Source: an uncultured Spirochaetales bacterium (GTDB lineage Bacteria; Spirochaetota; Spirochaetia; Sphaerochaetales; Sphaerochaetaceae). From it: a DNA stretch of 64,000 bases. The position numbers and the translations under genes were made by a program. The notes under the pieces are model-generated. The model was not told the origin of the DNA. It saw only the letters and a list, made by a program, of their open reading frames with translations, and did not search any database. The stretch lies in contig CALXOK010000001.1 in assembly GCA_944390025.1 (NCBI GenBank), positions 186,001 to 250,000 of the forward strand. Direction: 5' to 3'. The stretch's first letter is position 1; the number at the start of each line of letters is the position of its first letter. Shown here piece after piece: positions 1 through 64,000 of the stretch.

Positions 1-525
1 TATTCTCCAAAGATGATAAATAAGAATAATAGAAAAAATTGTATATAATCTATATTCTGTCAACTAGACTATATTTCATGCTAAAAAACTGACTGTTTAA
101 GAGCATAAAATGCATAAGTGAAGGAAATATGGGTTAAAGCAAGGTTGAACACTTTTTTGAGCTGTTTTTTATAAATTTAAACTTAACTTTACTTGTTTAA
201 TCAAGTTTTATGTATATAAATATAACTTAACAGTTAAATTAATGTTTTATTAACTCAATTTCCTATATTTCTTTACGTAATGTTTTAATTATATTATTTT
301 TAAGTTTTATAAACAGATTTTATCATGTTTTAATTACGTTATGTTTTATTTATATTTATTGTCATATTTTCTTTAAAAAGTATTAATAATAAAATTTTAT
401 TTACTATATTTTTAAAGAAGCTTAACTTTCTAAATTTAATATATATAACTTTATATTTCTTGTAATTTTTCTTTACATTACTATTTCTCTTAATAATTTC
501 AACTGGATTCATTTTTTTGCTTTGC
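1..525. other. AT-rich intergenic region without a supported gene
   Basis: This stretch is far more AT-rich than the coding DNA that follows and holds no convincing gene. It contains several near-identical ATGTTTTA-type repeats (separate entry) and ends at the mazG promoter. A 73-codon reverse frame at 339-560 is Lys/Ile/Asn-rich low-complexity translation lying across that promoter, so I do not call it. The region could be a regulatory spacer, decayed DNA or the edge of an acquired segment. Confidence 0.7.
242..354. repeat. Cluster of ATGTTTTA-type direct repeats
   Basis: Four copies of ATGTTTTAWTWA-like sequence begin at 242, 280, 325 and 341. The longest repeated unit is 21 bp, at 273-293 and 334-354. 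Both copies begin TTACGT, are identical except at two positions, and start 61 bp apart. They lie about 210 bp upstream of mazG. AT-rich DNA produces chance repeats, but the GC-containing TTACGT core makes this pair less trivial. Confidence 0.5.
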
Positions 526-554
526 TTGATTCCCCTACCCCATGTGCATATAAT
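526..554 (+). promoter_or_regulatory. Predicted sigma-70 promoter of mazG
   Basis: TTGATT (526-531), a 17-nt spacer and a perfect TATAAT (549-554). The expected transcription start is about 561, only 1-2 nt before the mazG ATG at 563. There is no Shine-Dalgarno, so the mRNA should be leaderless. Confidence 0.65.
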
Positions 555-562
555 CAGCATTT

Positions 563-1375
563 ATGATTGAATACCAGTTCAAGGAAGCGGAAGATACAAC
601 TTCAGCTTTTCACAATCTTTATGAAATTATTTCTCTTCTCAGGAGTGAGAACGGATGTCCTTATGACAGAGCCCAGACAGAGAAGTCCAGTCTTGGAAAT
701 CTAATTGATGAAGCTTATGAATATCTTGAAGCACTGAACAAAGAAGACACTGATTTGTGCAAGGAAGAGCTTGGTGATGTTCTTCTGAATGTATTCTCAA
801 TCCTGCAGATACATGAAGACAAGAATGATTTCACTTCAGTTGATGTTCTTAACGATGTATGCAGAAAACTGATTCGTCGTCATCCTCATGTTTTCTCCAC
901 AGACAAAGCAAATACAGCCGAAGAAGGTCTTGATTTATGGAACAAGGCAAAGGAGAAAGAAGGAAGAGATAATTCAATCAAAGCTGTCCTTGAACATATC
1001 CCTTCAGCTATGCCCCCTCTTGAGAAAAGCTATGAAATTCAGAAGAAACTCGGCAAAATCGGTTTTGAATGGACAAACGTTGACGATGTCATCGACAAGG
1101 TCTATGAGGAGCTTGATGAAGTCAAGGAAGCAATTCATGAAGATAACAGCGACCATATAGAAGATGAGCTTGGAGATCTTTTCCTAACAATTGTTAACCT
1201 TGCCCGTTATGTGAAAGTACGTCCGGATCAGGCGCTTGAAAGAGCAAACTACAAGATTACATCCAGGTTTGTTAAACTCTATAATCTTGCTTCTGAGAGG
1301 AATATTCCTGTTGATAAAGAGCACCTTGATGAGCTTGACAAGCTCTGGGATGAAGTTAAGAAAACAGAAAACTGA
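563..1375 (+). CDS. mazG: Nucleoside triphosphate pyrophosphohydrolase MazG
   Basis: All-alpha NTP pyrophosphohydrolase that hydrolyses (d)NTPs to NMP and pyrophosphate, cleaning the nucleotide pool. The 270 residues carry two MazG repeats, each with the Mg-binding EExxE...ExxD pattern: around residues 48-73 (EAYEYLEA then EELGD) and around residues 180-205 (YEELDEVKEA then EDELGD). The length is normal for the two-domain form. The start is the ATG 8 nt after a TATAAT box, without a ribosome-binding site. It is a single gene whose stop abuts the stop of the converging lipoprotein gene at 1376. Confidence 0.93.
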   Translation: MIEYQFKEAEDTTSAFHNLYEIISLLRSENGCPYDRAQTEKSSLGNLIDEAYEYLEALNKEDTDLCKEELGDVLLNVFSILQIHEDKNDFTSVDVLNDVCRKLIRRHPHVFSTDKANTAEEGLDLWNKAKEKEGRDNSIKAVLEHIPSAMPPLEKSYEIQKKLGKIGFEWTNVDDVIDKVYEELDEVKEAIHEDNSDHIEDELGDLFLTIVNLARYVKVRPDQALERANYKITSRFVKLYNLASERNIPVDKEHLDELDKLWDEVKKTEN

Positions 1376-2164
1376 TTACAGGGAATAGAGGCGCTGCTCT
1401 ACAATATCTGGTAGCGCACGGTAAGCAAGTGAATAATATGATTTTGCCTTCTCTTTCTGGCCCATCTGGGCATAGATGTCACCGATAAGTATTGAGAGCA
1501 CATTATCGCTTTCACGCCAGATTGAAAGCGCAAGATTAAGAATGAGGCTCCCTTCATTCCTGCTGATCAGAAGACTGCAGGCGGTCTTTACAGAATTATC
1601 GAAATCATCACTCCTGCCCTCCTCACTGAGCCAGGACTCAAGATTCGAAACAATCAGAGTTGATGATGAGCGGGCATTCAAAGTGATGACTGCCGCCTGA
1701 CGGCCAGAAATTTCTTCCCTGAAAACGTTGTATAGAGCTGAAGCCTCATCCTTTAAATCATTCTTCATCAGGACTGAGTAGTATACAAGCTGGTCTCTGA
1801 GCAGAACTCCGGAATGAGAGCAGATAAGGCCACCTGCTTTAAGCCTCACAGCCGGGTCGCTCGAATAATAAAGCAGAATTCTCAACGCATCGTCAGTTCT
1901 TTCTTCATTACTGCTGTTGTACATTGCGTAATAAAGAAGAGCAGCATCCCCTGCTTCTGAATATTGCTGAAGATTGTAGTGACACAGCATCTTGTAATAG
2001 AGAGCATCATCCGAAAGCGATTCTTCTATTGCGCTGTCAGTCTCTTTAAGAAGCTCTTCGTAATTTCCTGACTGATAAAGCTGAAGATAATTCTTTTCTT
2101 CGTTGCATGAAGGAAAAAGAAAAAGGAAGGAAGCCAGAATCAGGAAAAAAGAAAATTTCTTCAT
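1376..2164 (-). CDS. Predicted lipoprotein with TPR-like helical repeats
   Basis: The 262-residue product starts with a charged MKK, a hydrophobic stretch and the lipobox LFPSC (Cys about residue 20), so it should be a lipidated envelope protein. The remainder is helical with Tyr-rich repeats. The end, containing GDIYAQMGQKEKAKSYYSLA, is a typical TPR helix pair, and an earlier repeat has YYKMLCHYNLQQYSEAGDAA. TPR lipoproteins usually scaffold envelope complexes; no specific function can be assigned. It lies downstream of rnpB on the same strand and converges on mazG. Confidence 0.75.
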   Translation of the reverse strand: MKKFSFFLILASFLFLFPSCNEEKNYLQLYQSGNYEELLKETDSAIEESLSDDALYYKMLCHYNLQQYSEAGDAALLYYAMYNSSNEERTDDALRILLYYSSDPAVRLKAGGLICSHSGVLLRDQLVYYSVLMKNDLKDEASALYNVFREEISGRQAAVITLNARSSSTLIVSNLESWLSEEGRSDDFDNSVKTACSLLISRNEGSLILNLALSIWRESDNVLSILIGDIYAQMGQKEKAKSYYSLAYRALPDIVEQRLYSL

Positions 2165-2191
2165 TCAAAAGCTCCTTCCTAAAATATTATA

Positions 2192-2527
2192 ACCGGTCAG
2201 CAATAAGCCGGGTTCTGTATAACGACAATCATCTATCCAGGCCAGGAGTTACCCCCTGGCTCAAGCGGCCTACCCGCAGGGTATAGTCCAAGGCAAGACA
2301 CCCTGCTGCTTGGCCTTGCACCTGATGAGGTTTACACTGCCGGCTCTGTCACCAGAACCGCGGTGAGCTCTTACCTCGCCTTTTCACCCTTACCGCGTAA
2401 CGCGGCGGTATGTTTTCTGCTGCACTGTCTGTTGCATTACTGCACCTGGCTGTTAGCCAGCATCATGCCTTGAGGTGCCCGGACTTTCCTCTTCATGATA
2501 CATGAAGCGATTGTCTAGCTGACCGGA
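2192..2527 (-). ncRNA. rnpB: RNase P RNA (class A)
   Basis: Catalytic RNA of ribonuclease P, which removes tRNA 5' leaders. Read on the minus strand, the ends pair as helix P1: CCGGTCAG at 2526-2519 and CTGACCGG at 2200-2193. Conserved blocks are visible: GAGGAAAGTCCGGGC near the 5' end, GGTGAAAAGGCGAGGTAAGAG in the middle, and ACAGAACCCGGCTTA before the 3' strand of P1. The length, about 336 nt, is slightly short for class A. It begins about 5 nt after the zinc-ribbon gene stop, so it may be processed from that operon. Confidence 0.95.
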
Positions 2528-2532
2528 AGAAA

Positions 2533-3354
2533 TCAGATGTTGTCGAAGTCATCATCGCTGAGAGCGTCAGCAAAGAAGTCTTCCTGAGCCTCCTGCTCGA
2601 AGTCACTGAGGTCGATTGTCTCCTCATCCTCCTGATAGTACAGTATACGTGAGCAATACGGGCAGTATTCTGTCACATTGGTGCCGCGGCGGACATCATT
2701 GACAAACTGCATCGGAAGAATCATATGACAGCCTGAACAAACCTGACCCTGAACAATAGGAGTGATTCCAAGGCCGTTCTTGTTTTTCACAATCTTGGAG
2801 AACTTGGCGTAAATCTCATCAGAAACACCTTCTTTCCTGATGTCATCGCACTGGCTCTCAAGACTAGCGATTGCAGCCTTTTTCTCTTCAAGAATGCCGT
2901 CAATCTTGGCTTTTTCCTCTTCGACTTCATTCTTCAGATGCTCACAGACTTCACCCTGTGCAGTAAGCTGCTCGCTGAGATCGTTGACAAGTGCATTGGA
3001 AGCAGTCCTTGCCTTGAGAAGGGCATTCTCAACGACGCGGGCCTCATCAATCTGCTTTGTGATGGCTTCATACTCTCTCTGTAGTGTGATCTTCTCGACC
3101 ATCTTCTCAGCATCAGTCCTGGCCTTGACAGCATCATCATATCTGATGGAATTGCTGGTGGCATCCTGCTTTGCCTTGGTATAGTCATCATTAAGGGCAA
3201 TATACTTCTGGTTGGCTTCAGCAAGCCTGGCTTCTTTCTCCTTAAGCGCTGCCGGAAGAGTCTCAATCTCCTCTTCAAGCCTGAACTTTTCCCTCAGTAT
3301 GTCCTGTAGTTGCAGCAGAAGTTTGTGTGTCTGCTGTAATTCGTGCTCAGCCAT
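2533..3354 (-). CDS. Coiled-coil protein with C4-type zinc ribbon
   Basis: Residues 10-180 are a long charged alpha-helical coiled coil. Residues 205-240 form a zinc ribbon with CSGC and, about 23 residues later, CPYC. The C-terminus is very acidic. The architecture is that of the widespread bacterial C4-type zinc-ribbon family (CT398/HP0958-like). Members have been linked to flagellar mRNA/RpoN handling or nucleic-acid binding, but the role here is unknown. AGGAGATAGAA precedes the ATG, supporting the start. It follows rpoD in the same direction with a 20-nt gap and is immediately followed by rnpB. Confidence 0.85.
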   Translation of the reverse strand: MAEHELQQTHKLLLQLQDILREKFRLEEEIETLPAALKEKEARLAEANQKYIALNDDYTKAKQDATSNSIRYDDAVKARTDAEKMVEKITLQREYEAITKQIDEARVVENALLKARTASNALVNDLSEQLTAQGEVCEHLKNEVEEEKAKIDGILEEKKAAIASLESQCDDIRKEGVSDEIYAKFSKIVKNKNGLGITPIVQGQVCSGCHMILPMQFVNDVRRGTNVTEYCPYCSRILYYQEDEETIDLSDFEQEAQEDFFADALSDDDFDNI

Positions 3355-3374
3355 TTCTATCTCCTGTTAATATT

Positions 3375-5810
3375 TTATACATAATCCTTGAGCTTTCTGC
3401 TTCTCTTCGGATGTCTAAGCCTTCTCAAAGCCTTTGCTTCAATCTGCCTGATTCTCTCACGGGTGACGTCAAAATACAAGCCCACCTCTTCAAGAGTCAG
3501 CGGATAGCCGTCATCAAGGCCGAAACGCATTCTGAGAACTTCCTGCTCTCTTGGAGGAAGTGTTGTCAGAACCTCACCAATCTGCTCCTTAAGAAGCACA
3601 TATGCAGTCTGTGTCGCCGGATTCTCGACGTCCTTGTCCTCGATGAAATCGGACAGCAGGCTGTCCTCTTCCTCTCCGACAGGGGTCTCAAGGGAAATCG
3701 GTTCACGAGAAACGGACTTGACTGCCTTGACCTTCTTCTCATCCCAGCCAAGCTTTTCTGCAATCTCCTCATCGGTCGGCTCGCGTCCAAGCTGCTGAAG
3801 CAGGGTTCTTGACTCCCTGACAACCTTGTTGATCTGCTCAATCATATGGACAGGAACACGGATTGTCCTTGCCTGATCCGAGATGGAGCGGGTGATTGCC
3901 TGTCTGATCCACCAGGTCGCATAGGTCGAGAACTTGAATCCTTTTCTGTACTCAAACTTCTCAACAGCCTTGATAAGACCGATATTGCCTTCCTGAATGA
4001 GATCAAAGAAATGAAGTCCGCGGTTTGTATACTTCTTGGCAATAGAGACAACAAGACGCAGGTTAGCCTTTATGAGCCTGTCCTTGGCATCCTTCATCAT
4101 CTTCTGGCCTTCGCGGATTCTCTTGACATTGACAAGAATCTTGTCAGTACCGGAAAGAAGCACCTTGTCGGGATTCTCCGGATCCGGTCTGTCATCAAAT
4201 GACTCGAATTCATAACAGATCTGCTTGAGCTGTTTCTCTGTAATCTGCAGCGTCTTGATATCATCCTTAATCTCATCCGCACTGAGACCGAGCATATCCT
4301 CAATTGTCTTGGTCTTTGAACGGGTTGCAAGGTCACGACCGAGCTGCCTGAGCTCACGTGCCGTGTCATCAGAGGAAATGTGCAGCTTTTTTGTAAGATA
4401 AGCGGCCTTCTCGTTACATTCCCTGATTATGTCAGCAGCAGAAATGAAGCGGTCAGTAAGCTCGTCTATCTCCTCCTGCTCGATAATCACAGGATAGTAC
4501 CATATCGGAAGACGTGCACTGCTGTCTGAACTTCTGGATGCAGCATCAAGAACTGCCTGATAATCCTCATCCTTTTTCAGAGCCTCGAATGCTCCGCCTT
4601 CACTTGGAGCTTCCTCTTCACTATTAGTGGTGACCTCTTCAAGGGCTGCAAGCACAGAAGAATCATTCTTATCAGAAATATGGGAGCGGCTGACAATAAT
4701 CTGATTGCCATACGGCGTCCTGATCTTCACATATGACCTGAGAAGCTCGTCATCAACCTCCTTCGGATCCAGAGAAAGGAATTTTGCAAGCTCCTTCCTG
4801 TTTGAATCATTGAAGAAGACGATGTCATCGACATTCACTTCAAATCCGCCAAGATAGAGCGTCATGAGCTCATCCCTCATGCTGGTGAACTTCTCATCAG
4901 AGATGAGATCCTCACCGGTGAGGATTGCTCTCTGAATCTGCTCGTTATACTCCTTGAGCTGCTTTGAGCAGTCCTTAAGGGATTCCTTATAGCAGGCAGT
5001 ATAATGCTTCTGTTTAGAAAGAAGGCTCTTCAGTTCTTCAGGAGAGATAGAATCATCCTCTTCATCAACACGTGTGGCAAGCTGATTGCTTATACGTGTG
5101 AAAAGCGAGATCAGCAGACCGCTTTTACGGATAACTGAACGGATGACCTCATCACCGGCTTCCATCTGCTTTGAAAGCGTGACTTCCTGAGCCGCATCCA
5201 GAAGATTCTCCTTTCCGATTTCCTTAAGATAGAGCCTGATTGGATCATCTCCGGAGGACTCCAGCTTGTCGCTTCCAAGGATTGTGTGGCTCTTCACATC
5301 ATGATCATGGCTCTCGCTTATCTGGACAAGGTCAACAAAATGCTCTCCAGATCCGATATGCTCATCATCAGGATTCGTCCATGAACTGAGAGACGGAGCG
5401 TCATTGTCAACATCTTCAGTCTCATCATAATCCTCATCTTCCTCGTCTTCATCTTCCTCGCTGTCGGATTCATCAGAAGATGCGGAAGTCAGGTCAAAAT
5501 CGGTTTCCTCATCGGAAATTTCCTCATCATCGACATCATCAGGATAATCAAGGTTCTCTTCCTCAAGCTCCTCTTCAGTCATATTCTCGACATCTGGTTC
5601 TTCACTTGAGATAGCTTCTTTAGCATCCTCGTGGTATTCAATTCCGTTATCGCTGAGATCATTGACAAGATCCTCAAATGCAGAAGAATCATCGCCAATG
5701 CCTTCACGCTCCAGAAGCGCCATGACATCCTGTCTGAGGACATAGCCGCCGTTATCAAAACACTTTCTCGATAATTCCTTGATGAATTGAGTCTTCTGTT
5801 CTTCAGTCAT
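3375..5810 (-). CDS. rpoD: Primary sigma factor RpoD with long acidic N-terminal insert
   Basis: Housekeeping sigma-70 that directs RNA polymerase to promoters. Counting from the ATG at 5810, residues 1-60 resemble region 1.1 and about 70-150 are dominated by Asp/Glu runs. Region 1.2 ([12 protein letters not shown]) follows near 190. A large non-conserved region runs to about 585. Then come regions 2 ([32 protein letters not shown]), 3 and 4 ([31 protein letters not shown]). At about 811 residues it is some 200 longer than E. coli RpoD. An in-frame TTG at 5822 sits directly on the AGGGAAGG motif, so the ATG at 5810 is preferred. It lies 3' of dnaG in the classic pair. Confidence 0.97.
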
Positions 5811-5828
5811 CAATAGTGTCAACCTTCC

Positions 5829-7646
5829 CTAAACATTCTGAAGCTTCTCACTCAGGAGCCTGATTTCCGAATCAATGCTCACCTTCTCGTTAAGCAGCTC
5901 CTTAAGCTCTTCTTCAGTGAAACCTTCAGCCTCAGCCTGTCTGATCTGCATCAGGATAAGCCTTCTGTTCTCCTCTTTCTTTCTCAGTGCGATACGGTCA
6001 AGAATCTCATTTATAACCTCTTCAGGTCTTTCCACTCTGAACTCCGGAAGCTCAAAACTCGTGGCGACATCATTTCTGACCTGATCGTCCGCAATGAGTG
6101 AAAGAAAAATCTCATCGGTCTTACCTTCACCTTCCCTTCTCACGCTTTCCAGGGCAAGGTAGATAATCTGAGCCTCTTTGTCTTTCAGGTCGCCAAACCT
6201 GAAAGCCTTCGTGTAGGACGCAAAAAGATTCCTGTGATTTGCAAACATGAGCATCATGTACAAATCGGGGGAAATGCTTGAAATGCGCAAAGGAGCAAAA
6301 TGTTTTTTTCCTTCCTCGTCAGTACGCTGGGCAGGACGGTATCCCTCCTGTCTGAGCGACTGGGCAAGATCAGAAGTAATCTGCACCTCTCCTACACCGG
6401 TCAGTTCAGCTGTCTGCCTGATATAAGCATCCCTCTCAACAGCACTCGTGGTGGCATTGAGAAAGGGTGTCAGATATGAGACAAACTCAGCCTTCCCTTT
6501 TGGCGTTCTAGTATTATATAAATATAAAGCCCTTGTTACAAGATATTTAAATGCATCTGTTGAAACAGATAATGTGTTTTTAAGGGCTTGAGGGCCTTCT
6601 TTTTCAAGATACTCGGATGCATCCTTGTATCGGTCAAGGGTGAGCACATGGCTCTCAATTCCCTTTTCCTGCAGCATTGTTATTGCCTTGACAGTGGCAT
6701 CACTTCCTGCCTTGTCAGTATCGAAGAGCAGATCGACCCGGTCTGCATAACGCGCAATAAGGCTTGCCTGCTCACTTGTGAACGCTGTTCCGAAGGGCGC
6801 TACAGCACAGGTGATACCGGCCTGATGCAGGCTTATCGCATCGAAGTTTCCCTCACATACAATGGCCCGGTGTTCCGTCCTGATTGTCTCAAGAGCCTCG
6901 TAAAAGCCGTACAGATTATGCTTTTTCGAGTAGACACTGGTCTCAGGTGTGTTTATATATTTTGGCGTGTCGTCACGGAAAGTAAGATCTCTTGCACCGA
7001 ATGCGATGACACGGCCCTGCCAGTTCTTTACCGGGAACATCAGCCTGTTGCAGAAAAGAGGATAAGGAAAGCTCTTCTTGCTGAAAAAGCCGGATTCCTG
7101 AAGGAATTCATCACTGTAGCCTTGTTTCTTTAAGTGACTGTAAAGCCATTTCGGATCACGAGGGGCATAACCCAGATTGAATTTCTCCACAGTGTCCTGT
7201 GTGATTTTCCTTCTGGCAATATAGTCACGTGCATCCTGAGCTTCCTGCCCTGTCATGAGAAAATCATGGAATGTTTTCGCCATCTCCTCATTGAGTGCGA
7301 AAAGACTGTTCTTTATTTCCTTCTTCTTGACATCAAGCTCAGTTTCATTCTCAAGCACGACACAGGCACGTGAGGCAAGGGTCCTTACAGCTTCGGGAAA
7401 AGTTACCTTGTCCATTTTCATGACAAAATCGAACATGCTTCCATGTTCCTGACAGGCAAAGCAGTAAAAGCTTCCTCTCTCAAGGTTCAGCTTGCAGCTT
7501 GGCGTTCTTTCGTTTCCGCCTCCGTGAAAAGGACAGCGGATCCAGAAGCCGTTGTTGCGCTGGAGAACCTGAGTATAAGAAGAAACGACATCAACTATGG
7601 ATAGTTTTGATTTAATTTCTTCAATTGTCCTGTCTGAAAATGCCAA
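5829..7646 (-). CDS. dnaG: DNA primase
   Basis: Synthesises RNA primers for DNA replication. The N-terminal zinc-binding domain shows CPFH at about residue 39 and CFAC at about 62 (CHC2 type). The Toprim core follows, with EGNFDAISLHQAG (about 265-277) and the metal-binding acidic LLFDTDKAGSDA. A C-terminal helicase-interaction region completes the 605 residues, a normal length. The start is TTG at 7646, with GGGG about 7 nt upstream. The dnaG-rpoD order is conserved across bacteria. Confidence 0.97.
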   Translation of the reverse strand: MAFSDRTIEEIKSKLSIVDVVSSYTQVLQRNNGFWIRCPFHGGGNERTPSCKLNLERGSFYCFACQEHGSMFDFVMKMDKVTFPEAVRTLASRACVVLENETELDVKKKEIKNSLFALNEEMAKTFHDFLMTGQEAQDARDYIARRKITQDTVEKFNLGYAPRDPKWLYSHLKKQGYSDEFLQESGFFSKKSFPYPLFCNRLMFPVKNWQGRVIAFGARDLTFRDDTPKYINTPETSVYSKKHNLYGFYEALETIRTEHRAIVCEGNFDAISLHQAGITCAVAPFGTAFTSEQASLIARYADRVDLLFDTDKAGSDATVKAITMLQEKGIESHVLTLDRYKDASEYLEKEGPQALKNTLSVSTDAFKYLVTRALYLYNTRTPKGKAEFVSYLTPFLNATTSAVERDAYIRQTAELTGVGEVQITSDLAQSLRQEGYRPAQRTDEEGKKHFAPLRISSISPDLYMMLMFANHRNLFASYTKAFRFGDLKDKEAQIIYLALESVRREGEGKTDEIFLSLIADDQVRNDVATSFELPEFRVERPEEVINEILDRIALRKKEENRRLILMQIRQAEAEGFTEEELKELLNEKVSIDSEIRLLSEKLQNV

Positions 7647-7666
7647 CTCTTAACCCCACGAGTTTA

Positions 7667-7695
7667 AAAATAGTCTTAAAGACTTTGAAAAGCAA
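7667..7695 (-). promoter_or_regulatory. Predicted promoter of the dnaG-rpoD operon
   Basis: On the minus strand TTGCTT (7695-7690), a 17-nt spacer and TATTTT (7672-7667). The start would be near 7660, giving a 14-nt leader to the TTG start of dnaG. Confidence 0.45.
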
Positions 7696-7699
7696 CAAG

Positions 7700-8140
7700 T
7701 TATTTGACAATGGTCACAAGTTTGTCCACAAGGGTGTCCTTCACCATCTTCCTGATTTCACTCTCGCTGTAAAGCCTGCCTTCACCTATTCCCGGACAGT
7801 TCGCTTTCTCGGCTTCAAGAAGAGCCCTGTCAGAAAACAGATATGGCCAGAATGGATAAGTCCTGCACTGCAGTGGCCTTACGGGATATATCCCGCACCT
7901 GCCGTCTTTACCGAGGAACTCACAGCTCAAATCATCCCTTTCGAGAAGAGAAAGCTGGTAATACGTCCCCATATCAACACGCCGGGTATGACGTTCAAGA
8001 AAGTCTTCCTCACTGATTGAGAGAAAAGAGGGAATGTTTTTAAGGTCTTCGGCACTGAGAAAGACATATCCGGCTTCTGAACTGCAGCAGTGAGCACAGC
8101 CCTTGCATGTGAAACAGACACCTTTTGAATACCAGGCCAT
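7700..8140 (-). CDS. YkgJ-family cysteine cluster protein
   Basis: The 146-residue protein has a CxxCxxCC cluster at its N-terminus (CFTCKGCAHCC, about residues 9-19). Further cysteines follow in CEFLGKDGRCGIYPVRPLQCRTYPFWP. This is the UPF0153/YkgJ pattern, a putative metal-binding fold whose biochemical role is not established. GGGGATTGAT precedes the ATG. It is upstream of dnaG on the same strand, separated by the dnaG promoter. Confidence 0.88.
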   Translation of the reverse strand: MAWYSKGVCFTCKGCAHCCSSEAGYVFLSAEDLKNIPSFLSISEEDFLERHTRRVDMGTYYQLSLLERDDLSCEFLGKDGRCGIYPVRPLQCRTYPFWPYLFSDRALLEAEKANCPGIGEGRLYSESEIRKMVKDTLVDKLVTIVK

Positions 8141-8159
8141 ATCAATCCCCCTGAGACTG

Positions 8160-8193
8160 AAAAAGGTCCCGACCTTTCGGTTGAGACCTTTTT
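8160..8193 (-). terminator. Intrinsic terminator after tRNA-Tyr
   Basis: The segment is bounded by AAAAAGGTC and GACCTTTTT, with a GAAA-capped inner stem when read on the minus strand. It begins 3 nt after the tRNA end. The A and T runs on both sides mean it could work in both directions. Confidence 0.7.
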
Positions 8194-8195
8194 AC

Positions 8196-8277
8196 TGGAG
8201 AGAGAAGGATTCGGACCTTCGAAGGCTTAGCCAACAGATTTACAGTCTGCCCCCTTTGACCGCTCGGGAACCTCTCC
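8196..8277 (-). tRNA. tRNA-Tyr (anticodon GTA)
   Basis: An 82-nt class II tRNA on the minus strand. The acceptor GGAGAGG pairs with TCTCTCC (one G-U). The anticodon stem GCAGA/TCTGT encloses the loop CTGTAAA, giving GTA. A long variable arm follows, and the T-loop is GTCCGAATC-like. CCA is not encoded. Confidence 0.95.
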
Positions 8278-8291
8278 AATCAACGTACGTT

Positions 8292-8321
8292 AAATTAGCA
8301 GAAATCACAGATTTTAGTCAA
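8292..8321 (-). promoter_or_regulatory. Predicted promoter of tRNA-Tyr
   Basis: TTGACT (8321-8316), an 18-nt spacer and TAATTT (8297-8292) on the minus strand. The expected start is about 8285, 8 nt before the tRNA 5' end. Confidence 0.55.
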
Positions 8322-8378
8322 CATGAAATTGAAGATAAATCTGATTAATTTTCCATCTCTCTCCACAATAAGGAATTA

Positions 8379-8876
8379 TCAGTGCAGAACAGGCTTCTTC
8401 TTTCTCAGCAGTTCAGATACCTGAGGCGGAACAAGTGATGACACATCAGCACCGAATGCCGCCATTTCCTTTATCTGGCTTGATCGAAGCATGAAATAGT
8501 TAGGATCAGTCGGCATGAAAAGGACTTCCAGGTCATTCATCATCTGCTTGTTTGTCATCGCAAGTTCGAATTCATATCCGAAATCTCCTACAGCCCTCAC
8601 GCCACGAATCATCACGCCCACAGAATACTCGCGTGCAAAGTTGACCATCAGGCCGTCATAGGAAACAACTTCAATATTAGGGCTGCCGGAGAAAATCTCC
8701 TTCAGAACCTCAACCCTTTCCTGGGCTGTGAAAAGGCAGTGTTTTGAGATGTTGTCAGCAACTACGACATAGAGCCTGTCATAAAGCCTGAGACAGCGCT
8801 CTATTATGTTGATATGTCCCATTGTAGGCGGGTCGAACGAACCCGGAAACATTGCAACATGAGTATTCACGCTCAT
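8379..8876 (-). CDS. coaD: Phosphopantetheine adenylyltransferase
   Basis: Transfers AMP from ATP to 4'-phosphopantetheine, the penultimate step of coenzyme A synthesis. The nucleotidyltransferase motif GSFDPPTMGH is at residues 12-21. The RSSQIKEMAAFGADVSSLVPP segment near residue 133 carries the family's second signature. The 165 residues match the family length. Its ATG overlaps the stop of the upstream gene (ATGA at 8876-8873), indicating translational coupling. Confidence 0.97.
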   Translation of the reverse strand: MSVNTHVAMFPGSFDPPTMGHINIIERCLRLYDRLYVVVADNISKHCLFTAQERVEVLKEIFSGSPNIEVVSYDGLMVNFAREYSVGVMIRGVRAVGDFGYEFELAMTNKQMMNDLEVLFMPTDPNYFMLRSSQIKEMAAFGADVSSLVPPQVSELLRKKKPVLH

Positions 8877-9349
8877 TTCCTGTTCTCCTGGACATATGCC
8901 TTGACCTTCTGGTATCCGGCATTGTCCTCATACTGAATCCTTCTTTCAATAATCCAGCTTCCGTCCTCTTCCTTCCTGATTACAGCGAAAACACCTTTGC
9001 CAATATAGGAAATGGTCTGGTTATCACTTACAGGATTCTCCTTTCTGATTTTCTCAAGAACACAGTCAAAATGTGCATAACCGCCATCCGGAGTGCTCAT
9101 GGCAAGAGATATGTTCTCAATCGGATTTCCGCATATCGCACATTCGTCATGCGGTTCACAGATGACAGGAGAATCGGGCACAGGAATGCGGGAATGGAAG
9201 GAATGTGATTTCGGAAGTCCGGCAACCTGAGTGAGTGTGGTGAAGTCGACAAGACGGCTGTCATCCTTCTTTCTTTTCTTCCTGTCACGGGAAGATGGAC
9301 GTGACTGTCTTCTGCCTGAGAAGGAAGATTTAGAGGAATTCTTTTTCAT
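8873..9349 (-). CDS. Uncharacterised protein with basic tail and CxxC...HxxC motif
   Basis: I do not recognise the family. From the ATG at 9349 the product is about 158 residues. Residues 1-35 are Ser/Arg/Lys-rich, suggesting nucleic-acid contact. A likely zinc site follows, CAICGNP...YAHFDC (CxxC-x19-HxxC), preceded by another Cys and His (CEPHDEC). The C-terminal half is mixed alpha/beta. An upstream in-frame start at 9400 adds 17 hydrophobic residues, but a promoter-like CATAAT box lies 10 nt before 9349, so I prefer the shorter form. It sits between rplS and coaD and overlaps coaD by 4 nt. Confidence 0.65.
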   Translation of the reverse strand: MKKNSSKSSFSGRRQSRPSSRDRKKRKKDDSRLVDFTTLTQVAGLPKSHSFHSRIPVPDSPVICEPHDECAICGNPIENISLAMSTPDGGYAHFDCVLEKIRKENPVSDNQTISYIGKGVFAVIRKEEDGSWIIERRIQYEDNAGYQKVKAYVQENRK

Positions 9350-9359
9350 ATACGGAGAA

Positions 9360-9388
9360 ATTATGTAACATTCAACTGAAAAAAACAA
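9360..9388 (-). promoter_or_regulatory. Predicted promoter of the 9349 gene and coaD
   Basis: On the minus strand TTGTTT (9388-9383), a 17-nt spacer and CATAAT (9365-9360). The box ends 10 nt before the ATG at 9349, so the leader would be only a few nucleotides. Confidence 0.45.
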
Positions 9389-9435
9389 GAAACCGGACAA
9401 TTGATGCCCGGTTCCATTGTGAAAGTGAAAAGACC

Positions 9436-9792
9436 TCAGTCAGCCTTCTTTCTGATAAGCTCCTTGACCTTTGCAGCCTTTCCGACTCTGTCTCTGAGGT
9501 AGTAGAGCTTGGCTCTTCTGACCTTACCCTTCCTGACAACCTCAATCTTGTCGATTCTCGGTGAGTGCAGAGGGAAGATTCTCTCAACACCGACACCGTA
9601 GCTGATCTTTCTCACAACGAATGTGCGGCTGATGCCGACATTGTTCTTAGCAATAACGATGCCTTCGAAAACCTGAATTCTTTCTGTGGTTCCTTCAACA
9701 ATCTTGAAGTAAACCTTTACTGTGTCACCGACAGAAAAATTCTCTGCATCTTTCTTAATCTGCCTGGCTTCAATTGTCTTGATGATGTCCAT
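9436..9792 (-). CDS. rplS: Ribosomal protein L19
   Basis: Large-subunit protein at the 30S-50S interface. The 118 residues show the L19 pattern: [27 protein letters not shown], the [23 protein letters not shown] core, and the basic [15 protein letters not shown] tail. It is the last gene of rpsP-khpA-rimM-trmD-rplS, a conserved bacterial translation operon, 7 nt after trmD. Confidence 0.98.
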
Positions 9793-9799
9793 AATGACA

Positions 9800-10528
9800 T
9801 TACCCCTTCATTTCATTAATCAGTTCTATTAGTCTTCTTCTCTTAGCCAAGTCGAGAGAGGCTTTGCTAAGAACTTCCGGTCTGCTCCGCATCGTCTTTT
9901 CGAGCATACGGAAATCACGCCAGGTAGCAATCCTTTCGTGATGACCTGACAACAATACATCAGGAACGGATTTTGTGCAATACCTTTCAGGCCTTGTATA
10001 TTGTGGATATTCAAGCAGCCCGTCAGAGAAACTCTCGTCCTCAAGACTCTCCTCGCTGATGACGCCTTCAACAAGACGGTAAACTGCATCGATAATCACT
10101 GTCGCGGCGCTTTCACCGGATGAAATGACATAGTCCCCTATGCTTATCTCGTCATCAACATATTCATCTATTATCCTCTGGTCAAGTCCTTCATAATGAC
10201 CACAGATGAAGACAAGGCTGTCCTGTCTGCTGAGTTCCTGTGCATATGCCTGGTTGAAAAGCTTGCCGGAGGGACTGGGGTAGATGACTCTCCTGTTTTT
10301 CGCATCAATGCTGTCAAGAGCTTCTCCTAACGGCTCACACTTGAGAATCATTCCGGCACCACCTCCGTAAGGGATGTCGTCACAGGTTCTGTGTCTGTCA
10401 TGCGCAAAATCGCGGAAATTTATGATTCTGTATGTGATGATGCCCTTTTCAACCGCGCGGGCCATGATTGAGGAAGTGAAGAAGCTTTCAACCATCTGCG
10501 GAAAAAGCGTGAGGATGTCTATGTGCAT
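9800..10528 (-). CDS. trmD: tRNA (guanine37-N1)-methyltransferase
   Basis: Uses S-adenosylmethionine to methylate G37 next to the anticodon, preventing +1 frameshifts. The SPOUT-type enzyme has [12 protein letters not shown] at the N-terminus, [12 protein letters not shown] near residue 52, and the trefoil-knot segments [13 protein letters not shown] and [11 protein letters not shown]. The 242 residues are a normal length. It starts 1 nt after the rimM stop. Confidence 0.98.
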
Positions 10529-10529
10529 T

Positions 10530-11042
10530 TCACATCTCCAGTAAAGATCCCATCAGAAGCTCAATGCTTCCGGCCTCAAAATCAGGTCTGGATACAAAAG
10601 GCTCCATGTTAGGCAGATAGAATGTCTTTCCATCGTTTTTCCTGATGAGCAGGTAGTCAGCCTGAGAGCCGTCGCAGACTGCTTCAACCTTACCTACTTC
10701 ATTTCCTTTGAAAACAAGAGAAAGGCCGAAAAGATCAGCGATATAGTACTCACCTTCTTCCAGATGACTTGCGTCTTCTCTTCGCACATAGATACGTCCG
10801 CCTGAAAGCGAAGAAGCCTTCTCCTTTGTATCATAACCGGCAAAACGCATAAGAAGCGACGCTGAATCGCTTTTCACGGCATCAACATGAAGAACAACTT
10901 CACGTCCGTCACGACGGATGACTGTACACTCCCGGAGTTTTTCAAGATGCCCGTTCTCGCCGCTGCATGAATGTATTCTGAGCCAGCCGTCAAAACCATG
11001 GGTCTTGCCGACATTCGCACTCATTATAAGATTGTCCTGCAT
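10530..11042 (-). CDS. rimM: 16S rRNA processing protein RimM
   Basis: Assists maturation of the 30S head, binding near S19. The N-terminal RimM barrel begins with MSANVGKTHGFDGWLRI. A PRC-barrel half includes EGEYYIADLFGLSLVFKGNEVG. The product is about 170 residues from the ATG at 11042, preceded by GAGAGA. An in-frame TTG at 11060 would add six residues. Placement between khpA and trmD is the usual order. Confidence 0.95.
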   Translation of the reverse strand: MQDNLIMSANVGKTHGFDGWLRIHSCSGENGHLEKLRECTVIRRDGREVVLHVDAVKSDSASLLMRFAGYDTKEKASSLSGGRIYVRREDASHLEEGEYYIADLFGLSLVFKGNEVGKVEAVCDGSQADYLLIRKNDGKTFYLPNMEPFVSRPDFEAGSIELLMGSLLEM

Positions 11043-11101
11043 TTTCTCTCTCAGGTTCAAAAAATAAAGTACTGGCGGAACATGATGTCCCGCCAGATGT
11101 T

Positions 11102-11335
11102 TCAGTCAAGAATCTCAAGAACAGCCTTTTTCCCGTCCTTAGTCGCACAGGCAGAAAGAATTGTCCTGATTGCCTTTGCAATACGGCCCTGCTTGCCGAT
11201 GACCTTTCCAACGTCATCCTGAGCTACATGAAGCTCAAGGATTGTGGACTTCTCGCCCTCAATCACATTGACGCTGACCTCATCCGGCTTGTCAACAAGA
11301 CTCCTGACCAGGAATTCAACCAGTTCTTTCTCCAT
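11102..11335 (-). CDS. khpA: KH-domain RNA-binding protein KhpA
   Basis: A 77-residue single-KH protein of the YlqC/KhpA family. The RNA-gripping GxxG loop is GKQG (about residues 43-46) within VGKVIGKQGRIAKAIRTIL. In other bacteria KhpA binds RNA, often with KhpB, and influences cell division; a role here is inferred. It sits between rpsP and rimM as in many bacteria. Confidence 0.93.
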   Translation of the reverse strand: MEKELVEFLVRSLVDKPDEVSVNVIEGEKSTILELHVAQDDVGKVIGKQGRIAKAIRTILSACATKDGKKAVLEILD

Positions 11336-11356
11336 ATGTCACTCCTGAAAAGCCGA

Positions 11357-11623
11357 TTAGTTCTGGCTGCTCTGGCGTGTAAGAGAAATACCCTGCTTGT
11401 TAAGAATCTTCTTGACAGTCGCACTCGGCTGTGCGCCCTTCTCAATCCAGCTCTTCACCTTGTCTGCATCAAGAGTGACCTGTCTGTCCTGTGCTTCAAC
11501 AGGATGATAGGTTCCAAGCTCGTCGATTGTCTCACTGCCACGTGCAGTCCTGCTGTCCATGACAACGATGCGATAGTAGGGTCTTTTCTTTGCCCCGAAA
11601 CGTTTTAGTCTGATACTAACCAC
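11357..11623 (-). CDS. rpsP: Ribosomal protein S16
   Basis: Small-subunit assembly protein. The 88 residues begin with MVSIRLKRFGAKKRPYYRIV, the diagnostic S16 start, and contain the ELGTYHPVE segment. Translation begins at GTG (11623) with AAGGAG about 9 nt upstream. It follows ffh by 31 nt. Confidence 0.98.
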   Translation of the reverse strand: MVSIRLKRFGAKKRPYYRIVVMDSRTARGSETIDELGTYHPVEAQDRQVTLDADKVKSWIEKGAQPSATVKKILNKQGISLTRQSSQN

Positions 11624-11654
11624 AGTCTCTACTCCTTATTCTGCTTGATAGGCC

Positions 11655-12986
11655 TCAGCTGAAGTTCTTCAGCATCTGTGCCTGTAATTTCTTGTTGTTC
11701 ATAAGCTTCTTAAGCATCAGCTTCTGCTTTTCGAATGTCTTGAGAAGCCTGTTGACATCTGCAACAGAAGTTCCAGAACCCTTTGCGATTCTCTTGCGAC
11801 GGCTCGGTCCGATGATTCTGTAATTGGATCTCTCGAACTTTGTCATGGACTTGATAATCGCTTTCTGGATCTCAAACTCCTTCATGTCGATATCATCTTC
11901 GCTGATATTCCCTTTGGCTCCGGGAATCATCTCAATAAGCTTGTCGACTGATCCCATCTTGTTCATCTGCTCAAGCTGGTCCAGATAATCCTGAAGATCG
12001 AAGGTGTTCTTCTGCATCTTGCGGGCAAGCTTTTCAGCCTCTTCCTGGTCATAAAGCTGCTGGGCTTTCTCGACAAGGGAGACAACATCACCCATTCCGA
12101 GGATGCGCTGTGCAATTCTGTCCGGGTGGAAGATTTCAAGATCTTCAGGCTTTTCGCCTGTACCGATGAATTTCAGCGGCTTGCCGACAACGCTCTTGAG
12201 AGAGAGTGCGGCACCACCGCGGGTGTCTGAGTCGAACTTGGAAAGGACAACACCGCTGATACCGACTTTCTGCTCAAATTCCTGAGCGATTGTAACAGCG
12301 TTCTGACCTGTCATCGCGTCAGCGACAAAAAGTGTCTCATCCGGCTTTACAGCCTTTGCGATGTCGCTGATTTCCTTCATCAAGACATCATCAAGATGCA
12401 TTCTTCCGCTGGTATCGATGATTACAGTGTCGTAAAGCTCATGGCGTGCAGTGCTGACAGCTTCAGTCGCTACTTTCACCGGATTCTTCTCGCCTTCAAT
12501 CGAGAAAACCCTAACTCCGACTTTCTGGCCAAGAACCTGCAGCTGAGTGACAGCGGCAGGACGGACAAGGTCAGCAGCGACAAGCATGACTTTCCTGCCC
12601 TGCTCCTTCGTGAGCTTGAGAGCAAGCTTTGCTGCTGTCGTGGTCTTACCTGAGCCCTGAAGTCCCATCATCAGGATTATACTTGTTGTGTCTTTTCCCT
12701 TGAGGTTTAATCCCTGGTCATCTCCGCCGAGAAGCGCGACCATCTTGTCGTAGACAATCTTTGTGAACTGCTGTCCCGGGTCAACGGAAAGAAGGACCTT
12801 CTCGCCAAGAGCCTCCTCAAGTGTGGAATTGATGAAACGTCTGACAACACGGAGATTGACGTCCGCATCCAGAAGGGAAATCCTTATTTCCTCAACCGCA
12901 TCACGGATGTTCTTCTCTGTGATTTTCCCCTTTCCTGAAAGGGTTTTCATTATAGATGAGAACTTTGTACTCAGACTGTCAAACAT
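11655..12986 (-). CDS. ffh: Signal recognition particle protein Ffh
   Basis: SRP54 GTPase that, with 4.5S RNA, delivers nascent membrane proteins to FtsY and the translocon. The N domain is at 1-90. The G domain has G1 GLQGSGKTTTAAKLA (about 108-122), DTSGRMHLDD and G4 SKFDSD. The C-terminal M domain (about 300-443) is methionine-rich and ends in MLKKLMNNKKLQAQMLKNF. The 443 residues are typical. It precedes rpsP, as in many bacteria. Confidence 0.98.
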   Translation of the reverse strand: MFDSLSTKFSSIMKTLSGKGKITEKNIRDAVEEIRISLLDADVNLRVVRRFINSTLEEALGEKVLLSVDPGQQFTKIVYDKMVALLGGDDQGLNLKGKDTTSIILMMGLQGSGKTTTAAKLALKLTKEQGRKVMLVAADLVRPAAVTQLQVLGQKVGVRVFSIEGEKNPVKVATEAVSTARHELYDTVIIDTSGRMHLDDVLMKEISDIAKAVKPDETLFVADAMTGQNAVTIAQEFEQKVGISGVVLSKFDSDTRGGAALSLKSVVGKPLKFIGTGEKPEDLEIFHPDRIAQRILGMGDVVSLVEKAQQLYDQEEAEKLARKMQKNTFDLQDYLDQLEQMNKMGSVDKLIEMIPGAKGNISEDDIDMKEFEIQKAIIKSMTKFERSNYRIIGPSRRKRIAKGSGTSVADVNRLLKTFEKQKLMLKKLMNNKKLQAQMLKNFS

Positions 12987-13038
12987 ATTCCTGTTCCTGT
13001 GGACCGAAGGTATTTATACACATTTTTCTCTTCACTCG

Positions 13039-15879
13039 TCAAGATTTGTCCTTCCTTTTTCCGTCCTTGTCGAAGTCAACACGTCTGTCTTCCTCATCAA
13101 GGATGACCGCCTCCCCTGCGATGTTGGCAAGTTTATATGTGACTGTGGTGGAGACACCCGCCTCCATCTGCGTCACACCCAGAAGGGACTGTGAGCCCAT
13201 GACTGTATGGGTGTTATGAGTGATGATGATGAACTGGCTGGTCTGGCTGAAATCCTCAAGAACAGACAGGAAGTAGCCTATGTTCTTGTCATCAAGGGCT
13301 GCGTCAATCTCATCAAGGATACAGAAAGGACTCGGTTTGACCAGATAGGTCGCAAAAAGCAGGGCGACAGCTGTCATGCTCCTTTCACCACCGGAAAGAA
13401 GAGTCAGGCTGATAAGCTTCTTTCCCGGCGGCTGTGCGAAAATATCGATACCGCTTGTCAGGACATTCTCCTCATCCTGAAGCGTGATCTCAGCACGTCC
13501 TCCGTTGAAAAGCCTCTTGAACATTGCCTGGAAGTTATCACTGATCTGCTTATAGGTCGTCATGAACATCTGGATGCTCTTTTCCTGAATTTCAGCAAGG
13601 ACCTTCTCTAGATCAGCCTTGGCCTTGTTCAGGTCATCAAGCTGCTTGTTATAGAAATTATAACGCTCCTCAGCTTCCTTGAAATCGTCGACTGCCATAT
13701 GGTTGATGTTCGGACCAAGAGCAGCAATCTGACGGCGGACCTCGTTGAGTTCGTTCTCGACAAGCACCTGCTCAGGAAGATTCTCATCACTGAGCCTGTC
13801 CTGATACTCATTGAGGCTTCTGTTGTATGTATTGAAGAAGTTAGTGAACAGCTGTTTGATCTGCTCATCCGCCTGAGAGGCCCACAGTTCAGATTTCTCA
13901 ATCTCGCTTCTCAGGTTATGAATGGTCTCGATGGTCTTCTCTTTCTCGCTTTCCTTGTCACTGAGCTGGCTGTTGAGGGTCCTGATTTCCCCCAGAACAT
14001 CCTGAAGCTCTGCCTTCGACTGGGTTATCTGGCTGGAAAGCTCCTCTTTCTCGCCTTCAGCTTCACGGATCTGGTCTGCAGTGGAGGAAATCCTTGTCTC
14101 ATAGAAGCTCACACGGGTCTGGGCATCATCAAGGGCGGCAGTGTTCTCCTCGATATTCCTTCTTATGTTCTGTGCAATCTGCTTTGCTGACTCAAGGCCT
14201 CCGCGCATAGAGGCAACCTTGATTTCAATTGACTTGACAGTATCCCTGAGAGAGTCAATCTCGTCATTGAGACGGCTCACATCCTGTCTGTAAGAAGCAA
14301 TAGACTGCCGGCTTCTTTCCATATTCCTGCGGCACTGGTCCTCTTCTTCCGTTATGCTGCGTTTCTTTGTCAGAAGGCCTTCCGGAGCAAGCAGGGAATC
14401 AATGAAAGGAGGAATCGTTTTCTTATATCCTTCATAGGAAAGCCTGAGGGAAGAAACGGCATCCAGCAGGCTGTTGAAATCAGATTCCAGTTTCTCATGG
14501 ATGTCCATATCCCGCGGGAGGGCCTTGTAAAAGTCGATTTTCTCCCTTATGCGGCGCAGAATTGTGTCAATGCGTTCAAGAACATCCTCGTCAGCAGCAC
14601 CTCTCCTTTTTACGGAATATTCCTCTCCCATCTTCTCATCAAGCTCAAGAGCAAGGTTTTCAATGACCAGCTTGAGCTCTCCTGAAAGAGCGGCGATTCT
14701 TTCCTCATTCTCAATGATTGCCTTCTCTTCCGCATCAAGTTTCTCATTGAGAAGCCTCACATTCTCAGTGTCATCGGCTATCATCGCATTGGCTCTGTTG
14801 AGCTGGCTGACAGACTCATCAAGAATCTCCTGCTTTTCCGCGATGCTCGCCTCATTCTCCTCAAGCTCTCCCCTGTCACGCTCAATCAGCCGAGAATAGG
14901 ATTCAATCTTATCCTTGAACTCCTCGTGGCTGCGGATATATTCGCGATACTGATTGTCAAGTATCTTTATTCTGTCATTACGGCTGTTGATTGCCTCCTC
15001 AGCCCTGTTGATGCTGTTCTGGATGCTGATGGAAATCCGGTTCTTTTCTTGTACAAGGTTCTGCTCTTCCTCAATGCCGGCCTTGAAGCTGTCAAGGCTT
15101 CCCATGAGAGCCTCAAGCTGTTTCTGGTTGCTTGCCTTCTGCTCTCCTCTGATGGCCTTGAGCTTGGTGAAGGTCTGGATTTTGATTGCATGAAGGGTTA
15201 TGTCGAGATCCTGCTGCTTTTTAACAAGCTCATTGTAGCTCATGGCTTTCTCAGCCTGATTCTTCAGCGAATTGTAGGTTCTTCTCTCAGCCGCAATGAT
15301 GTTCTCCACCTGAGCGATATTCTCGTCAGTGCGGTCAATCTTCTTCTGAGCCTCATTACACTCAATCTTGTATCGTGATATTCCAGCCGCTTCCTCAAAG
15401 ATGTATCTGCGGTCCTCAGGACGTGATGAAAGAATCTGGTCAATCTTTCCCTGCTCAAGAATTGAATAGGCGGACTTTCCGATTCCGGTGTCGAAGAAAA
15501 GCTCCCTGATGTTCTTCAATAGACAGCGCTGGCGGTTGATGTAATATTCACTTTCTCCAGAGCGGAAGACACGGCGCCTGATTTCTATCTCCGTAAGATC
15601 GGTCTGAAGCTTGTGCTCACTGTTGTCGATTGTCAGAGCTACTTCAGCGAACTGGAGCGGTTTTCTGGTATCGGTTCCGTTGAAGATGACATCTTCCATC
15701 TTTCCGGCTCTGAGTGTCTTGGTTGACTGCTCTCCGAGAACCCATTTAATGGAGTCAACGATATTGCTCTTTCCGCAGCCATTCGGTCCCAGAAGGCTTG
15801 TGATCCCATCGGAAAAATCTATATGGGTCTTGTCAGCAAAGCTCTTGAACCCGTTGATGTCTATACATTTTAAAAACAA
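13039..15879 (-). CDS. smc: SMC chromosome-segregation ATPase, short form
   Basis: Condensin ATPase that compacts and segregates the chromosome. Walker A is GPNGCGKSNIVDSI (about 33-46). The C-terminal LLSGGERSMTAVALLFATYL signature with Walker B CILDEIDAALDD lies near 830-870. Between these are coiled coils. At 946 residues it is about 200-250 shorter than typical bacterial SMC. The middle (about 415-510, containing ALPRDMDIHEKL and KKTIPPFIDSLL) does not show the usual Gly-rich hinge. The start is TTG at 15879 with GAGGAG upstream. It is divergent from rnhB. Confidence 0.93.
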   Translation of the reverse strand: MFLKCIDINGFKSFADKTHIDFSDGITSLLGPNGCGKSNIVDSIKWVLGEQSTKTLRAGKMEDVIFNGTDTRKPLQFAEVALTIDNSEHKLQTDLTEIEIRRRVFRSGESEYYINRQRCLLKNIRELFFDTGIGKSAYSILEQGKIDQILSSRPEDRRYIFEEAAGISRYKIECNEAQKKIDRTDENIAQVENIIAAERRTYNSLKNQAEKAMSYNELVKKQQDLDITLHAIKIQTFTKLKAIRGEQKASNQKQLEALMGSLDSFKAGIEEEQNLVQEKNRISISIQNSINRAEEAINSRNDRIKILDNQYREYIRSHEEFKDKIESYSRLIERDRGELEENEASIAEKQEILDESVSQLNRANAMIADDTENVRLLNEKLDAEEKAIIENEERIAALSGELKLVIENLALELDEKMGEEYSVKRRGAADEDVLERIDTILRRIREKIDFYKALPRDMDIHEKLESDFNSLLDAVSSLRLSYEGYKKTIPPFIDSLLAPEGLLTKKRSITEEEDQCRRNMERSRQSIASYRQDVSRLNDEIDSLRDTVKSIEIKVASMRGGLESAKQIAQNIRRNIEENTAALDDAQTRVSFYETRISSTADQIREAEGEKEELSSQITQSKAELQDVLGEIRTLNSQLSDKESEKEKTIETIHNLRSEIEKSELWASQADEQIKQLFTNFFNTYNRSLNEYQDRLSDENLPEQVLVENELNEVRRQIAALGPNINHMAVDDFKEAEERYNFYNKQLDDLNKAKADLEKVLAEIQEKSIQMFMTTYKQISDNFQAMFKRLFNGGRAEITLQDEENVLTSGIDIFAQPPGKKLISLTLLSGGERSMTAVALLFATYLVKPSPFCILDEIDAALDDKNIGYFLSVLEDFSQTSQFIIITHNTHTVMGSQSLLGVTQMEAGVSTTVTYKLANIAGEAVILDEEDRRVDFDKDGKRKDKS

Positions 15880-15939
15880 GAGACTGTCTCCTCAGCTTGA
15901 CGGAATGAACAAAGGAAAGATAGCATTTTTAACTGCATT

Positions 15940-16551
15940 ATGGAAGAACAGCTTACTCTATTCGATTTCTCGCATCCAGGATATATCTGCGGTTGCGATG
16001 AGGCTGGCCGTGGCCCGCTTGCCGGACCTGTCTGTGCGGCTAGCTGTATCCTGCCGGATGATTTCGACACAAGATTGCTTGACGACAGCAAGAAACTGTC
16101 AGAGAAAAAGAGAGCTGAACTTGAAATCATGATAAAAGAAAAGGCCCTGTGCTGGAGCACAGTCTTCATCTTTCAGGATGAGATTGATGAAATCAACATA
16201 CTCAATGCGACCATGAAGGCGATGAAGCTCAGCTATCTGAGAATCAGCAGGCAATTTCCTGTAAGCCGTTTTCTGGTCGACGGCAACAGAAAACCTCCTG
16301 TCGCGGACACCGAGGTTGAGGCCATAGTGAAAGGTGATGCGAAAATCCCGCAGATTATGGCAGCCAGCATTCTTGCGAAGACAGAACGTGACAGGTACAT
16401 GATCAATATGGACAGGCTGTATCCTGAATACGGTTTCGCAATCCACAAAGGCTATGGAACAAGAAGACACTATGAGGCTATTAAAGAATACGGCCCCACT
16501 CCGCTTCACCGCCTGAGCTTTCTCAAAAGTCTCAAAGAAGAGCAAGAGTGA
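15940..16551 (+). CDS. rnhB: Ribonuclease HII
   Basis: Endonuclease that removes ribonucleotides from DNA. The DEAGRGPLAGPV motif (about 20-31) carries the first catalytic Asp-Glu. LLDDSKKLSEKKR, the NATMKAMKLSY region and the ASILAKTERDRYM segment match the family. The 203 residues are normal. No clear ribosome-binding site precedes the ATG. Its last 20 nt overlap the converging ZIP gene. The smc-rnhB-PUR neighbourhood resembles that of Borrelia (from memory). Confidence 0.97.
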   Translation: MEEQLTLFDFSHPGYICGCDEAGRGPLAGPVCAASCILPDDFDTRLLDDSKKLSEKKRAELEIMIKEKALCWSTVFIFQDEIDEINILNATMKAMKLSYLRISRQFPVSRFLVDGNRKPPVADTEVEAIVKGDAKIPQIMAASILAKTERDRYMINMDRLYPEYGFAIHKGYGTRRHYEAIKEYGPTPLHRLSFLKSLKEEQE

Positions 16552-17305
16552 TTCCCATCACAGTCATTCCCGCAATCAGGGAATAAATGACAAGATGGTG
16601 GTGTCCGTAATTTTCCGCCGCAGGCAGCAGCTCGTCAAATGCAAGATAGACCATGATACCGGCCACAACGCAATACACTGCAGAAAGAAGTGAAACGGAC
16701 ATGAACCGTGACAGGAACAGATAGCCGATCAGTGCGCCAGCTGGTTCTGCAAGACCTGAGACAAGTGCAATTGAGAAGGCCTTTTTCCTGCTGCCCGTAC
16801 CATGAAGCACTGGAGCTGAAACAGTTATTCCTTCCGGAATGTTATGAAGCGCGATTGCAAAAGCGATTGAAACGCCTGAGACAGGACTTGCCATCGCGCT
16901 CATGAATGTCGCGATGCCTTCAGGGAAATTATGAACAGCTATTGCAAGTGCGGAAAGAAAACCTGTTCTGCTGAGGTTGCGTTCTGTCTTCGAGCCGAAT
17001 TCATGAGGGTTTTCATCCTCAGGAACAAAATGGTCAATCAGGGCAATGATGAGAATACCGAGGAGAAAGAAACCAAGGCTCATCAGCTTTGCAAGCCGGG
17101 CTGGGTGAAGGCTTTCAAATCCGGCAGAGGCCTCAGGAAGCATCTCCATGAAGGAAATGTAGACCATGACTCCTGCAGAAAGACCCAGCGCACTGCACAG
17201 AAACTTCGTATTGTCCCTCTTGACTGCAAAAGGAACAAAGGCTCCCAACACTGTTGAGAGCCCTGCCGCAAGAGAAACGAGAAAGGCGAAAACCGGAGTG
17301 CTCAC
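16532..17305 (-). CDS. ZIP-family metal permease (ZupT-like)
   Basis: Polytopic inner-membrane protein of 257 residues, predicted to import divalent metals such as Zn or Fe. The paired metal-site motifs are HNFPEG (about 122-127) and HNIPEG (about 154-159), followed by GLAEPAGALIG, as in ZupT/GufA-type ZIPs. About eight hydrophobic segments are visible. Its ATG overlaps the stop of the PUR-domain gene (ATGA), so the two are coupled. Specificity cannot be read from sequence. Confidence 0.9.
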   Translation of the reverse strand: MSTPVFAFLVSLAAGLSTVLGAFVPFAVKRDNTKFLCSALGLSAGVMVYISFMEMLPEASAGFESLHPARLAKLMSLGFFLLGILIIALIDHFVPEDENPHEFGSKTERNLSRTGFLSALAIAVHNFPEGIATFMSAMASPVSGVSIAFAIALHNIPEGITVSAPVLHGTGSRKKAFSIALVSGLAEPAGALIGYLFLSRFMSVSLLSAVYCVVAGIMVYLAFDELLPAAENYGHHHLVIYSLIAGMTVMGITLALL

Positions 17306-17568
17306 TCCTCGTCTTCCTCCTGACGTGAAGATGTCTTCTTAGCATGCATCTTCAGATAGTCAAGGCTCTTCTGCATCTCCTTGATGAATTCGCCAATGTC
17401 TTCCTGATAGACAAGGACTGACTGACGGATGAAGCGTCCGTTCTCAGCCGGCTTGCTCTCAACGATGTTGAGATACAGATCCCCATACATATTCTCTTTC
17501 ACATTAAAAAAATAAGTCCTGTCATTCCTGACAAGTCTTGAAGAAAACAATTCACCACGCTGTCCCAT
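17302..17568 (-). CDS. PUR-domain nucleic-acid-binding protein (BpuR-like, DUF3276)
   Basis: An 88-residue protein with one PUR repeat: GELFSSRLVRNDRTYFFNVKE, then LYLNIVESKP and a helix IGEFIKEMQKSLDYL. Homologues include Borrelia BpuR, which binds DNA and RNA and acts as a regulator. The rnhB/smc context matches the Borrelia locus (from memory). GGAG lies 6-7 nt before the ATG. The C-terminus is charged (KKTSSRQEEDEE). Function by homology only. Confidence 0.88.
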   Translation of the reverse strand: MGQRGELFSSRLVRNDRTYFFNVKENMYGDLYLNIVESKPAENGRFIRQSVLVYQEDIGEFIKEMQKSLDYLKMHAKKTSSRQEEDEE

Positions 17569-17697
17569 TCAGGGCTCCTCAAATTAGAATCTTTCTGTGA
17601 TTAAACACTTTCGGCTGACTCGTGTCAATCACCTTATTAAGTAAATCATTACTATAAAAAACAATACAAATTAAGGAAAAAGTTTTCGCTCTTTTTA

Positions 17698-17727
17698 TTG
17701 ACTAAAAGAGGCAATCTCTGCTATGTT
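17698..17727 (+). promoter_or_regulatory. Predicted promoter of tRNA-Gly
   Basis: TTGACT (17698-17703), an 18-nt spacer and TATGTT (17722-17727). The start would be about 17734, 6 nt before the tRNA. Confidence 0.55.
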
Positions 17728-17739
17728 TCATTTCGTTAT

Positions 17740-17811
17740 GCGTCTGTCGTATAATGGCTATTACCCCAGCCTTCCAAGCTGGAGATGCGGGTTCGATTCC
17801 CGTCGGACGCT
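17740..17811 (+). tRNA. tRNA-Gly (anticodon TCC)
   Basis: A 72-nt cloverleaf. The acceptor GCGTCTG pairs with CGGACGC. The anticodon loop CTTCCAA lies between CCAGC and GCTGG, giving TCC. The T-arm is CGGGTTCGATTCCCG. CCA is not encoded. Confidence 0.96.
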
Positions 17812-17819
17812 TCTCATAG

Positions 17820-17843
17820 AGACCTCTTCATCGAGGTCTTTTT
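17820..17843 (+). terminator. Intrinsic terminator after tRNA-Gly
   Basis: A perfect 7-bp stem AGACCTC/GAGGTCT with a 6-nt loop, followed by a run of T, starting 8 nt after the tRNA. Confidence 0.85.
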
Positions 17844-17877
17844 CATTTCTCCAGTGTCAATTAATCTCTTTTTTCAT

Positions 17878-17883
17878 TATAAT
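17878..17883 (+). promoter_or_regulatory. -10 box immediately upstream of the M29-like gene
   Basis: A perfect TATAAT ends 8 nt before the ATG at 17892. No Shine-Dalgarno lies between, so transcription would begin at or next to the start codon. The -35 is weak. Confidence 0.45.
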
Positions 17884-17891
17884 CATCACTC

Positions 17892-19058
17892 ATGAGTTAT
17901 TCAGCTGACAGATACGCCTATTACATTGTCCACAGGATGCTCCGCCTTGAAGAAGGCGAAGGCCTCACACTTAACGCCAACCCGGAAACGATTGAATTCG
18001 CTCATAAAGTCGCTCATGAAGCTGCAGAGACGACAGGGTGTACGGTCTCTCTTGTCTATATTGAGAACGGGACTCCTCAGTCAGTTGATGAAATAGAGCC
18101 TTCCTTCAAGCCTCATAAGGCACTAAGGCCAGTCATGCTGCATCTTGCCTCATTCTCTCAGGCTCCTTTCAATCCTGATGAGGAAAGCGATGCCCGCACG
18201 CTTCAGAAGCACAGGCTTCTGGCAGATCCGGTTTTCCTGGACCGCAGGATATCAATACCGTATGCGGTTGCCTATGTGCCGACTCCAGAATGGGCTGAAT
18301 TCATATACGGTCCCGGAGCAACTGCAGACAGACTTTTTCTTGATCTTGCTTCTTTCATGGGATTCGAGGATGAGAATGAAGGGGAAGATTCAACTAAGCA
18401 GCTTGAAAGAATCCTTTCAATGCGAAGCGCTGAGCTGAACAGGATGAAGATAAAGGCACTGCATCTGACGGGACCTCAGTGCGACCTGACTGTCAGGACT
18501 GCACAGGGCTCGGCATGCGGCACAAGCGCTATGCGACTTGACAGTGGAAGGTTCTTCTATCCTTCCCTTCCTTGTGAAGACATTATCATACCTGTCAACC
18601 GTGACAGTGCTGATGGATGGTTCATGACAACTCTTCCATTCCGTCTTTACGACAGAGTGTTCTCAGATGCCAGGATAACGCTTGAAAACGGAAGAATCAC
18701 GGCGTTCACAGGAGCGGATGCCGGCTATGTTGGAAAATACCTCAACGTTGACCCGCTTGCCTCCCATATAAGTGAAGTCATACTCTGCGAGAGCCTAACA
18801 AGAGCCGCGATGAGTGAGCATTCATTCGGAATCCCGATGCTGGACAGAATGAGGGCAAGTCAGATTGTCTTCGGCGGCATCACCCCTGAGCGTGTCACAC
18901 TGCAGGATGAAAGTCTTCTTGACAGCTATGGTCTCAATACCAGCTTCGCCCGTCTTGAGCTTCCAGCCGGTAGCACAGAGCTCACGGTTAGCGCACTCAC
19001 TGAAGACGGAAACGAGAAAGTTATTATGGAAGACGGCCGGTTCTCACTGGAAGTTTAA
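17892..19058 (+). CDS. M29 aminopeptidase-like protein, metal ligands probably degenerate
   Basis: The 388 residues resemble the M29 (AmpS/aminopeptidase T) fold: an N-terminal domain with SADRYAYYIVHRMLRLEEGEG, a central DLTVRTAQG segment, and an ARITLENGRITAFTG strand pair. In active members this part carries a conserved Glu and a C-terminal HVDFMIG-type metal motif. Here the equivalents read PFRLYDRVFS and RASQIVFGG, so key ligands seem lost. It may be inactive or a divergent relative. It is transcribed alone and overlaps the end of coaX by 15 nt, convergently. Confidence 0.65.
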   Translation: MSYSADRYAYYIVHRMLRLEEGEGLTLNANPETIEFAHKVAHEAAETTGCTVSLVYIENGTPQSVDEIEPSFKPHKALRPVMLHLASFSQAPFNPDEESDARTLQKHRLLADPVFLDRRISIPYAVAYVPTPEWAEFIYGPGATADRLFLDLASFMGFEDENEGEDSTKQLERILSMRSAELNRMKIKALHLTGPQCDLTVRTAQGSACGTSAMRLDSGRFFYPSLPCEDIIIPVNRDSADGWFMTTLPFRLYDRVFSDARITLENGRITAFTGADAGYVGKYLNVDPLASHISEVILCESLTRAAMSEHSFGIPMLDRMRASQIVFGGITPERVTLQDESLLDSYGLNTSFARLELPAGSTELTVSALTEDGNEKVIMEDGRFSLEV

Positions 19059-19811
19059 ATCAGCAAGCAGCCTCAGTCCTTCCAGCGTATGACGCTTGTC
19101 GATATGGTCAATTCTTGTGATAAGAGGAGAAATCGTCTTGCACAGCCCGCCTGTGGCCATGACGTAAAGGTGCACGCCGAGTTCAGCTTCAGTACACTCA
19201 ATAATCCTGGAGACAAGACCTGCATAACCGTACATTATTCCTGCCCTGATTGAATCCTCACTGTTGCGGCCAAGGCTCGTGGACGGCAGTCTGAGCTCAA
19301 CCTGAGGAAGCTGGGCTGTTGAGCCGAAAAGCGCATTCACGCTGGTAAGGAGTCCTGGAACAATCGCAACGCCTTTGACCTCGCCGGATGCATCTGCTGT
19401 CGAGAAAGTCAGAGCTGTTCCGAAATCAACAGTCATTACTGTGTCATCCGGCCTGAAATGATGGGCATAGGCCATGTTGCACAGCAGGTCCATACCAAGC
19501 TCAGACGGGATTGATGAGCGTATGAGCCCTGTCTTCATGTCATGACGCACAAGCATGGCGTCACAGCCGAAAAGACGGTTGGCGTTTTTCAGCAGTGAGA
19601 GTGTCAGGTTTGGAACAACTGACGAGATAATCACACGGTCCACAGCAGACGGGTCAACATTATCACCCTCAAGCAGGGAGCGGAAGATGGCATAATACTC
19701 ATCTCCGGTCTTCTTCTGGTCTGCGAACACACGCCAGATATGCTTCCATGACGAACCGTCATGGATGGCAAGTACAATATTTGTGTTTCCTACATCAACG
19801 ACTGCAAGCAT
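19044..19811 (-). CDS. coaX: Type III pantothenate kinase
   Basis: Phosphorylates pantothenate, the first committed step of CoA synthesis, using the ASKHA fold. The phosphate-1 motif DVGNTNIVLAIHDG is at residues 5-18. TVDFGTALTFS (about 125) and the adenosine motif ATGGLCKTI (about 218) are also present. The 255 residues are normal. CoaX enzymes need a monovalent cation and are not feedback-inhibited by CoA. The ATG at 19811 overlaps the ABC-F stop. With coaD, this gives two CoA genes in the window. Confidence 0.96.
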   Translation of the reverse strand: MLAVVDVGNTNIVLAIHDGSSWKHIWRVFADQKKTGDEYYAIFRSLLEGDNVDPSAVDRVIISSVVPNLTLSLLKNANRLFGCDAMLVRHDMKTGLIRSSIPSELGMDLLCNMAYAHHFRPDDTVMTVDFGTALTFSTADASGEVKGVAIVPGLLTSVNALFGSTAQLPQVELRLPSTSLGRNSEDSIRAGIMYGYAGLVSRIIECTEAELGVHLYVMATGGLCKTISPLITRIDHIDKRHTLEGLRLLADLNFQ

Positions 19812-21448
19812 TACAGAAGCACCACAGAATGCTTACCGGCGTAAGCCTTGTCACGAAGCTCAATGACACTCTTGTCACTGATGTAGCTCTCGAAATTCGT
19901 ATACCTGTCAATGAGACCTGCCGGAGTGAACTCAATAATCCTGTTAGCAACAGAATCAACGAACTGATGGTCATGGCTGTTGAAAAGCAGTGTTCCCTTG
20001 AAATTGATCAGTCCGTCATTGAGAGCCTGAATGGACTCCAGATCGAGATGGCTTGTCGGCTCATCGAAGATCATGCAGTTGGCTCCTTCAAGCATCATCT
20101 TTGCCAGGACGACACGGACCTTCTCTCCTCCTGAAAGAACACGGCAGGGCTTGAGAGCCTCATCACCAGAGAAAAGCATTCTTCCAAGGAAGGAGCGCAC
20201 AAAAGTGTCATCATCCTCCTTGCTGAACTGCTGGAGATACTCAGCGATTGAGACATCAGTATCGAACATCTTCGTGTTGTCTTTCGGGAAATAGCTGAGT
20301 GATGTCGTGACCCCCCAGGTGTATGTTCCCTCATCCGGTTCCATCTCTCCTGCCAGAATCTGGAAAAGGACAGTCTTCGCATAATGGTTGGGACCGACAA
20401 AGGCGACCTTGTCATTAGGATTGATTGTGAGGTTGAGATGGTCAAAGATGACCTCCCCGTCAATTGCCTTGCAAAGATCCTTTATCTCAAGACAGTTCTT
20501 TCCAATCTCCCTTTCAGGCTTGAACGCAACATAAGGGAAGCGTCGGCTGGATGGCTTGATATCATCAAGAGTGAGCTTCTCGATAAGTTTCTTCCTGCTT
20601 GTCGCCTGCTTTGCCTTTGCGACGTTTGAGCTGAAGCGCTGGATGAACTCCTTGAGTTCTGCGATCTTGTCTTCCCTTCTCTTTTTCTCGTCTTTCAGCT
20701 GTTTTGCAGCAAGCTGGCTTGACATATACCAGAAGTCATAGTTACCGACATAAAGCTGGATCTTGCCGTAGTCGATATCACAGATGTGGGTGCACACAGT
20801 ATTGAGGAAGTGTCTGTCATGGCTGACGACGATGACTGTGTTGTTGAACTCTGAAAGATAATCCTCAAGCCAGTGGACAGACTCAAGATCAAGGTGGTTT
20901 GTAGGCTCATCAAGAAGCAGGATATCAGGATTTCCGAAAAGAGCCTGGGCAAGAAGGACACGGACCTTGAGGTTGTCTTCAATATCTTCCATCTTCTTGT
21001 CATGAAGGTCTGTCGGGATTCCGAGACCGTCAAGCATCTGAGCCGCCTCGCTTTCAGCTTCCCATCCGCCCATCTCAGCGAACTCGGTCTCGAGTTCAGC
21101 CGCACGGATTCCATCCTCTTCAGAGAAATCCTCCTTGGCATAAATCTGGTCACGTTCCTTCATCACGGCATAAAGCTTCTCATAGCCCATGATTACCGTC
21201 TCAAGAACCTGATACTTATTGAAGGCGAAGTGATTCTGCCTGAGAACCGCCATTCTTTCTCCTGGAGTGACGATGACCTCCCCGCTGTCAGCCTCGATCT
21301 CACCGGAAAGAATCTTCATGAATGTGGATTTTCCGGCACCGTTGGCACCGATGATGCCATAGCAGTTTCCCGGAGTGAACTTAATGTTCACATCCTTGAA
21401 AAGGACCTGTGTACCGTATGAGAGAGAAATATTGCTGGCTGTTATCAT
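19811..21448 (-). CDS. ABC-F family ATPase (YbiT-like)
   Basis: A soluble protein with two ABC domains and no membrane segments, of the class that acts on the ribosome. NBD1 has Walker A GANGAGKSTFMKIL (about 36-49) and DEPTNHLD; its signature is replaced by IEDNLKVRVLLAQAL. NBD2 has the degenerate Walker A GPNHYAKTVLFQIL, a proper LSGGEKVRVVLAK signature and DEPTSHLD. A linker rich in Lys/Arg joins them. Similar asymmetry is typical of YbiT-like members. GGAG lies 8 nt before the ATG. It overlaps coaX by one base. Confidence 0.9.
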   Translation of the reverse strand: MITASNISLSYGTQVLFKDVNIKFTPGNCYGIIGANGAGKSTFMKILSGEIEADSGEVIVTPGERMAVLRQNHFAFNKYQVLETVIMGYEKLYAVMKERDQIYAKEDFSEEDGIRAAELETEFAEMGGWEAESEAAQMLDGLGIPTDLHDKKMEDIEDNLKVRVLLAQALFGNPDILLLDEPTNHLDLESVHWLEDYLSEFNNTVIVVSHDRHFLNTVCTHICDIDYGKIQLYVGNYDFWYMSSQLAAKQLKDEKKRREDKIAELKEFIQRFSSNVAKAKQATSRKKLIEKLTLDDIKPSSRRFPYVAFKPEREIGKNCLEIKDLCKAIDGEVIFDHLNLTINPNDKVAFVGPNHYAKTVLFQILAGEMEPDEGTYTWGVTTSLSYFPKDNTKMFDTDVSIAEYLQQFSKEDDDTFVRSFLGRMLFSGDEALKPCRVLSGGEKVRVVLAKMMLEGANCMIFDEPTSHLDLESIQALNDGLINFKGTLLFNSHDHQFVDSVANRIIEFTPAGLIDRYTNFESYISDKSVIELRDKAYAGKHSVVLL

Positions 21449-21464
21449 TTAAAACTCCATTGAG

Positions 21465-21502
21465 AAAAAAATAGCAGCATCAGGCTTGGTTCCTGTGCTG
21501 CT
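21465..21502 (-). terminator. Intrinsic terminator after tRNA-Glu
   Basis: On the minus strand AGCAGCA (21502-21496) pairs with TGCTGCT (21479-21473) and is followed by a T run (21471-21465). It separates the tRNA pair from the ABC-F gene. Confidence 0.8.
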
Positions 21503-21507
21503 GTCTT

Positions 21508-21579
21508 TAGTTCCTAGGGGAATCGAACCCCTATTTAGAGACTGAGAATCTCCCGTCCTAACCGTTAGACGAAGGAACC
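21508..21579 (-). tRNA. tRNA-Glu (anticodon TTC)
   Basis: A 72-nt tRNA on the minus strand. The acceptor GGTTCCT pairs with AGGAACT (G1-U72 wobble). The anticodon loop ATTCTCA gives TTC. The T-arm is AGGGGTTCGATTCCCCT. It follows tRNA-Gln by 9 nt in the same transcript. Confidence 0.95.
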
Positions 21580-21588
21580 GGTATTATT

Positions 21589-21659
21589 CTGGGATGGAGG
21601 GATTCGAACCCCCAAAGGCAGAACCAGAATCTGCAGTGTTACCATTACACTACATCCCA
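21589..21659 (-). tRNA. tRNA-Gln (anticodon CTG)
   Basis: A 71-nt tRNA on the minus strand. The acceptor TGGGATG pairs with CATCCCA. The anticodon stem GCAGA/TCTGC encloses TTCTGGT, giving CTG. The discriminator is G73. CCA is not encoded. Confidence 0.94.
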
Positions 21660-21684
21660 AATTCCTGTTTCCAGTCGATAACGT

Positions 21685-21713
21685 ACACTACAGGAAAGCC
21701 ACTTCAGTGTCAA
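21685..21713 (-). promoter_or_regulatory. Predicted promoter of the tRNA-Gln/tRNA-Glu transcript
   Basis: A perfect TTGACA (21713-21708), a 17-nt spacer and TAGTGT (21690-21685) on the minus strand. Transcription would start about 19 nt before tRNA-Gln. Confidence 0.6.
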
Positions 21714-21797
21714 TAAGGATTTTCAAAAAAAATAAAAATATTTCTGCGGCTGCTCATTTCCGTTCTTTTCCATGTAGCTGTTTCTGGAGGATATGAA

Positions 21798-22049
21798 ATG
21801 TACAGAAAAGTGCTCAGCGCAGAAGAAAGCTTCATCAGAAGCAGAAGGGTTTTCGCATCTCTCGTGAATGCAGTCTGCTACAACGGGAAAAAAACTGTCG
21901 AGGCAGGCCGACTGGAAGAAGTCAGTCATCCGGTATTTGACGAGATGACAATTAAGAGGATTTTCCCGGACTTCATAAGATGCGTGACTATGCATTCTCC
22001 TGCAGGAGACATCAAGCTGATTCAGCTTAAAGGAAAGAATCAGGGATAG
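21798..22049 (+). CDS. Small uncharacterised protein, 83 residues
   Basis: I recognise no family. The frame has a strong ribosome-binding site (TGGAGG, 7 nt before the ATG), which the competing reverse frame lacks. The product is mildly basic with two short hydrophobic patches (FASLVNAVCY and FPDFIRCVTM) and no signal peptide. It stands alone after the tRNA pair and converges on tsaD with a 10-nt overlap. It may be a lineage-specific small protein. Confidence 0.5.
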   Translation: MYRKVLSAEESFIRSRRVFASLVNAVCYNGKKTVEAGRLEEVSHPVFDEMTIKRIFPDFIRCVTMHSPAGDIKLIQLKGKNQG

Positions 22050-23059
22050 GCATGCTTGAATGCGGACACGCGTGAGCTTGCAGTGAGGAAGTCATCATCC
22101 CTGTATCCGTCACAAAGATATCTGTATGCAAGGCCCGCCACCATCGCACCGTTGTCTGTGCAGAGCTTGAGAGACGGGAATGTGACAGTGTAACCGCCCT
22201 TCTCAAGATTCTTGAGCTCGCTTCGCAGAAGGCTGTTTGCTGCGACACCGCCTCCGGCACTCACCCTTGTGAGACCTGTATCCTTGAGGGCGAGGCGGAC
22301 ACGCTTCATGAGAATGCCGACAGCACAGCGCTGGAATGATGCGGCAATGTTTTCTCCCGTAATTTCAGCATTCCCGTTGCGGAATTTTTCTAGCTGGTTG
22401 ATTGCAGCTGTCTTGAGACCGCTGTATGACATGTCATATGGATGCTCTCCCTTGTCCAGAGTCGGACCGTTGAAAAGGAAGGCCATCGGGTCGCCGTTCT
22501 TGCTCAGGCGGTCAATCACGACACCGCCAGGATAACCGAGGTTGTAGAACTTAGCGACCTTGTCAAATGCTTCTCCTATCGCATCATCGATTGTCGTGCC
22601 GAGCACGTTGATGCTGTCATAACCGTCAACACGGCAGATGACAGTGTGCCCTCCGGAGACAAGTACACCCAGATAAGGATACTCAAGTGGATTCTCAATC
22701 TGTGATGCATAAAGATGTGCCCTGATATGGTCTATTCCGATAACGGGAATGCCGAGAGCTCTGGCAAATGATTTTGCGAAATTGACACCGACAAGCAGGC
22801 TTCCGAGCAGACCGGGCCTGTTTGAGACTGCAACCGCATCAATATCGCAATTACTGATTCCGGCCTGAGAAACTGCAGCCTTCACCACCTGGCTAATCCA
22901 CTCTGTATGAAGCCGGGATGCAAGCTCAGGGACAACGCCCTGATACGGTTTATGCAGCTCAATCTGGGTTGCAATGACATTTGAAAGAATCTCTCTGCCG
23001 TCCTTGACGAGTGCAGCAGAGCATTCGTCGCAACTGGTCTCAATTCCAAGAACAATCAT
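22040..23059 (-). CDS. tsaD: tRNA threonylcarbamoyladenosine biosynthesis protein TsaD
   Basis: Transfers the threonylcarbamoyl group to A37 of ANN-decoding tRNAs, together with TsaB and TsaE. The 339-residue ASKHA protein opens with IVLGIETSCDECSAALV. It has the metal-binding HIRAHLYAS (about 109-117), SGGHT (about 134-138) and a C-terminal AGGVAANS-like VSAGGGVAANSLLR. The length is normal. It follows the 77-residue gene by 9 nt. TsaB, TsaC and TsaE are not in this window. Confidence 0.97.
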   Translation of the reverse strand: MIVLGIETSCDECSAALVKDGREILSNVIATQIELHKPYQGVVPELASRLHTEWISQVVKAAVSQAGISNCDIDAVAVSNRPGLLGSLLVGVNFAKSFARALGIPVIGIDHIRAHLYASQIENPLEYPYLGVLVSGGHTVICRVDGYDSINVLGTTIDDAIGEAFDKVAKFYNLGYPGGVVIDRLSKNGDPMAFLFNGPTLDKGEHPYDMSYSGLKTAAINQLEKFRNGNAEITGENIAASFQRCAVGILMKRVRLALKDTGLTRVSAGGGVAANSLLRSELKNLEKGGYTVTFPSLKLCTDNGAMVAGLAYRYLCDGYRDDDFLTASSRVSAFKHAYP

Positions 23060-23068
23060 GACCTAATG

Positions 23069-23302
23069 TTAATACTCTTCTTCTTCCTCTGCGTCAAGTG
23101 AGTCAGAAACAGTGAGTCCCATATGACGCATGAAATAAAGATGGTACAGGTCGTCCGAGAACACAGTGTGATAGAAATTGGCGACATGTGTGCCCATCGG
23201 CTCCCCGATTTCCACAGAAGGGCTTTCTTTGATGTCCTGCCGTACTGGAACAGGAACAAGAAGATCTTCCGTGAAGGATTTTCCCTGATATATTTCTCCC
23301 AT
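23069..23302 (-). CDS. Small acidic uncharacterised protein, 77 residues
   Basis: I do not recognise it. AAGGAGGG lies about 10 nt before the ATG, and the frame is coupled to tsaD 9 nt downstream, so it looks real. The N-terminal half contains DLLVPVPVRQD, the middle HVANFYHTVFSDDLYHLYFMRHMG is aromatic/His-rich, and the end is EEEEEY. There is no membrane segment or known motif. Co-transcription with tsaD does not by itself show a tRNA-related role. Confidence 0.6.
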   Translation of the reverse strand: MGEIYQGKSFTEDLLVPVPVRQDIKESPSVEIGEPMGTHVANFYHTVFSDDLYHLYFMRHMGLTVSDSLDAEEEEEY

Positions 23303-23430
23303 TGTTCTCCGCCCTCCTTGAACTTATTGTAGCATGTGATGATGTAATTCCTGCTTTATAAAATACGGAAAAAACGAAAAAAGAAAAGCCTTTCGGGACA
23401 AAAATCTTTCTCAATGCATCATTTTGACTT

Positions 23431-23436
23431 TATAAT
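23431..23436 (+). promoter_or_regulatory. -10 box immediately upstream of cutC
   Basis: A perfect TATAAT ends 7 nt before the ATG at 23444, with no Shine-Dalgarno between. It implies a leaderless cutC mRNA and argues against the earlier in-frame ATG at 23414. The -35 is weak. Confidence 0.4.
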
Positions 23437-23443
23437 CCGGCGT

Positions 23444-24190
23444 ATGAGTAACAGAAAAACAAAGATTGAAGTATGCACAGGAAGCGCAGAATCCGTCCTG
23501 ATTGCACAGAAAGCCGGAGCTGACAGAGTCGAACTTTGCAGTGACCTGTTTGAGGGCGGTCTGACACCTACTGTCGGAACTTTTCTTTACCTGAAAGAAC
23601 ATGCGTCAATCCCCATGAACGTTATGATCCGTCCACGTGCCGGCGATTTCTGCTACAGCGATGTGGAATTTGAAGTCATGAAGAAAGAAGTCCTTTTCTT
23701 CAAGGAAAACGGGGCCTCTGGCATTGTATTCGGCATTCTCACGCCTGATGGCGAGATTGACATGGTCCGCTCGAAGGAAATCATCGAGCTGGCACGCCCT
23801 CTTCCTGTTACATTCCACAGGGCCTTTGATATGACGAAGGATGCTTTTTCTTCCCTCGAGAATCTCATTGAGCTTTCTGTCGACAGGGTTCTCACAAGCG
23901 GTCTAGAAACAAGCGTGCTTGAAGGAGCCGACACACTGAAGGAACTTGTAAAAATAGCAGGGGACAGAATCATAGTCATGCCTGGCTGCGGAATCAATGA
24001 AAGGAACTTCGCGAAGATAAAGTCCATCATCGGTGCAAGTGAATACCATGTGTCAATGTCGTCAACAGTGCCGTCCAGAATGAGCTATCATGGTCACGTC
24101 AGCATGGGCGGAGTTCTCAGACAGAATGAATTCTCAATCGCCTCGACCAGTTCAGAACGTCTTGAGACTGTATTGAATCTTTGTACTTAA
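23444..24190 (+). CDS. cutC: CutC family protein
   Basis: A TIM-barrel protein historically linked to copper homeostasis; its biochemical activity is not settled. Typical segments are IEVCTGSAESVLIAQKAGADRVELC, EGGLTPTVGT, MIRPRAGDFCYSD and VTFHRAFDMTKD, with RVLTSGL and GCGINERNFAKI further on. About 248 residues from the ATG at 23444, the usual size. An in-frame ATG at 23414 would add ten residues but would contain the TATAAT box. It is a single gene ending at a hairpin. Confidence 0.92.
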   Translation: MSNRKTKIEVCTGSAESVLIAQKAGADRVELCSDLFEGGLTPTVGTFLYLKEHASIPMNVMIRPRAGDFCYSDVEFEVMKKEVLFFKENGASGIVFGILTPDGEIDMVRSKEIIELARPLPVTFHRAFDMTKDAFSSLENLIELSVDRVLTSGLETSVLEGADTLKELVKIAGDRIIVMPGCGINERNFAKIKSIIGASEYHVSMSSTVPSRMSYHGHVSMGGVLRQNEFSIASTSSERLETVLNLCT

Positions 24191-24195
24191 CGAAT

Positions 24196-24218
24196 ACAGC
24201 CCGGCAGAACCGGGCTGT
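24196..24218 (+). terminator. Hairpin between cutC and the converging tRNA-Thr
   Basis: A perfect 9-bp stem ACAGCCCGG/CCGGGCTGT with a 5-nt loop lies 5 nt after the cutC stop. It is followed by an A-run rather than a T-run on the plus strand, so it is not a canonical terminator for cutC. It may still act as a transcription barrier or RNA end. Confidence 0.45.
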
Positions 24219-24233
24219 CATGAAAAAAAAACC

Positions 24234-24305
24234 AGCCGGGAAAGGGATTTGAACCCTTGACCTGCTCATTACGAGTGAGCCGCTCTACCCCTGAGCTATT
24301 CCGGC
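24234..24305 (-). tRNA. tRNA-Thr (anticodon CGT)
   Basis: A 72-nt tRNA on the minus strand. The acceptor GCCGGAA pairs with TCCCGGC, with one A-C mismatch at the sixth pair. The anticodon loop CTCGTAA between GCTCA and TGAGC gives CGT. The T-arm is AAGGGTTCAAATCCCTT. CCA is not encoded. Confidence 0.93.
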
Positions 24306-24315
24306 AAACAGCATT

Positions 24316-24344
24316 CTTATAACATAAATTCCGGATGCAGGCAA
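24316..24344 (-). promoter_or_regulatory. Predicted promoter of tRNA-Thr
   Basis: TTGCCT (24344-24339), a 17-nt spacer and TATAAG (24321-24316) on the minus strand, filling the gap between the TldE stop and the tRNA. Confidence 0.5.
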
Positions 24345-25679
24345 TCAGGTGCCTGCAACTGAAAGTTCGCTGACCAGTACAGAAGGACTTCCGGTACGGT
24401 ATGGCGAGAGCGTGACATTGAAATACAAGTCATCAGCAACCGCCATTATCTCATTAAGCATGCTGAAGAAGTTGCCTGCGACAGTGAAGCCTGATATCGC
24501 CTGCGTCTTCTTTCCATCTTTTATCAGAAAGCCGGAAGATTCAATTGAGAAATCCCCGCTGACCGCATTGGCTCCGGCATGGAAGCCTTTCATCTGGGTG
24601 ACAAAGATACCATCACCGGTCTTACCGAAAAGATCATCAATAGAGACGTTTCCCTTTTCAATGTAGAAGGAGTATGGCCTGATTTCGCTTCCCCCGGACG
24701 TGAGAACAGCATTGGCTGTCGGTGCGCATCCGGCCTTCTGGGCCCATCTTCCGTTGTAAAGCAGAGTCCTCAGCACTCCTTTTTCAATAACATTCTTGCA
24801 ATATGCGGGCAACCCTTCTGCATCAAATGATTTCTGGAAGGCATACCCTTCATAAAGAGGGTTGTCAACAAGCGTGACAGCTTCACTGGCCACCTGCTTC
24901 CCGATACTGTCTGTGTATGGCGACAGTCCAAGAAAGGCATTCTTCCCTGAAAACGCAGATGCGAATGCGGAAAGGAAAAGATTCATGCACTCATTGGAGA
25001 AGACAATTCTGTACTTCCCGCTCGGCAGCGAAGTGGATGAAAGCTTATCAAGGGCTTTCGTCACAGCAAGGGAAGTGTCTCCATCAAGGCTGTCCATGAT
25101 GACATAAGCATCCTTTGTCTCTCCTGCCTGTGTAACTACAGCTTCTGATGCGATGTAAGAAGCCGTCGAGGAATCTGAAAGGTCAAGACCGCGGGAATTG
25201 AAAAGCAGATTTGTCTCAGTGATGCTTGCAGCCTGGCTCTCGCTTGCGCAGCTTACCCTGCTGTCAGCATTCAGGAGCTTTTCCTGTGCGGCCAAAACGG
25301 CTTTTTTCAAATCTGCGGTATTATGAAAAGGCACATCAGGCTTCTTCACTTCAGCATAGGATTTGTCAGGTCCGTTGATTACAGGGGAAAAGTCATCCTC
25401 AATCTCCTTTGCCTGACAGTTATCAAGTGCCTTTAAGCAAAGTGTTCTGATCACATCATCATCCACTCTGTCGGATGAGGCGCATCCTTCCTTCTTTCCC
25501 TTAAGCACTCGCACGACAGCTGAGGTGTCAAAGCTGGAAGAGAAGTCAGTGAATTCACGACCAGTCATGCTTGCGGATACAGATCTGGAAGATGATATAG
25601 CAAGCTCCCAATCGTTTATGCCGAGGCTGTGACAGCAGTCCTCAACAGTTTTCCTTATACTCTCATAATCTGCCATCAT
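24345..25679 (-). CDS. pmbA: Metalloprotease subunit TldE/PmbA
   Basis: Partner of TldD in the heterodimeric TldD/TldE protease, which in E. coli trims antibiotic-peptide precursors and unfolded peptides. It lacks HExxxH, as expected for the non-catalytic subunit. ISGFTVAGNFFSMLNEI and the preceding FSIESSGFLIKDGK strand match the family C-terminus. The start is ATG at 25679 (or 25676), overlapping the TldD stop. A longer in-frame start at 25760 lies inside tldD and is unlikely. About 444 residues, normal for PmbA. Confidence 0.92.
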   Translation of the reverse strand: MMADYESIRKTVEDCCHSLGINDWELAISSSRSVSASMTGREFTDFSSSFDTSAVVRVLKGKKEGCASSDRVDDDVIRTLCLKALDNCQAKEIEDDFSPVINGPDKSYAEVKKPDVPFHNTADLKKAVLAAQEKLLNADSRVSCASESQAASITETNLLFNSRGLDLSDSSTASYIASEAVVTQAGETKDAYVIMDSLDGDTSLAVTKALDKLSSTSLPSGKYRIVFSNECMNLFLSAFASAFSGKNAFLGLSPYTDSIGKQVASEAVTLVDNPLYEGYAFQKSFDAEGLPAYCKNVIEKGVLRTLLYNGRWAQKAGCAPTANAVLTSGGSEIRPYSFYIEKGNVSIDDLFGKTGDGIFVTQMKGFHAGANAVSGDFSIESSGFLIKDGKKTQAISGFTVAGNFFSMLNEIMAVADDLYFNVTLSPYRTGSPSVLVSELSVAGT

Positions 25680-27064
25680 CTGCCTCCCACGACCATCCTG
25701 CGGACTCTTATGCGGGGCTGTCCCACATCGACAGGAATGCTTCCTGATGCAGATCCGCACATGCCCTGACCTCTTCTCACATTCTTGCCGACCATGTCTA
25801 TATCCTGAATGATCTGACTACCGCGTCCGATGAGAGAAGCGCCACGGACGCTTCTGCCAATCCTGCCGTCTTCAATCTCGTAGGCCTCACTTACAGAAAA
25901 GTTGAATTCTCCTGTAAGAGGATTAACGCTTCCGCCACCCATCTTCGCACAATAAAGGCCATGATCGATGCTTGCGATTATCTGGTCATCGTCGTCATTG
26001 CCAGCAACGATGTATGTGTTTGTCATGCGGCTTGTCGGAGCATAGGCATAACTCTGGCGCCTTGCGCTTCCTGTGCTTTCCTCATTCATCCTCCGCCCGT
26101 TGAAACGGTCAACAAGATAAGAGGTAAGAATTCCTTTGTCGATGAGAACTGTCTTCCTGGAAGGTGTTCCCTCATCATCAATATTCATACTGCCCCAGGC
26201 ATTGGGTATTGTTCCGTCATCTACAGCAGTGACGCATTCATTTGCAATTCTCTGGCCTTTCTTGCCGGTAAATTCGCTTTTGTCATATGCAACGCTTGTC
26301 GCCTCAAGCGAATGACCGCATGCCTCATGGAAGATGACACCTCCGAAACCAGATTCAATCACAACAGGATAGACTCCTGCAGGGAAATAGTCTGATTCAA
26401 GATTCACGACCGCCTGGCGGGATGCTTCAGTTCCAAGGTCCCGGGGTGAGACAAGATCTGTAAGCATCTCAAGGCCCATGCTACGGCCGAATGACGCAGA
26501 CCCTTTCTGACTTTCTCCTCCAGAAGAAGCTACTGCTGAGACTGCAAGAATGGTTCTCACCTGCCTGTCTGATGTGATAAGTCCATATGAGTTTGCAACC
26601 GTTATCCTTCTGTCCACATCACTGAGTCGTGCTGTCACCTGACTGATTTTCCCGCTGTAAGAAAGCGCTGCATCACTCGCGCTGTGCAGGAATTCAAGCT
26701 TGTCCTGGACAGATACACAGGAAGGATTAATCCTGACAGGATGGATATTCTGATTCAACCTCTCAGTCAGGACAAATGATGGAGCAGTCCTCCTCCCTTC
26801 TCCTATGCAGGAGGCAACATCCGATGCCGCATCAAGAACAGCATACCTTGAGATGACACTTGTTGTCGCATAATAGCTTTTCAGGCCGGAATATGCCCGG
26901 ATACCAACTCCGCTTACAAGGGAAGTCGAGACCGTATCTACCCTGCCTTTGACCATTGATACCGAGTCTGAGATTTTATCTTCTATGAAGATTTCAGCGA
27001 AATCGGCACCAGTCGAAAGTGCCTTATCCAACGCAAGATGGATCAGTTCTTCATCTATAAGCAA
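25676..27064 (-). CDS. tldD: Metalloprotease TldD
   Basis: Catalytic subunit of the TldD/TldE protease. The zinc motif is HEACGHSLEA (HExxxH, about residues 247-252) within GFGGVIFHEACGH. Downstream, AYAPTSRMTNTYIVAG and the SVNPLTGEFNFSVSEAYEI strand are family-typical. The 462 residues are normal. It overlaps pmbA by 4 nt and the upstream FMN-binding gene by 10 nt, forming one operon. No RiPP precursor was found nearby, so the substrate is unknown. Confidence 0.95.
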   Translation of the reverse strand: MLIDEELIHLALDKALSTGADFAEIFIEDKISDSVSMVKGRVDTVSTSLVSGVGIRAYSGLKSYYATTSVISRYAVLDAASDVASCIGEGRRTAPSFVLTERLNQNIHPVRINPSCVSVQDKLEFLHSASDAALSYSGKISQVTARLSDVDRRITVANSYGLITSDRQVRTILAVSAVASSGGESQKGSASFGRSMGLEMLTDLVSPRDLGTEASRQAVVNLESDYFPAGVYPVVIESGFGGVIFHEACGHSLEATSVAYDKSEFTGKKGQRIANECVTAVDDGTIPNAWGSMNIDDEGTPSRKTVLIDKGILTSYLVDRFNGRRMNEESTGSARRQSYAYAPTSRMTNTYIVAGNDDDDQIIASIDHGLYCAKMGGGSVNPLTGEFNFSVSEAYEIEDGRIGRSVRGASLIGRGSQIIQDIDMVGKNVRRGQGMCGSASGSIPVDVGQPRIRVRRMVVGGR

Positions 27065-27558
27065 TTATGTTTTAACCTCCAGCCCCTTGTGGCTTTACAG
27101 GTGAGTTCCTTCACCTCAAGTGAATAAACAAGAATGACGTTCATGGCCGCCTTGTTGTACTGAAAGTCTTTATGACCATAATGCTCCATGAGATTGTCAA
27201 GAAGATGGACTTTCTCTTCCTCATCTTCAACAAGTGATAATCTGCCCTTTCCGATGATTGAGGCGTAATCCATATTGCATGTCATTTTCGCATCATCAAG
27301 AAAAAGGGAGCTTTCTCCCTCAAGCTCGAATGAGCATATGCCTTCATTCTTCTCAATGAGTTCATAAAACTTTCCATTGCGGTTCTTATGAAAGTAGAAA
27401 AAACGTCTGCCGTCCTGCATTCTCTCATAACCGAAACAAAGAGGAATGATGTAAGGCACCTCACCGTCATTGACAGAAAGCCTTATAACCTGACTGTTAT
27501 TTATACAGGCCTCAATCACGCTATCATTATCAGAGAAATCACGGTCAATTCTTCTCAA
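27055..27558 (-). CDS. Pyridoxamine 5'-phosphate oxidase-like FMN-binding protein
   Basis: The 167-residue split-barrel protein belongs to the NimA-like branch: RLSVNDGEVPYIIPLCFGYE, then FYFHKNRNGKFYELIEKNEGICSFEL-type strands, and YASIIGKGRLSLVEDEEEKVHLLDNLM. Members bind FMN or F420 and reduce nitro compounds or have unknown redox roles. No specific reaction can be assigned. It overlaps tldD by 10 nt and the DUF368 gene by 14 nt. Confidence 0.85.
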   Translation of the reverse strand: MRRIDRDFSDNDSVIEACINNSQVIRLSVNDGEVPYIIPLCFGYERMQDGRRFFYFHKNRNGKFYELIEKNEGICSFELEGESSLFLDDAKMTCNMDYASIIGKGRLSLVEDEEEKVHLLDNLMEHYGHKDFQYNKAAMNVILVYSLEVKELTCKATRGWRLKHNCL

Positions 27559-28366
27559 GACTCATCTCCTTTTTTGAAACAAGATAAATAATGACAAAGC
27601 CGATGGCAAATGCGATGAGTGAGTAAAGAATCTCCAGTCCGGAAGGTGTTCCCGGGTAGACCGTATACAATGAGCCTATAAGAAAGCCTATTATCATGGT
27701 GTATGTTATCTGGGGATAGCGCTGCATGCAGATTTCCAGAACCCTTGTCAGGAGTATCACGCCAAGGCCGAAACCAAGGACAAAGGGTATTAGTGCGACA
27801 ATGTTCAATGAGGAAATTGCAAGCATGACAAAGTCATATGTGCCAAGCAGAAGCAGCAGATAGCTTGTGCTTATTCCCGGTAAAATGAAACCTATTGCAA
27901 CCGCGATTCCGGCAAGTATCTGAAGGAAGAATGTTGCGACATCCATCTCAAGACTTGTCTCACTGCCGCCCATCGGAGGAAGGAATGCCATTGAGATGAC
28001 TATTGCAGCTCCGATAATGAAGGAAACAATGTGAGAAATCTTTATTCTTTCAATTCTGGCGGTCTTATAGAGCATCGGAAGAGAGCCGAATACTAGACCG
28101 ATGAAGAAGAACATAGAAACTACAGGAAAGCGGTCTATCACAGACGAAATCGGCCTTGCACAGAGGATGATTCCAAGCAGAGCCGGGATTCCGAATGATA
28201 TGAGATAAACCGCATTCGCCTTCCAGTCCCTGAAGAAGGAACTGATTGAGGAAATGAGCTTGTCATAGATTCCAAGCACCATTGCCATTGAACCGCCGGA
28301 TACGCCCGGAACCATCATTGTCGAACCGACAATAAATCCTTTGATAATAACAGAAATCTTGTTCAT
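27545..28366 (-). CDS. DUF368 membrane protein, probable undecaprenyl-phosphate transporter (PopT type)
   Basis: A polytopic membrane protein of about 273 residues with 8-9 hydrophobic segments. The family signature is KGFIVGSTMMVPGVSGGSMA near the N-terminus, with a mirrored IAVAIGFILPGISTSYLLLLLG in the second half. DUF368 proteins have recently been implicated in returning undecaprenyl phosphate across the inner membrane. That would recycle the carrier used by MraY and MurG, also in this window. I use the ATG at 28366; an earlier GTG at 28387 falls inside a hairpin. Confidence 0.82.
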   Translation of the reverse strand: MNKISVIIKGFIVGSTMMVPGVSGGSMAMVLGIYDKLISSISSFFRDWKANAVYLISFGIPALLGIILCARPISSVIDRFPVVSMFFFIGLVFGSLPMLYKTARIERIKISHIVSFIIGAAIVISMAFLPPMGGSETSLEMDVATFFLQILAGIAVAIGFILPGISTSYLLLLLGTYDFVMLAISSLNIVALIPFVLGFGLGVILLTRVLEICMQRYPQITYTMIIGFLIGSLYTVYPGTPSGLEILYSLIAFAIGFVIIYLVSKKEMSLEKN

Positions 28367-28381
28367 ATTTGTACATAAAGA

Positions 28382-28403
28382 GGCCACCCCCAGAGGAGTG
28401 GCC
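28382..28403 (-). terminator. Hairpin between the barrel gene and the DUF368 gene
   Basis: On the minus strand GGCCACTCC pairs with GGGGTGGCC (one wobble) around a 4-nt loop, followed by TCTTTATG. The U-tract is short, so this may be a partial terminator that lowers DUF368 expression relative to the barrel gene. Confidence 0.55.
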
Positions 28404-28416
28404 CGTCAATCATAAT

Positions 28417-29733
28417 TTAACGCTCCCAGCCGATGTTCATTCTTATTGTGAGTGCATCGACATCTTTCTGGCCGAGTCTGTCACCGAACTCGTTCCAGTA
28501 ATATGAGGCTTCAAGATGAATCGCATTAAACAGGTTGACTCCGATACCGGCTGACATATATCCGGCATTGAGACCTGCTCTGATCTCAAACGTCTTGAAG
28601 AAATCTAGCTCTGCACCGACTCTCAGTCTGGAAAGGATACCTTCTGTATTGAAGTCATCAACCAGACCTGCGACATCAACGACATCTACAGCGACTGTCG
28701 GTCTCACAATCCAGTTCCACCCGCCGAAATCAGGGCTCCAGCCAAAACCGAGTGTCCAGATTGGATCACTCTTGGCGACAAAGTCCTCAGAACCTTTAAA
28801 AGTGTCTGTGATTGTGCCCATTATATCGTCCTTGATCTCATCATAACCGCCTTCGACAACCTTGTAGTTGTAACCTCCATTCACAAGATGGATGTTTGAT
28901 ACGACATTTGCGATTGTGAATCCAAAGGGGAAGTTCACATTTACTGCGGCAGTGATTGGAAGAGCCCAGCCGATGATTATTTCATCGGACCCAAACTTAG
29001 TTGAAAAACTCTCATCGGAAAGAGATTCAAGTAAATCATTTGCGTTAACAGCCTTCATGAATGCCCTCATTCTGAGCGAAGCAGAAAGACCGACATCAAA
29101 ATTGACACTGCTGTCCCTGAAGAACCTGAACCCGAAACCTGCTGTCGCAGCAACATCGACCTGAGGAATTGCATTCAAGCCATTTGTTTCCTGGGTATTA
29201 TCAGGCTGCTGAGAAATATTACTTAAATCTGATTGAGGTCCAAAAATTCCTCCACCATTATTGTATGTATTTAATGTTACCTGAGCGTCAATTGCAAATG
29301 CGAAACGTCCGGCTTTGAATCCTGCTCCTGTATCAACTGTAAGCAGTTTGTTTCTTCCGGGAGAAGATAATGTTCCTAGTACTCCACCTACTGTATCAAG
29401 AATGGCGTCAAGACTTGAAACCTGGTCGAAATCTTCAATGCCAAGCGCATCAAAGTTATAGAGGGTGAATGCGATATCCGGAACATTGAATACAAGTCCC
29501 TTCTCTCCTAGTGATGCCGGGTTAATGTAAAGAGCATCCTGATTGCTGAAAACTGCCGTGCCGGCTCCACCCATTGCACTGAGTCTTGCACTTGTCTTTG
29601 TAAAAGGTGCGTTCAAGGCTGAGTAAGCATCTTTCGTTGCAGGATTATACTGGCTTTCTGTAGCAAAAAGCATTGCACAGGAAGAAAGAGCAATAGTAAA
29701 GATTACAAATATTTTCTTAAGCTTAAACATTTT
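28417..29733 (-). CDS. Outer-membrane beta-barrel, UPF0164/FadL-like
   Basis: From the ATG at 29733 the product (about 438 residues) has a signal peptide (MFKLKKIFVIFTIALSSCA then MLFA). It continues with the FadL/PorV-like TSARLSAMGGAGTAVFSNQDALYINPA. Amphipathic alternating strands fill the rest, ending in an aromatic-terminated strand (ALTIRMNIGWER). This matches the T. pallidum UPF0164 family of FadL-like barrels, thought to move hydrophobic substrates. An in-frame start at 29772 would add 13 residues. It overlaps the lipoprotein gene by 11 nt. Confidence 0.8.
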   Translation of the reverse strand, partial: KMFKLKKIFVIFTIALSSCAMLFATESQYNPATKDAYSALNAPFTKTSARLSAMGGAGTAVFSNQDALYINPASLGEKGLVFNVPDIAFTLYNFDALGIEDFDQVSSLDAILDTVGGVLGTLSSPGRNKLLTVDTGAGFKAGRFAFAIDAQVTLNTYNNGGGIFGPQSDLSNISQQPDNTQETNGLNAIPQVDVAATAGFGFRFFRDSSVNFDVGLSASLRMRAFMKAVNANDLLESLSDESFSTKFGSDEIIIGWALPITAAVNVNFPFGFTIANVVSNIHLVNGGYNYKVVEGGYDEIKDDIMGTITDTFKGSEDFVAKSDPIWTLGFGWSPDFGGWNWIVRPTVAVDVVDVAGLVDDFNTEGILSRLRVGAELDFFKTFEIRAGLNAGYMSAGIGVNLFNAIHLEASYYWNEFGDRLGQKDVDALTIRMNIGWER

Positions 29734-30619
29734 CAGCCTCCTGTGTATTCTCACCATTGCTATTCTTTGCAATGTCAGTGATAAGATCTGTTGAAGGAAC
29801 CCTGATCATATCAACACCCTTTATTGTTTCTGAATACATTGAGAGAGTCAAAGCCTCATCCAATAATTGTTTCACTTCAGGAGAGTCTATATTTAATTCT
29901 TCTCCAGATTCACTACTGTAATTTGTGACATTACTGACAGAAACAACAAAATTGGTGATAAGCTGAACTTGAAGAACCTCCGCTTTAGTAAGTCTGTTTT
30001 CAGGAGTAGGCTCTTTTTCTACTTTTTTCTGCATGTCTTCAATCATTGTCTTGATTGCTTTAGTCAGTTCAGAAGAAATCTCAGCGTCTTTCAAAGCAGT
30101 TTCAATGTAATCCATTGATTGGTCAAGAGCAGAAGAAACCAGTGCAACTGAGTTATACGCAATGTTGCTATTTTCTTCACTTGCCGGTTGTCGAATAGAT
30201 TCATTCAGTAAATCCTTATTTGCAGATCCTGTTATTGCATCATAAACTTTAGAATTCAACTTAGCAGCGTTTTCCTTAGAATCTGGTTTAAGAAGACCCT
30301 GATTGCTTATTCTATCAGCAACATCTTTGTCAATTTTCAGCTGAGAGGAATCAAAACCAAATAATTTTTTAAATCCATCTAGTTTTGTTATATCAACAGT
30401 TACAGTATCACCAGTTACAGAGGAAGAATCATAAAAACCTTCAGAAGGCATACTTGCAGTAAATCCATTATCGATGTCCTTTATGAGTGCATCAACTTCA
30501 GGACTCTTGTATTTAAGTAGTCCTGATTCAATGAATTTATTGCCTTTCATGAGGTCACAGGAGGGCAACATAAATATAAGTGTCAGGGACAGGAGGAATA
30601 AAAGCGTTTTCTTCAACAT
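29723..30619 (-). CDS. Predicted lipoprotein in the XRE/barrel operon
   Basis: No family recognised. The 298 residues start with a lipoprotein signal ending in LPSC (Cys about 21). The mature part is mostly helical, polar and Asn/Ser/Lys-rich, more AT-rich than its neighbours. Segments such as VSSALDQSMDYIETALKDAE suggest helical bundles. It sits between an XRE regulator (ATGA overlap at 30619) and the outer-membrane barrel (11-nt overlap), so it is probably a periplasmic or surface partner of the barrel. Confidence 0.78.
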   Translation of the reverse strand: MLKKTLLFLLSLTLIFMLPSCDLMKGNKFIESGLLKYKSPEVDALIKDIDNGFTASMPSEGFYDSSSVTGDTVTVDITKLDGFKKLFGFDSSQLKIDKDVADRISNQGLLKPDSKENAAKLNSKVYDAITGSANKDLLNESIRQPASEENSNIAYNSVALVSSALDQSMDYIETALKDAEISSELTKAIKTMIEDMQKKVEKEPTPENRLTKAEVLQVQLITNFVVSVSNVTNYSSESGEELNIDSPEVKQLLDEALTLSMYSETIKGVDMIRVPSTDLITDIAKNSNGENTQEAENV

Positions 30620-30909
30620 CAGTCTCTCTCCTTGTTTTCATTTTCATTTTTCCTGAAATAGTTTGTCAGGTCATCATCGCTCACTTCTTCCTCAAGCTGT
30701 CTGATTTCCTTATCAAGAGGAGAGAAGTCATACATGTCTTCCATCTTGTAATTCAGAACTTTTGCAAGCTTGTATGCAAGAGAGAGCGAAGGGTTGAATA
30801 TCCCCTTCTCAATCGCGATGATTGTCTGCCTGCTGACACCGCAGCACCAGGCAAGCTCGTTCTGTGTCATTTTCCTTTTGATTCTGAGCGGTTTGACAAG
30901 ATTGTTCAT
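30619..30909 (-). CDS. XRE-family transcriptional regulator
   Basis: The 96-residue protein has a Cro/CI-type helix-turn-helix at about residues 5-60: IKRKMTQNELAWCCGVSRQTIIAIEKGIFNPSLSLAYKLA, the short YgzD/YozG-like type. The C-terminus is acidic, then basic. There is no ribosome-binding site; the ATG lies 9 nt after a TACAAT box, so the mRNA is predicted leaderless. It heads a coupled operon with a lipoprotein and an outer-membrane barrel and probably controls its own promoter, which is full of TTGACA/TTGTCA half-sites. Confidence 0.9.
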   Translation of the reverse strand: MNNLVKPLRIKRKMTQNELAWCCGVSRQTIIAIEKGIFNPSLSLAYKLAKVLNYKMEDMYDFSPLDKEIRQLEEEVSDDDLTNYFRKNENENKERD

Positions 30910-30910
30910 A

Positions 30911-30959
30911 TGTCAAAAATTGTAACGGACCATATCTTTTTGTCAAGTTCGATTGACAA
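30911..30959 (-). promoter_or_regulatory. Promoter with embedded operator repeats of the XRE operon
   Basis: On the minus strand TTGACA (30946-30941), a 16-nt spacer and TACAAT (30924-30919). The -35 is one arm of an inverted repeat, TTGTCA (30959-30954) and TTGACA (30945-30940 on the opposite reading), separated by 8 nt. A further TTGACA lies at 30916-30911, directly at the start codon. The layout predicts autoregulation by the XRE protein. Confidence 0.6.
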
Positions 30960-30960
30960 G

Positions 30961-30994
30961 AAAAAAAGGACGTATCCTTAAAAAGGACACGCCC
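30961..30994 (-). terminator. Intrinsic terminator of ppdK
   Basis: On the minus strand GGGCGTGTCC (30994-30985) pairs with GGATACGTCC (30977-30968), 10 bp with two wobbles, around a 7-nt loop and followed by seven T. It ends one base before the XRE promoter region. Confidence 0.9.
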
Positions 30995-31014
30995 TTGTAG
31001 GAGGCAAAAAACTA

Positions 31015-33738
31015 TTACTTCACATTCTTAGTCGCAATTGCGGCCTGTGCTGCGGCAAGACGCGCAATAGGAACCCTGAATGGAGAACAGGAAACGTAAT
31101 TGAGAGGAATCTCCTGACAGAATCTGATTGTCTTCGGGTCTCCTCCGTGCTCACCGCAGATTCCCAGCTTGATATTCGGGCGTACATAACGTCCGAGCTG
31201 GGCAGCCATCTTGACGAGCTTTCCGACACCGTCAGCGTCGATTGTGGCAAACGGATCGTATTCATAGAACTGCTTGTCAGGATCATTCACGTAGTGAGTG
31301 AGGAAGCTTGCAGCATCATCACGGGAGAAACCGCAGGTCATCTGTGTCAGGTCGTTTGTGCCGAAGCTGAAGAACTCAGCTTCCTTTGCAATCTCATCAG
31401 CTGTGATTGCAGCACGCGGAACCTCAATCATGGTACCAATCTTGTAGTCCACCTTGATTCCCTGCTCATCGAAGACCTCGTTGATAACCTTGAGTGCATG
31501 CTCCTTGCAGTAGACAAACTCCTTGTAAATACCAACAAGAGGAATCATGATCTCAGGTTCGACAGCATATCCTTCCTTCTTTGCCTGGATGGCAGCCTCA
31601 ATGATTGCCCTCACCTGCATGTTGAGGATTTCCGGATAGACAACTGCAAGGCGGCAGCCGCGGAAACCGAGCATCGGGTTAAACTCATGATGCTTTGCAA
31701 TCTTCTGGCTGAGCTCTTCTACGCTGATACCAAGCTGAAGAGCGGTCTCATGACGGGTTGTGCTGTCATTCGGCAGGAACTCGTGAAGAGGCGGGTCAAG
31801 CAGACGGATTGTCACTGGAAGACCGTTGAGGGTCTTGAAGATTTCATAGAAGTCACTGCGCTGCATCGGCAGAAGCTCTGCAAGGGCCTGTTCGCGAGCA
31901 CCGAGTGTGTCAGCAAGAATCATCTTCCTCATTGAAAGGATTCTGTTTCCACCGAAGAACATGTGCTCTGTGCGGCAAAGACCGATTCCTTCAGCTCCCA
32001 AAAGAACAGCATAATGTGCATCCTTCGGGGTGTCAGCATTGGTGCGTACTCCCATTGTCTTGATTTCATTGACGTAGCTCATGAACTTCTTGTAGTTCTG
32101 ATACAGAAGGCTCTCACTTTCCTTCATAGTACCGTCAAGGACCTGCATGATTTCACTCGGCTTAACTGGAATCTTCTGTGTGTATACAGCACCAGTGAAT
32201 CCGTCAATTGCCATGTAATCGCCTTCGCAGAGTTTCACGCCGTTGACCTCAAGAGTCTTCTGGATTTCGTTGACATGAATCTCGCCGCAGCCGGAAACAC
32301 AGGGGCATCCCATTCCGCGTGCGACAACAGCAGCATGGCTTGTCATACCTCCACGGCATGTGACGACACCGCGGCTCACTGCCATTCCTCCGATATCCTC
32401 AGGGCTTGTCTCCTCGCGTACGAGAATGACGTCCTTTCCTTCTGCACTGGCCTCCTCGGCAGCCTTGGCAGTGAAATAGATCTGACCGCATGCACCACCC
32501 GGGCTGGCGGCAAGACCTGTTGTGGCGACCTTGTAGCCGAGGTCACGGATAATCTTGTTATCGAGAATCGGGGCAAAAAGCTTGTTGAACTCCTGAGCAG
32601 GAACCCTGGAGACTGCAGTCTCTTTGTCGATAAGACCCTCATCAACCATTTCAACCTGGCTTCTGAGCCATGAGAAGATAGTTCTCTTTCCGCTTCTTGT
32701 CTGAAGCATGTAGAGCTTTCCTTCCTGAATTGTGAACTCGATATCCTGCATGTCATGATAGTGCTGCTCAAGTGTCTGGCGGATTGAGCACAGCTGCTCG
32801 TAGACTGCCGGGTTGATTTTAGCAAGTGTCTCGATGGACTGAGGAGTTCTGATACCGGCAACAACATCCTCGCCCTGAGCGTTCATGAGGAACTCTCCGA
32901 AGAACTTGTTCTCACCACTTGACGGATCACGGGTGAATGCAACGCCTGTTCCTGATGTGTCTCCCATGTTTCCAAAGACCATGGACTGGACGTTGACTGC
33001 TGTTCCCAGTAGACCGCGGATATCGTTCATGACGCGGTACTTGATGGCTCTTTCATTGTTCCAGGAATTGAAGACAGCATCAATTGTCTTGAAAAGCTGG
33101 TACTCAGGATCGACAGGGAACTCCTCCCCTGTGAATTTCTTGTATACAATCTTGTATCTCTTGATGACTTCCTTGAGATTCTCAACATCAAGTTCTGTAT
33201 CGAAGGTCTTGCCGTTCTCATCCTTGACAGACTGGAGCACACGCTCGAATTCTGCATGAGGAACACCCATGACAACATCGCCGAACATCTGGATGAATCT
33301 TCTGTAGCTGTCCCATGCGAAACGCTCATTACCGGTTTTCTCGATAAGTGCCTGAAGGGAATCAGGATTGAGACCGAGGTTCAGAACCGTGTCCATCATG
33401 CCAGGCATGGACTGTGCGGCACCAGAGCGGACAGAAACAAGAAGAGGATTCTTCTTGTCTCCGAGCTTCGCGCCCATGAGCTTCTCAAGTTTAGCGAGGT
33501 TTGCAAGCACTTCCTCTCTCAGGCCTTCGGGATAGGCTCCCTTATGGGCATCAAAATAGGCACAGGCTTCAGTCGTGATCGTGAATCCTGGAGGAACCGG
33601 AAGTCCAATGCTTGTCATGTCAGCAAGATTGGCACCCTTGCCTCCAAGAAGATTCTTCATGTCAGCTCTTCCTTCAGTCTGGCCTGAGCCGAAGAAATAA
33701 ACATACTTGGTCTTTTCTTTTTTCATAAATTCATGCAT
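31015..33738 (-). CDS. ppdK: Pyruvate, phosphate dikinase
   Basis: Interconverts pyruvate + ATP + Pi and PEP + AMP + PPi; in anaerobes it often runs in the glycolytic direction. From the ATG at 33738 there are 907 residues. The N-terminal ATP-grasp domain opens with LGGKGANLADMTSIGLPVPPGF. The phosphohistidine domain carries GGMTSHAAVVARGMGCPCVSG (catalytic His near 450). The C-terminal PEP/pyruvate barrel has GTMIEVPRA, FSFGTNDLTQ and LGICGEHGGDP. GGAGGGG lies 6 nt before this ATG; the upstream ATG at 33759 would overlap it. Confidence 0.97.
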   Translation of the reverse strand: MHEFMKKEKTKYVYFFGSGQTEGRADMKNLLGGKGANLADMTSIGLPVPPGFTITTEACAYFDAHKGAYPEGLREEVLANLAKLEKLMGAKLGDKKNPLLVSVRSGAAQSMPGMMDTVLNLGLNPDSLQALIEKTGNERFAWDSYRRFIQMFGDVVMGVPHAEFERVLQSVKDENGKTFDTELDVENLKEVIKRYKIVYKKFTGEEFPVDPEYQLFKTIDAVFNSWNNERAIKYRVMNDIRGLLGTAVNVQSMVFGNMGDTSGTGVAFTRDPSSGENKFFGEFLMNAQGEDVVAGIRTPQSIETLAKINPAVYEQLCSIRQTLEQHYHDMQDIEFTIQEGKLYMLQTRSGKRTIFSWLRSQVEMVDEGLIDKETAVSRVPAQEFNKLFAPILDNKIIRDLGYKVATTGLAASPGGACGQIYFTAKAAEEASAEGKDVILVREETSPEDIGGMAVSRGVVTCRGGMTSHAAVVARGMGCPCVSGCGEIHVNEIQKTLEVNGVKLCEGDYMAIDGFTGAVYTQKIPVKPSEIMQVLDGTMKESESLLYQNYKKFMSYVNEIKTMGVRTNADTPKDAHYAVLLGAEGIGLCRTEHMFFGGNRILSMRKMILADTLGAREQALAELLPMQRSDFYEIFKTLNGLPVTIRLLDPPLHEFLPNDSTTRHETALQLGISVEELSQKIAKHHEFNPMLGFRGCRLAVVYPEILNMQVRAIIEAAIQAKKEGYAVEPEIMIPLVGIYKEFVYCKEHALKVINEVFDEQGIKVDYKIGTMIEVPRAAITADEIAKEAEFFSFGTNDLTQMTCGFSRDDAASFLTHYVNDPDKQFYEYDPFATIDADGVGKLVKMAAQLGRYVRPNIKLGICGEHGGDPKTIRFCQEIPLNYVSCSPFRVPIARLAAAQAAIATKNVK

Positions 33739-33818
33739 CGGAAACCCCTCCTGATGCACCCTCCTTCCAATGTTTGATTCCGCTCTACGAGCAACGAGAA
33801 ATAAATATCTTCTTTGTT

Positions 33819-33846
33819 ATTTTACCAAATCCTGCACTTAAGTCAA
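33819..33846 (-). promoter_or_regulatory. Predicted promoter of ppdK
   Basis: TTGACT (33846-33841), a 16-nt spacer and TAAAAT (33824-33819) on the minus strand, giving a leader of about 74 nt. The -35 lies inside an inverted repeat CCTGCA/TGCAGG (33831-33836 and 33852-33857) that could be an operator. Confidence 0.55.
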
Positions 33847-33969
33847 TTATTTGCAGGCAAAGAAGTTACAATTTAAATATTATTTGTTTTATGTTTTAAT
33901 TGCTGAAATATGAAGAAATTAGACGGAATTGCCATAATAATGGAATAATGTTTCATTTTTATTTACACC

Positions 33970-34003
33970 AAAAAGAAAAAGAGCCGCACGAATATCATGC
34001 GGC
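33970..34003 (-). terminator. Intrinsic terminator after the group 2 sigma gene
   Basis: On the minus strand GCCGCA pairs with TGCGGC, with extra inner pairs, followed by a T-rich tract (33981-33971). It lies 28 nt after the stop. The remaining gap to the ppdK promoter (about 33,860-33,968) is AT-rich and I see no gene in it. Confidence 0.8.
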
Positions 34004-34030
34004 CCTGCTATGAAAAACAGACTTGAGTAC

Positions 34031-34906
34031 TCAGGCTGTGTAGCTTTCAAGAATTCTGGCTCTTGAAGGCTGCTTGAGACGTTCAAGGGCTCTTTTCTCA
34101 ATCTGGCGGATTCTCTCCTTCGTGAGATTGTAAAGCTCACCAATCTCCTTCAGGCTCATCGGAGCGTTGTTGTTCAGACCGAAGCGGAGGATGATGATTT
34201 CCTTCTCTTTATCAGAAAGAGTATCAAGAACTACGTTGATATCCTCTTTCAGGCACTTCTGCATCGCAAGCTCCTCAGGTCCGTATCCTTCATCCTCGAT
34301 GAAATCCCCAAGCTTGGTTGTGGATGACTCGTTGCCATTTGAGACCGGAGTGTCAAAGGAAACTGTCTCACGGCTGATTGAGAGAAGCTCATTGACAAGA
34401 GTCTTGTCCAGACCTGCAGCCTTTGCAATCTCCTCGATTGAAACATCACTGCTGCCTGTCTCATGGATGAGGCTCTTCTGGGCTTTCTGAATCTGGATGA
34501 GCTCGTTTGCCCTGTTGAGGGGGAGCCTGACAGCCCTGCTCTTTTCGCAGATGGCTTTCATGATTGACTGCCTGATCCACCAGACAGCATATGAGATGAA
34601 GTGATATCCCTTATCCGGCTCAAACTTGTCCATTGCAATCAGAAGTCCGATATTCCCTTCATCAATAAGGTCCTCAAGAGGAAGACCCTGTCCCTGATAT
34701 TTCTTCGCTACTGCAACAACGAAACGGAGGTTTGAGTTGATAAGCTTCTCACGTGCCTTCTCATCGCCTCTCTGTGCCCTCACTGCCAGGTCATACTCCT
34801 GTTCGTGGCTCAGAAGCGGGATGCGGTTGATTTCCTTGAGATAGATGGAAAGCACATCCTTGTCCTCTTCCATTGTTACTGTATCGTTAAGCATTTTTCC
34901 TGACAT
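34031..34906 (-). CDS. Group 2 sigma-70 factor (RpoS/RpoD-like)
   Basis: A second sigma-70 protein without region 1.1. From the ATG at 34906 (AGGAGAA 8 nt upstream) it has 291 residues. Region 1.2 is LSIYLKEINRIPLLS. Region 2 has NLRFVVAVAKKYQGQGLPL, EGNIGLLIAMDKFEP and SYAVWWIRQSI. Region 4 has LSDKEKEIIILRFGL and LTKERIRQIEKRALERLKQ. The compact size suggests a stationary-phase or stress sigma, by analogy. It lies near groES, as in T. pallidum (from memory). Confidence 0.93.
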   Translation of the reverse strand: MSGKMLNDTVTMEEDKDVLSIYLKEINRIPLLSHEQEYDLAVRAQRGDEKAREKLINSNLRFVVAVAKKYQGQGLPLEDLIDEGNIGLLIAMDKFEPDKGYHFISYAVWWIRQSIMKAICEKSRAVRLPLNRANELIQIQKAQKSLIHETGSSDVSIEEIAKAAGLDKTLVNELLSISRETVSFDTPVSNGNESSTTKLGDFIEDEGYGPEELAMQKCLKEDINVVLDTLSDKEKEIIILRFGLNNNAPMSLKEIGELYNLTKERIRQIEKRALERLKQPSRARILESYTA

Positions 34907-35093
34907 TCGTGAATTTCTCCTATGCAATTACATAAGCAAGGAACGTGCCAAAATCTGGATACTTTATTTAACTGTATATATATTAAGGAAAAGAATAATT
35001 TTCGTCTTCACATAAGTTAATTCAGAAAATTCTTTTTGATTTCCAAACAGGCTTTTTCAGGATGAAATAGTGTCATAATGACACACGACATGT

Positions 35094-35474
35094 TCAGGCT
35101 GTGAGAAATGGTGTCTTTTTAGCCCTGAAGTCAATTTCAAGAGTCCTCATGATGTTCCATCTTGATGATTCAAGAATGTTGAACGGAGACAGATCCATGC
35201 TGATTTTCATCTCATTGAAGGTATCCCTGATCAGCTGGCAGATCTCATCACCCTCTTCAAGAGAGAGGCTTCCGGCCGGCCGGCTGGCAAGGTACAGACG
35301 GAACTGATATGAGAAAAAGGAAGAGAACTCGATGTCGAAGAAGTCTGTATCAGTACATCTGAGATAAAAGCCCTTGACATAGGAATTTACACAGTCTTCA
35401 ATCCTGCCTGCAATCTCTGCGCAGCGGGCATTCTTTATATATGCGAGGCTGTTGATTTTCCTTATGCTGAGCAT
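35094..35474 (-). CDS. Uncharacterised protein, 126 residues
   Basis: No family recognised. GGGAGA precedes the ATG, supporting translation. The protein is predicted soluble and alpha/beta, with a Cys at 18 and another at 28, and an aromatic cluster DFFDIEFSSFFSYQFRLYL. A promoter-like TTGCCG, 14 nt, TATTAT is visible upstream on the minus strand, divergent from the groES promoter. It lies between the group 2 sigma gene and groES; the 165-bp gap to the sigma gene holds nothing else I can identify. Confidence 0.6.
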   Translation of the reverse strand: MLSIRKINSLAYIKNARCAEIAGRIEDCVNSYVKGFYLRCTDTDFFDIEFSSFFSYQFRLYLASRPAGSLSLEEGDEICQLIRDTFNEMKISMDLSPFNILESSRWNIMRTLEIDFRAKKTPFLTA

Positions 35475-35540
35475 CGTCTTTCTCCCTTATGCCTCAGAAA
35501 TAATAACAAAAATGTGAATCGGCAACACTTGACAGCAAAA

Positions 35541-35569
35541 TTTTTTCACACTGTTACTTTTTTTCACAC
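35541..35569 (+). repeat. Direct repeats upstream of the groES promoter
   Basis: TTTTTTCACAC occurs at 35541-35551 and 35559-35569, 18 bp apart, just upstream of the groES -35. The flanking CACTG and CAGTG are inverted. This could be a regulator site in place of the CIRCE element, which is absent. Confidence 0.4.
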
Positions 35570-35578
35570 CAGTGCATC

Positions 35579-35607
35579 TTGCCGATAAGTCCTGCCTTAG
35601 CTATATT
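35579..35607 (+). promoter_or_regulatory. Predicted promoter of groES
   Basis: TTGCCG (35579-35584), a 17-nt spacer and TATATT (35602-35607). The start would be about 35614, giving a leader of about 60 nt. Confidence 0.55.
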
Positions 35608-35674
35608 ACACGATTGAAGGCCAGCAAGGGCCCGTTATTAAACATTGTCTGATATACAGGGAGATAGAAAAGAA

Positions 35675-35938
35675 ATGAAAATCATTCCATTGAACGACAG
35701 AGTGCTTGTGAAGAGCGTTGAAGCTGAGGAGAAGACAGCCAGCGGCATTTTCATTCCTCAGACAAGTCAGGAGAAGACCCAGATTGCCGAGGTCATCGCA
35801 ATCGGTGACAGTGAGGACATCAAGGTCAAGCCTGGCCAGAAGATTCTTCACGACAAGTATGCCGGCACACAGGTCAAGGCTGACGGCACAGACTATCTTA
35901 TCGTTGCCGCAGCTGACATCCTTGCCGTCATCGAGTAA
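35675..35938 (+). CDS. groES: Co-chaperonin GroES
   Basis: Lid of the GroEL folding chamber. The 87 residues from the ATG at 35675 begin MKIIPLNDRVLVK. They contain the mobile-loop region EEKTASGIFIPQTSQEK and end GTDYLIVAAADILAVIE. GGGAGA precedes the start; an upstream in-frame codon at 35645 adds ten residues that do not resemble GroES. groEL is not adjacent, an arrangement I recall from treponemes. No CIRCE repeat is present. Confidence 0.96.
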   Translation: MKIIPLNDRVLVKSVEAEEKTASGIFIPQTSQEKTQIAEVIAIGDSEDIKVKPGQKILHDKYAGTQVKADGTDYLIVAAADILAVIE

Positions 35939-35961
35939 GCATTTACCGCTTCGTTTTTCTT

Positions 35962-35989
35962 GCTGTCCGTTTCTGGACAGCATTTTTTT
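35962..35989 (+). terminator. Intrinsic terminator of groES
   Basis: A perfect GCTGTCC/GGACAGC stem with a 6-nt loop, followed by seven T. Its tail touches the stop codon of the converging helicase gene. Confidence 0.9.
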
Positions 35990-38099
35990 AATAGAGGAAA
36001 TCCTCGATTCTCTGGTTGAATGATGCGACAGTGAGTCCTTCTTCATCAGGGATGTAATATGGCGGTATGCATGCTCTGATCAGAGGCATATACCGTCTTG
36101 CCCTTCCGTCTGCGATTAGGGCAATGCCCCTGTCACTCTCATTTCTTATCAGACGTCCCAGTCCCTGCTTGAGCGTTATGAGCATTTCGGGAAGGTCTAT
36201 GGACATATAAGGATTTTTTCCATTGGCTGCAAGATCCATAGAGCGCGAGCGCTTGATGCAGTCCTCGACATGGGTGAAAGGAAGCTGGGTGATGACCACA
36301 AGACGCAGCGCATCGCCAGGAACGTCGATTCCCTCCCAGAACGACTTCAGCCCGAAAAGAACGCTTGTGCGGTCCTCGCGGAAATGCTTTCTAAGCTGTT
36401 CAGTGCTTGAGCCCTTCTTCTGGATGAGAACCGTCTGCTCAATCCGGTCTTTCATCTTCTCATAAACAAGAGTCATCATCTCAATTGAGGTAAAGAGAAT
36501 CAGAGCGCTGCCCTCAGTACTCCTGAGAACCGGCACCAGCATATTGGCAAGGTAGTCTGCATACTCCGCTTTCACACTGATGTTGAAGTTCATGCCATCC
36601 TCTGCTGCCGGATAAAGCAGCATCGCGTTGTGGCTGTAGTCAAAGGGAGACGGAAAAAAGCCCGTGACAAGATTCTCCTCATCCAGTCCCACCTGCGAAA
36701 GGAAATAGGAAAAGTCCTTACCAGTCTTTATTGTTGCGGAAGTGCACAGTACGCTCTGAAGCCGTGAGAAGAGATTCTCCTTCAGACGGGATGCGACAGA
36801 AAGAGGACTGACAGTGAGCGTGACATCATCGGCCCTGTCATATCTGTAATAGAAAACAAGCTCAGGATGAGAGGCATGCTCACAGAAAAGACTCAGCAGC
36901 TCATGAAAGCGCTCATATGCCTTCATTGAGGAGTTCCCCATCCGGTAATAGACCTCCTCCTCTGACGGCACCTCGGCTATGTTCATGATAATCCTGAAAA
37001 GCCGCAGGACTTCATCCAGTATTGCAAGGACTTCCTGCATCCTTGCTTTTGTGATGCCATCGAAATCAGTCGCGGTGTCTGAAAGAAGGCACTCATGGCT
37101 GAAACGCTTCCTGTCGTTTTCCGTTATTATTGACTTCACGAGAATAGTGCACTCGCTCGTGAACTGGTTGATGGCTGTGATGAATGCCCTGACATCAGCG
37201 TCATTAAGGCGTTTGTTCATGCCGGTGAGAATGTCAGCAAGGTGCATTCCCTGATGATTGCGGAATGTCATCTGGAAGAGTTTTCTGTATTCTTCCGCCA
37301 GACGCTGTCTGCTGAGGGAAAGCGAAAAGTGGTCTGTCGCACTTTTGTCGATATTGTGGCACTCATCGATAATCAGACGGTTATACGGGGGAATGATGAC
37401 ACTCTGGTCAAAGTCCTCACCGTTTTCAGCCCTGATTGAGGAGTCGATGAAAAGCAGGGCGTGGTTCGTCACGATAATCCGGCTCTTGGAAGCCGTTTCA
37501 AGCGCGTTGTAATAAAAACACTTGTCGAAATACGGACAGCGCTGCTTGAGGCAGGTGTCCTTGTCAGAGCGGACACTTTTGACGAAGGCAGATGAAGTCA
37601 GACGCTGCGGAAGCTCCTCGATGATGCCGGTACGTGTGTTTCTGAACCAGTCGTACACAGCCTCCTCCTGGCTGTCCTCATCCTTGAAAAGGTCCTGACT
37701 TTCATTCCTGAACCCTTTCACGGCATTCATCATGCGGTTGAAGCAGACGTAGCGGCCGCGCCCAAGAAGCAGGGCATAAGGCACGCTCAAGTCAAGGGCG
37801 TTCTCGAGCGTCGGGATGTCCTTGTTCATCAGCTGCTGCTGAAGAGCGACATTGCTTGTGGCTATGACTGTCCTGTCCTCTTTATTCTCAAGCGCATTGA
37901 GTAGAGCGACAGAAAGATAGGCATAGGATTTTCCAATACCGGTTCCGGCTTCAATCACGCCGTTTATGTTCTCGTTATATACACGGGATGCGAGAATGGC
38001 CATCTCAAGCTGGTCATCACGCTTCTCAAAGCTGTCAAAAGCCTTGTCAAGCATGCCGCCAGAGAGGAATATGTCTTCAAGCTGATGCTCTTCAATCAC
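35988..38099 (-). CDS. dinG: DinG-type XPD-family DNA helicase
   Basis: A superfamily 2 5'-3' helicase of 703 residues. Walker A is EAGTGIGKSYAYL (about 50-62). Motif II is DECHNID (about 250). The Fe-S cluster cysteines are in GRGRYVCFN and CLKQRCPYFDKC, spaced as in DinG/XPD. C-terminal motifs include FGLKSFWEGIDVPG and KQGLGRLIRNESDRG. It probably unwinds R-loops, forks or damaged structures. Its ATG overlaps the response-regulator stop (ATGA at 38099-38096). Confidence 0.93.
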   Translation of the reverse strand: MIEEHQLEDIFLSGGMLDKAFDSFEKRDDQLEMAILASRVYNENINGVIEAGTGIGKSYAYLSVALLNALENKEDRTVIATSNVALQQQLMNKDIPTLENALDLSVPYALLLGRGRYVCFNRMMNAVKGFRNESQDLFKDEDSQEEAVYDWFRNTRTGIIEELPQRLTSSAFVKSVRSDKDTCLKQRCPYFDKCFYYNALETASKSRIIVTNHALLFIDSSIRAENGEDFDQSVIIPPYNRLIIDECHNIDKSATDHFSLSLSRQRLAEEYRKLFQMTFRNHQGMHLADILTGMNKRLNDADVRAFITAINQFTSECTILVKSIITENDRKRFSHECLLSDTATDFDGITKARMQEVLAILDEVLRLFRIIMNIAEVPSEEEVYYRMGNSSMKAYERFHELLSLFCEHASHPELVFYYRYDRADDVTLTVSPLSVASRLKENLFSRLQSVLCTSATIKTGKDFSYFLSQVGLDEENLVTGFFPSPFDYSHNAMLLYPAAEDGMNFNISVKAEYADYLANMLVPVLRSTEGSALILFTSIEMMTLVYEKMKDRIEQTVLIQKKGSSTEQLRKHFREDRTSVLFGLKSFWEGIDVPGDALRLVVITQLPFTHVEDCIKRSRSMDLAANGKNPYMSIDLPEMLITLKQGLGRLIRNESDRGIALIADGRARRYMPLIRACIPPYYIPDEEGLTVASFNQRIEDFLY

Positions 38100-39451
38100 T
38101 CTTTTTCTCCGTACTCATCAAGCTTGCGGTGCAATGTCTTACGCCCTATTCCAAGCACTTCAGCGGCTCTGGTCTTATTGCCTTTGCACCAGTCAATCGT
38201 CGCAAGGATGAGTTTTTTCTCGGCCGATTCAAGACTCGTCCCTATTTTGAGGCTGACTGTCTGCGGCAGGTCTGAATCCGTGATATGGAAAGGAAGCTGG
38301 TCGACATCAATCATACGGCCCCGTGCCATGACGACACAGCTTTCAACAGTGTTTCTCAGCTCTCTTATATTCCCCGGCCAGGAATAGGCCATGATTGCCT
38401 TGCGCGCCGCGGGAGTGAAGCCTTCTACTGACTTTCCGTCTTCCTCATTGAAGGTCTTGAGGAAACTTGCGACCAGAAGTGATATATCCTCCTTTCTTTC
38501 CCGCAATGGAGGAACAGTTATGTGAACGACATTCAGACGGTAGTAAAGATCCTGGCGGAAGTTTCCCTTCCTCACCTCCTCCTCAAGGTCCTTGTTTGTC
38601 GCTGCTATGATTCTTACATCGACACTGATTGTCTCCTCGCCTCCGACACGCTCAAAGGTGCGCTCCTGAAGGACACGGAGAATCTTGATCTGCGTGCTCT
38701 GGTCAATCTCTCCGATTTCATCAAGGAAAATAGTACCGCCATCTGCAAGCTCGAATCGTCCTTTTTTCTGACTCACGGCACCTGTGAATGCGCCTTTCTC
38801 ATGACCGAAGAGCTCAGACTCGAGCAGAGTCGGAGAAAGAGATGCGCAGTGAACTTTGATGAAGGGACCTTCACTGCGTGAGGACATCGACTGGATTGCG
38901 TTGGCGACAAGTTCCTTTCCGGTTCCGCTTTCACCTGTTATGAGGACGCTTGCACGCGTGGGGGCAACCTGCTCGATGATTTCCATCATTTTCACAAGAG
39001 GTGCGCTCTTTCCGATGATTTCCTGAGTCTGCTGACGGGATTTCAGGCTCCTGATTTCCGCCTTGAGCTTCTTGTTCTGCTCTTTTATCTCTTTGTTCGA
39101 AAGGCTCTTGGAGACTGTGAGTATCAGATGGTCAAGATCGACAGGTTTTGTGAAGAAGTCGACAGCGCCATCCCTCATGGCCTGAACGGCATCCTCGATT
39201 GAGCCATGTCCTGTGAGGACAATCACAGGCAGTGTCGGATATGCGCTGCTGATTTTCTTCAGCAGGTCATAACCGCTCATCACAGGCATCCTGAGGTCTG
39301 TAATCACAAGATCGACATTATGCCTGTTGACAGCCTCCCAGCCCTTCTGTCCGTCTTCTGCCTCGACTGTGTCATAACCCTCGTCCTGGAATGCGATTGC
39401 AAGACCGGAACGGATGTTCTTCTCATCATCAACTATAAGAATCCTGGCCAT
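38096..39451 (-). CDS. NtrC-family sigma-54-dependent response regulator
   Basis: Three domains are clear in 451 residues. The receiver (1-120) has phospho-acceptor Asp in DLVITDLRMPVMSG and Lys in FFTKPVD. The AAA+ domain (about 140-380) has Walker A GESGTGKE, the sigma-54-contacting GAFTGA loop, and GGTIFLDEIGE. The Fis-type HTH at the end is NKTRAAEVLGIGRKTLHRKL. It should activate RpoN promoters after phosphorylation by the adjacent kinase, which it overlaps by one base. Targets are unknown. Confidence 0.95.
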   Translation of the reverse strand: MARILIVDDEKNIRSGLAIAFQDEGYDTVEAEDGQKGWEAVNRHNVDLVITDLRMPVMSGYDLLKKISSAYPTLPVIVLTGHGSIEDAVQAMRDGAVDFFTKPVDLDHLILTVSKSLSNKEIKEQNKKLKAEIRSLKSRQQTQEIIGKSAPLVKMMEIIEQVAPTRASVLITGESGTGKELVANAIQSMSSRSEGPFIKVHCASLSPTLLESELFGHEKGAFTGAVSQKKGRFELADGGTIFLDEIGEIDQSTQIKILRVLQERTFERVGGEETISVDVRIIAATNKDLEEEVRKGNFRQDLYYRLNVVHITVPPLRERKEDISLLVASFLKTFNEEDGKSVEGFTPAARKAIMAYSWPGNIRELRNTVESCVVMARGRMIDVDQLPFHITDSDLPQTVSLKIGTSLESAEKKLILATIDWCKGNKTRAAEVLGIGRKTLHRKLDEYGEKE

Positions 39452-40626
39452 CAGTCACTCACCTCATCCGTATTCTCTATTGCGACTCTCTCGTCACTTG
39501 GCACCGGCAGGGTGATGTAGAAGGTTGTACCCTGTCCCACAGTGCTCTCAACGCTTATGTCTCCGCCATGCTCCTTGATGATTTTATAAACAACGGTCAG
39601 ACCAAGGCCTGTTCCGCTGGCCTTAGTCGTGAAGTATGGCTCGAAGATTTTCGCAAGATGTTCCTGATCAATGCCGCATCCGGTATCACGCACGGCAATC
39701 CTTACATTGTCCCCTTCCCCGCTTACGATGATATCAAGGCGGCCTCCGCCTTCCATGGCGTTCTCGGCATTCTTCACGATATTCAACAGTGCCTGTCTCA
39801 GATAGTTTGAGTCAAGCATGAGCTGTGGAAGGAAGGGGTCAATCTGGACGACAAAGCGGATTCCGTTTTCTTCAAGTTCAGGACGGACAAAGTCCTCAAG
39901 AGAGCGTATGACAGGCTCGATGCGCTGCTTTTTCAGGCTCACGTCCATGGGTCTGACAGCGAAAAGGAAGTCCACTGCAATACCGTTGAGGTGGTCAATC
40001 TCCTCGTCAAGCACGTTGATATAGCGCTGGGCATCATCAAGTGTGAGGCTTCCCTTTTTGGTGAATGCCTTCTTAAGAAGCTGGAGATGTATCTGCATTG
40101 CGGCAAGCGGATTCTTTATCTCATGTGCGATTCCAGCCGCCATTGTGGTCATTGAGGCAAGAGACTCGCTTCTTCTCAGACGTGCCTGGGCTCTTTTCTC
40201 CTCTGTCACATCCCTGAGAACTATGTCCAGGAACCTCATGTCATCTGTCTGAATCACACGGTTTGCTATCTGTATGATTCTGACTTCACTTCCCTGCTGG
40301 AAATAGAACTCCTCTTCAGCACTCTCACTGTCACAGGACAGTCCTGAAAGATAATCTAAAACCTCTTTGTCAGTGATGATTTCATCAAGACGGTGACCTT
40401 CACTTCTCGACAGGTAAACCCTGTTTGTCGGAAGAAGAGTGAAGAAAAGAACATTTGTATAGACAATCAGACCGTCAGAGAGTACACAGTGCCCGACATT
40501 GTCATTCTCAATGAGAGTCTCGAGCATGTCACTCTCTTCAATCTGCTTCTGGATAAGCCGCCTGAGTTCTCCTGCAGGCAGGCTGTCCATTCGTTTCAGC
40601 GCTTTTTTAAGAATTCTGCTGTTCAA
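39451..40626 (-). CDS. Soluble PAS-containing sensor histidine kinase (NtrB type)
   Basis: Partner kinase of the NtrC-like regulator. No membrane segment is seen, so it senses a cytoplasmic cue. A PAS-like domain covers about residues 40-140. The H-box is MAAGIAHEIKNPLAAMQ. The N, G1 and G2 boxes are NIVKNAENAM, DTGCGID and GTGLGLTVV. I place the start at TTG 40626, with AAAGGGGG about 10 nt upstream; ATG 40590 is an alternative and 40695 lies deep inside the preceding gene. It overlaps the holB-like gene by 20 nt. Confidence 0.9.
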   Translation of the reverse strand: MNSRILKKALKRMDSLPAGELRRLIQKQIEESDMLETLIENDNVGHCVLSDGLIVYTNVLFFTLLPTNRVYLSRSEGHRLDEIITDKEVLDYLSGLSCDSESAEEEFYFQQGSEVRIIQIANRVIQTDDMRFLDIVLRDVTEEKRAQARLRRSESLASMTTMAAGIAHEIKNPLAAMQIHLQLLKKAFTKKGSLTLDDAQRYINVLDEEIDHLNGIAVDFLFAVRPMDVSLKKQRIEPVIRSLEDFVRPELEENGIRFVVQIDPFLPQLMLDSNYLRQALLNIVKNAENAMEGGGRLDIIVSGEGDNVRIAVRDTGCGIDQEHLAKIFEPYFTTKASGTGLGLTVVYKIIKEHGGDISVESTVGQGTTFYITLPVPSDERVAIENTDEVSD

Positions 40627-41743
40627 TTGCCACAAGCCCCCTTTCCAGATGTTCCAAAGCCAGAGCACGTGACTGGTTGTACACATGCATATCACTCGAA
40701 ACGGATGTTATAAGAGAAAGGATTCTCTCGCTCACACCGCTTTTCAGCTCTCCTCTGATGAAGCTTTCCTCGATGATTGAGACAACAGACGAGACAAACA
40801 GATCCCAGGCAGATGACTTTTCAAGGAATGAGCACAGAGAAGTGAAATCCTCGCTCTTCATCAGCCTTTTCTCCTTGAGAGTATGATAGACAAATTCTTC
40901 AGCAAGGGTCGTGAGGCGGTTCATGTCGAGGCCGGACGCACTGTAGAAAAAAGATTCAATACTGTCAGCCTGACTGAGGAAGACCTGGCTGACAAGCATC
41001 TTCTGAAGTTCATCCGGCACTGCAGGGAATGCATACTGTCTGACACGAGAGAGGATGGTTGCAAGGATTCTTCCAGGATTAGCAGAAACAAGAATGATAT
41101 AAGCGCCCTCTGGCGGCTCCTCAAGAATCTTGAGAATGGAGTTCATCGCTCCGGCAGTGACATCTTCAATGTTTTCCAGAATGACAGCCTTGTTCTGCCC
41201 GCTGTTCTGGCTGAAGAAGGACTGAATCGAGCGTATCTGGTCAATCGTGAATGCAGATGACTTTCGCTTCTTCTGCAGAAAATGGCCAAGGCATCTGTCA
41301 TATTCCTTAAGAAAGGCTTCAGGGCTTCCTTCAATGAAGGCATCCGGGTAAAGGATTTCAGAAAGCTCTCCGGCTGCAGAGAAAACCTCTCTGTCACTGT
41401 TCGTGTAAAGAGCCTCGTGACAGGACAGAAGCAAAAGCCTTGTCTCATGGATGAGATTGAGGAAAGCTGTCTTCGTCTTCTGTTTCTCATACAGGTTTCT
41501 TAGCGCGTTGATTCTGATTGTGCTGTCACGGTTCTCGAGCACAATGAGATTCGGCGTGTCAAGGAAAAAATACCTGTCACTTTCACCGGTAAGGGACAAA
41601 GCGCATTCAACCGCCCCTGTCATACGGGACGAGTAGCCTTTTCCATGAAAGAGGACAGACTGGCTCAGAAGGCCATTCTCGAAGTCTTCCTCAAGACGTC
41701 TGGCCACAGCCGGCTGAGTGAGGCAAAGACGCTTAAACTGCAT
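40607..41743 (-). CDS. holB: DNA polymerase III delta'-like subunit
   Basis: Clamp-loader AAA+ protein of 378 residues. The most conserved segment is KAVILENIEDVTAGAMNSILKILEEPPEGAYIILVS followed by ILSRVRQYAFP, typical of delta' and gamma. The N-terminal P-loop is degenerate (FHGKGYSSRMTGA), as expected for the non-ATPase delta' subunit. The remainder is divergent. It overlaps cvpA (11 nt) and the kinase gene (20 nt), so it is part of a long coupled operon. Confidence 0.85.
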   Translation of the reverse strand: MQFKRLCLTQPAVARRLEEDFENGLLSQSVLFHGKGYSSRMTGAVECALSLTGESDRYFFLDTPNLIVLENRDSTIRINALRNLYEKQKTKTAFLNLIHETRLLLLSCHEALYTNSDREVFSAAGELSEILYPDAFIEGSPEAFLKEYDRCLGHFLQKKRKSSAFTIDQIRSIQSFFSQNSGQNKAVILENIEDVTAGAMNSILKILEEPPEGAYIILVSANPGRILATILSRVRQYAFPAVPDELQKMLVSQVFLSQADSIESFFYSASGLDMNRLTTLAEEFVYHTLKEKRLMKSEDFTSLCSFLEKSSAWDLFVSSVVSIIEESFIRGELKSGVSERILSLITSVSSDMHVYNQSRALALEHLERGLVAIEQQNS

Positions 41744-42290
41744 TTGCCGCCTCTGTGAGGGTTCTCAGCCCCTCTTCTGTGACAAAACCCAGAGCCTGAA
41801 TGGCCTGAGGCATCATTGGAACAATTATGGTTCTTATTATCACAGAAGAATTTATGATTGATGAGAAATCAAAGACAGGCTGCTTTGTCAGCAGATAGAC
41901 AATGACGCCTATCGCAAGCAGGCTCACTGCAAGACCGAAGATGAAGCCTAATAGATTGTCAACAGCTCCAAGATTGAAGGTTTCTACAATCTTTCTCAAC
42001 ATGTTGCCGAGAATGAAGATGACAAGAAAACCGGCAAGCCAGAGCACAAGAAATGAGATTACTGTCCATACCGGTGCAGGAAGGCTCCATGGAAGATTTC
42101 CGCTCAACACAGGGGAAAGTGTTGAACAGAACATGATTGCGACTAAGAGTCCCACAAATAGGCCGGCCCATTTGGAGAGCTCCATCACAAAGCCTCTGAT
42201 ACAGCAGAAAACCGCGCTTATCATGCAGATTACGAAAATCACGATGTCAACAACGCTTATTGCAAGCGACCCGATATTGAATACATACAT
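41733..42290 (-). CDS. CvpA-family membrane protein
   Basis: A 185-residue inner-membrane protein with four hydrophobic segments. The CvpA pattern is visible: SVVDIVIFVICMISAVFCCIRGFVMELSKWAG at the N-terminus and NLGAVDNLLGFIFGLAVSLLAIGVIVYLL in the third/fourth helices. E. coli CvpA was linked to colicin V export; the general role is unclear, possibly envelope homeostasis. It lies between murG and holB, 6 nt after murG. Confidence 0.85.
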   Translation of the reverse strand: MYVFNIGSLAISVVDIVIFVICMISAVFCCIRGFVMELSKWAGLFVGLLVAIMFCSTLSPVLSGNLPWSLPAPVWTVISFLVLWLAGFLVIFILGNMLRKIVETFNLGAVDNLLGFIFGLAVSLLAIGVIVYLLTKQPVFDFSSIINSSVIIRTIIVPMMPQAIQALGFVTEEGLRTLTEAANAV

Positions 42291-42295
42291 ATGCC

Positions 42296-43321
42296 CTATT
42301 CTCCATTCACAAGACGAGAGATTCTTGCTGCCGCATCCGGAATGTATTGCTCATGAGCACATCTTCCCATCCGGCTGTTCTCTTCCTCATCATCCATTAA
42401 ATGTGAGATCTTTTCAACAAAGTCCTCACCTTCGTGCAATACACAGGCCGCACCACAGCTTTCCATGAAACGCGCATTCTCAACCTGATCTCCTCTTGAT
42501 GCCGTCCTGAGCGGAACAAGAAGAGAGGCTTTTGACAGGCAGCAGATCTCATTGAGGCTGTTTGCACCTGCCCGGCTAACAACGACCTGAGCCCTTTTCA
42601 TAAGCATAGCCAGCTCAGGGCCGAGAAACTCATGCTGGCTGTAGTTTTCATGTCTGAGTGAAAAATCACCATGGGCGCCGCACTGATGAACAATTTCATA
42701 TCTTGAGCACAGGGCTTCAAGGTTGCTGTAGACAAGACTGTTTATTTCTTCAGCACCCTGGCTGCCACCGATTACAAGAATAAGCCTGCTGTCCTTTTCT
42801 GTATTCTCTTTCTCAGCAAGCTGGATGTCCTTACGCACAGGATTTCCTGTAAACACGAACTTCTTTCCATCCGACAGAGGGCTGTCGAAACCCAGACAGA
42901 CATGATCGGCAAACCGGCTTGCGATTCTGTTGGCAAGCCCCATCGAGAAATCAGATTCATGAATTACTGTCCTCACGCCAAGAAGGTGAGCCGCAAGGAC
43001 GACAGGAACGCTCACATAGCCCCCCTTTGAGAAAAGCACATCGGGTTTTTCCTTCATCATGATTCGCAAAGAAGAAAGAAAACCTGAACCAATCCTGAAT
43101 ACATCAGTGAAGTTTTTCAATGAGAAATAACGGCGGAGCTTGCCTGTGGAAATAGCATAGAAACGAAGGCCCTGAGAGCTTACGGCATTCCTCTCCCTCT
43201 CATTCTTCGAGCCGATGTAGAAGGCATCAGTGATGCATCCTTTTTCAAGCATTTCTTCATAAATCCTCAGAGCAGGAAGCACATGTCCAAGTGTTCCTCC
43301 TCCTGTGAGAGCAAGCTTCAT
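42296..43321 (-). CDS. murG: UDP-GlcNAc:lipid I GlcNAc transferase MurG
   Basis: GT28 glycosyltransferase that converts lipid I to lipid II on the inner face of the membrane. MKLALTGGGTLGHVLPALRI is the N-terminal Gly-rich motif. LFSKGGYVSVPVVLAA and HESDFSMGLANRI follow. The C-terminal nucleotide-sugar site has VIGGSQGAEEIN and VVSRAGANSLNEI. The 341 residues are normal. It is outside the division cluster at the right end and divergent from secA. Confidence 0.96.
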   Translation of the reverse strand: MKLALTGGGTLGHVLPALRIYEEMLEKGCITDAFYIGSKNERERNAVSSQGLRFYAISTGKLRRYFSLKNFTDVFRIGSGFLSSLRIMMKEKPDVLFSKGGYVSVPVVLAAHLLGVRTVIHESDFSMGLANRIASRFADHVCLGFDSPLSDGKKFVFTGNPVRKDIQLAEKENTEKDSRLILVIGGSQGAEEINSLVYSNLEALCSRYEIVHQCGAHGDFSLRHENYSQHEFLGPELAMLMKRAQVVVSRAGANSLNEICCLSKASLLVPLRTASRGDQVENARFMESCGAACVLHEGEDFVEKISHLMDDEEENSRMGRCAHEQYIPDAAARISRLVNGE

Positions 43322-43424
43322 GTGTTCAAATTACTCCCATCAGCACTGTGTGTCAATTAGAAACACAGGTGACATTATGACACATGTTTTCTTCCATCCT
43401 GATTTTTATTATTATTCACACATT

Positions 43425-46193
43425 ATGGCAAAGAACATTCTTGCCGCGCTTTTCGGCGGCACCAAGCACGATAAAGACATGAGGCGCCTCACTCCAGTCG
43501 TAGAGGCAGTGAAGAAAGAAGCATCCTGGGCAGAAAGCCTTTCTCAGGAAGACATGGTTCACCAGACAGAAGAATGGAAGAAGGAAGTGCAAAGCGGAAG
43601 CACAAGCCTTGATGCGATTCTGCCCAAAGCCTTCGCTATGGCAAGGGAGGCAAGTTCCCGTGTTCTTGGAGAGAAACATTTCGATGTCCAGATCATGGGT
43701 GCCATCGTTCTTCATCAGGGTGATATCCTTGAGATGAAGACCGGTGAAGGAAAGACACTGACCTGTGTTCCTGCCGCCTATCTGAATGCCCTTACAGGAA
43801 AGGGTGTCCACGTTGTCACTGTCAACGACTATCTTGCCGGACGCGACGCTTCCTGGATGGGTCCTGTCTATGCCTATATGGGACTGACATGCGGTGTCAT
43901 CAGCGCCAATCAGGACAATGAGTCCAAGAAAAAGGCCTACCAGTGCGACATCACATACGGGACAAACAACGAATTCGGATTCGACTACCTCAGGGACAAT
44001 ATGAAGTGGAGGATTGAAGACAAAGTCCAGCCCTTCCACAGCTACTGCATCGTTGATGAGATTGACTCCATTCTCATCGATGAGGCCCGCACTCCCCTCA
44101 TCATCTCAGGTCAGGCTGAAGATGATTCAAAACAGGTCAAGGCCGCCAACAGCATTGTCCACTTCCTGAAGGAATGCGAGAAGAATCCTGAGACAGGTGA
44201 GTACTATGAACTCACGAAAATGGAGATGCTGGATGCGAAGACAGTGGAGGCCTTTGACGAGAAAGGTGACTACCGCCTTGATGAGAAGAGCAAGAATGTC
44301 ACATTCACAAAGCAGGGAATCAACAGTCTTGAGCGCATTCTCAGGCAGCAGGGTCTGCTTGTGACAAGCACTGATGAGAATGGCAATGACATCACAAGCA
44401 TCTATGATGATGGCAACTTCGAGATGATTCATTACTGTACTGAGGCCCTTATCGCACACAGGCTTTTCGAGCGTGATGTCGACTACGTCGTCCATGACGG
44501 ACAGGTTGAGATTGTCGACCAGTTCACAGGCCGTGTCCTTCCGGGACGCCGCTACTCTGGCGGCCTGCATCAGGCTATTGAGGCAAAGGAAGGCGTCAAG
44601 ATTCTGGGTCAGTCGAAGACATTCGCGACCATCACCTTCCAGAACTTCTTCAGGATGTATGACAAGCTTTCGGGCATGACAGGAACCGCTGATACTGAAG
44701 CCAATGAGTTCAAGCAGATTTACGATCTGGATGTCGTTGTCGTTCCTACTAACAGACCTGTCAGAAGAGTCGACTACCCTGACCTCATCTACTACAACGA
44801 GGAGATGAAGTTCAATGCCATCGTCGAGGAAGTGAAGAAGATTCACGCCACCGGCCAGCCTGTGCTTGTAGGTACAGTATCAATCGAGAAATCAGAAGCC
44901 CTTTCAAAGCTCTTCAGAAGGGCCGGAATCCAGCATGAGGTTCTCAATGCCAAGAATCATGCGAGAGAGGCCTTCATCATCGGAGAGGCCGGAAGCAAAG
45001 GTGCTGTCACCATATCAACAAACATGGCCGGACGCGGAACTGATATCAAGCTGGGAGGATCCCCTGAGCACCTTGCCATGAAGAAGGTGGGAAGCGAAGC
45101 ATCTGCAGAAGAACTCAGGAAGGCCGTTGAGGAAATCATGCCACAGTGGAAGAAGAACTATGAGGAAGTGAAAAACCTCGGTGGTCTTTATATCATCGGC
45201 TCTGAACGCCATGAGTCAAGAAGAATCGACAACCAGCTGCGCGGAAGATCCGGCCGCCAGGGAGATCCGGGTTCCTCACGCTTCTTTGTGTCTCTTGAGG
45301 ATCCTCTGATGCGTCTTTTTGCCTCAGACGCGGTAAGGAACATGGTCGGAAGGCTTGGAATGTCTGATGGCTCTCCTCTTGAGAATAAGATGCTTACGAA
45401 TGCAATCGAAAAAGCCCAGATGAGAGTTGAGGAAAGGAACTTCGAAATCAGAAGAAGGCTTCTTGACTATGATGATGTCCTCAATGAAGAAAGAAATTAC
45501 ATCTACGAGCAACGAGATGAGATTATCTCAAGTGACAATCTTATCGGCCGTATCAAGGAAAACTGTAAAATCTTCACAGAAAGCCTCTATGAAGACACGC
45601 AGAAGGAAGGCCTTGAGAAATTCAGGGAAGCTCTCCAGAGAACCTTCACCACTGATTTCTCAATCACGGAAGAAGAATATAAAACCTCGGCTTCAGCCAC
45701 AGTGACAGAGAGGATCAACCGCATTCTTGACGAAAAGGAAAACCTGATTGGAAAAGAGAACTTCAATCTCTTCATCCGCTCGATTTATCTTCGTAACATT
45801 GACAGACGCTGGATTGACCATCTCGATGTCCTTGACGAACTGAAGGATGCATCCCAGCTCAAGAGCTATGCCCAGAAGAATCCTCTTGTCGAGTACAAGA
45901 ATGAGGCAAGCGACGCCTATGACAGAATGCTTGAGGAAATAAGCGAGAATGTCTGCCGCACTGCGGTTGCCGCGAAATTCGTCCTCAAAAGCGCATCAAA
46001 GACGCCAGGCCAGTCCAAGCTCACCCTCTCCCGCCCTGCACTCAATCCTGATGCGAACAATGAGAAGCATGTGACGGACAGCGCGATGAAAAGCGCGACA
46101 GTCGTACGTACGACAAAAAAAGTCGGACGCAATGAGCCCTGTCCCTGCGGAAGCGGAAAGAAATACAAGAACTGCTGCGGAAGAAACGTATAA
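43425..46193 (+). CDS. secA: Preprotein translocase ATPase SecA
   Basis: Motor of the Sec pathway. From the ATG at 43425 there are 922 residues. Walker A is MKTGEGKT with TLTCVPAAYLNAL, and the DEAD-like IVDEIDSILIDEARTPLIIS follows. The conserved TNMAGRGTDIKLGG and RRIDNQLRGRSGRQGDPG motifs are present. The C-terminal SEC-C zinc finger is CPCGSGKKYKNCCG. No ribosome-binding site precedes this ATG. An in-frame ATG at 43377 has AGGTGA upstream and would add 16 aromatic residues, so the start is uncertain. Confidence 0.97.
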   Translation: MAKNILAALFGGTKHDKDMRRLTPVVEAVKKEASWAESLSQEDMVHQTEEWKKEVQSGSTSLDAILPKAFAMAREASSRVLGEKHFDVQIMGAIVLHQGDILEMKTGEGKTLTCVPAAYLNALTGKGVHVVTVNDYLAGRDASWMGPVYAYMGLTCGVISANQDNESKKKAYQCDITYGTNNEFGFDYLRDNMKWRIEDKVQPFHSYCIVDEIDSILIDEARTPLIISGQAEDDSKQVKAANSIVHFLKECEKNPETGEYYELTKMEMLDAKTVEAFDEKGDYRLDEKSKNVTFTKQGINSLERILRQQGLLVTSTDENGNDITSIYDDGNFEMIHYCTEALIAHRLFERDVDYVVHDGQVEIVDQFTGRVLPGRRYSGGLHQAIEAKEGVKILGQSKTFATITFQNFFRMYDKLSGMTGTADTEANEFKQIYDLDVVVVPTNRPVRRVDYPDLIYYNEEMKFNAIVEEVKKIHATGQPVLVGTVSIEKSEALSKLFRRAGIQHEVLNAKNHAREAFIIGEAGSKGAVTISTNMAGRGTDIKLGGSPEHLAMKKVGSEASAEELRKAVEEIMPQWKKNYEEVKNLGGLYIIGSERHESRRIDNQLRGRSGRQGDPGSSRFFVSLEDPLMRLFASDAVRNMVGRLGMSDGSPLENKMLTNAIEKAQMRVEERNFEIRRRLLDYDDVLNEERNYIYEQRDEIISSDNLIGRIKENCKIFTESLYEDTQKEGLEKFREALQRTFTTDFSITEEEYKTSASATVTERINRILDEKENLIGKENFNLFIRSIYLRNIDRRWIDHLDVLDELKDASQLKSYAQKNPLVEYKNEASDAYDRMLEEISENVCRTAVAAKFVLKSASKTPGQSKLTLSRPALNPDANNEKHVTDSAMKSATVVRTTKKVGRNEPCPCGSGKKYKNCCGRNV

Positions 46194-46224
46194 AACTCAT
46201 TAAACCAAGACAAAATTTAACGGA

Positions 46225-46258
46225 CCCACCTCTGCAGTGAACAAGAGGTGGGTTTTTC
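46225..46258 (+). terminator. Intrinsic terminator of secA
   Basis: A 9-bp perfect stem CCCACCTCT/AGAGGTGGG with a 10-nt loop, followed by TTTTT. Confidence 0.92.
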
Positions 46259-46278
46259 TAAGCGGAGAATTTCTGCTG

Positions 46279-47388
46279 TCAGAAGAACATTGCAGGATTG
46301 AGAAGGATTCCGTTCTGTTCCATCATGAAATACAGCGTCGGGCGGGTGAAAGTCTCGCCACCGCCTCCGACTGCGCCGATGATCTGGCCCTGCTCCACTT
46401 CGCCTCCGATTGAAGCTTCCACAGTCTCAAGATTGGCATATGTGGTCTTATAGCCCTGATCATGCTGAATAACGACAAAATGTCCGTAGTCCTCACTCTT
46501 GCCCGCATCAATCACAATACCGTCTGCGGCTGCACAGACAGCAGATCCTGCATCAGTCCCGATAAGGATACCGTCAAGCTGTGAAGAATTGAAGAACTGT
46601 CCGTAAGAGACATAGATTGAGCCATCAGTCGGGAAAGTGAACGAGATTTCAGCAATCTGAATTGACTGACTCTCGTCAGCAGCGAGATCTGGAATGAAAA
46701 GCTCCTGTCCCACGCGGATTGTCTCACTTCTGAGCTGGTTGACATCCATCAGAGTCTGCCAGCCGAGATCAGGATTGAACTTCCTTGCGATTGTGGAAAG
46801 CATGTCGCCTTCCTGAACCGTATAAAGCTGTCCGTCCATATTAGGAATCTGAAGGACTGTGCCGGCAGTGACAGCTGAAAGATTTCTTATCCTGTTCACC
46901 GATATGATTGTCTCAATCTTGCGCCCGTAAGATGACGCTATTGATTCAAGGCTCTCGCCTTCCTTCACCTCATGGCTGATGTAAATGACATGGTCCGATG
47001 TGTCAAATGAGGCAAGATCCTGAGCACGTACAAGATCGAGTGCTGCAGGGCGTGATGAAGAGGAAACGCTATCCTGCGTGACAGATGGAGTTACAATCTC
47101 AGCTACAGGTTGCACCTGGACTTCTGCTGTAGCAGTTTCCGCCTCAACATCAGCTGGCTCACTTTCTTCGGCAAGGATTATCTCAGGTTCTTTGACTTCA
47201 ACGGAAACCGGAGTCTGGGTGGCAGTTTCTGAAACAGTGGCATCAGAAGGATTGAGAATCAGAAAGCAAAGCAGTCCGACCAGACAGATGAGTATTCCAA
47301 GCAGTGCGATGATTCCGGTTGCCGGTCTTGAACCCTTTCTTCTTGACCTTTCCGGTCCTGTCATGTCGTCGTAGCTCTCACGTCCCAT
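46279..47388 (-). CDS. Membrane-anchored LysM protein with degenerate M23 (LytM) domain
   Basis: The 369 residues comprise a short cytoplasmic tail, one membrane helix (about 25-47), a Glu/Thr/Val-rich linker, two LysM peptidoglycan-binding motifs (about 130-180 and 186-230) and a C-terminal LytM/M23 fold. In active M23 enzymes the zinc ligands are HxxxD and HxH. Here the equivalents are LDGILIGTDAG and RPTLYFMM, and the usual YAHL reads TYANL, so metal binding is lost. It resembles EnvC/NlpD-type amidase activators. It diverges from the penicillin-binding protein gene through a shared promoter region. Confidence 0.82.
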   Translation of the reverse strand: MGRESYDDMTGPERSRRKGSRPATGIIALLGILICLVGLLCFLILNPSDATVSETATQTPVSVEVKEPEIILAEESEPADVEAETATAEVQVQPVAEIVTPSVTQDSVSSSSRPAALDLVRAQDLASFDTSDHVIYISHEVKEGESLESIASSYGRKIETIISVNRIRNLSAVTAGTVLQIPNMDGQLYTVQEGDMLSTIARKFNPDLGWQTLMDVNQLRSETIRVGQELFIPDLAADESQSIQIAEISFTFPTDGSIYVSYGQFFNSSQLDGILIGTDAGSAVCAAADGIVIDAGKSEDYGHFVVIQHDQGYKTTYANLETVEASIGGEVEQGQIIGAVGGGGETFTRPTLYFMMEQNGILLNPAMFF

Positions 47389-47418
47389 TTGCTTTTACCC
47401 TTACCTGTTGCATATAAT
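47389..47418 (+). promoter_or_regulatory. Predicted divergent promoter region of the PBP and LysM genes
   Basis: On the plus strand TTGCTT (47389-47394), an 18-nt spacer and a perfect TATAAT (47413-47418), ending 8 nt before the PBP ATG. The overlapping minus-strand TATTAT could serve the LysM gene, which has AAGGG upstream of its start. Confidence 0.5.
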
Positions 47419-47426
47419 ACTACGGA

Positions 47427-49091
47427 ATGGATAAAGATTCCAGAAACAAAACCCCGATGATTTTCCTGCTCATCGCGGTTGTGCTGTTTCTCATCTTCGC
47501 AGGCAGGATAGCATATATAATTTTCTTTGAAAACGACAGCGGCAAGAGCTACAGTGATCCTGAAGTCGCATCCACAGTCGTCCGGGGTGACATACTTGAC
47601 CGCAATGGCAATGTCCTTGCAAGCCAGGTGAGCCAGTGGACACTGTATTTCCGTCTGAACAGCATTGAGGATCTCACCTATGCCGCCATGACCGTGAGTC
47701 CTTTCATCAACATGAGCATAGATGAGATTGTCGCTCAGGCCGGAAAGTATACGACATATGCAAGAATAAAGGACCGCATTGACATGAATACCGCATCCCA
47801 GCTGGTCAATGCGATTGAGGATGCAGGTTTATCAAATGCCATAGACATCATAGAAAACGAGGCAAGAAGCTATGCAAGCCTCTTTCATGCCTGTCAGCTC
47901 ATCGGATTCGTGAACCGGGACGGAGAAGGCGCAGAAGGCCTTGAATACCGCTTTGACGAAATCCTTTCTCCCTGGCCTGGCCTGAATGAGGATACGACAT
48001 ATGGTGACAACCTGATGCTGACTGTGGATTTTGATATCCAGTACCTTGTCGATGTCGCAGTACAGAATATCGCATATGAACACGACCCGGACTATATAAT
48101 GGCTATTGTCAGCGATGCAAAGAGCGGAGAGATTCTCGCGATGTCATCTTACCCCTGGTACGATCTGAACAGCTATAATCTCTCAAGTGAGGAAGAGCGG
48201 CTCAACAGGTGCGCTGTCTACGATTATGAACCGGGAAGCGTTTTCAAGATTTTCACGCTTGCAAAATGCATTGAAGTCGGAATTGACACTGACACTCCCT
48301 TCGTCTGTGACGGCAGCGAGACTTTCACGGTCAACGGAAGCACCTTCACAATAAACTGTCACACTCCGCACGGGCTGGTAGACGGACGTCAGATGATAGC
48401 GCAAAGCTGCAATGGCGCGATTGCAAGCTGGGTCCTGCAGCTTTCCGATGAAGACTTTTATGAGTATCTGAGAGAACTCGGTTTCGGAAGCCGCCCTGAC
48501 ACAGCCATTCCGGCAACAAGCTCAGGCTTCCTCTCATCCCCTTCCTCCTGGTCAGCAAGAAGCAAGGCGACAATCTCATTCGGGCAGGAAATAAACGTGA
48601 ACGCCCTGCAGATAGTCCAGGCTGCGAGTGCCATTGCCGATGGAGGAATCGAGCATCCCGTGAAGATTGTAAAAAGAATTACCAGCCATGATGGCAGCGC
48701 AGTATGGGAAAATGATGAAAAATCTTCACGGCGCGTTATGAGTGAAGAGGCGGCTGATTCCGTTCTTGACTACATGATTACTGCTGTTGAAAGCGGGACT
48801 GCTTCAAAGGCTGCAGTGAAGAATGTGACTGTTGCGGCAAAGACCGGAACCGCCCAGCTTATCAACCCTGAAAGCGGAAGCTATGAGGACGGAACAAACC
48901 TTGCATCCACACTTGCAATCGCGCCTGCGGAGAATCCCCAGTATATTGTCTATTTCGCAATCAGCGCACCCAGAGGTAACAGCATATGGGGCGCAGACAT
49001 CGCAGCGCCCGCCTGTGCTTCTGTCATCGAAGGGCTTGTCCGTCAGGGGAAAATAATCCCATCAGGACAGAAAACGATTCAAGTCAACTGA
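47427..49091 (+). CDS. Class B penicillin-binding protein (FtsI/PBP2-like transpeptidase)
   Basis: Cross-links peptidoglycan stem peptides in the periplasm. The 554 residues contain a membrane anchor (about 10-33), a PBP dimerisation domain (VVRGDILDRNGNVLAS) and a transpeptidase domain. The catalytic motifs are intact: SxxK in EPGSVFKIFT, SxN in SCNGAI and KTG in AAKTGTAQL. The compact size and N-terminus suit FtsI, but no ftsI is present in the division cluster, so PBP2 is possible. The predicted mRNA is leaderless. The end overlaps flhF by 13 nt, convergently. Confidence 0.9.
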   Translation: MDKDSRNKTPMIFLLIAVVLFLIFAGRIAYIIFFENDSGKSYSDPEVASTVVRGDILDRNGNVLASQVSQWTLYFRLNSIEDLTYAAMTVSPFINMSIDEIVAQAGKYTTYARIKDRIDMNTASQLVNAIEDAGLSNAIDIIENEARSYASLFHACQLIGFVNRDGEGAEGLEYRFDEILSPWPGLNEDTTYGDNLMLTVDFDIQYLVDVAVQNIAYEHDPDYIMAIVSDAKSGEILAMSSYPWYDLNSYNLSSEEERLNRCAVYDYEPGSVFKIFTLAKCIEVGIDTDTPFVCDGSETFTVNGSTFTINCHTPHGLVDGRQMIAQSCNGAIASWVLQLSDEDFYEYLRELGFGSRPDTAIPATSSGFLSSPSSWSARSKATISFGQEINVNALQIVQAASAIADGGIEHPVKIVKRITSHDGSAVWENDEKSSRRVMSEEAADSVLDYMITAVESGTASKAAVKNVTVAAKTGTAQLINPESGSYEDGTNLASTLAIAPAENPQYIVYFAISAPRGNSIWGADIAAPACASVIEGLVRQGKIIPSGQKTIQVN

Positions 49092-50164
49092 CCGATTACA
49101 GGTCTGAGTCCCATGTCAAATCCCTTGAGATACTCCATGAGAACCAGTGTTGAGGCTTTCTTGAGATCATCTGGAACACCCTGCCCGTTTGTGCAGAAAG
49201 AGACAGGAAGACCTGATTCATAGGCAAAGGTGAGGAAACTTCCGACACTTTCGCTCTCGTCAAGCTTTGTGACAATCAGGGAATCGATGCTGACAAACTG
49301 GACATAGTGTCTGAACTGCTTCATCAAATCCTGCGCTTTCACATTAGCCGGACATATCAGCATTGAGCCTGTGTTTTTCCTGTCAAAAAGACTGATCAGA
49401 CCTCTGAGTTTCAGATTAAGCGCCCTGTCATTCAGACTCAGTCCCATGGTATCGACAAACACGATATCCTTGTTTCTGAAAAGATCAAGGCTTGGAATCA
49501 CGTCGCCTTCATCCCTGACAAGAGCGGATGGGATGTTAAATGCATCTGCAAAGGCCTTGATCTGTTCAAAGGCTCCGATTCTGTAGCTGTCAAGGCTGAG
49601 GATGGCGACATCATGACCTGCAACCTGATAAAGACAGGCAATCTTGGCAAGAGTCGTTGTCTTTCCGCTGCCAGTAGGTCCTAGGAAAATCTGGTATTTT
49701 TTCGGATGGGCCTGATTCTCATGATCGATGCCGACAGATGATATGATTTTATCTCCCAGAGAGAGCATCAGGTCATCTCCGCCGTCAAAGTTCTCAAGCA
49801 CATGCTCCCGCAATCGTCCCCTGATTTCATTCATGTCGAGGATCTCTTCAATCCTCCGGCTGTCCTCAAGTTCCTTCGCCGGGCGCATCGTATCAAGCTT
49901 ATCTTTTGCAGAGAGGGTCTCAGGATCAGGAGTGCGTGCCTCCTTCTCAAACTCAGCGAGGTCCTGCCGTGTGACAGTCTCCTCGCTTGTCTTTGTGCTT
50001 GACAGATAGCATGTCAGCTCACACTTCTTTCTTTTCTTCGCGAAAAGACCGCCTCCCACAGTGTATTCCCTGCGGGAGTGCACTCTCAGAGCTGACCCGT
50101 ATTTCCTTCTGGCCTCCTCAAGCGCCTTCTCATAGCTGTCACTGACGATTGTTATGTACTCCAT
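49079..50164 (-). CDS. flhF: FlhF-like SRP-type GTPase
   Basis: The 361-residue protein begins with the FlhF-specific domain (ALEEARRKYGSALRVHSRREY, then VGGGLFAKKRKK). An NG GTPase domain follows, with G1 GPTGSGKTTTLAKIA (about 165-179), a DSYRIGAFEQI segment, G3 DTMGLSLND and G4 TKLDES. FlhF positions flagella and helps regulate their number. No other flagellar gene is in the window, although hslVU precedes a flagellar operon in T. pallidum and Borrelia (from memory). It starts 19 nt after hslU. Confidence 0.85.
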   Translation of the reverse strand: MEYITIVSDSYEKALEEARRKYGSALRVHSRREYTVGGGLFAKKRKKCELTCYLSSTKTSEETVTRQDLAEFEKEARTPDPETLSAKDKLDTMRPAKELEDSRRIEEILDMNEIRGRLREHVLENFDGGDDLMLSLGDKIISSVGIDHENQAHPKKYQIFLGPTGSGKTTTLAKIACLYQVAGHDVAILSLDSYRIGAFEQIKAFADAFNIPSALVRDEGDVIPSLDLFRNKDIVFVDTMGLSLNDRALNLKLRGLISLFDRKNTGSMLICPANVKAQDLMKQFRHYVQFVSIDSLIVTKLDESESVGSFLTFAYESGLPVSFCTNGQGVPDDLKKASTLVLMEYLKGFDMGLRPVIGQLT

Positions 50165-50183
50165 GGCCTTATTGTATCAGATT

Positions 50184-51527
50184 TCAGAGGATGTACCTCG
50201 AAAGATCCTGGCTTGCAACAATGTCACTGAGTCTTGTCTCGACATATGACGCATCGATTGTAACAGTCTGTCCTGCATATTTCTCGCATGAGTAGCTGAC
50301 ATCCTCTAAGAGTTTCTCCATGACAGTATGCAGTCTTCTTGCTCCGATGTTGTCTGTATCGCTGTTGACTCTGTAGGCAATCTCAGCAAGCTTCTTGAGT
50401 CCGTCATCAGTGAAATCCAGCCTGATTCCTTCTGTCTCAAGAAGTGCTGAATACTGCTTTGTAAGAGCATTCTCAGGCTCTGTGAGGATGCGGTAGAAGT
50501 CCTCGCTGCTGAGGGCGTTGAGCTCGACACGGATCGGGAATCGTCCCTGAAGCTCAGGGATGAGGTCACTCGGCTTTGCAAGAGAGAACGCGCCAGATGC
50601 GATGAAGAGGATGTTTGTCGTGTCTATGACACCCCACTTCGTGTTGACTCTCGTTCCTTCGACAATCGGAAGGATGTCACGCTGGACACCTTCGCGGGAT
50701 ACACCTCCGCCATAGCCTGTGTTGTTATTATTGGCAATCTTGTCAATCTCATCGATGAAGATGATGCCCATCTCCTGAGTACGGGTCTTGGCTTCCTCAA
50801 TGACCTTGTCCTTGTCAATCAGCTTGGCAGTCTCCTCTTCCTTGAAGATCTCGCGTGCCCTTCTGATTGTAATCTTCCTCTTTCTGGGTCTCTGGAAGAT
50901 TGAGCCCAGGTTGTTCATCGCATCCTGGATGTCTTCCATGGAATTTCCCATCACCCCGATTTCCATGCGGGAAGCCGGAGCGCTTGTTATTTCCACAAGC
51001 TTGTCATCAAAGACACCTTTGTGCAGGAGATCCCTGAACTGTTCACGCGTGGAGGCATCTGAAGATTCCACCGCGCCCTGATTGCCGCTCTCGTTCTTGA
51101 CGGCAGGAAGGAGCAGATCGAGAATACGCTCGTCTACGGCACGTTTCACGTCCTCTTCCTTCAGCTTTGCCATCTCGTCAGAAACCATGTTCACGGCGCT
51201 TGCCATCAAGTCCTTTATCATGGACTCGACATCACGGCCGACATAACCGACTTCTGTGTATTTTGTCGCTTCGACCTTCACGAAAGGTGCATTGGCAAGC
51301 TTTGCTATACGTCTTGCGATTTCAGTCTTGCCGACACCGGTAGGTCCAATCATGAGGATGTTCTTCGGTGTGACTTCCTCTTTCATATGATCATCGAGCT
51401 TTTTTCTTCTGGTGCGGTTCCTGATTGCAATTGCAATCATTTTCTTCGCCTCGTCCTGCCCGATAATGTATTTATCAAGTGCCGCGACGATTTCGCCCGG
51501 CATCATCTGATCCAGTTCCTTACTCAT
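50184..51527 (-). CDS. hslU: ATP-dependent protease ATPase subunit HslU
   Basis: AAA+ unfoldase of the HslUV protease. From the ATG at 51527 there are 447 residues, beginning [28 protein letters not shown]. Walker A is [13 protein letters not shown], with [15 protein letters not shown] next to it. Walker B is [26 protein letters not shown] is the sensor-2 region, and the end is SRYIL, the usual C-terminus that docks into HslV. The long open upstream frame overlaps hslV and is not used. The ATG overlaps the hslV end by 8 nt. Confidence 0.97.
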
Positions 51528-52071
51528 CTGCCACCTCACATATGACATTGCTGTTTGTATACACACAGATGCCGGAAGCAATCCGGATTGACCTCTGTGC
51601 GATTTCCTCGGCAGAAAGGTCAGCCTTGCTGTCGAGATAGGCTCTTGCTGCGGCAAGAGCATAGTTTCCGCCAGAACCGATTGCCATGCAGTCATCCTCC
51701 GGCTCAAGCACATCACCGTTTCCGGAGATGTAGAACATCTTCTTTCCGTCTGTCGCCAGCATCAGCGCCTCAAGGTTCCTCAGCTGCTTGTCTGTCCTCC
51801 ACTGTTTCGCAAGGTCGACAGCCGCTCTTGTAAGGTCTCCGTTGTTTGATGACAGCTTCTGTTCGAAAAGCTCATACAGAGTGAAGGCATCGGCCGTTGC
51901 GCCGGCAAAACCGATGATGACTTTGTCGTTGTATATCCTTCTCACCTTCCTCGCATTGCCTTTCACGACATAGGAATTACCGCCTGTGACCTGACCGTCA
52001 CCTGCGATTGCAATCTTTCCATCCTTCCTGACACAGACAATCGTCGTGCCTCTCCAGTCAATTCTGCTCAT
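51520..52071 (-). CDS. hslV: ATP-dependent protease peptidase subunit HslV
   Basis: Threonine protease of the HslUV complex. From the ATG at 52071 there are 183 residues, with the proteasome-like N-terminus [23 protein letters not shown]. The first Thr of TTIV becomes the catalytic nucleophile after processing. [18 protein letters not shown] and the [15 protein letters not shown] segment are conserved. The ATG overlaps the xer stop by 4 nt. Confidence 0.97.
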
Positions 52072-52979
52072 TCTTTCTCTCCCTTCGCATGAGGATGGCA
52101 TTCGTCGTAGACCTTATGCAGGGACGAACGCGACACATGCGTGTATATCTGGGTTGTCGATATGCTCTCATGTCCCAGGAGGGACTGCACAACCCTGATA
52201 TCAGCACCATTGTCAATCAGGTGCGTGGCAAAGGTGTGTCTCAGCGTGTGAGGAGTGAATTCCTTCTGCCAGCCAAGAGATTCCTTCGCTTCGTTAAAAA
52301 TAATGTGAGCGCTTGAAAATGGCAACCTGTTTCCTCTTGAAGAGATGAACAAGGCCTTTTCATTGATTATCCCCTTGTCTTCAAGAATGTGCTGCCTTTC
52401 TTTCAGATACGCGTCAAGTTCATCTACCGTCACAGGAGAAAGGAAAAGGAAGCGGATCTTGCCGCCCTTTCCAGTGATTCTTATCCTGCGCAGAGAACGC
52501 TCAATCGAGTCCACGTTCACGGACAAAGCCTCGCTTATACGTGCCCCGGTGTTGTAAAGGAACAGAAACAGGAAGTGGTTCCTGATTCCGTCAAAACCGT
52601 CATCACTCCTCCATTGGAGAAGCTGGGAAACCTCCTTCTGTGTCAGCACAGATGGAAGATGAAATGAAGAGCCGGAAAGAGATACAGAGGAAAAGACGTT
52701 GTCGGAAACAAGGCTTCTCTTCTGAAGAAAGGAAAAAAACGTCCTGACTGAGGAAATCCTCCTCCTGACCGTCTTCTCAGCCCAGTTCTGTCTGAGAAAG
52801 CGGACATACTCTCTGGTGTCATGAAGGTCGAAATCCTGGATTTCAATTCCCTTTGACTCAATGTAGGAGAGAAAGTCTTCAATATCACCGCCATAGGCTG
52901 TCTGGGTGTTGACACTCGCCTTCTTCTCCGCATCGAGATAAGTCAGGAAGTCTTCCAGAAACTGATGCTCTTCACTCAT
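52068..52979 (-). CDS. XerC/XerD-type tyrosine recombinase
   Basis: A site-specific recombinase of 303 residues. The N-terminal SAM-like core-binding domain spans 1-95. The catalytic domain has Arg in [23 protein letters not shown] (His and Arg), the second His in [14 protein letters not shown], and Tyr in IYTH. With its neighbour at 53893 it probably resolves chromosome dimers at dif. It is translationally coupled to hslV and to the DprA-like gene (4-nt overlaps). The neighbourhood and size suggest XerC, but paralogue assignment is uncertain. Confidence 0.92.
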
Positions 52980-53860
52980 TGCGTTTTCTTCCTCTTCCTT
53001 CTTGCATCTCTGGCTCTGGTCTCCTTTGCTATATTCTCATACAGCTTTCTGACGTACTGCACCTTTCTCAGTATTTCCTCATTCATGAGGTCCAGAACCT
53101 CATATCCCTGGCCGAGGTAACTGTACTGGCCTTCTCCGTCAACAGGATAAACCATATACCTGTTCTGCTGTTTTGTCTTCACGATGTAATCAGTTGCCGA
53201 TGATATCAGCTCAGCTCCGTCATAGGCGTACAGCTTTGAATGCGGAGACCTCATGAACAGCGTGTGTATATAGACTTCGCTTCCATCCATAAGCGCATTG
53301 TTGCATGCGCTCTTCGAGTTCATCGACAGCCCGAGGGATACAATATTCTTCTTTCTTGTAGACATTGCCTCTGCAAAGAGCTTCTTCTTCTCATCCTTGT
53401 CCGGTTCCAGGTCAGGCTTGAGACAGGAAAGGACGCATCCGCCGTTCATCAGTATGCGGCTGGCAAGGGTCTTCACCTTGCCTCTTTTCAAAGCCTTGCC
53501 GATGCCATGATCGAGAATGAGCTCAAGCTGTCCTCCTCCGTCAAGAAAACCATAGCGGAAGGCTGTCGCAACCGGACTGAAAGGACCACCTGTGGTCACT
53601 GGAATCCTGTTCAGTCCCATTGTAAGCCCGAAACGGTAGGCTTCCTTCTCAAGATACTCGTTGCCGTCCATGTCGCAGACAACACTTGTTGTGCTGTTTA
53701 CATAATCACCGAGCCTCGAGAAAACCGGGACTTCATTGGTTCTCAGATTGAAAAGAGGATATTCATCCTCACCGTATTCAATGAACGCGACATACTTGCT
53801 GTACGCATCGCTGTAGGCAACCTCATAGTTGCACACTTCTATCAGATCGTCTGTAGTCAT
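52976..53860 (-). CDS. Divergent DprA/Smf-like Rossmann protein
   Basis: The 294 residues are not a clear family match. The order of segments recalls DprA: FGLTMGLNRIPVTTGG, AFRYGFLDGGGQLELILDHGI (compare AH.GAL..GG..I.VL..G), LASRILMNGGCVLSCLKP, and RKKNIVSLGLSM (compare RNRIIAGLS). The last is followed by SACNNALMDGSEVYIHTLFM. The usual SG.A.GID core is altered. DprA loads RecA on single-stranded DNA. Position between two Xer genes resembles the smf-xer order of T. pallidum (from memory). The C-terminus is very basic. It could instead be an unrelated nucleotide-binding protein. Confidence 0.5.
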   Translation of the reverse strand: MTTDDLIEVCNYEVAYSDAYSKYVAFIEYGEDEYPLFNLRTNEVPVFSRLGDYVNSTTSVVCDMDGNEYLEKEAYRFGLTMGLNRIPVTTGGPFSPVATAFRYGFLDGGGQLELILDHGIGKALKRGKVKTLASRILMNGGCVLSCLKPDLEPDKDEKKKLFAEAMSTRKKNIVSLGLSMNSKSACNNALMDGSEVYIHTLFMRSPHSKLYAYDGAELISSATDYIVKTKQQNRYMVYPVDGEGQYSYLGQGYEVLDLMNEEILRKVQYVRKLYENIAKETRARDARRKRKKTQ

Positions 53861-53892
53861 ATTTCCAAATACATAAAAAACCGTGAAAACGG

Positions 53893-54855
53893 CTAATCCT
53901 TCTTCTGACTGAGCGGGAAATACCTGTCAAAGGTGCTCAGCAGGTCATCTGTATCGAGATGGGTGTAAATCTGCGTTGTCTTGATGTCTGCATGGCCAAG
54001 AAGCATCTGGACCTGCCTGATGTTCGCACCGTTTTTGAGCAGGTGCGTGGCATAGCTGTGCCTCAGTGCATGGACAGTCGCCTCAATACCAATCTCACTG
54101 ACAAGCTGGTGGTAGCGCTTGTGCATCGCCTGTCGTGTGAGCATTTCGCCTCTTCTGCCAAGAAAGAGCGCATCCGTGCTCGCCCTTTCCTTTGCAGTCT
54201 TTCTCATTTTCCTGCGGTTGTTTGCACTCAGCAGAGGCCTGACATTATCAAGGTATTCCTCAAGGGCCTGTGATGCAATCTGGCCGACAAAGACCATGCG
54301 CTCCTTGCTTCTCTTTCCAAAGACAATGAGTGTTTTCTCCTCTGCATTGTAATCAGAAACCTTGAGGCTGACTGCCTCACTGATTCTGAGTCCGCAGGAA
54401 TAGATAAGTTCGAAAAACACATAGTCACGGAAGAAAAGCAACCTGTCCTCAGCACTGTCACTTTCTGAGCCTTTCTGCTTAATATGCTCAAGGATTGAAT
54501 CAACCTCTTCTTCTCCAAGCGCATGAGGAAGATATTCCCTGTTACGCGGCTTGTCCAGAAGAAGTGCGATATTGTCCTTGCGGATTCCCTCTTTGACAAG
54601 AAAAGAAAAGAAACTTCTCAATGATGAGTTGATTCTTGAGATAGTTCTGGCATCAAGATTCCTGTCTCTGTTTCTGATATACCCATCCAGATCAGAAAGC
54701 GTGATTGAAGAGACATCAAGAGATGCCTTTTCCAGATGTTCAAGAAGGAAGCCCGCTTCCCTCATGTAAACCTCAACGGTTCCATGTGAGAGCCGGGCTT
54801 CATTCTCAAGATATCCTGAGTAATCCTCGAGAAGGGTCTCAGCGTTTCGGTTCAT
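53893..54855 (-). CDS. XerC/XerD-type tyrosine recombinase (second copy)
   Basis: A recombinase of 320 residues with all catalytic residues: Arg in YSCGLRISEAVSL, HALRHSYATHL, GHADIKTTQIYTHL with the nucleophile Tyr. A basic insert RRKMRKTAKERAS lies mid-protein. Its start lies inside the ftsZ end (17-nt overlap), linking it to cell division, consistent with chromosome-dimer resolution at the septum. It could be XerD; assignment between XerC and XerD needs a tree. Confidence 0.93.
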   Translation of the reverse strand: MNRNAETLLEDYSGYLENEARLSHGTVEVYMREAGFLLEHLEKASLDVSSITLSDLDGYIRNRDRNLDARTISRINSSLRSFFSFLVKEGIRKDNIALLLDKPRNREYLPHALGEEEVDSILEHIKQKGSESDSAEDRLLFFRDYVFFELIYSCGLRISEAVSLKVSDYNAEEKTLIVFGKRSKERMVFVGQIASQALEEYLDNVRPLLSANNRRKMRKTAKERASTDALFLGRRGEMLTRQAMHKRYHQLVSEIGIEATVHALRHSYATHLLKNGANIRQVQMLLGHADIKTTQIYTHLDTDDLLSTFDRYFPLSQKKD

Positions 54856-56143
54856 CTTCCTCGCCCTGACGGTAACGCATTACAGCAGGAATCGAATAAT
54901 CGTTGGACTGACTGCGCTTTCCAAGCTGCTGCTGCAGATCCTGCCAGCGGTTGACAGTTATCGCCTCTGCATCAGTCGGAACATTCCTCACAGGATGAGC
55001 TGCCGTTTCAGGTGCCGCTGACACCTGAGCGTGCTGCGGGTGGAAGAAGCCGGAAGCAGCTGACGCTGCAGGAGCCTGCTGGGCCGGCTGGGAAGCCTCC
55101 CTTTCAGGATTGACGAATCTTCTCAGGGCGGACTCACTGTCAGCCTCTCCGCCGCTGACTTCCCTGTTCTGGAAGCCTGTTGCGACGACTGTGACCTTGA
55201 TCCTGTCTCCAAGCTCTGGGTTGAAAGCCTGTCCGGCAATGATGAGCGCATCCTCGGCGCAGTTGGCTGTAATGAGCTCAACGACATCCTGATACTCCTG
55301 AAGGGTCAGGTTGTCAGAACCGGCAAGATTGACAAGCACGCTCTTAGCACCGTCGATTGAGGCATTCTCAAGCAGAGGATTGCTGATTGCCTCCCTTGCG
55401 GCATCAACTGCCCTGTTGGCGCCTTCACCGAAACCGATTCCCATGAGCGCATCGCCCTTTCCTTTCATGACAGTCTTGACATCAGCAAAGTCGATGTTGA
55501 TTTCACCAGGTTCCGTGATGAGTTCGCTTATACCCTGCACGCCCTGATAAAGAACATCATCTGCAATGAGGAAGGCCTGCTTTATCGGGGTGTTGTTCTC
55601 AACAACCTTCAGCAGATACTGGTTCGGAATGAGGATGAGGGTGTCAACCTGCTTTCTCAGCCTCTCGATTCCCTGCTGGGCAAGCTCGAACTTCTTCTTT
55701 CCCTCAAAGGCGAAAGGTGTCGTGACAACGGCAACCGTGAGGGCATTGCAGCTCTTTGCGATTTCAGCGACGACAGCTGCGGCTCCTGTTCCGGTTCCAC
55801 CGCCCATTCCGGCAGTGATGAAGACCATGTCAGTGTTCTCGAGCTCAGCCTTGATTTCCTCTTTGCTCTCAAGGGCCGCCTTTTCTCCGATCTCCGGCTG
55901 ACCGCCGGCACCAAGACCGCCTGTGAGTTCCTTGCCAATGGCGATTCTTGTCTGTGCATTGGATCTCTGCAATGCCTGAACATCTGTATTCAATGCGACA
56001 AAGGAAACTTTCTTGAGTCCGGATGCAATCATCCTGTTGACAGCATTTCCGCCGGCACCGCCGACCCCGACAACCTTGATGATTGTTGGCGTGGACTGTT
56101 CTCCTGTTGTTGTGTCTTCGATATCAAAAATTCCGAATCCCAT
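54839..56143 (-). CDS. ftsZ: Cell-division GTPase FtsZ
   Basis: Tubulin homologue that forms the Z-ring. The N-terminal GTPase has IKVVGVGGAGGNAVNRM, the T4 tubulin signature GMGGGTGTGAAAVVA (about 115-129) and the T7 region with NIDFADVKTVM. A Pro/Ala-rich linker starts near residue 335. The C-terminal peptide is YSIPAVMRYRQ, the site that binds FtsA. The 434 residues are a typical length. It is the last division gene of the cluster and follows ftsA by 9 nt. Confidence 0.98.
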   Translation of the reverse strand: MGFGIFDIEDTTTGEQSTPTIIKVVGVGGAGGNAVNRMIASGLKKVSFVALNTDVQALQRSNAQTRIAIGKELTGGLGAGGQPEIGEKAALESKEEIKAELENTDMVFITAGMGGGTGTGAAAVVAEIAKSCNALTVAVVTTPFAFEGKKKFELAQQGIERLRKQVDTLILIPNQYLLKVVENNTPIKQAFLIADDVLYQGVQGISELITEPGEINIDFADVKTVMKGKGDALMGIGFGEGANRAVDAAREAISNPLLENASIDGAKSVLVNLAGSDNLTLQEYQDVVELITANCAEDALIIAGQAFNPELGDRIKVTVVATGFQNREVSGGEADSESALRRFVNPEREASQPAQQAPAASAASGFFHPQHAQVSAAPETAAHPVRNVPTDAEAITVNRWQDLQQQLGKRSQSNDYSIPAVMRYRQGEEDEPKR

Positions 56144-56152
56144 ATCTGTCTC

Positions 56153-57388
56153 CTAAAAAAGCTTGCCGAAGAAGCCTTTAATCTTGTTTCCAAATGATGA
56201 TTTCTCCCTCTCACTCCTGCCAGAGGATGAACTGCTGAGGCTTACCTTTCTCGCCTCGCTTCTGAGCAGCCCGAGCACCGTCGTGTATTTCGGGTTGATA
56301 TAGCTCCTGTCAAGTCCGGCAAGTGCTTCCGGGAAGCCTATGCGTGCAGGAAGCTTGAAAATCTCACTGCAAAGCTCCGTCACGCCAGAAAGCAGGGAAC
56401 CTCCTCCGACAAGGACGACACCGCCTCCGAATGAGCCCTGATGCTCAACCTTCTCAAGCTCCATAGCAAGAAGGGTGAATATCTCAGCCATACGCGGCTC
56501 GATAATCTCTGCAACCGCACGGCGAGGCATCCTGATGCTGGGCATTCCGCCTACCTGAGGAATGAGAATCATGTCAGACTCAGGGACGGAAGGAACATAG
56601 CAGCTTCCTGATTCACACTTCAGCTGCTCTGCAACCTGCTTGGGTTTGTTGAGGATATAGGCAAGATCGCTTGTTATGCTGTCTCCGCCGAAAGCGACTC
56701 CGCCGGTATAGATAGGACTGCCCTGACTGTAGGCAATCATGTTTGTCGTTCCGTATCCGATGTTGATGAGGATGGTGCCCATCTCCTTCTCTTCCTGAGA
56801 GAGGACAACCTCGCAGTCCGCAACAGTCTGAAGCATGAGACGCTGGACCTGAAGACCAGCTTTCTGGACACATTTCCTGTGGTTCTGGCAGATTGATGAA
56901 GAACCGGTGACAAGCAGTACGCGGCTTTCAAGACGATGGCCGAGCATGTCAATCGGATCCTTGATTCCTGTTCTGGAATCAACCTGAAAATCCTGAACTA
57001 GGGTGTGAAGGAACTCCCTGTCCTGAGGCAGCTCACGGGCCCTTGCGACATCAAGAGAGCGGTAAATGTCCTCCCTCCTGATTTCCTGCTCCTTCGAGTT
57101 GATTCCAACGACACCTGTGGACTGGATTCCCTGTATATGATCTCCTCCGACTCCGAGAATGGCTGAATGGATTTCGCAGCCGGCCTGAAGCTCCGCATCT
57201 GAAATCACGGAATTGATGGTTCTCAGGGTCTGTTCAATATTGACAATGGAGCCTGAACGCACACCTTCTGTCTGTTTCTCGCACAAGGCATCCACCATGA
57301 GGGCTCCGTCCCTGTTCACCGAGCCAATCACGGCACGCGTCCAGCTTGAGCCTATGTCAAGTCCCATCATAATCCTGTCACTAGCCAT
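56153..57388 (-). CDS. ftsA: Cell-division actin-like protein FtsA
   Basis: Tethers FtsZ to the membrane. The ASKHA motifs are visible: GLDIGSSWTRAVIG (phosphate 1), ILINIGYGTTNMIAYSQG (phosphate 2) and VVLVGGGSLLSGV (adenosine). The 1C subdomain follows the first motif. The C-terminus, GNKIKGFFGKLF, is an amphipathic membrane-targeting helix. The 411 residues are normal. Its ATG follows the ftsQ TGA without a gap. Confidence 0.97.
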   Translation of the reverse strand: MASDRIMMGLDIGSSWTRAVIGSVNRDGALMVDALCEKQTEGVRSGSIVNIEQTLRTINSVISDAELQAGCEIHSAILGVGGDHIQGIQSTGVVGINSKEQEIRREDIYRSLDVARARELPQDREFLHTLVQDFQVDSRTGIKDPIDMLGHRLESRVLLVTGSSSICQNHRKCVQKAGLQVQRLMLQTVADCEVVLSQEEKEMGTILINIGYGTTNMIAYSQGSPIYTGGVAFGGDSITSDLAYILNKPKQVAEQLKCESGSCYVPSVPESDMILIPQVGGMPSIRMPRRAVAEIIEPRMAEIFTLLAMELEKVEHQGSFGGGVVLVGGGSLLSGVTELCSEIFKLPARIGFPEALAGLDRSYINPKYTTVLGLLRSEARKVSLSSSSSGRSEREKSSFGNKIKGFFGKLF

Positions 57389-58147
57389 TCATTCCACCGT
57401 CCTTCTGACCAGAGCCGTGCTGTAGAGATCCCATCTGACAATGCCGAAATCTATCCGGCCGGCAGGGTCGTCACTCATAGCCGTCTGTATCACCCTGATG
57501 CTATCGCTGATACGCTGCCGGGAAACCCTCTGGCGCACATACAGCAAAGAATTCAGGGATTCAAGACTCAGGACAATCTGTCCGAAGCCGTCAGTTGTAT
57601 TATTATCGTATTTTATGTGTGTTATCAACCAGCTGTTCTCTTCATTGACACGGCTGATAAGCTCCAGAACCTGCCTGAAGGAATCAGGTACTCCATAACG
57701 TTCCATGTAGCTGATGTAATCTGGAGATACTTCGATTGTGCACATCTGCTCAGCATAGATTCCCGCATCCGCAATATCGAATTTCTGTGGATAGCCGTGA
57801 GCTATAAGCCAGTAGCCGTTTCCATCATAAAGCATGCATTCCTCATCGCTTGGAACAAGTGTCACATTCATCTGGGACGGGAAGGAATATGTGATGACGC
57901 AGCTTTCAATCAGAGGATTCTCCTCAATGTGCTCTTCAAGTGCCTTCTCATCAATTGAGAACCTGTTTATCCCGTTATACTCTGCAAGAACCTGAAGGGT
58001 GCTTGATGGCACATTATCCATTCCCTGTATGCTGATGCTTGATACGTTGAAAAGAGGTATGTACCTGACTGCATAGAAGATTATTATCGCAAGTACACAC
58101 ACAAGGATGAGAATGAGCACATACAGATGTATTCTCTTCTCACTCAT
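57389..58147 (-). CDS. ftsQ: Cell-division protein FtsQ/DivIB
   Basis: Bitopic division protein of 252 residues: a short cytoplasmic N-terminus, one membrane helix (about 8-29), and a POTRA domain beginning FNVSSISIQGMDNVPSSTL, then FtsQ-type ENPLIESCVITYSFPSQMNVTL. It links FtsB/FtsL to the early divisome. The sequence is weakly conserved, as usual for FtsQ. Position between ftsW and ftsA supports the call. It overlaps ftsW by 8 nt. Confidence 0.9.
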   Translation of the reverse strand: MSEKRIHLYVLILILVCVLAIIIFYAVRYIPLFNVSSISIQGMDNVPSSTLQVLAEYNGINRFSIDEKALEEHIEENPLIESCVITYSFPSQMNVTLVPSDEECMLYDGNGYWLIAHGYPQKFDIADAGIYAEQMCTIEVSPDYISYMERYGVPDSFRQVLELISRVNEENSWLITHIKYDNNTTDGFGQIVLSLESLNSLLYVRQRVSRQRISDSIRVIQTAMSDDPAGRIDFGIVRWDLYSTALVRRTVE

Positions 58148-59312
58148 CCTTCGCCTCCTTTGAGGAGAGCACTATCATCCTGTACAGCAGACCGCATTCA
58201 ACTATGACTACAAAGATATTCGTTCCTCCCTGGCTGAAGAAAGGAAGAGGAATTCCGGTAGGCGGGACAAGACCTGTGATGACAGCGATGTTGAGCGCGA
58301 CCTGGCTGATTATCATTGTCGTGATGCCTGTTGCAAGAAGGGATGAGAAACGGTCCCGGCTCCAGAGTCTTGATGCCGCCCTGTATCCGAGAATCGCGAA
58401 GAGTATGAAGAATGTGATTATGAAAAGAAAACCAATCAGTCCGGTCTCCTCGATGACAGATGAGAGAATGAAATCGTTCTGAACCTCAGGAAGAAGACCC
58501 AGCTTGTATGTTCCGTTACCAATCCCCTTTCCGCTTATCCCGCCTTCGCTGATTGCTGAAAGAGACATGTTGACCTGCCAGTTGAGTCCCTGAGGGTCAA
58601 GCTGCGGGTATATGAAAGAAGCAAGGCGTTTCACGCGGTAGCTTTCGCTTATCATGAAAAGGAAGCCGGGCACGAAAAGGAAGGCACAGGCCGTGACGAC
58701 ATAGCGAAGGCGGAAGCGTCCTGCCACGCAGATTGCCAGCGAGAGTATCAGGAAGTGTATCATCGTCGTATAAGCCTTCTGAAGAACAATCAGCAGGCTG
58801 AAGGACAGGATGAATACAAGAGGAATCACATAATACCAGCCCATGTATCTCTTTGTCCTGGTGCTTGTCAGCCACCAGGAAAGAAAGATGACTGCGGAAA
58901 GTTTAACGACTTCGCTTGGCTGGAACTGCGGAAGTAAGGGAAGGTCAAGCCAGCGGCGTGCTCCCAGAACCGTCACACCGAACGGAGTGAATAGCGTAAG
59001 AAGCATCGCAGCAAGGGCCAGAAAGACAAGCGGAATCGCACTGAGCCTGATCCACTTCATCGGGATGAAACATACTACAACTGCGCATACAAATCCGAGA
59101 AGAGCGAAAATTCCTTGCCTGAGAACGAAATAATAATGCTCAAAACCATTGTTTATCGCTTCTGCGTAGCTTGAGCTGTATAGCATCAGCAGTCCGGTGA
59201 AGACAAGAATCATCACGACACAGATGAAAGTGAATGGAGCCAGTGACCCGCTTTTTCCACTGCTGTGACTCTCTTCAAGGCTGTACCAGTCGCTGTAGTC
59301 CCTGTCTGTCAT
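58140..59312 (-). CDS. ftsW: SEDS-family peptidoglycan glycosyltransferase FtsW
   Basis: Polytopic membrane enzyme that polymerises lipid II at the septum together with a class B PBP. The 390 residues have about ten helices. SEDS signatures include LGARRWLDLPLLPQFQPSEVVKL with the KxxR-type surroundings, GKGIGNGTYKLGLLPEVQNDFILSSVIEE, and the C-terminal TGLVPPTGIPLPFFSQGGTNI. It overlaps mraY and ftsQ. The partner PBP is probably the gene at 47427. Confidence 0.95.
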   Translation of the reverse strand: MTDRDYSDWYSLEESHSSGKSGSLAPFTFICVVMILVFTGLLMLYSSSYAEAINNGFEHYYFVLRQGIFALLGFVCAVVVCFIPMKWIRLSAIPLVFLALAAMLLTLFTPFGVTVLGARRWLDLPLLPQFQPSEVVKLSAVIFLSWWLTSTRTKRYMGWYYVIPLVFILSFSLLIVLQKAYTTMIHFLILSLAICVAGRFRLRYVVTACAFLFVPGFLFMISESYRVKRLASFIYPQLDPQGLNWQVNMSLSAISEGGISGKGIGNGTYKLGLLPEVQNDFILSSVIEETGLIGFLFIITFFILFAILGYRAASRLWSRDRFSSLLATGITTMIISQVALNIAVITGLVPPTGIPLPFFSQGGTNIFVVIVECGLLYRMIVLSSKEAKDE

Positions 59313-60193
59313 CTCAAACCACCTTCAAAAAAAAGCATAGCAGAAATAAGTGCGAAGAATACAGATATGGAAAAGAAGATGTCAGCAATCTTCTCTTCCC
59401 CCAGATTGTGCTGTTCAAGATCATGATGCAGGGGTGCTATCCTGAAGACTTTTTTCTTGAAACACCTGATTGAGACAATCTGGATGAATGAGCTTGTAAG
59501 CTCCGCGAAAAACACAGCACATGAGATTATGAAAACGATTATGTTTCCGCTGAGCATGGCATCAATCGCGAGGAACGAGCCTATGAGATGGCTACCTCCG
59601 TCACCCATGAATATGCTCGCCTTTTTTGAGTTGAAGATGAGGAAGGCCGAAAGACATGCAAGCATCACAAGATTTGCATCCCTGACAAGCGGAGCGATGA
59701 TTGCAAACAGGAGCACCACTGGCATTGTCACCTTCACTGCAAGGCTGTCCAGTCCGTCTGTTATATTAACCGCATTGACAACGGCGGTTATAAATACTAC
59801 TGACACCGGATAGTAGACATATGGACTTATTGCAAGGTAATCCTCTCTTACGGCACATGCTATAAAACAGGATGAGGCAAGCTGGAGGATGAGCTTCACA
59901 ATACTCGAGAATCCATCTGAGCTGTGTCTGATGAATTTGATGATATCATCAGCAAGTCCGATGAGAAAGAACGGTGTGACTAACGTGACAATGAGTATAT
60001 TCTCGCTTCCGGAAAGAAAGCATCCTGCAGCAAACGACAGATATAGAGGAAGCGATCCAAGCGTGCATGTCCCCCTCTTCTGGCTCTGTGTCACAAGAAG
60101 TTCTTCTTTTATAGGTGAATTGAAACGGCCTGCTGCCTTTATGACAGCAGGTGTTAGAATAATGCAGATAATGAAAGATACGGCGGCACCCAT
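59309..60193 (-). CDS. mraY: Phospho-MurNAc-pentapeptide transferase MraY, short and divergent
   Basis: Makes lipid I from UDP-MurNAc-pentapeptide and undecaprenyl phosphate. Catalytic motifs are recognisable: LADDIIKF, NAVNITDGLDSLA and FMGDGGSH. The late loop reads PLHHDLE, where MraY normally has PxHHHxE, and the usual KGTPTMGG reads KRGTCTLG. At 294 residues it is 30-60 shorter than typical MraY, mainly lacking the first N-terminal segment. Genomic position between murF and ftsW supports MraY. It overlaps ftsW by 4 nt. Confidence 0.87.
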   Translation of the reverse strand: MGAAVSFIICIILTPAVIKAAGRFNSPIKEELLVTQSQKRGTCTLGSLPLYLSFAAGCFLSGSENILIVTLVTPFFLIGLADDIIKFIRHSSDGFSSIVKLILQLASSCFIACAVREDYLAISPYVYYPVSVVFITAVVNAVNITDGLDSLAVKVTMPVVLLFAIIAPLVRDANLVMLACLSAFLIFNSKKASIFMGDGGSHLIGSFLAIDAMLSGNIIVFIISCAVFFAELTSSFIQIVSIRCFKKKVFRIAPLHHDLEQHNLGEEKIADIFFSISVFFALISAMLFFEGGLR

Positions 60194-60196
60194 GGA

Positions 60197-61546
60197 CTAT
60201 CCGGCCTCCTTCACTGTATCAAGAAGCCGTTCCATCGCCATTGCCCTTGAGCCCTTCAGCAGGACAAGATCTCCTGCTTTGAGCTGACGGCTGAAACTTG
60301 AGCTAAGCACGTCAAAGTCCCTTGTGTACGTGACACTGTCCTTCATACCTCTGTCATAAAGCACCCTGTAAGCGGCCTCCATCTCGTTTCCATAAAGGAA
60401 AATATGGTTGCACTTCAGTCTGCTCAGCTTCAGCCCCACGCACTCGTGTGCCTTGCGTGACTCGCATCCAAGCTCCCTCATGTCGCCAAGGACTATGAGT
60501 TTTCCGCCCTTCCAGCGTATTGAGCTGATTGCCTTTATCGCATCACTGACACTGTCAAGAGAAGCGTTGTAGCAGTCTTCAATGACAGTGAGATTTCCGG
60601 TGCGGACAATTCTGCCACGGCCTGAAAGCGGAGTGTAAGAAGAAAGACCCTGTGCGATTGATGCATCATCAAGACCTGCCTCACGGGCGACTGCCACAGC
60701 AAAGGATGCATCAGTTATGCTGTGCTCGCCTATTCCGGAAAGCAGGAATCTCTCTTTTCCAAGCGTCAGCTCATAACCGTCAAGACCGAGCGGCCGGACT
60801 TTTTTGAATGGATTTTCAACCGAAATGACATTATCTGAAAGCGACTTGAAATAAGGCAGATAATCGCAGCCGGCACTGACAAAGGCCTTTGTCTGAGGAA
60901 GGATGATTTTCCCTTTCTCTCGTGCAATCATGTCACGGCTGTCAAATGCCTCAAGATGGCTTATTCCTATATTAGTGATTACCGCATACTCAGGAGGAAA
61001 GACTGACACAAGTCTGTCCATCTCCCCCATGTGGTCAACACCGAACTCAAAGACTGCCCACTGAGCCATCTCGTCAAGGCTGAGAAGTGCAAGAGGAAGT
61101 CCGATTGTACTGTTCAGGTTACCAGGTGTGGATGCTACATTGAAACGGCTTGAAAGCGCCGCCTTTATCATTTCCTTAGTCGTTGTCTTACCACAACTTC
61201 CTGTGACAGCGACTGAAGTGAAATGTCTGTTATCAAGTATGAAAAGGGATGAGAAACGGGCAATGGCCTTCAGGGAGTCTTCACATCTCAGGACTGCAAT
61301 TCTGTTTTTTCTGCACAAGGAGAGCACAGATGAAGACAGGGGCCTGTCGGCAAGCACTGCCGAGGCTCCTTTCCTCACTGCTTCCCCGATGAAGTCATAA
61401 CCATCCACCCTTGCGCCCAGAAGAGGGACGAAAAGAGTGTTTTCTGTCACCTGACGTGAATCATATGTGACACTCTCAATCAGTCTGTCAGGACCACAAA
61501 GGCAGGATGAGGAAAGTTCAGCGAATCTCCCTGCCCCTGTTCTCAT
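60197..61546 (-). CDS. murF: UDP-MurNAc-tripeptide:D-Ala-D-Ala ligase MurF
   Basis: Adds D-Ala-D-Ala to the peptidoglycan precursor in the cytoplasm. The N-terminal domain has YDSRQVTENTLFVPLLGARVDG. The P-loop is TGSCGKTTTKEM (about 115-126), followed by NLNSTIGLPLALLSL. The C-terminal domain starts near VIEDCYNASLDSV and has GDMRELG. The 449 residues are normal. MurE, which usually precedes it, is absent from the cluster. It overlaps ftsL by 4 nt. Confidence 0.96.
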   Translation of the reverse strand: MRTGAGRFAELSSSCLCGPDRLIESVTYDSRQVTENTLFVPLLGARVDGYDFIGEAVRKGASAVLADRPLSSSVLSLCRKNRIAVLRCEDSLKAIARFSSLFILDNRHFTSVAVTGSCGKTTTKEMIKAALSSRFNVASTPGNLNSTIGLPLALLSLDEMAQWAVFEFGVDHMGEMDRLVSVFPPEYAVITNIGISHLEAFDSRDMIAREKGKIILPQTKAFVSAGCDYLPYFKSLSDNVISVENPFKKVRPLGLDGYELTLGKERFLLSGIGEHSITDASFAVAVAREAGLDDASIAQGLSSYTPLSGRGRIVRTGNLTVIEDCYNASLDSVSDAIKAISSIRWKGGKLIVLGDMRELGCESRKAHECVGLKLSRLKCNHIFLYGNEMEAAYRVLYDRGMKDSVTYTRDFDVLSSSFSRQLKAGDLVLLKGSRAMAMERLLDTVKEAG

Positions 61547-61851
61547 ACGCTTCCCTTTGCAACAAGAACAGTAGATGAACTGTCTATCTCATCGTAATCA
61601 AGGCTGTACTGGATGACATTGTCAATCAGAGCCTCAGGACTGCGTGACATGCTGATCTCACTTTTCAGTGTGCGTTCAACCTGGTCAAGTTGCCTGATGC
61701 TTTCCTCAGCGCTTGCAATACGGAGTCTGTACTCATGGTTCTGCCCAATTTGGAATACCGGAATCATGAGCATGAAAAAGACAAGCACCAGCATAGACAG
61801 AACACATGCCTTTGCGGTAATTGTCAGATCCAGAGTCTTCCTTTCTTTCAT
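61543..61851 (-). CDS. ftsL: FtsL-like small division protein
   Basis: From the ATG at 61851 (AGGGA upstream) there are 102 residues: a short basic N-terminus, one membrane helix (about 13-35) and a coiled-coil periplasmic part (RLRIASAEESIRQLDQVERTLKSEI). This topology and the position between rsmH and murF identify FtsL; sequence conservation in the family is minimal. FtsL works with FtsB and FtsQ to activate FtsW/FtsI. Confidence 0.78.
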   Translation of the reverse strand: MKERKTLDLTITAKACVLSMLVLVFFMLMIPVFQIGQNHEYRLRIASAEESIRQLDQVERTLKSEISMSRSPEALIDNVIQYSLDYDEIDSSSTVLVAKGSV

Positions 61852-61862
61852 ATATAATTCCC

Positions 61863-62747
61863 TCAACACTTTTCCACCACGCGGAGCTTTGCACTCCTGC
61901 TTGGCGGGTTAGACTCACATTCTTCCTCACTTGCAGTCACCGGATGCTTCGTGAGGATTCTTATCTCTCCTGAGCCCGCTCTTTCCTTGAAGAACCATTT
62001 GACAATGCGGTCCTCAAGGGAGTGGAAGGTGATGACAGCAATCCTTCCGGAAGGTTTCAGAACCCTTATGGCCTGACCAAGGGCAGGACTGATCCTGTCA
62101 AGTTCCTTGTTCACTTCTATTCTCAGTGCCTGAAAGGTACGCGTCGCGGGATGGATGCGGGCGTACCTGTAGGCAGGAGGAACAGAAGAAGAGATAATAT
62201 CTGCAAGAGCAGAAGCTGACGTTATGCGTCCCTTCTCTCTTTCTTCCACAATCCGTCTTGCAATCCTTCTTGAGTACCTCTCCTCGGAGTACTGGTAAAT
62301 CAGGTCTGCAAGCGCCTTCTCGCCGTATTCATTGACAATCGTCTCAGCGTCAAGGCTCTGAGACTTGTCAAGCCTCATGTCCAGATTCTCATCACTGCGG
62401 AACGAGAATCCCCGCTGAGACTCCTGGTAGTGGAAAATGCTGATGCCGAGATCGAAGAGAATCATGTCGGCACTCTCACTTTCCGCCTGAGCCAGATAGT
62501 CATTGAACCAGCAGTTAACAGGCTCGAAACGGTCAGAAAAACAGGAAAGCCTTTCAATTGCCTTTTTCTGGATGTCGCAATCCCGGTCAAGTCCGATGAC
62601 CTTCAGCTCAGGATATGCACTGAGGAATGCCTCAGTATGTCCGCCCTCTCCAGTCGTGCAGTCAATCATGACTGGACTGTCTGAGACAGGCTTCAGAAAA
62701 GAGAGAACCTCTTCCTTCATCACAGGTGTGTGCACTATTCTCATCAC
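61863..62747 (-). CDS. rsmH: 16S rRNA (cytosine1402-N4)-methyltransferase RsmH
   Basis: SAM-dependent enzyme (formerly MraW) that methylates C1402 in the ribosomal P-site. HTPVMKEEVLSFL opens the protein. The SAM motif region DCTTGEGGHTEAFL, the FDLGIS segment and RGFSFRSDENLDMRLD follow. ATRTFQALRIEVNKEL and ITFHSLEDRIVKWFF are characteristic. The 294 residues are normal. It overlaps mraZ by 4 nt, the conserved start of division clusters. Confidence 0.97.
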   Translation of the reverse strand: MMRIVHTPVMKEEVLSFLKPVSDSPVMIDCTTGEGGHTEAFLSAYPELKVIGLDRDCDIQKKAIERLSCFSDRFEPVNCWFNDYLAQAESESADMILFDLGISIFHYQESQRGFSFRSDENLDMRLDKSQSLDAETIVNEYGEKALADLIYQYSEERYSRRIARRIVEEREKGRITSASALADIISSSVPPAYRYARIHPATRTFQALRIEVNKELDRISPALGQAIRVLKPSGRIAVITFHSLEDRIVKWFFKERAGSGEIRILTKHPVTASEEECESNPPSRSAKLRVVEKC

Positions 62748-63208
62748 ACACCCCGCTTGTTCTTCGAAAGAGCCTCTCCGAGATCTGAGATTGAAATATC
62801 GTCGCTCTCAAGCAGCTCGTTGTATTTTCCTGTATTCCAGATTTCTATGTAGTTTCCCATACCCAGGATTGTGACCTCACTGCGGAGGTCAATCCCGGCA
62901 TAGGTTCTCAAGGACTGGGGCAGATTCACCCTTCCACTGGAATCAAAGTCCAGAGGCTGAGAAGAAGACAGAAATCGTCTTGTGAACATTCTCGCCTGGG
63001 GTGAGAAAATCTGCATACCGTCATCGCCTGAAATAGCAAAAGAGAAGGTTCTGTCGAAAAAATCAGGGGGAAACAAGGCGATGCAGTTCCCATCAAGTCC
63101 TTTAGTGGCCACAACCTGTGTGCAGGAAAGGAGGGCACGCAGTCTGGCAGGGATCATCAGACGTCCCTTTTCATCCACCTTGTTGATGAACTCACCAGTC
63201 AACAGCAT
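62744..63208 (-). CDS. mraZ: Transcriptional regulator MraZ
   Basis: An AbrB-fold ring-forming DNA-binding protein that controls the division cluster and itself. The two SpoVT/AbrB-like repeats have DEKGRLMIPARLRALL (about 12-27) and DSSGRVNLPQSLRTYAG (about 87-103). The 154 residues are typical. AAGGAG lies 6 nt before the ATG. It is the first gene of mraZ-rsmH-ftsL-murF-mraY-ftsW-ftsQ-ftsA-ftsZ, and candidate MraZ boxes lie upstream. Confidence 0.97.
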   Translation of the reverse strand: MLLTGEFINKVDEKGRLMIPARLRALLSCTQVVATKGLDGNCIALFPPDFFDRTFSFAISGDDGMQIFSPQARMFTRRFLSSSQPLDFDSSGRVNLPQSLRTYAGIDLRSEVTILGMGNYIEIWNTGKYNELLESDDISISDLGEALSKNKRGV

Positions 63209-63223
63209 ACGTACTCCTTAAAT

Positions 63224-63283
63224 TTCCCACAATCTGGGAATATCAGCCACTTTTTACCACTATCTTACCCCATTTCCCCCATT
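63224..63283 (-). promoter_or_regulatory. Candidate MraZ-box repeats upstream of mraZ
   Basis: On the minus strand this stretch holds five GTGG/TGGG cores: ATGGGGG, ATGGGG, AGTGGT, AAGTGGC and TGTGGGA. The first four start 9, 13 and 10 nt apart. MraZ is known to bind tandem TGGG- or AAAGTG-type repeats at about 10-bp spacing. The last core is part of an inverted repeat, TTCCCA/TGGGAA at 63224-63240, between the boxes and the ribosome-binding site. Confidence 0.5.
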
Positions 63284-63813
63284 TCTGAGCCGAGCAAATA
63301 TAAAATTAATATGTTTATTTGAACCCGCCTTTGAAATAATACTTAATATAATTTAAGTTATAAAAATATTTGAATTTTAATATATATTTATAATATAAGT
63401 AATAAATTGTATATTATATTTTAGTTAGATTTGTTTTAAATTTAAATAATCAGATATGATGTGCAAAGTGGGAGCATGTCAGATTTATTAAGACTGAATA
63501 TGAATCGTCCACGATTTTTGATAATCGTCTTCGCTATTTTGTATTTAAAACCGGTTATTGTCGTCTATTCTTTTGTATATTTCCTTGTAAAATCGTTTAA
63601 AACAGCTGAATCCGCTTCGCATTCCTGTAGAAATTGCGAAATTATCCAAGTATTTTGACAAAAATGTCTCTTGAAATGTTTAAATTTTGAATGCCAGCTG
63701 TTCATTTGCCTTCGAAATGTTCATAGAAGTTTTGAACATTTTCTACTTTTTAAACATTTTTTAAACGCATGTAAGCGCGCCCATATAAACTCAACTTTAA
63801 AAAGGAGTTCTAT
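63284..63813. other. AT-rich region between the division cluster and a recombinase gene
   Basis: Composition drops sharply in GC after 63,290. I see no convincing gene. A 65-codon GTG-started frame (63461-63658) is hydrophobic but poorly supported. Small palindromes are present, such as AATCGT/ACGATT at 63503-63516. The last 150 bp hold nested inverted repeats listed separately. This probably marks the border of an accessory element beginning with the recombinase. Confidence 0.6.
63674..63759. repeat. Nested inverted AAATGTTYA repeats upstream of the recombinase
   Basis: Two perfect inverted pairs are nested. The outer is AAATGTTTAAA (63674-63684) with TTTAAACATTT (63749-63759), 11 bp. The inner is AAATGTTCA (63715-63723) with TGAACATTT (63733-63741), 9 bp around a 9-nt spacer. 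All four share the core AAATGTTYA. The inner pair has the geometry of a tyrosine-recombinase core site or a dimeric repressor operator. It lies 55-140 bp before the recombinase ATG. Confidence 0.6.
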
Positions 63814-64000
63814 ATGGAAGTTGATAAGAAATACAAAGCTTGGCTTAAAAGACAAGGCCGAAGCAATTCTACAATTGAAAGCTATTGCACTTCTCTGCGT
63901 CTTTACTTTGAAGCTGGATATCACTGGACATTTGAAGATGCTTGCACATGGAAAGAAAAAGAAATAATGAGAGTCAAACCGGCAACAGTGAATATCCGGA
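63814..64000 (+). CDS. Tyrosine recombinase/integrase, N-terminal part (cut by window edge)
   Basis: A frame open to the window end, 62 codons visible. AAAGGAG (63801-63807) lies 6 nt before the ATG. The residues WLKRQGRSNSTIESYCTSLR at about 10-29 match the SAM-like core-binding domain found at the start of XerC/D- and phage-type tyrosine recombinases. The catalytic domain lies beyond the window, so activity cannot be judged. It differs from both Xer proteins in the window and has an AT-rich, repeat-containing upstream region. It could be a phage, integron-like or DNA-inversion recombinase. Confidence 0.7.
   Translation, partial: MEVDKKYKAWLKRQGRSNSTIESYCTSLRLYFEAGYHWTFEDACTWKEKEIMRVKPATVNIR

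Follow-up and report, generated by a model that had tools for sequence, protein, structure and literature searches.

The window, a 64,000-nucleotide stretch (contig C1, positions 186,001-250,000) of a spirochaete genome of 1.83 Mb in 41 contigs (G000), runs near its right-hand edge out of the host division cluster and into a transposable prophage of Mu-like type, entering it at its right end. The contig extends a further 11 kb past the window, read here as L002, whose coordinates become window coordinates on adding 60000. The features concerned are as follows.

62744..63208, minus strand: the host's mraZ, the open reading frame that opens the division cluster; chromosomal neighbour outside the prophage
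63472..63476, no strand: GAGCA, the target-site duplication of 5 bp, repeated beside the opposite end of the prophage on contig C18
63477..64000, plus strand: right-hand terminus of the Mu-like prophage, which starts at 63477 with 5'-TGTCAG... and runs on to the contig end (L002)
63504..63524, minus strand: TTATCAAAAATCGTGGACGAT, one of the phage-end repeats, 48 bp from the terminus; it probably binds the transposase
63641..63661, minus strand: TTGTCAAAATACTTGGATAAT, another of the phage-end repeats, 185 bp from the terminus; it probably binds the transposase
63663..63670, minus strand: lone GAGACATT upstream of the recombinase gene; candidate site, 3 bp from the first AAATGTTTA box
63674..63684, plus strand: left arm, AAATGTTTAAA, of the outer 11-bp inverted pair
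63715..63723, plus strand: left arm, AAATGTTCA, of the inner 9-bp inverted pair
63733..63741, minus strand: right arm of the inner 9-bp inverted pair
63749..63759, minus strand: right arm of the outer 11-bp inverted pair
63801..63807, plus strand: AAAGGAG, ribosome-binding site of the recombinase, seen directly in the sequence
63814..64000, plus strand: tyrosine recombinase gene, first 187 bp of 777; it ends outside the window, at L002 4590
L002 4591-8504: 13 cores and their cassettes
L002 8505-9066, minus strand: constant part of the fibre gene
Up to L002 15083: further tail genes

Junction of prophage and host

As the first-pass annotation had observed, GC content falls past the division cluster, from about 0.49 to 0.27 at 63.2-63.7 kb. 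This AT-rich border proves to hold the exact end of a transposable prophage. The left end of the element reads ..GGATTGTACA followed by GAGCA and the right end GAGCA followed by TGTCAG.. (63472-63477), a 5-bp duplication. TG...CA ends with 5-bp duplications were seen in three genomes, the duplicated bases being GAGCA in G000, TCAAA in G008 and ATCGC in G065, at both ends in each case. End repeats of the type TTGTCAAAnTnCTTGGA, a motif derived from these very sequences and giving 0.08 hits in each host window, stand 48 and 185 bp inward of the right end and, on the left, 67 bp inward; G008 and a G012 scar show nearly the same spacing.

The phage-less state is adjacency of the two host genes: in most of the relatives that lack the phage, mraZ lies 165-655 bp past the end of a glycoside-hydrolase (amylase-like) gene, so named by eye from its sequence. 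In seven further relatives (G010, G011, G034, G037, G042, G044 and G071) the amylase gene has no mraZ within 1.5 kb. The amylase-like gene of G000 is on contig C18, adjoining an operon that encodes a MuA-type DDE transposase (phrog_310 transposase, 1.2e-69; PF09299) and a MuB-like ATPase (phrog_296 DNA transposition protein, 3.6e-38). The same contig bears repressor, terminase and capsid genes together with a Mu portal gene (Portal_Mu, 6.9e-63) and MuF (Phage_Mu_F, 1.3e-10). The element is a Mu-like transposable prophage with its right end at window base 63,477; a domesticated tailocin was rejected in view of the capsid, portal, terminase and transposase genes.

The right end lies on the mraZ side, always in the one orientation, in G000, G008, G060 and G065; the left end of the G060 prophage was looked for and not found, and G009 has only a broken recombinase and a scar. 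The amylase-mraZ interval (63209-63476 in the window; also L042, L043, L048, L049, L095, L098 and L099) yielded four right ends and two scars. It is likely to be a preferred target of Mu-like prophages, bearing in mind that the baits favoured that site; L055, which has a similar upstream element, appears to be sited elsewhere, beside a radC-like stretch. A vertically inherited locus on the mraZ side is contradicted by the differing 5-bp duplications, by the phage-free relatives and by the mraZ-adjacent recombinases, which do not group in the tree. The phage right end of L042 (G008, contig C13; oriented positions 7315 and 7600) is present as an exact 276-bp direct duplication, either genuine or an assembly artefact. 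An Rfam search of 62.5-64 kb gave no match, and scans for promoters and terminators gave results near shuffle level.

Recombinase, upstream boxes and cassette array

The gene starting at 63814 had been called tyrosine-recombinase-like, and the complete product bears this out. Its 258 residues match PF00589 (3.5e-20), the TGVRISE, CGKGTK, HPHEFR, LLGH and VRYLR motifs are conserved, and when the protein is aligned on XerC-like and XerD structures the catalytic residues line up, the R-H-R-Y set being intact.

The four upstream copies of AAATGTTYA reported earlier are indeed present (63674-63682 and 63715-63723, plus strand; 63733-63741 and 63751-63759, minus strand), and they pair up as described, perfectly over 11 bp on the outside and over 9 bp around a 9-nt spacer on the inside. 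They lie 197-282 bp inward of the phage end, between the phage-end repeats and the start codon. Five copies occur in the window against 1.34 expected (none of 100 shuffles reached five), and four in the 160 bp upstream of the recombinase gene against 0.03 expected (none of 300 shuffles). The nearby GAGACATT at 63663-63670 is the sole copy in the 64-kb window, where 4.7 are expected; this scarcity possibly reflects a mild avoidance of the core by the host, or chance.

The inner pair had been proposed as the core site of the recombinase. That proposal is not supported: the crossover core is GAGACATT, the sole recombination footprint maps there, and no AAATGTTYA array was found to the right, the 11 kb past the window holding no exact copy. 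Diverged clusters of GTTYAA in both orientations precede the recombinase in seven loci, five with the recombinase beside mraZ and two (L046 and L055) with similar upstream sequence, a count made with a motif chosen after inspection. Such clusters are absent upstream of the recombinase in 11 other loci of the same enzyme family. Since the clusters are diverged and precede the gene in only seven loci, a role as operator or at the phage end is likelier than one in crossover. In L055, furthermore, where the array core is TGAGGGGTAT, the boxes are still GTTYAA, and since they do not follow the array core in its changes we read them as a regulatory or phage-end cluster. Most likely, and with moderate confidence, they control expression of the recombinase or belong to the phage-end complex; the operator function offered earlier as an alternative may be correct. 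It seems rather unlikely that the pairs are instead binding or crossover sites of the recombinase itself, acting in autoregulation or as an invertible promoter. A full core does lie only 3 bp from the first repeat, AAATGTTCA resembles the core complement AATGTCTCA minus one base, and seven loci have the clusters ahead of the gene, but the 11 loci that do without them and the constancy of the boxes in L055 favour a phage-end or regulator function.

A cassette array, one of the things the annotation had advised looking for to the right, follows the gene directly: the TGA that ends the recombinase gene overlaps a copy of the 8-bp core GAGACATT, the first of 13 (seven on the plus strand and six on the minus strand) spread over 3.9 kb. 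The cores are mostly extended towards TGAGACATTASTGG, and 10 of the 11 genome-wide matches to GAGACATTASTGG (at most one mismatch) fall in the array. The sites are of about 13 bp, with an invariant core of eight. Many neighbouring cores are in direct orientation.

Between the cores lie 11 intact cassettes, in both orientations, encoding tips of 70-86 amino acids, and one more interrupted by an insertion sequence. Compared pairwise, the tips are 23-54% identical; they begin with DI and mostly end ..LLRIx before a TGA stop that overlaps the next core. GAC ATT (Asp-Ile) stands at all 12 cassette starts, for which interior codon usage would predict a probability of about 7e-9, a figure serving as a guide only as the cassette rows are related. 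Oppositely oriented at the far end is the constant part; it has 186 codons, encodes a phage collar domain (PF07484, 3.7e-10) and ends ..LDAQR directly before a core (...LDAQR/DITG). Among solved structures, the tip profile matches a short tail fibre (9cuy, E 7e-4). Past the fibre gene, more tail genes and a repetitive, probably tape-measure protein continue to the contig end, the latter containing tandem 210-bp (70-aa) repeats (L002 14611-15057).

Recombination footprint, relatives and proposed working

The broken cassette, the twelfth, carries an IS1595/ISXO2-type element (PF12762, 2e-10). The 8-bp repeat TTAATTAT is found at L002 7892 and 6986, and joining its flanks restores a normal 73-aa tip. 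The N-terminal half of the transposase (6436-6985) reads ..GAACTTGATGAGACATT and then AGTGG into a cassette, while the C-terminal half (7900-8504) is joined to the fibre gene, as ..CGCAAAGAGACATT followed by TGTCGAGTCC. An intact copy on contig C9, 97-98% identical, reads GAACTTGATGAGACATTTGTCGAGTCC; the transposase gene has been cut exactly at its own internal GAGACATT. Comparison of the split halves with the C9 copy shows that the fibre site recombined with a chance core in the transposase, the exchange falling within GAGACATT. One past recombination took place at this core; eight bases are, we infer, too short for the usual short-read assembly chimera. The event suggests that eight matching bases can suffice, at least occasionally. 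A signed-segment model requires at least two inversions to restore the insertion sequence, although a single excision plus insertion also suffices; in the solutions listed, the fibre was previously joined to the cassette at 6443. In the assembled arrangement the fibre gene runs into the transposase fragment and ends in an out-of-frame tail, so that this arrangement is probably without a working fibre.

Recombinase relatives (E<=1e-20) are present in 15 of the 139 genomes of the family, the window genome counted. At 11 related loci an array begins at the recombinase stop codon, three of these arrays showing 2-3 sites only, two of them because the contig ends. Recombinase lineages are paired with different array cores, which are uniform within each array:

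GAGACATT: L040 (=L057), L041, L044
GAGGCATT: L039; 21 sites, 21 open tips
AGGGACATT: L045
AGGAACATT: L046
GTAGCGGTTA: L050, L052; second tip type, GYxTLPxG
TGACGGGTAT: L054; second tip type, GYxTLPxG
TGAGGGGTAT: L055, L056; second tip type, GYxTLPxG

Every site opens into a tip in five related arrays (21/21, 8/8, 7/7, 9/9 and 7/7), and in L040, L044 and L046 the constant part is fused in frame to a tip. All 21 cassette starts of L039 encode Gly-Ile, whereas other loci have Asp-Ile, a pattern best understood as a constraint on the DNA rather than on the protein. Some arrays include a gene of 150-190 codons whose product resembles tail-fibre assembly proteins (recombinase-oriented coordinates: L044 8877-9446, L045 9874-10446, L046 1666-2244, L055 2949-3404). 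Scans of viral contigs with the recombinase and with a tail protein found no relatives, and annotated phages and plasmids yielded only distant ones. A 72% identical recombinase and a similar tail gene occur on a contig (L058, CALUYR010000340.1) binned as Gastranaerophilales, which is either mis-binned or indicative of a host range beyond spirochaetes.

At this locus the structural marks of a tyrosine-recombinase shufflon of the Rci/Rin kind are present: an enzyme with an intact active site adjoins an array with 13 sites in both orientations and a gene with a constant N-terminus, and exchange has occurred at the sites. We consider it very probable (about 0.9) that the right end of the Mu-like prophage carries a tail-fibre shufflon worked by the tyrosine recombinase on GAGACATT sites; most likely the recombinase flips fibre-tip cassettes and so changes which cells the phage binds. 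One site lies in the fibre gene, after the constant collar-domain N-terminus, and one at the start of each cassette, where it overlaps the TGA that ends either the cassette before it or the recombinase gene. The recombinase would pair two oppositely oriented cores and invert the DNA between them. Inversion at the fibre site would place a new tip in frame (AGA GAC ATT), all other cassettes staying behind a stop (TGA GAC ATT). The fibre side supplies AGA (Arg) and cassettes end in TGA (stop). A phage population with many receptor-binding tips would result, and lysogens and phage stocks would become mixtures of fibre types. That this particular enzyme catalyses the exchange is suggested by its linkage to the array and its covariation with the core; the tips presumably bind receptors, and switching may still be active. 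Against this explanation stand the out-of-frame fibre gene of the assembled arrangement and the many neighbouring direct sites, which should permit deletion unless only inversion is allowed.

The same direct sites are the starting point for the improbable alternative that cassettes leave the array as circles cut out by the recombinase, which then puts them back, the array growing and trading cassettes between phages beyond what inversion alone allows. The split insertion sequence, explained by one excision and insertion against at least two inversions, and the large arrays of up to 21 cassettes would suit such a process. However, the survival of long direct arrays is what rare deletion would lead one to expect, both orientations occur among the cassettes, unlike those of integron arrays, and R64 and Rin show that inversion is enough. 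Nor is the enzyme of the IntI type, the full recombinase scoring 55 bits with integrase_gron against a cut-off of 265 for integron integrases. By their length of about 13 bp and their invariant core the sites do not resemble attC, nor are the cassettes independent genes in a single orientation. Tandem cassettes do exist here, but an integron reading is not supported, as the enzyme falls far short of that cut-off and each cassette is the promoterless 3' end of one fibre gene. Of the earlier suggestion that a mobile, integron-like or DNA-inversion system starts here and lies mostly outside the window, the mobile and inversion parts stand and the integron-like part is not supported. Equally doubtful is the idea that, besides flipping tips, the recombinase gathers them from other phages by excision and reinsertion through the shared 8-bp core, with transposition aimed at the one interval beside mraZ.

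In the tree the recombinase groups with PsrA-type invertases and not with Xer. Recombinases with arrays fall into two supported clades; a third, adjacent to them, consists of hsdS-linked invertases and includes Streptococcus PsrA and Treponemataceae-like genes between hsdM/hsdS-like ORFs; these ORFs were identified by eye, and long branches leave the deep joins unsure. The neighbours at the window locus are phage tail genes rather than type I specificity genes. In genomes of the same class, L075, L076, L078 and L079 have recombinase relatives between hsdM/hsdS-like fragments in opposite orientations and are probably phase-variable type I restriction loci. Two solitary relatives among ordinary host genes (L051, G066 contig C23; L053, G035 contig C19) group with the hsdS invertases and have no array at the recombinase stop codon. 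That the enzyme is simply the prophage integrase, and the repeats its attachment site, is scarcely credible: a tyrosine recombinase does sit at the prophage border, but the prophage has its own MuA-like transposase, MuB-like protein and 5-bp target duplication, L044, L045 and L047 encode a separate lambda-type integrase-like protein alongside the same module, and the recombinase falls in a clade apart, beside DNA invertases.

Comparison with known systems

The shufflon of R64 with its recombinase Rci, acting on pilV of IncI plasmids, was reportedly described by Komano in 1999 (cited in PMC11868660). It concerns a plasmid pilus adhesin, with 19-bp sfx sites and seven alternatives. Both there and here a tyrosine recombinase adjoins several invertible segments, each an alternative C-terminus for one constant N-terminus.

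Fibre switching near the right end of the phage (Mu) and among multiple alternatives (Min) is likewise familiar from Mu, P1 and p15B. Gin, Cin and Min are, however, serine recombinases with an enhancer and Fis, and here a tyrosine recombinase takes that place. A gin-driven fibre shufflon sets which isoform infects (PMC13418256). Phage Mu and other transposable phages share with the present element the MuA- and MuB-like proteins, the portal of Mu type, MuF, end repeats at intervals, TG...CA ends and a 5-bp duplication, but here the early operon and the fibres occupy opposite ends, separated by the repressor, and the amylase-mraZ interval is hit repeatedly and in one orientation. By sequence the nearest studied relatives are the PsrA-type hsdS invertases, at about 32-37% identity and also with short inverted repeats; PsrA inverts DNA in vitro (PMC7096588). 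They shuffle restriction-specificity genes, whereas here tail-fibre tips are concerned and no hsdS gene is present.

The closest published case, likened by layout, is the Rin shufflon of Bifidobacterium prophages, in which a phage tyrosine recombinase shuffles the C-termini of a receptor-binding protein (PMC6109161). In both systems a tyrosine recombinase without an arm-binding domain adjoins an array of alternative receptor-binding-protein C-termini, with a short asymmetric repeat at each start and the constant N-terminal gene at the other end (PMC6109161). The Rin core, rix TTCCCTAACCC, is of 11 bp compared with the 8-bp GAGACATT, and Rin has five alternatives against 12 here and at least 21 in a relative (PMC6109161). 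A spirochaete host, a Mu-like vehicle and a core overlapping stop codons further distinguish the present case.

No paper on such a system in spirochaetes was found in the freely accessible literature searched. The host phylum, the Mu-like vehicle, the array size, the core spanning a stop codon, the lineage-specific cores and the natural cryptic-site event are new. Recombinase lineages with different cores within one family provide a natural series for studying how an arm-less tyrosine recombinase recognises short sites and how it avoids deleting cassettes, and the split insertion sequence is a natural experiment on minimal site matching. Tyrosine-recombinase tail-fibre shufflons are thereby extended from Bifidobacterium to spirochaete prophages, of both Mu-like and integrase-bearing types, and the arrays, one relative having at least 21 cassettes, are larger than the published examples compared here.
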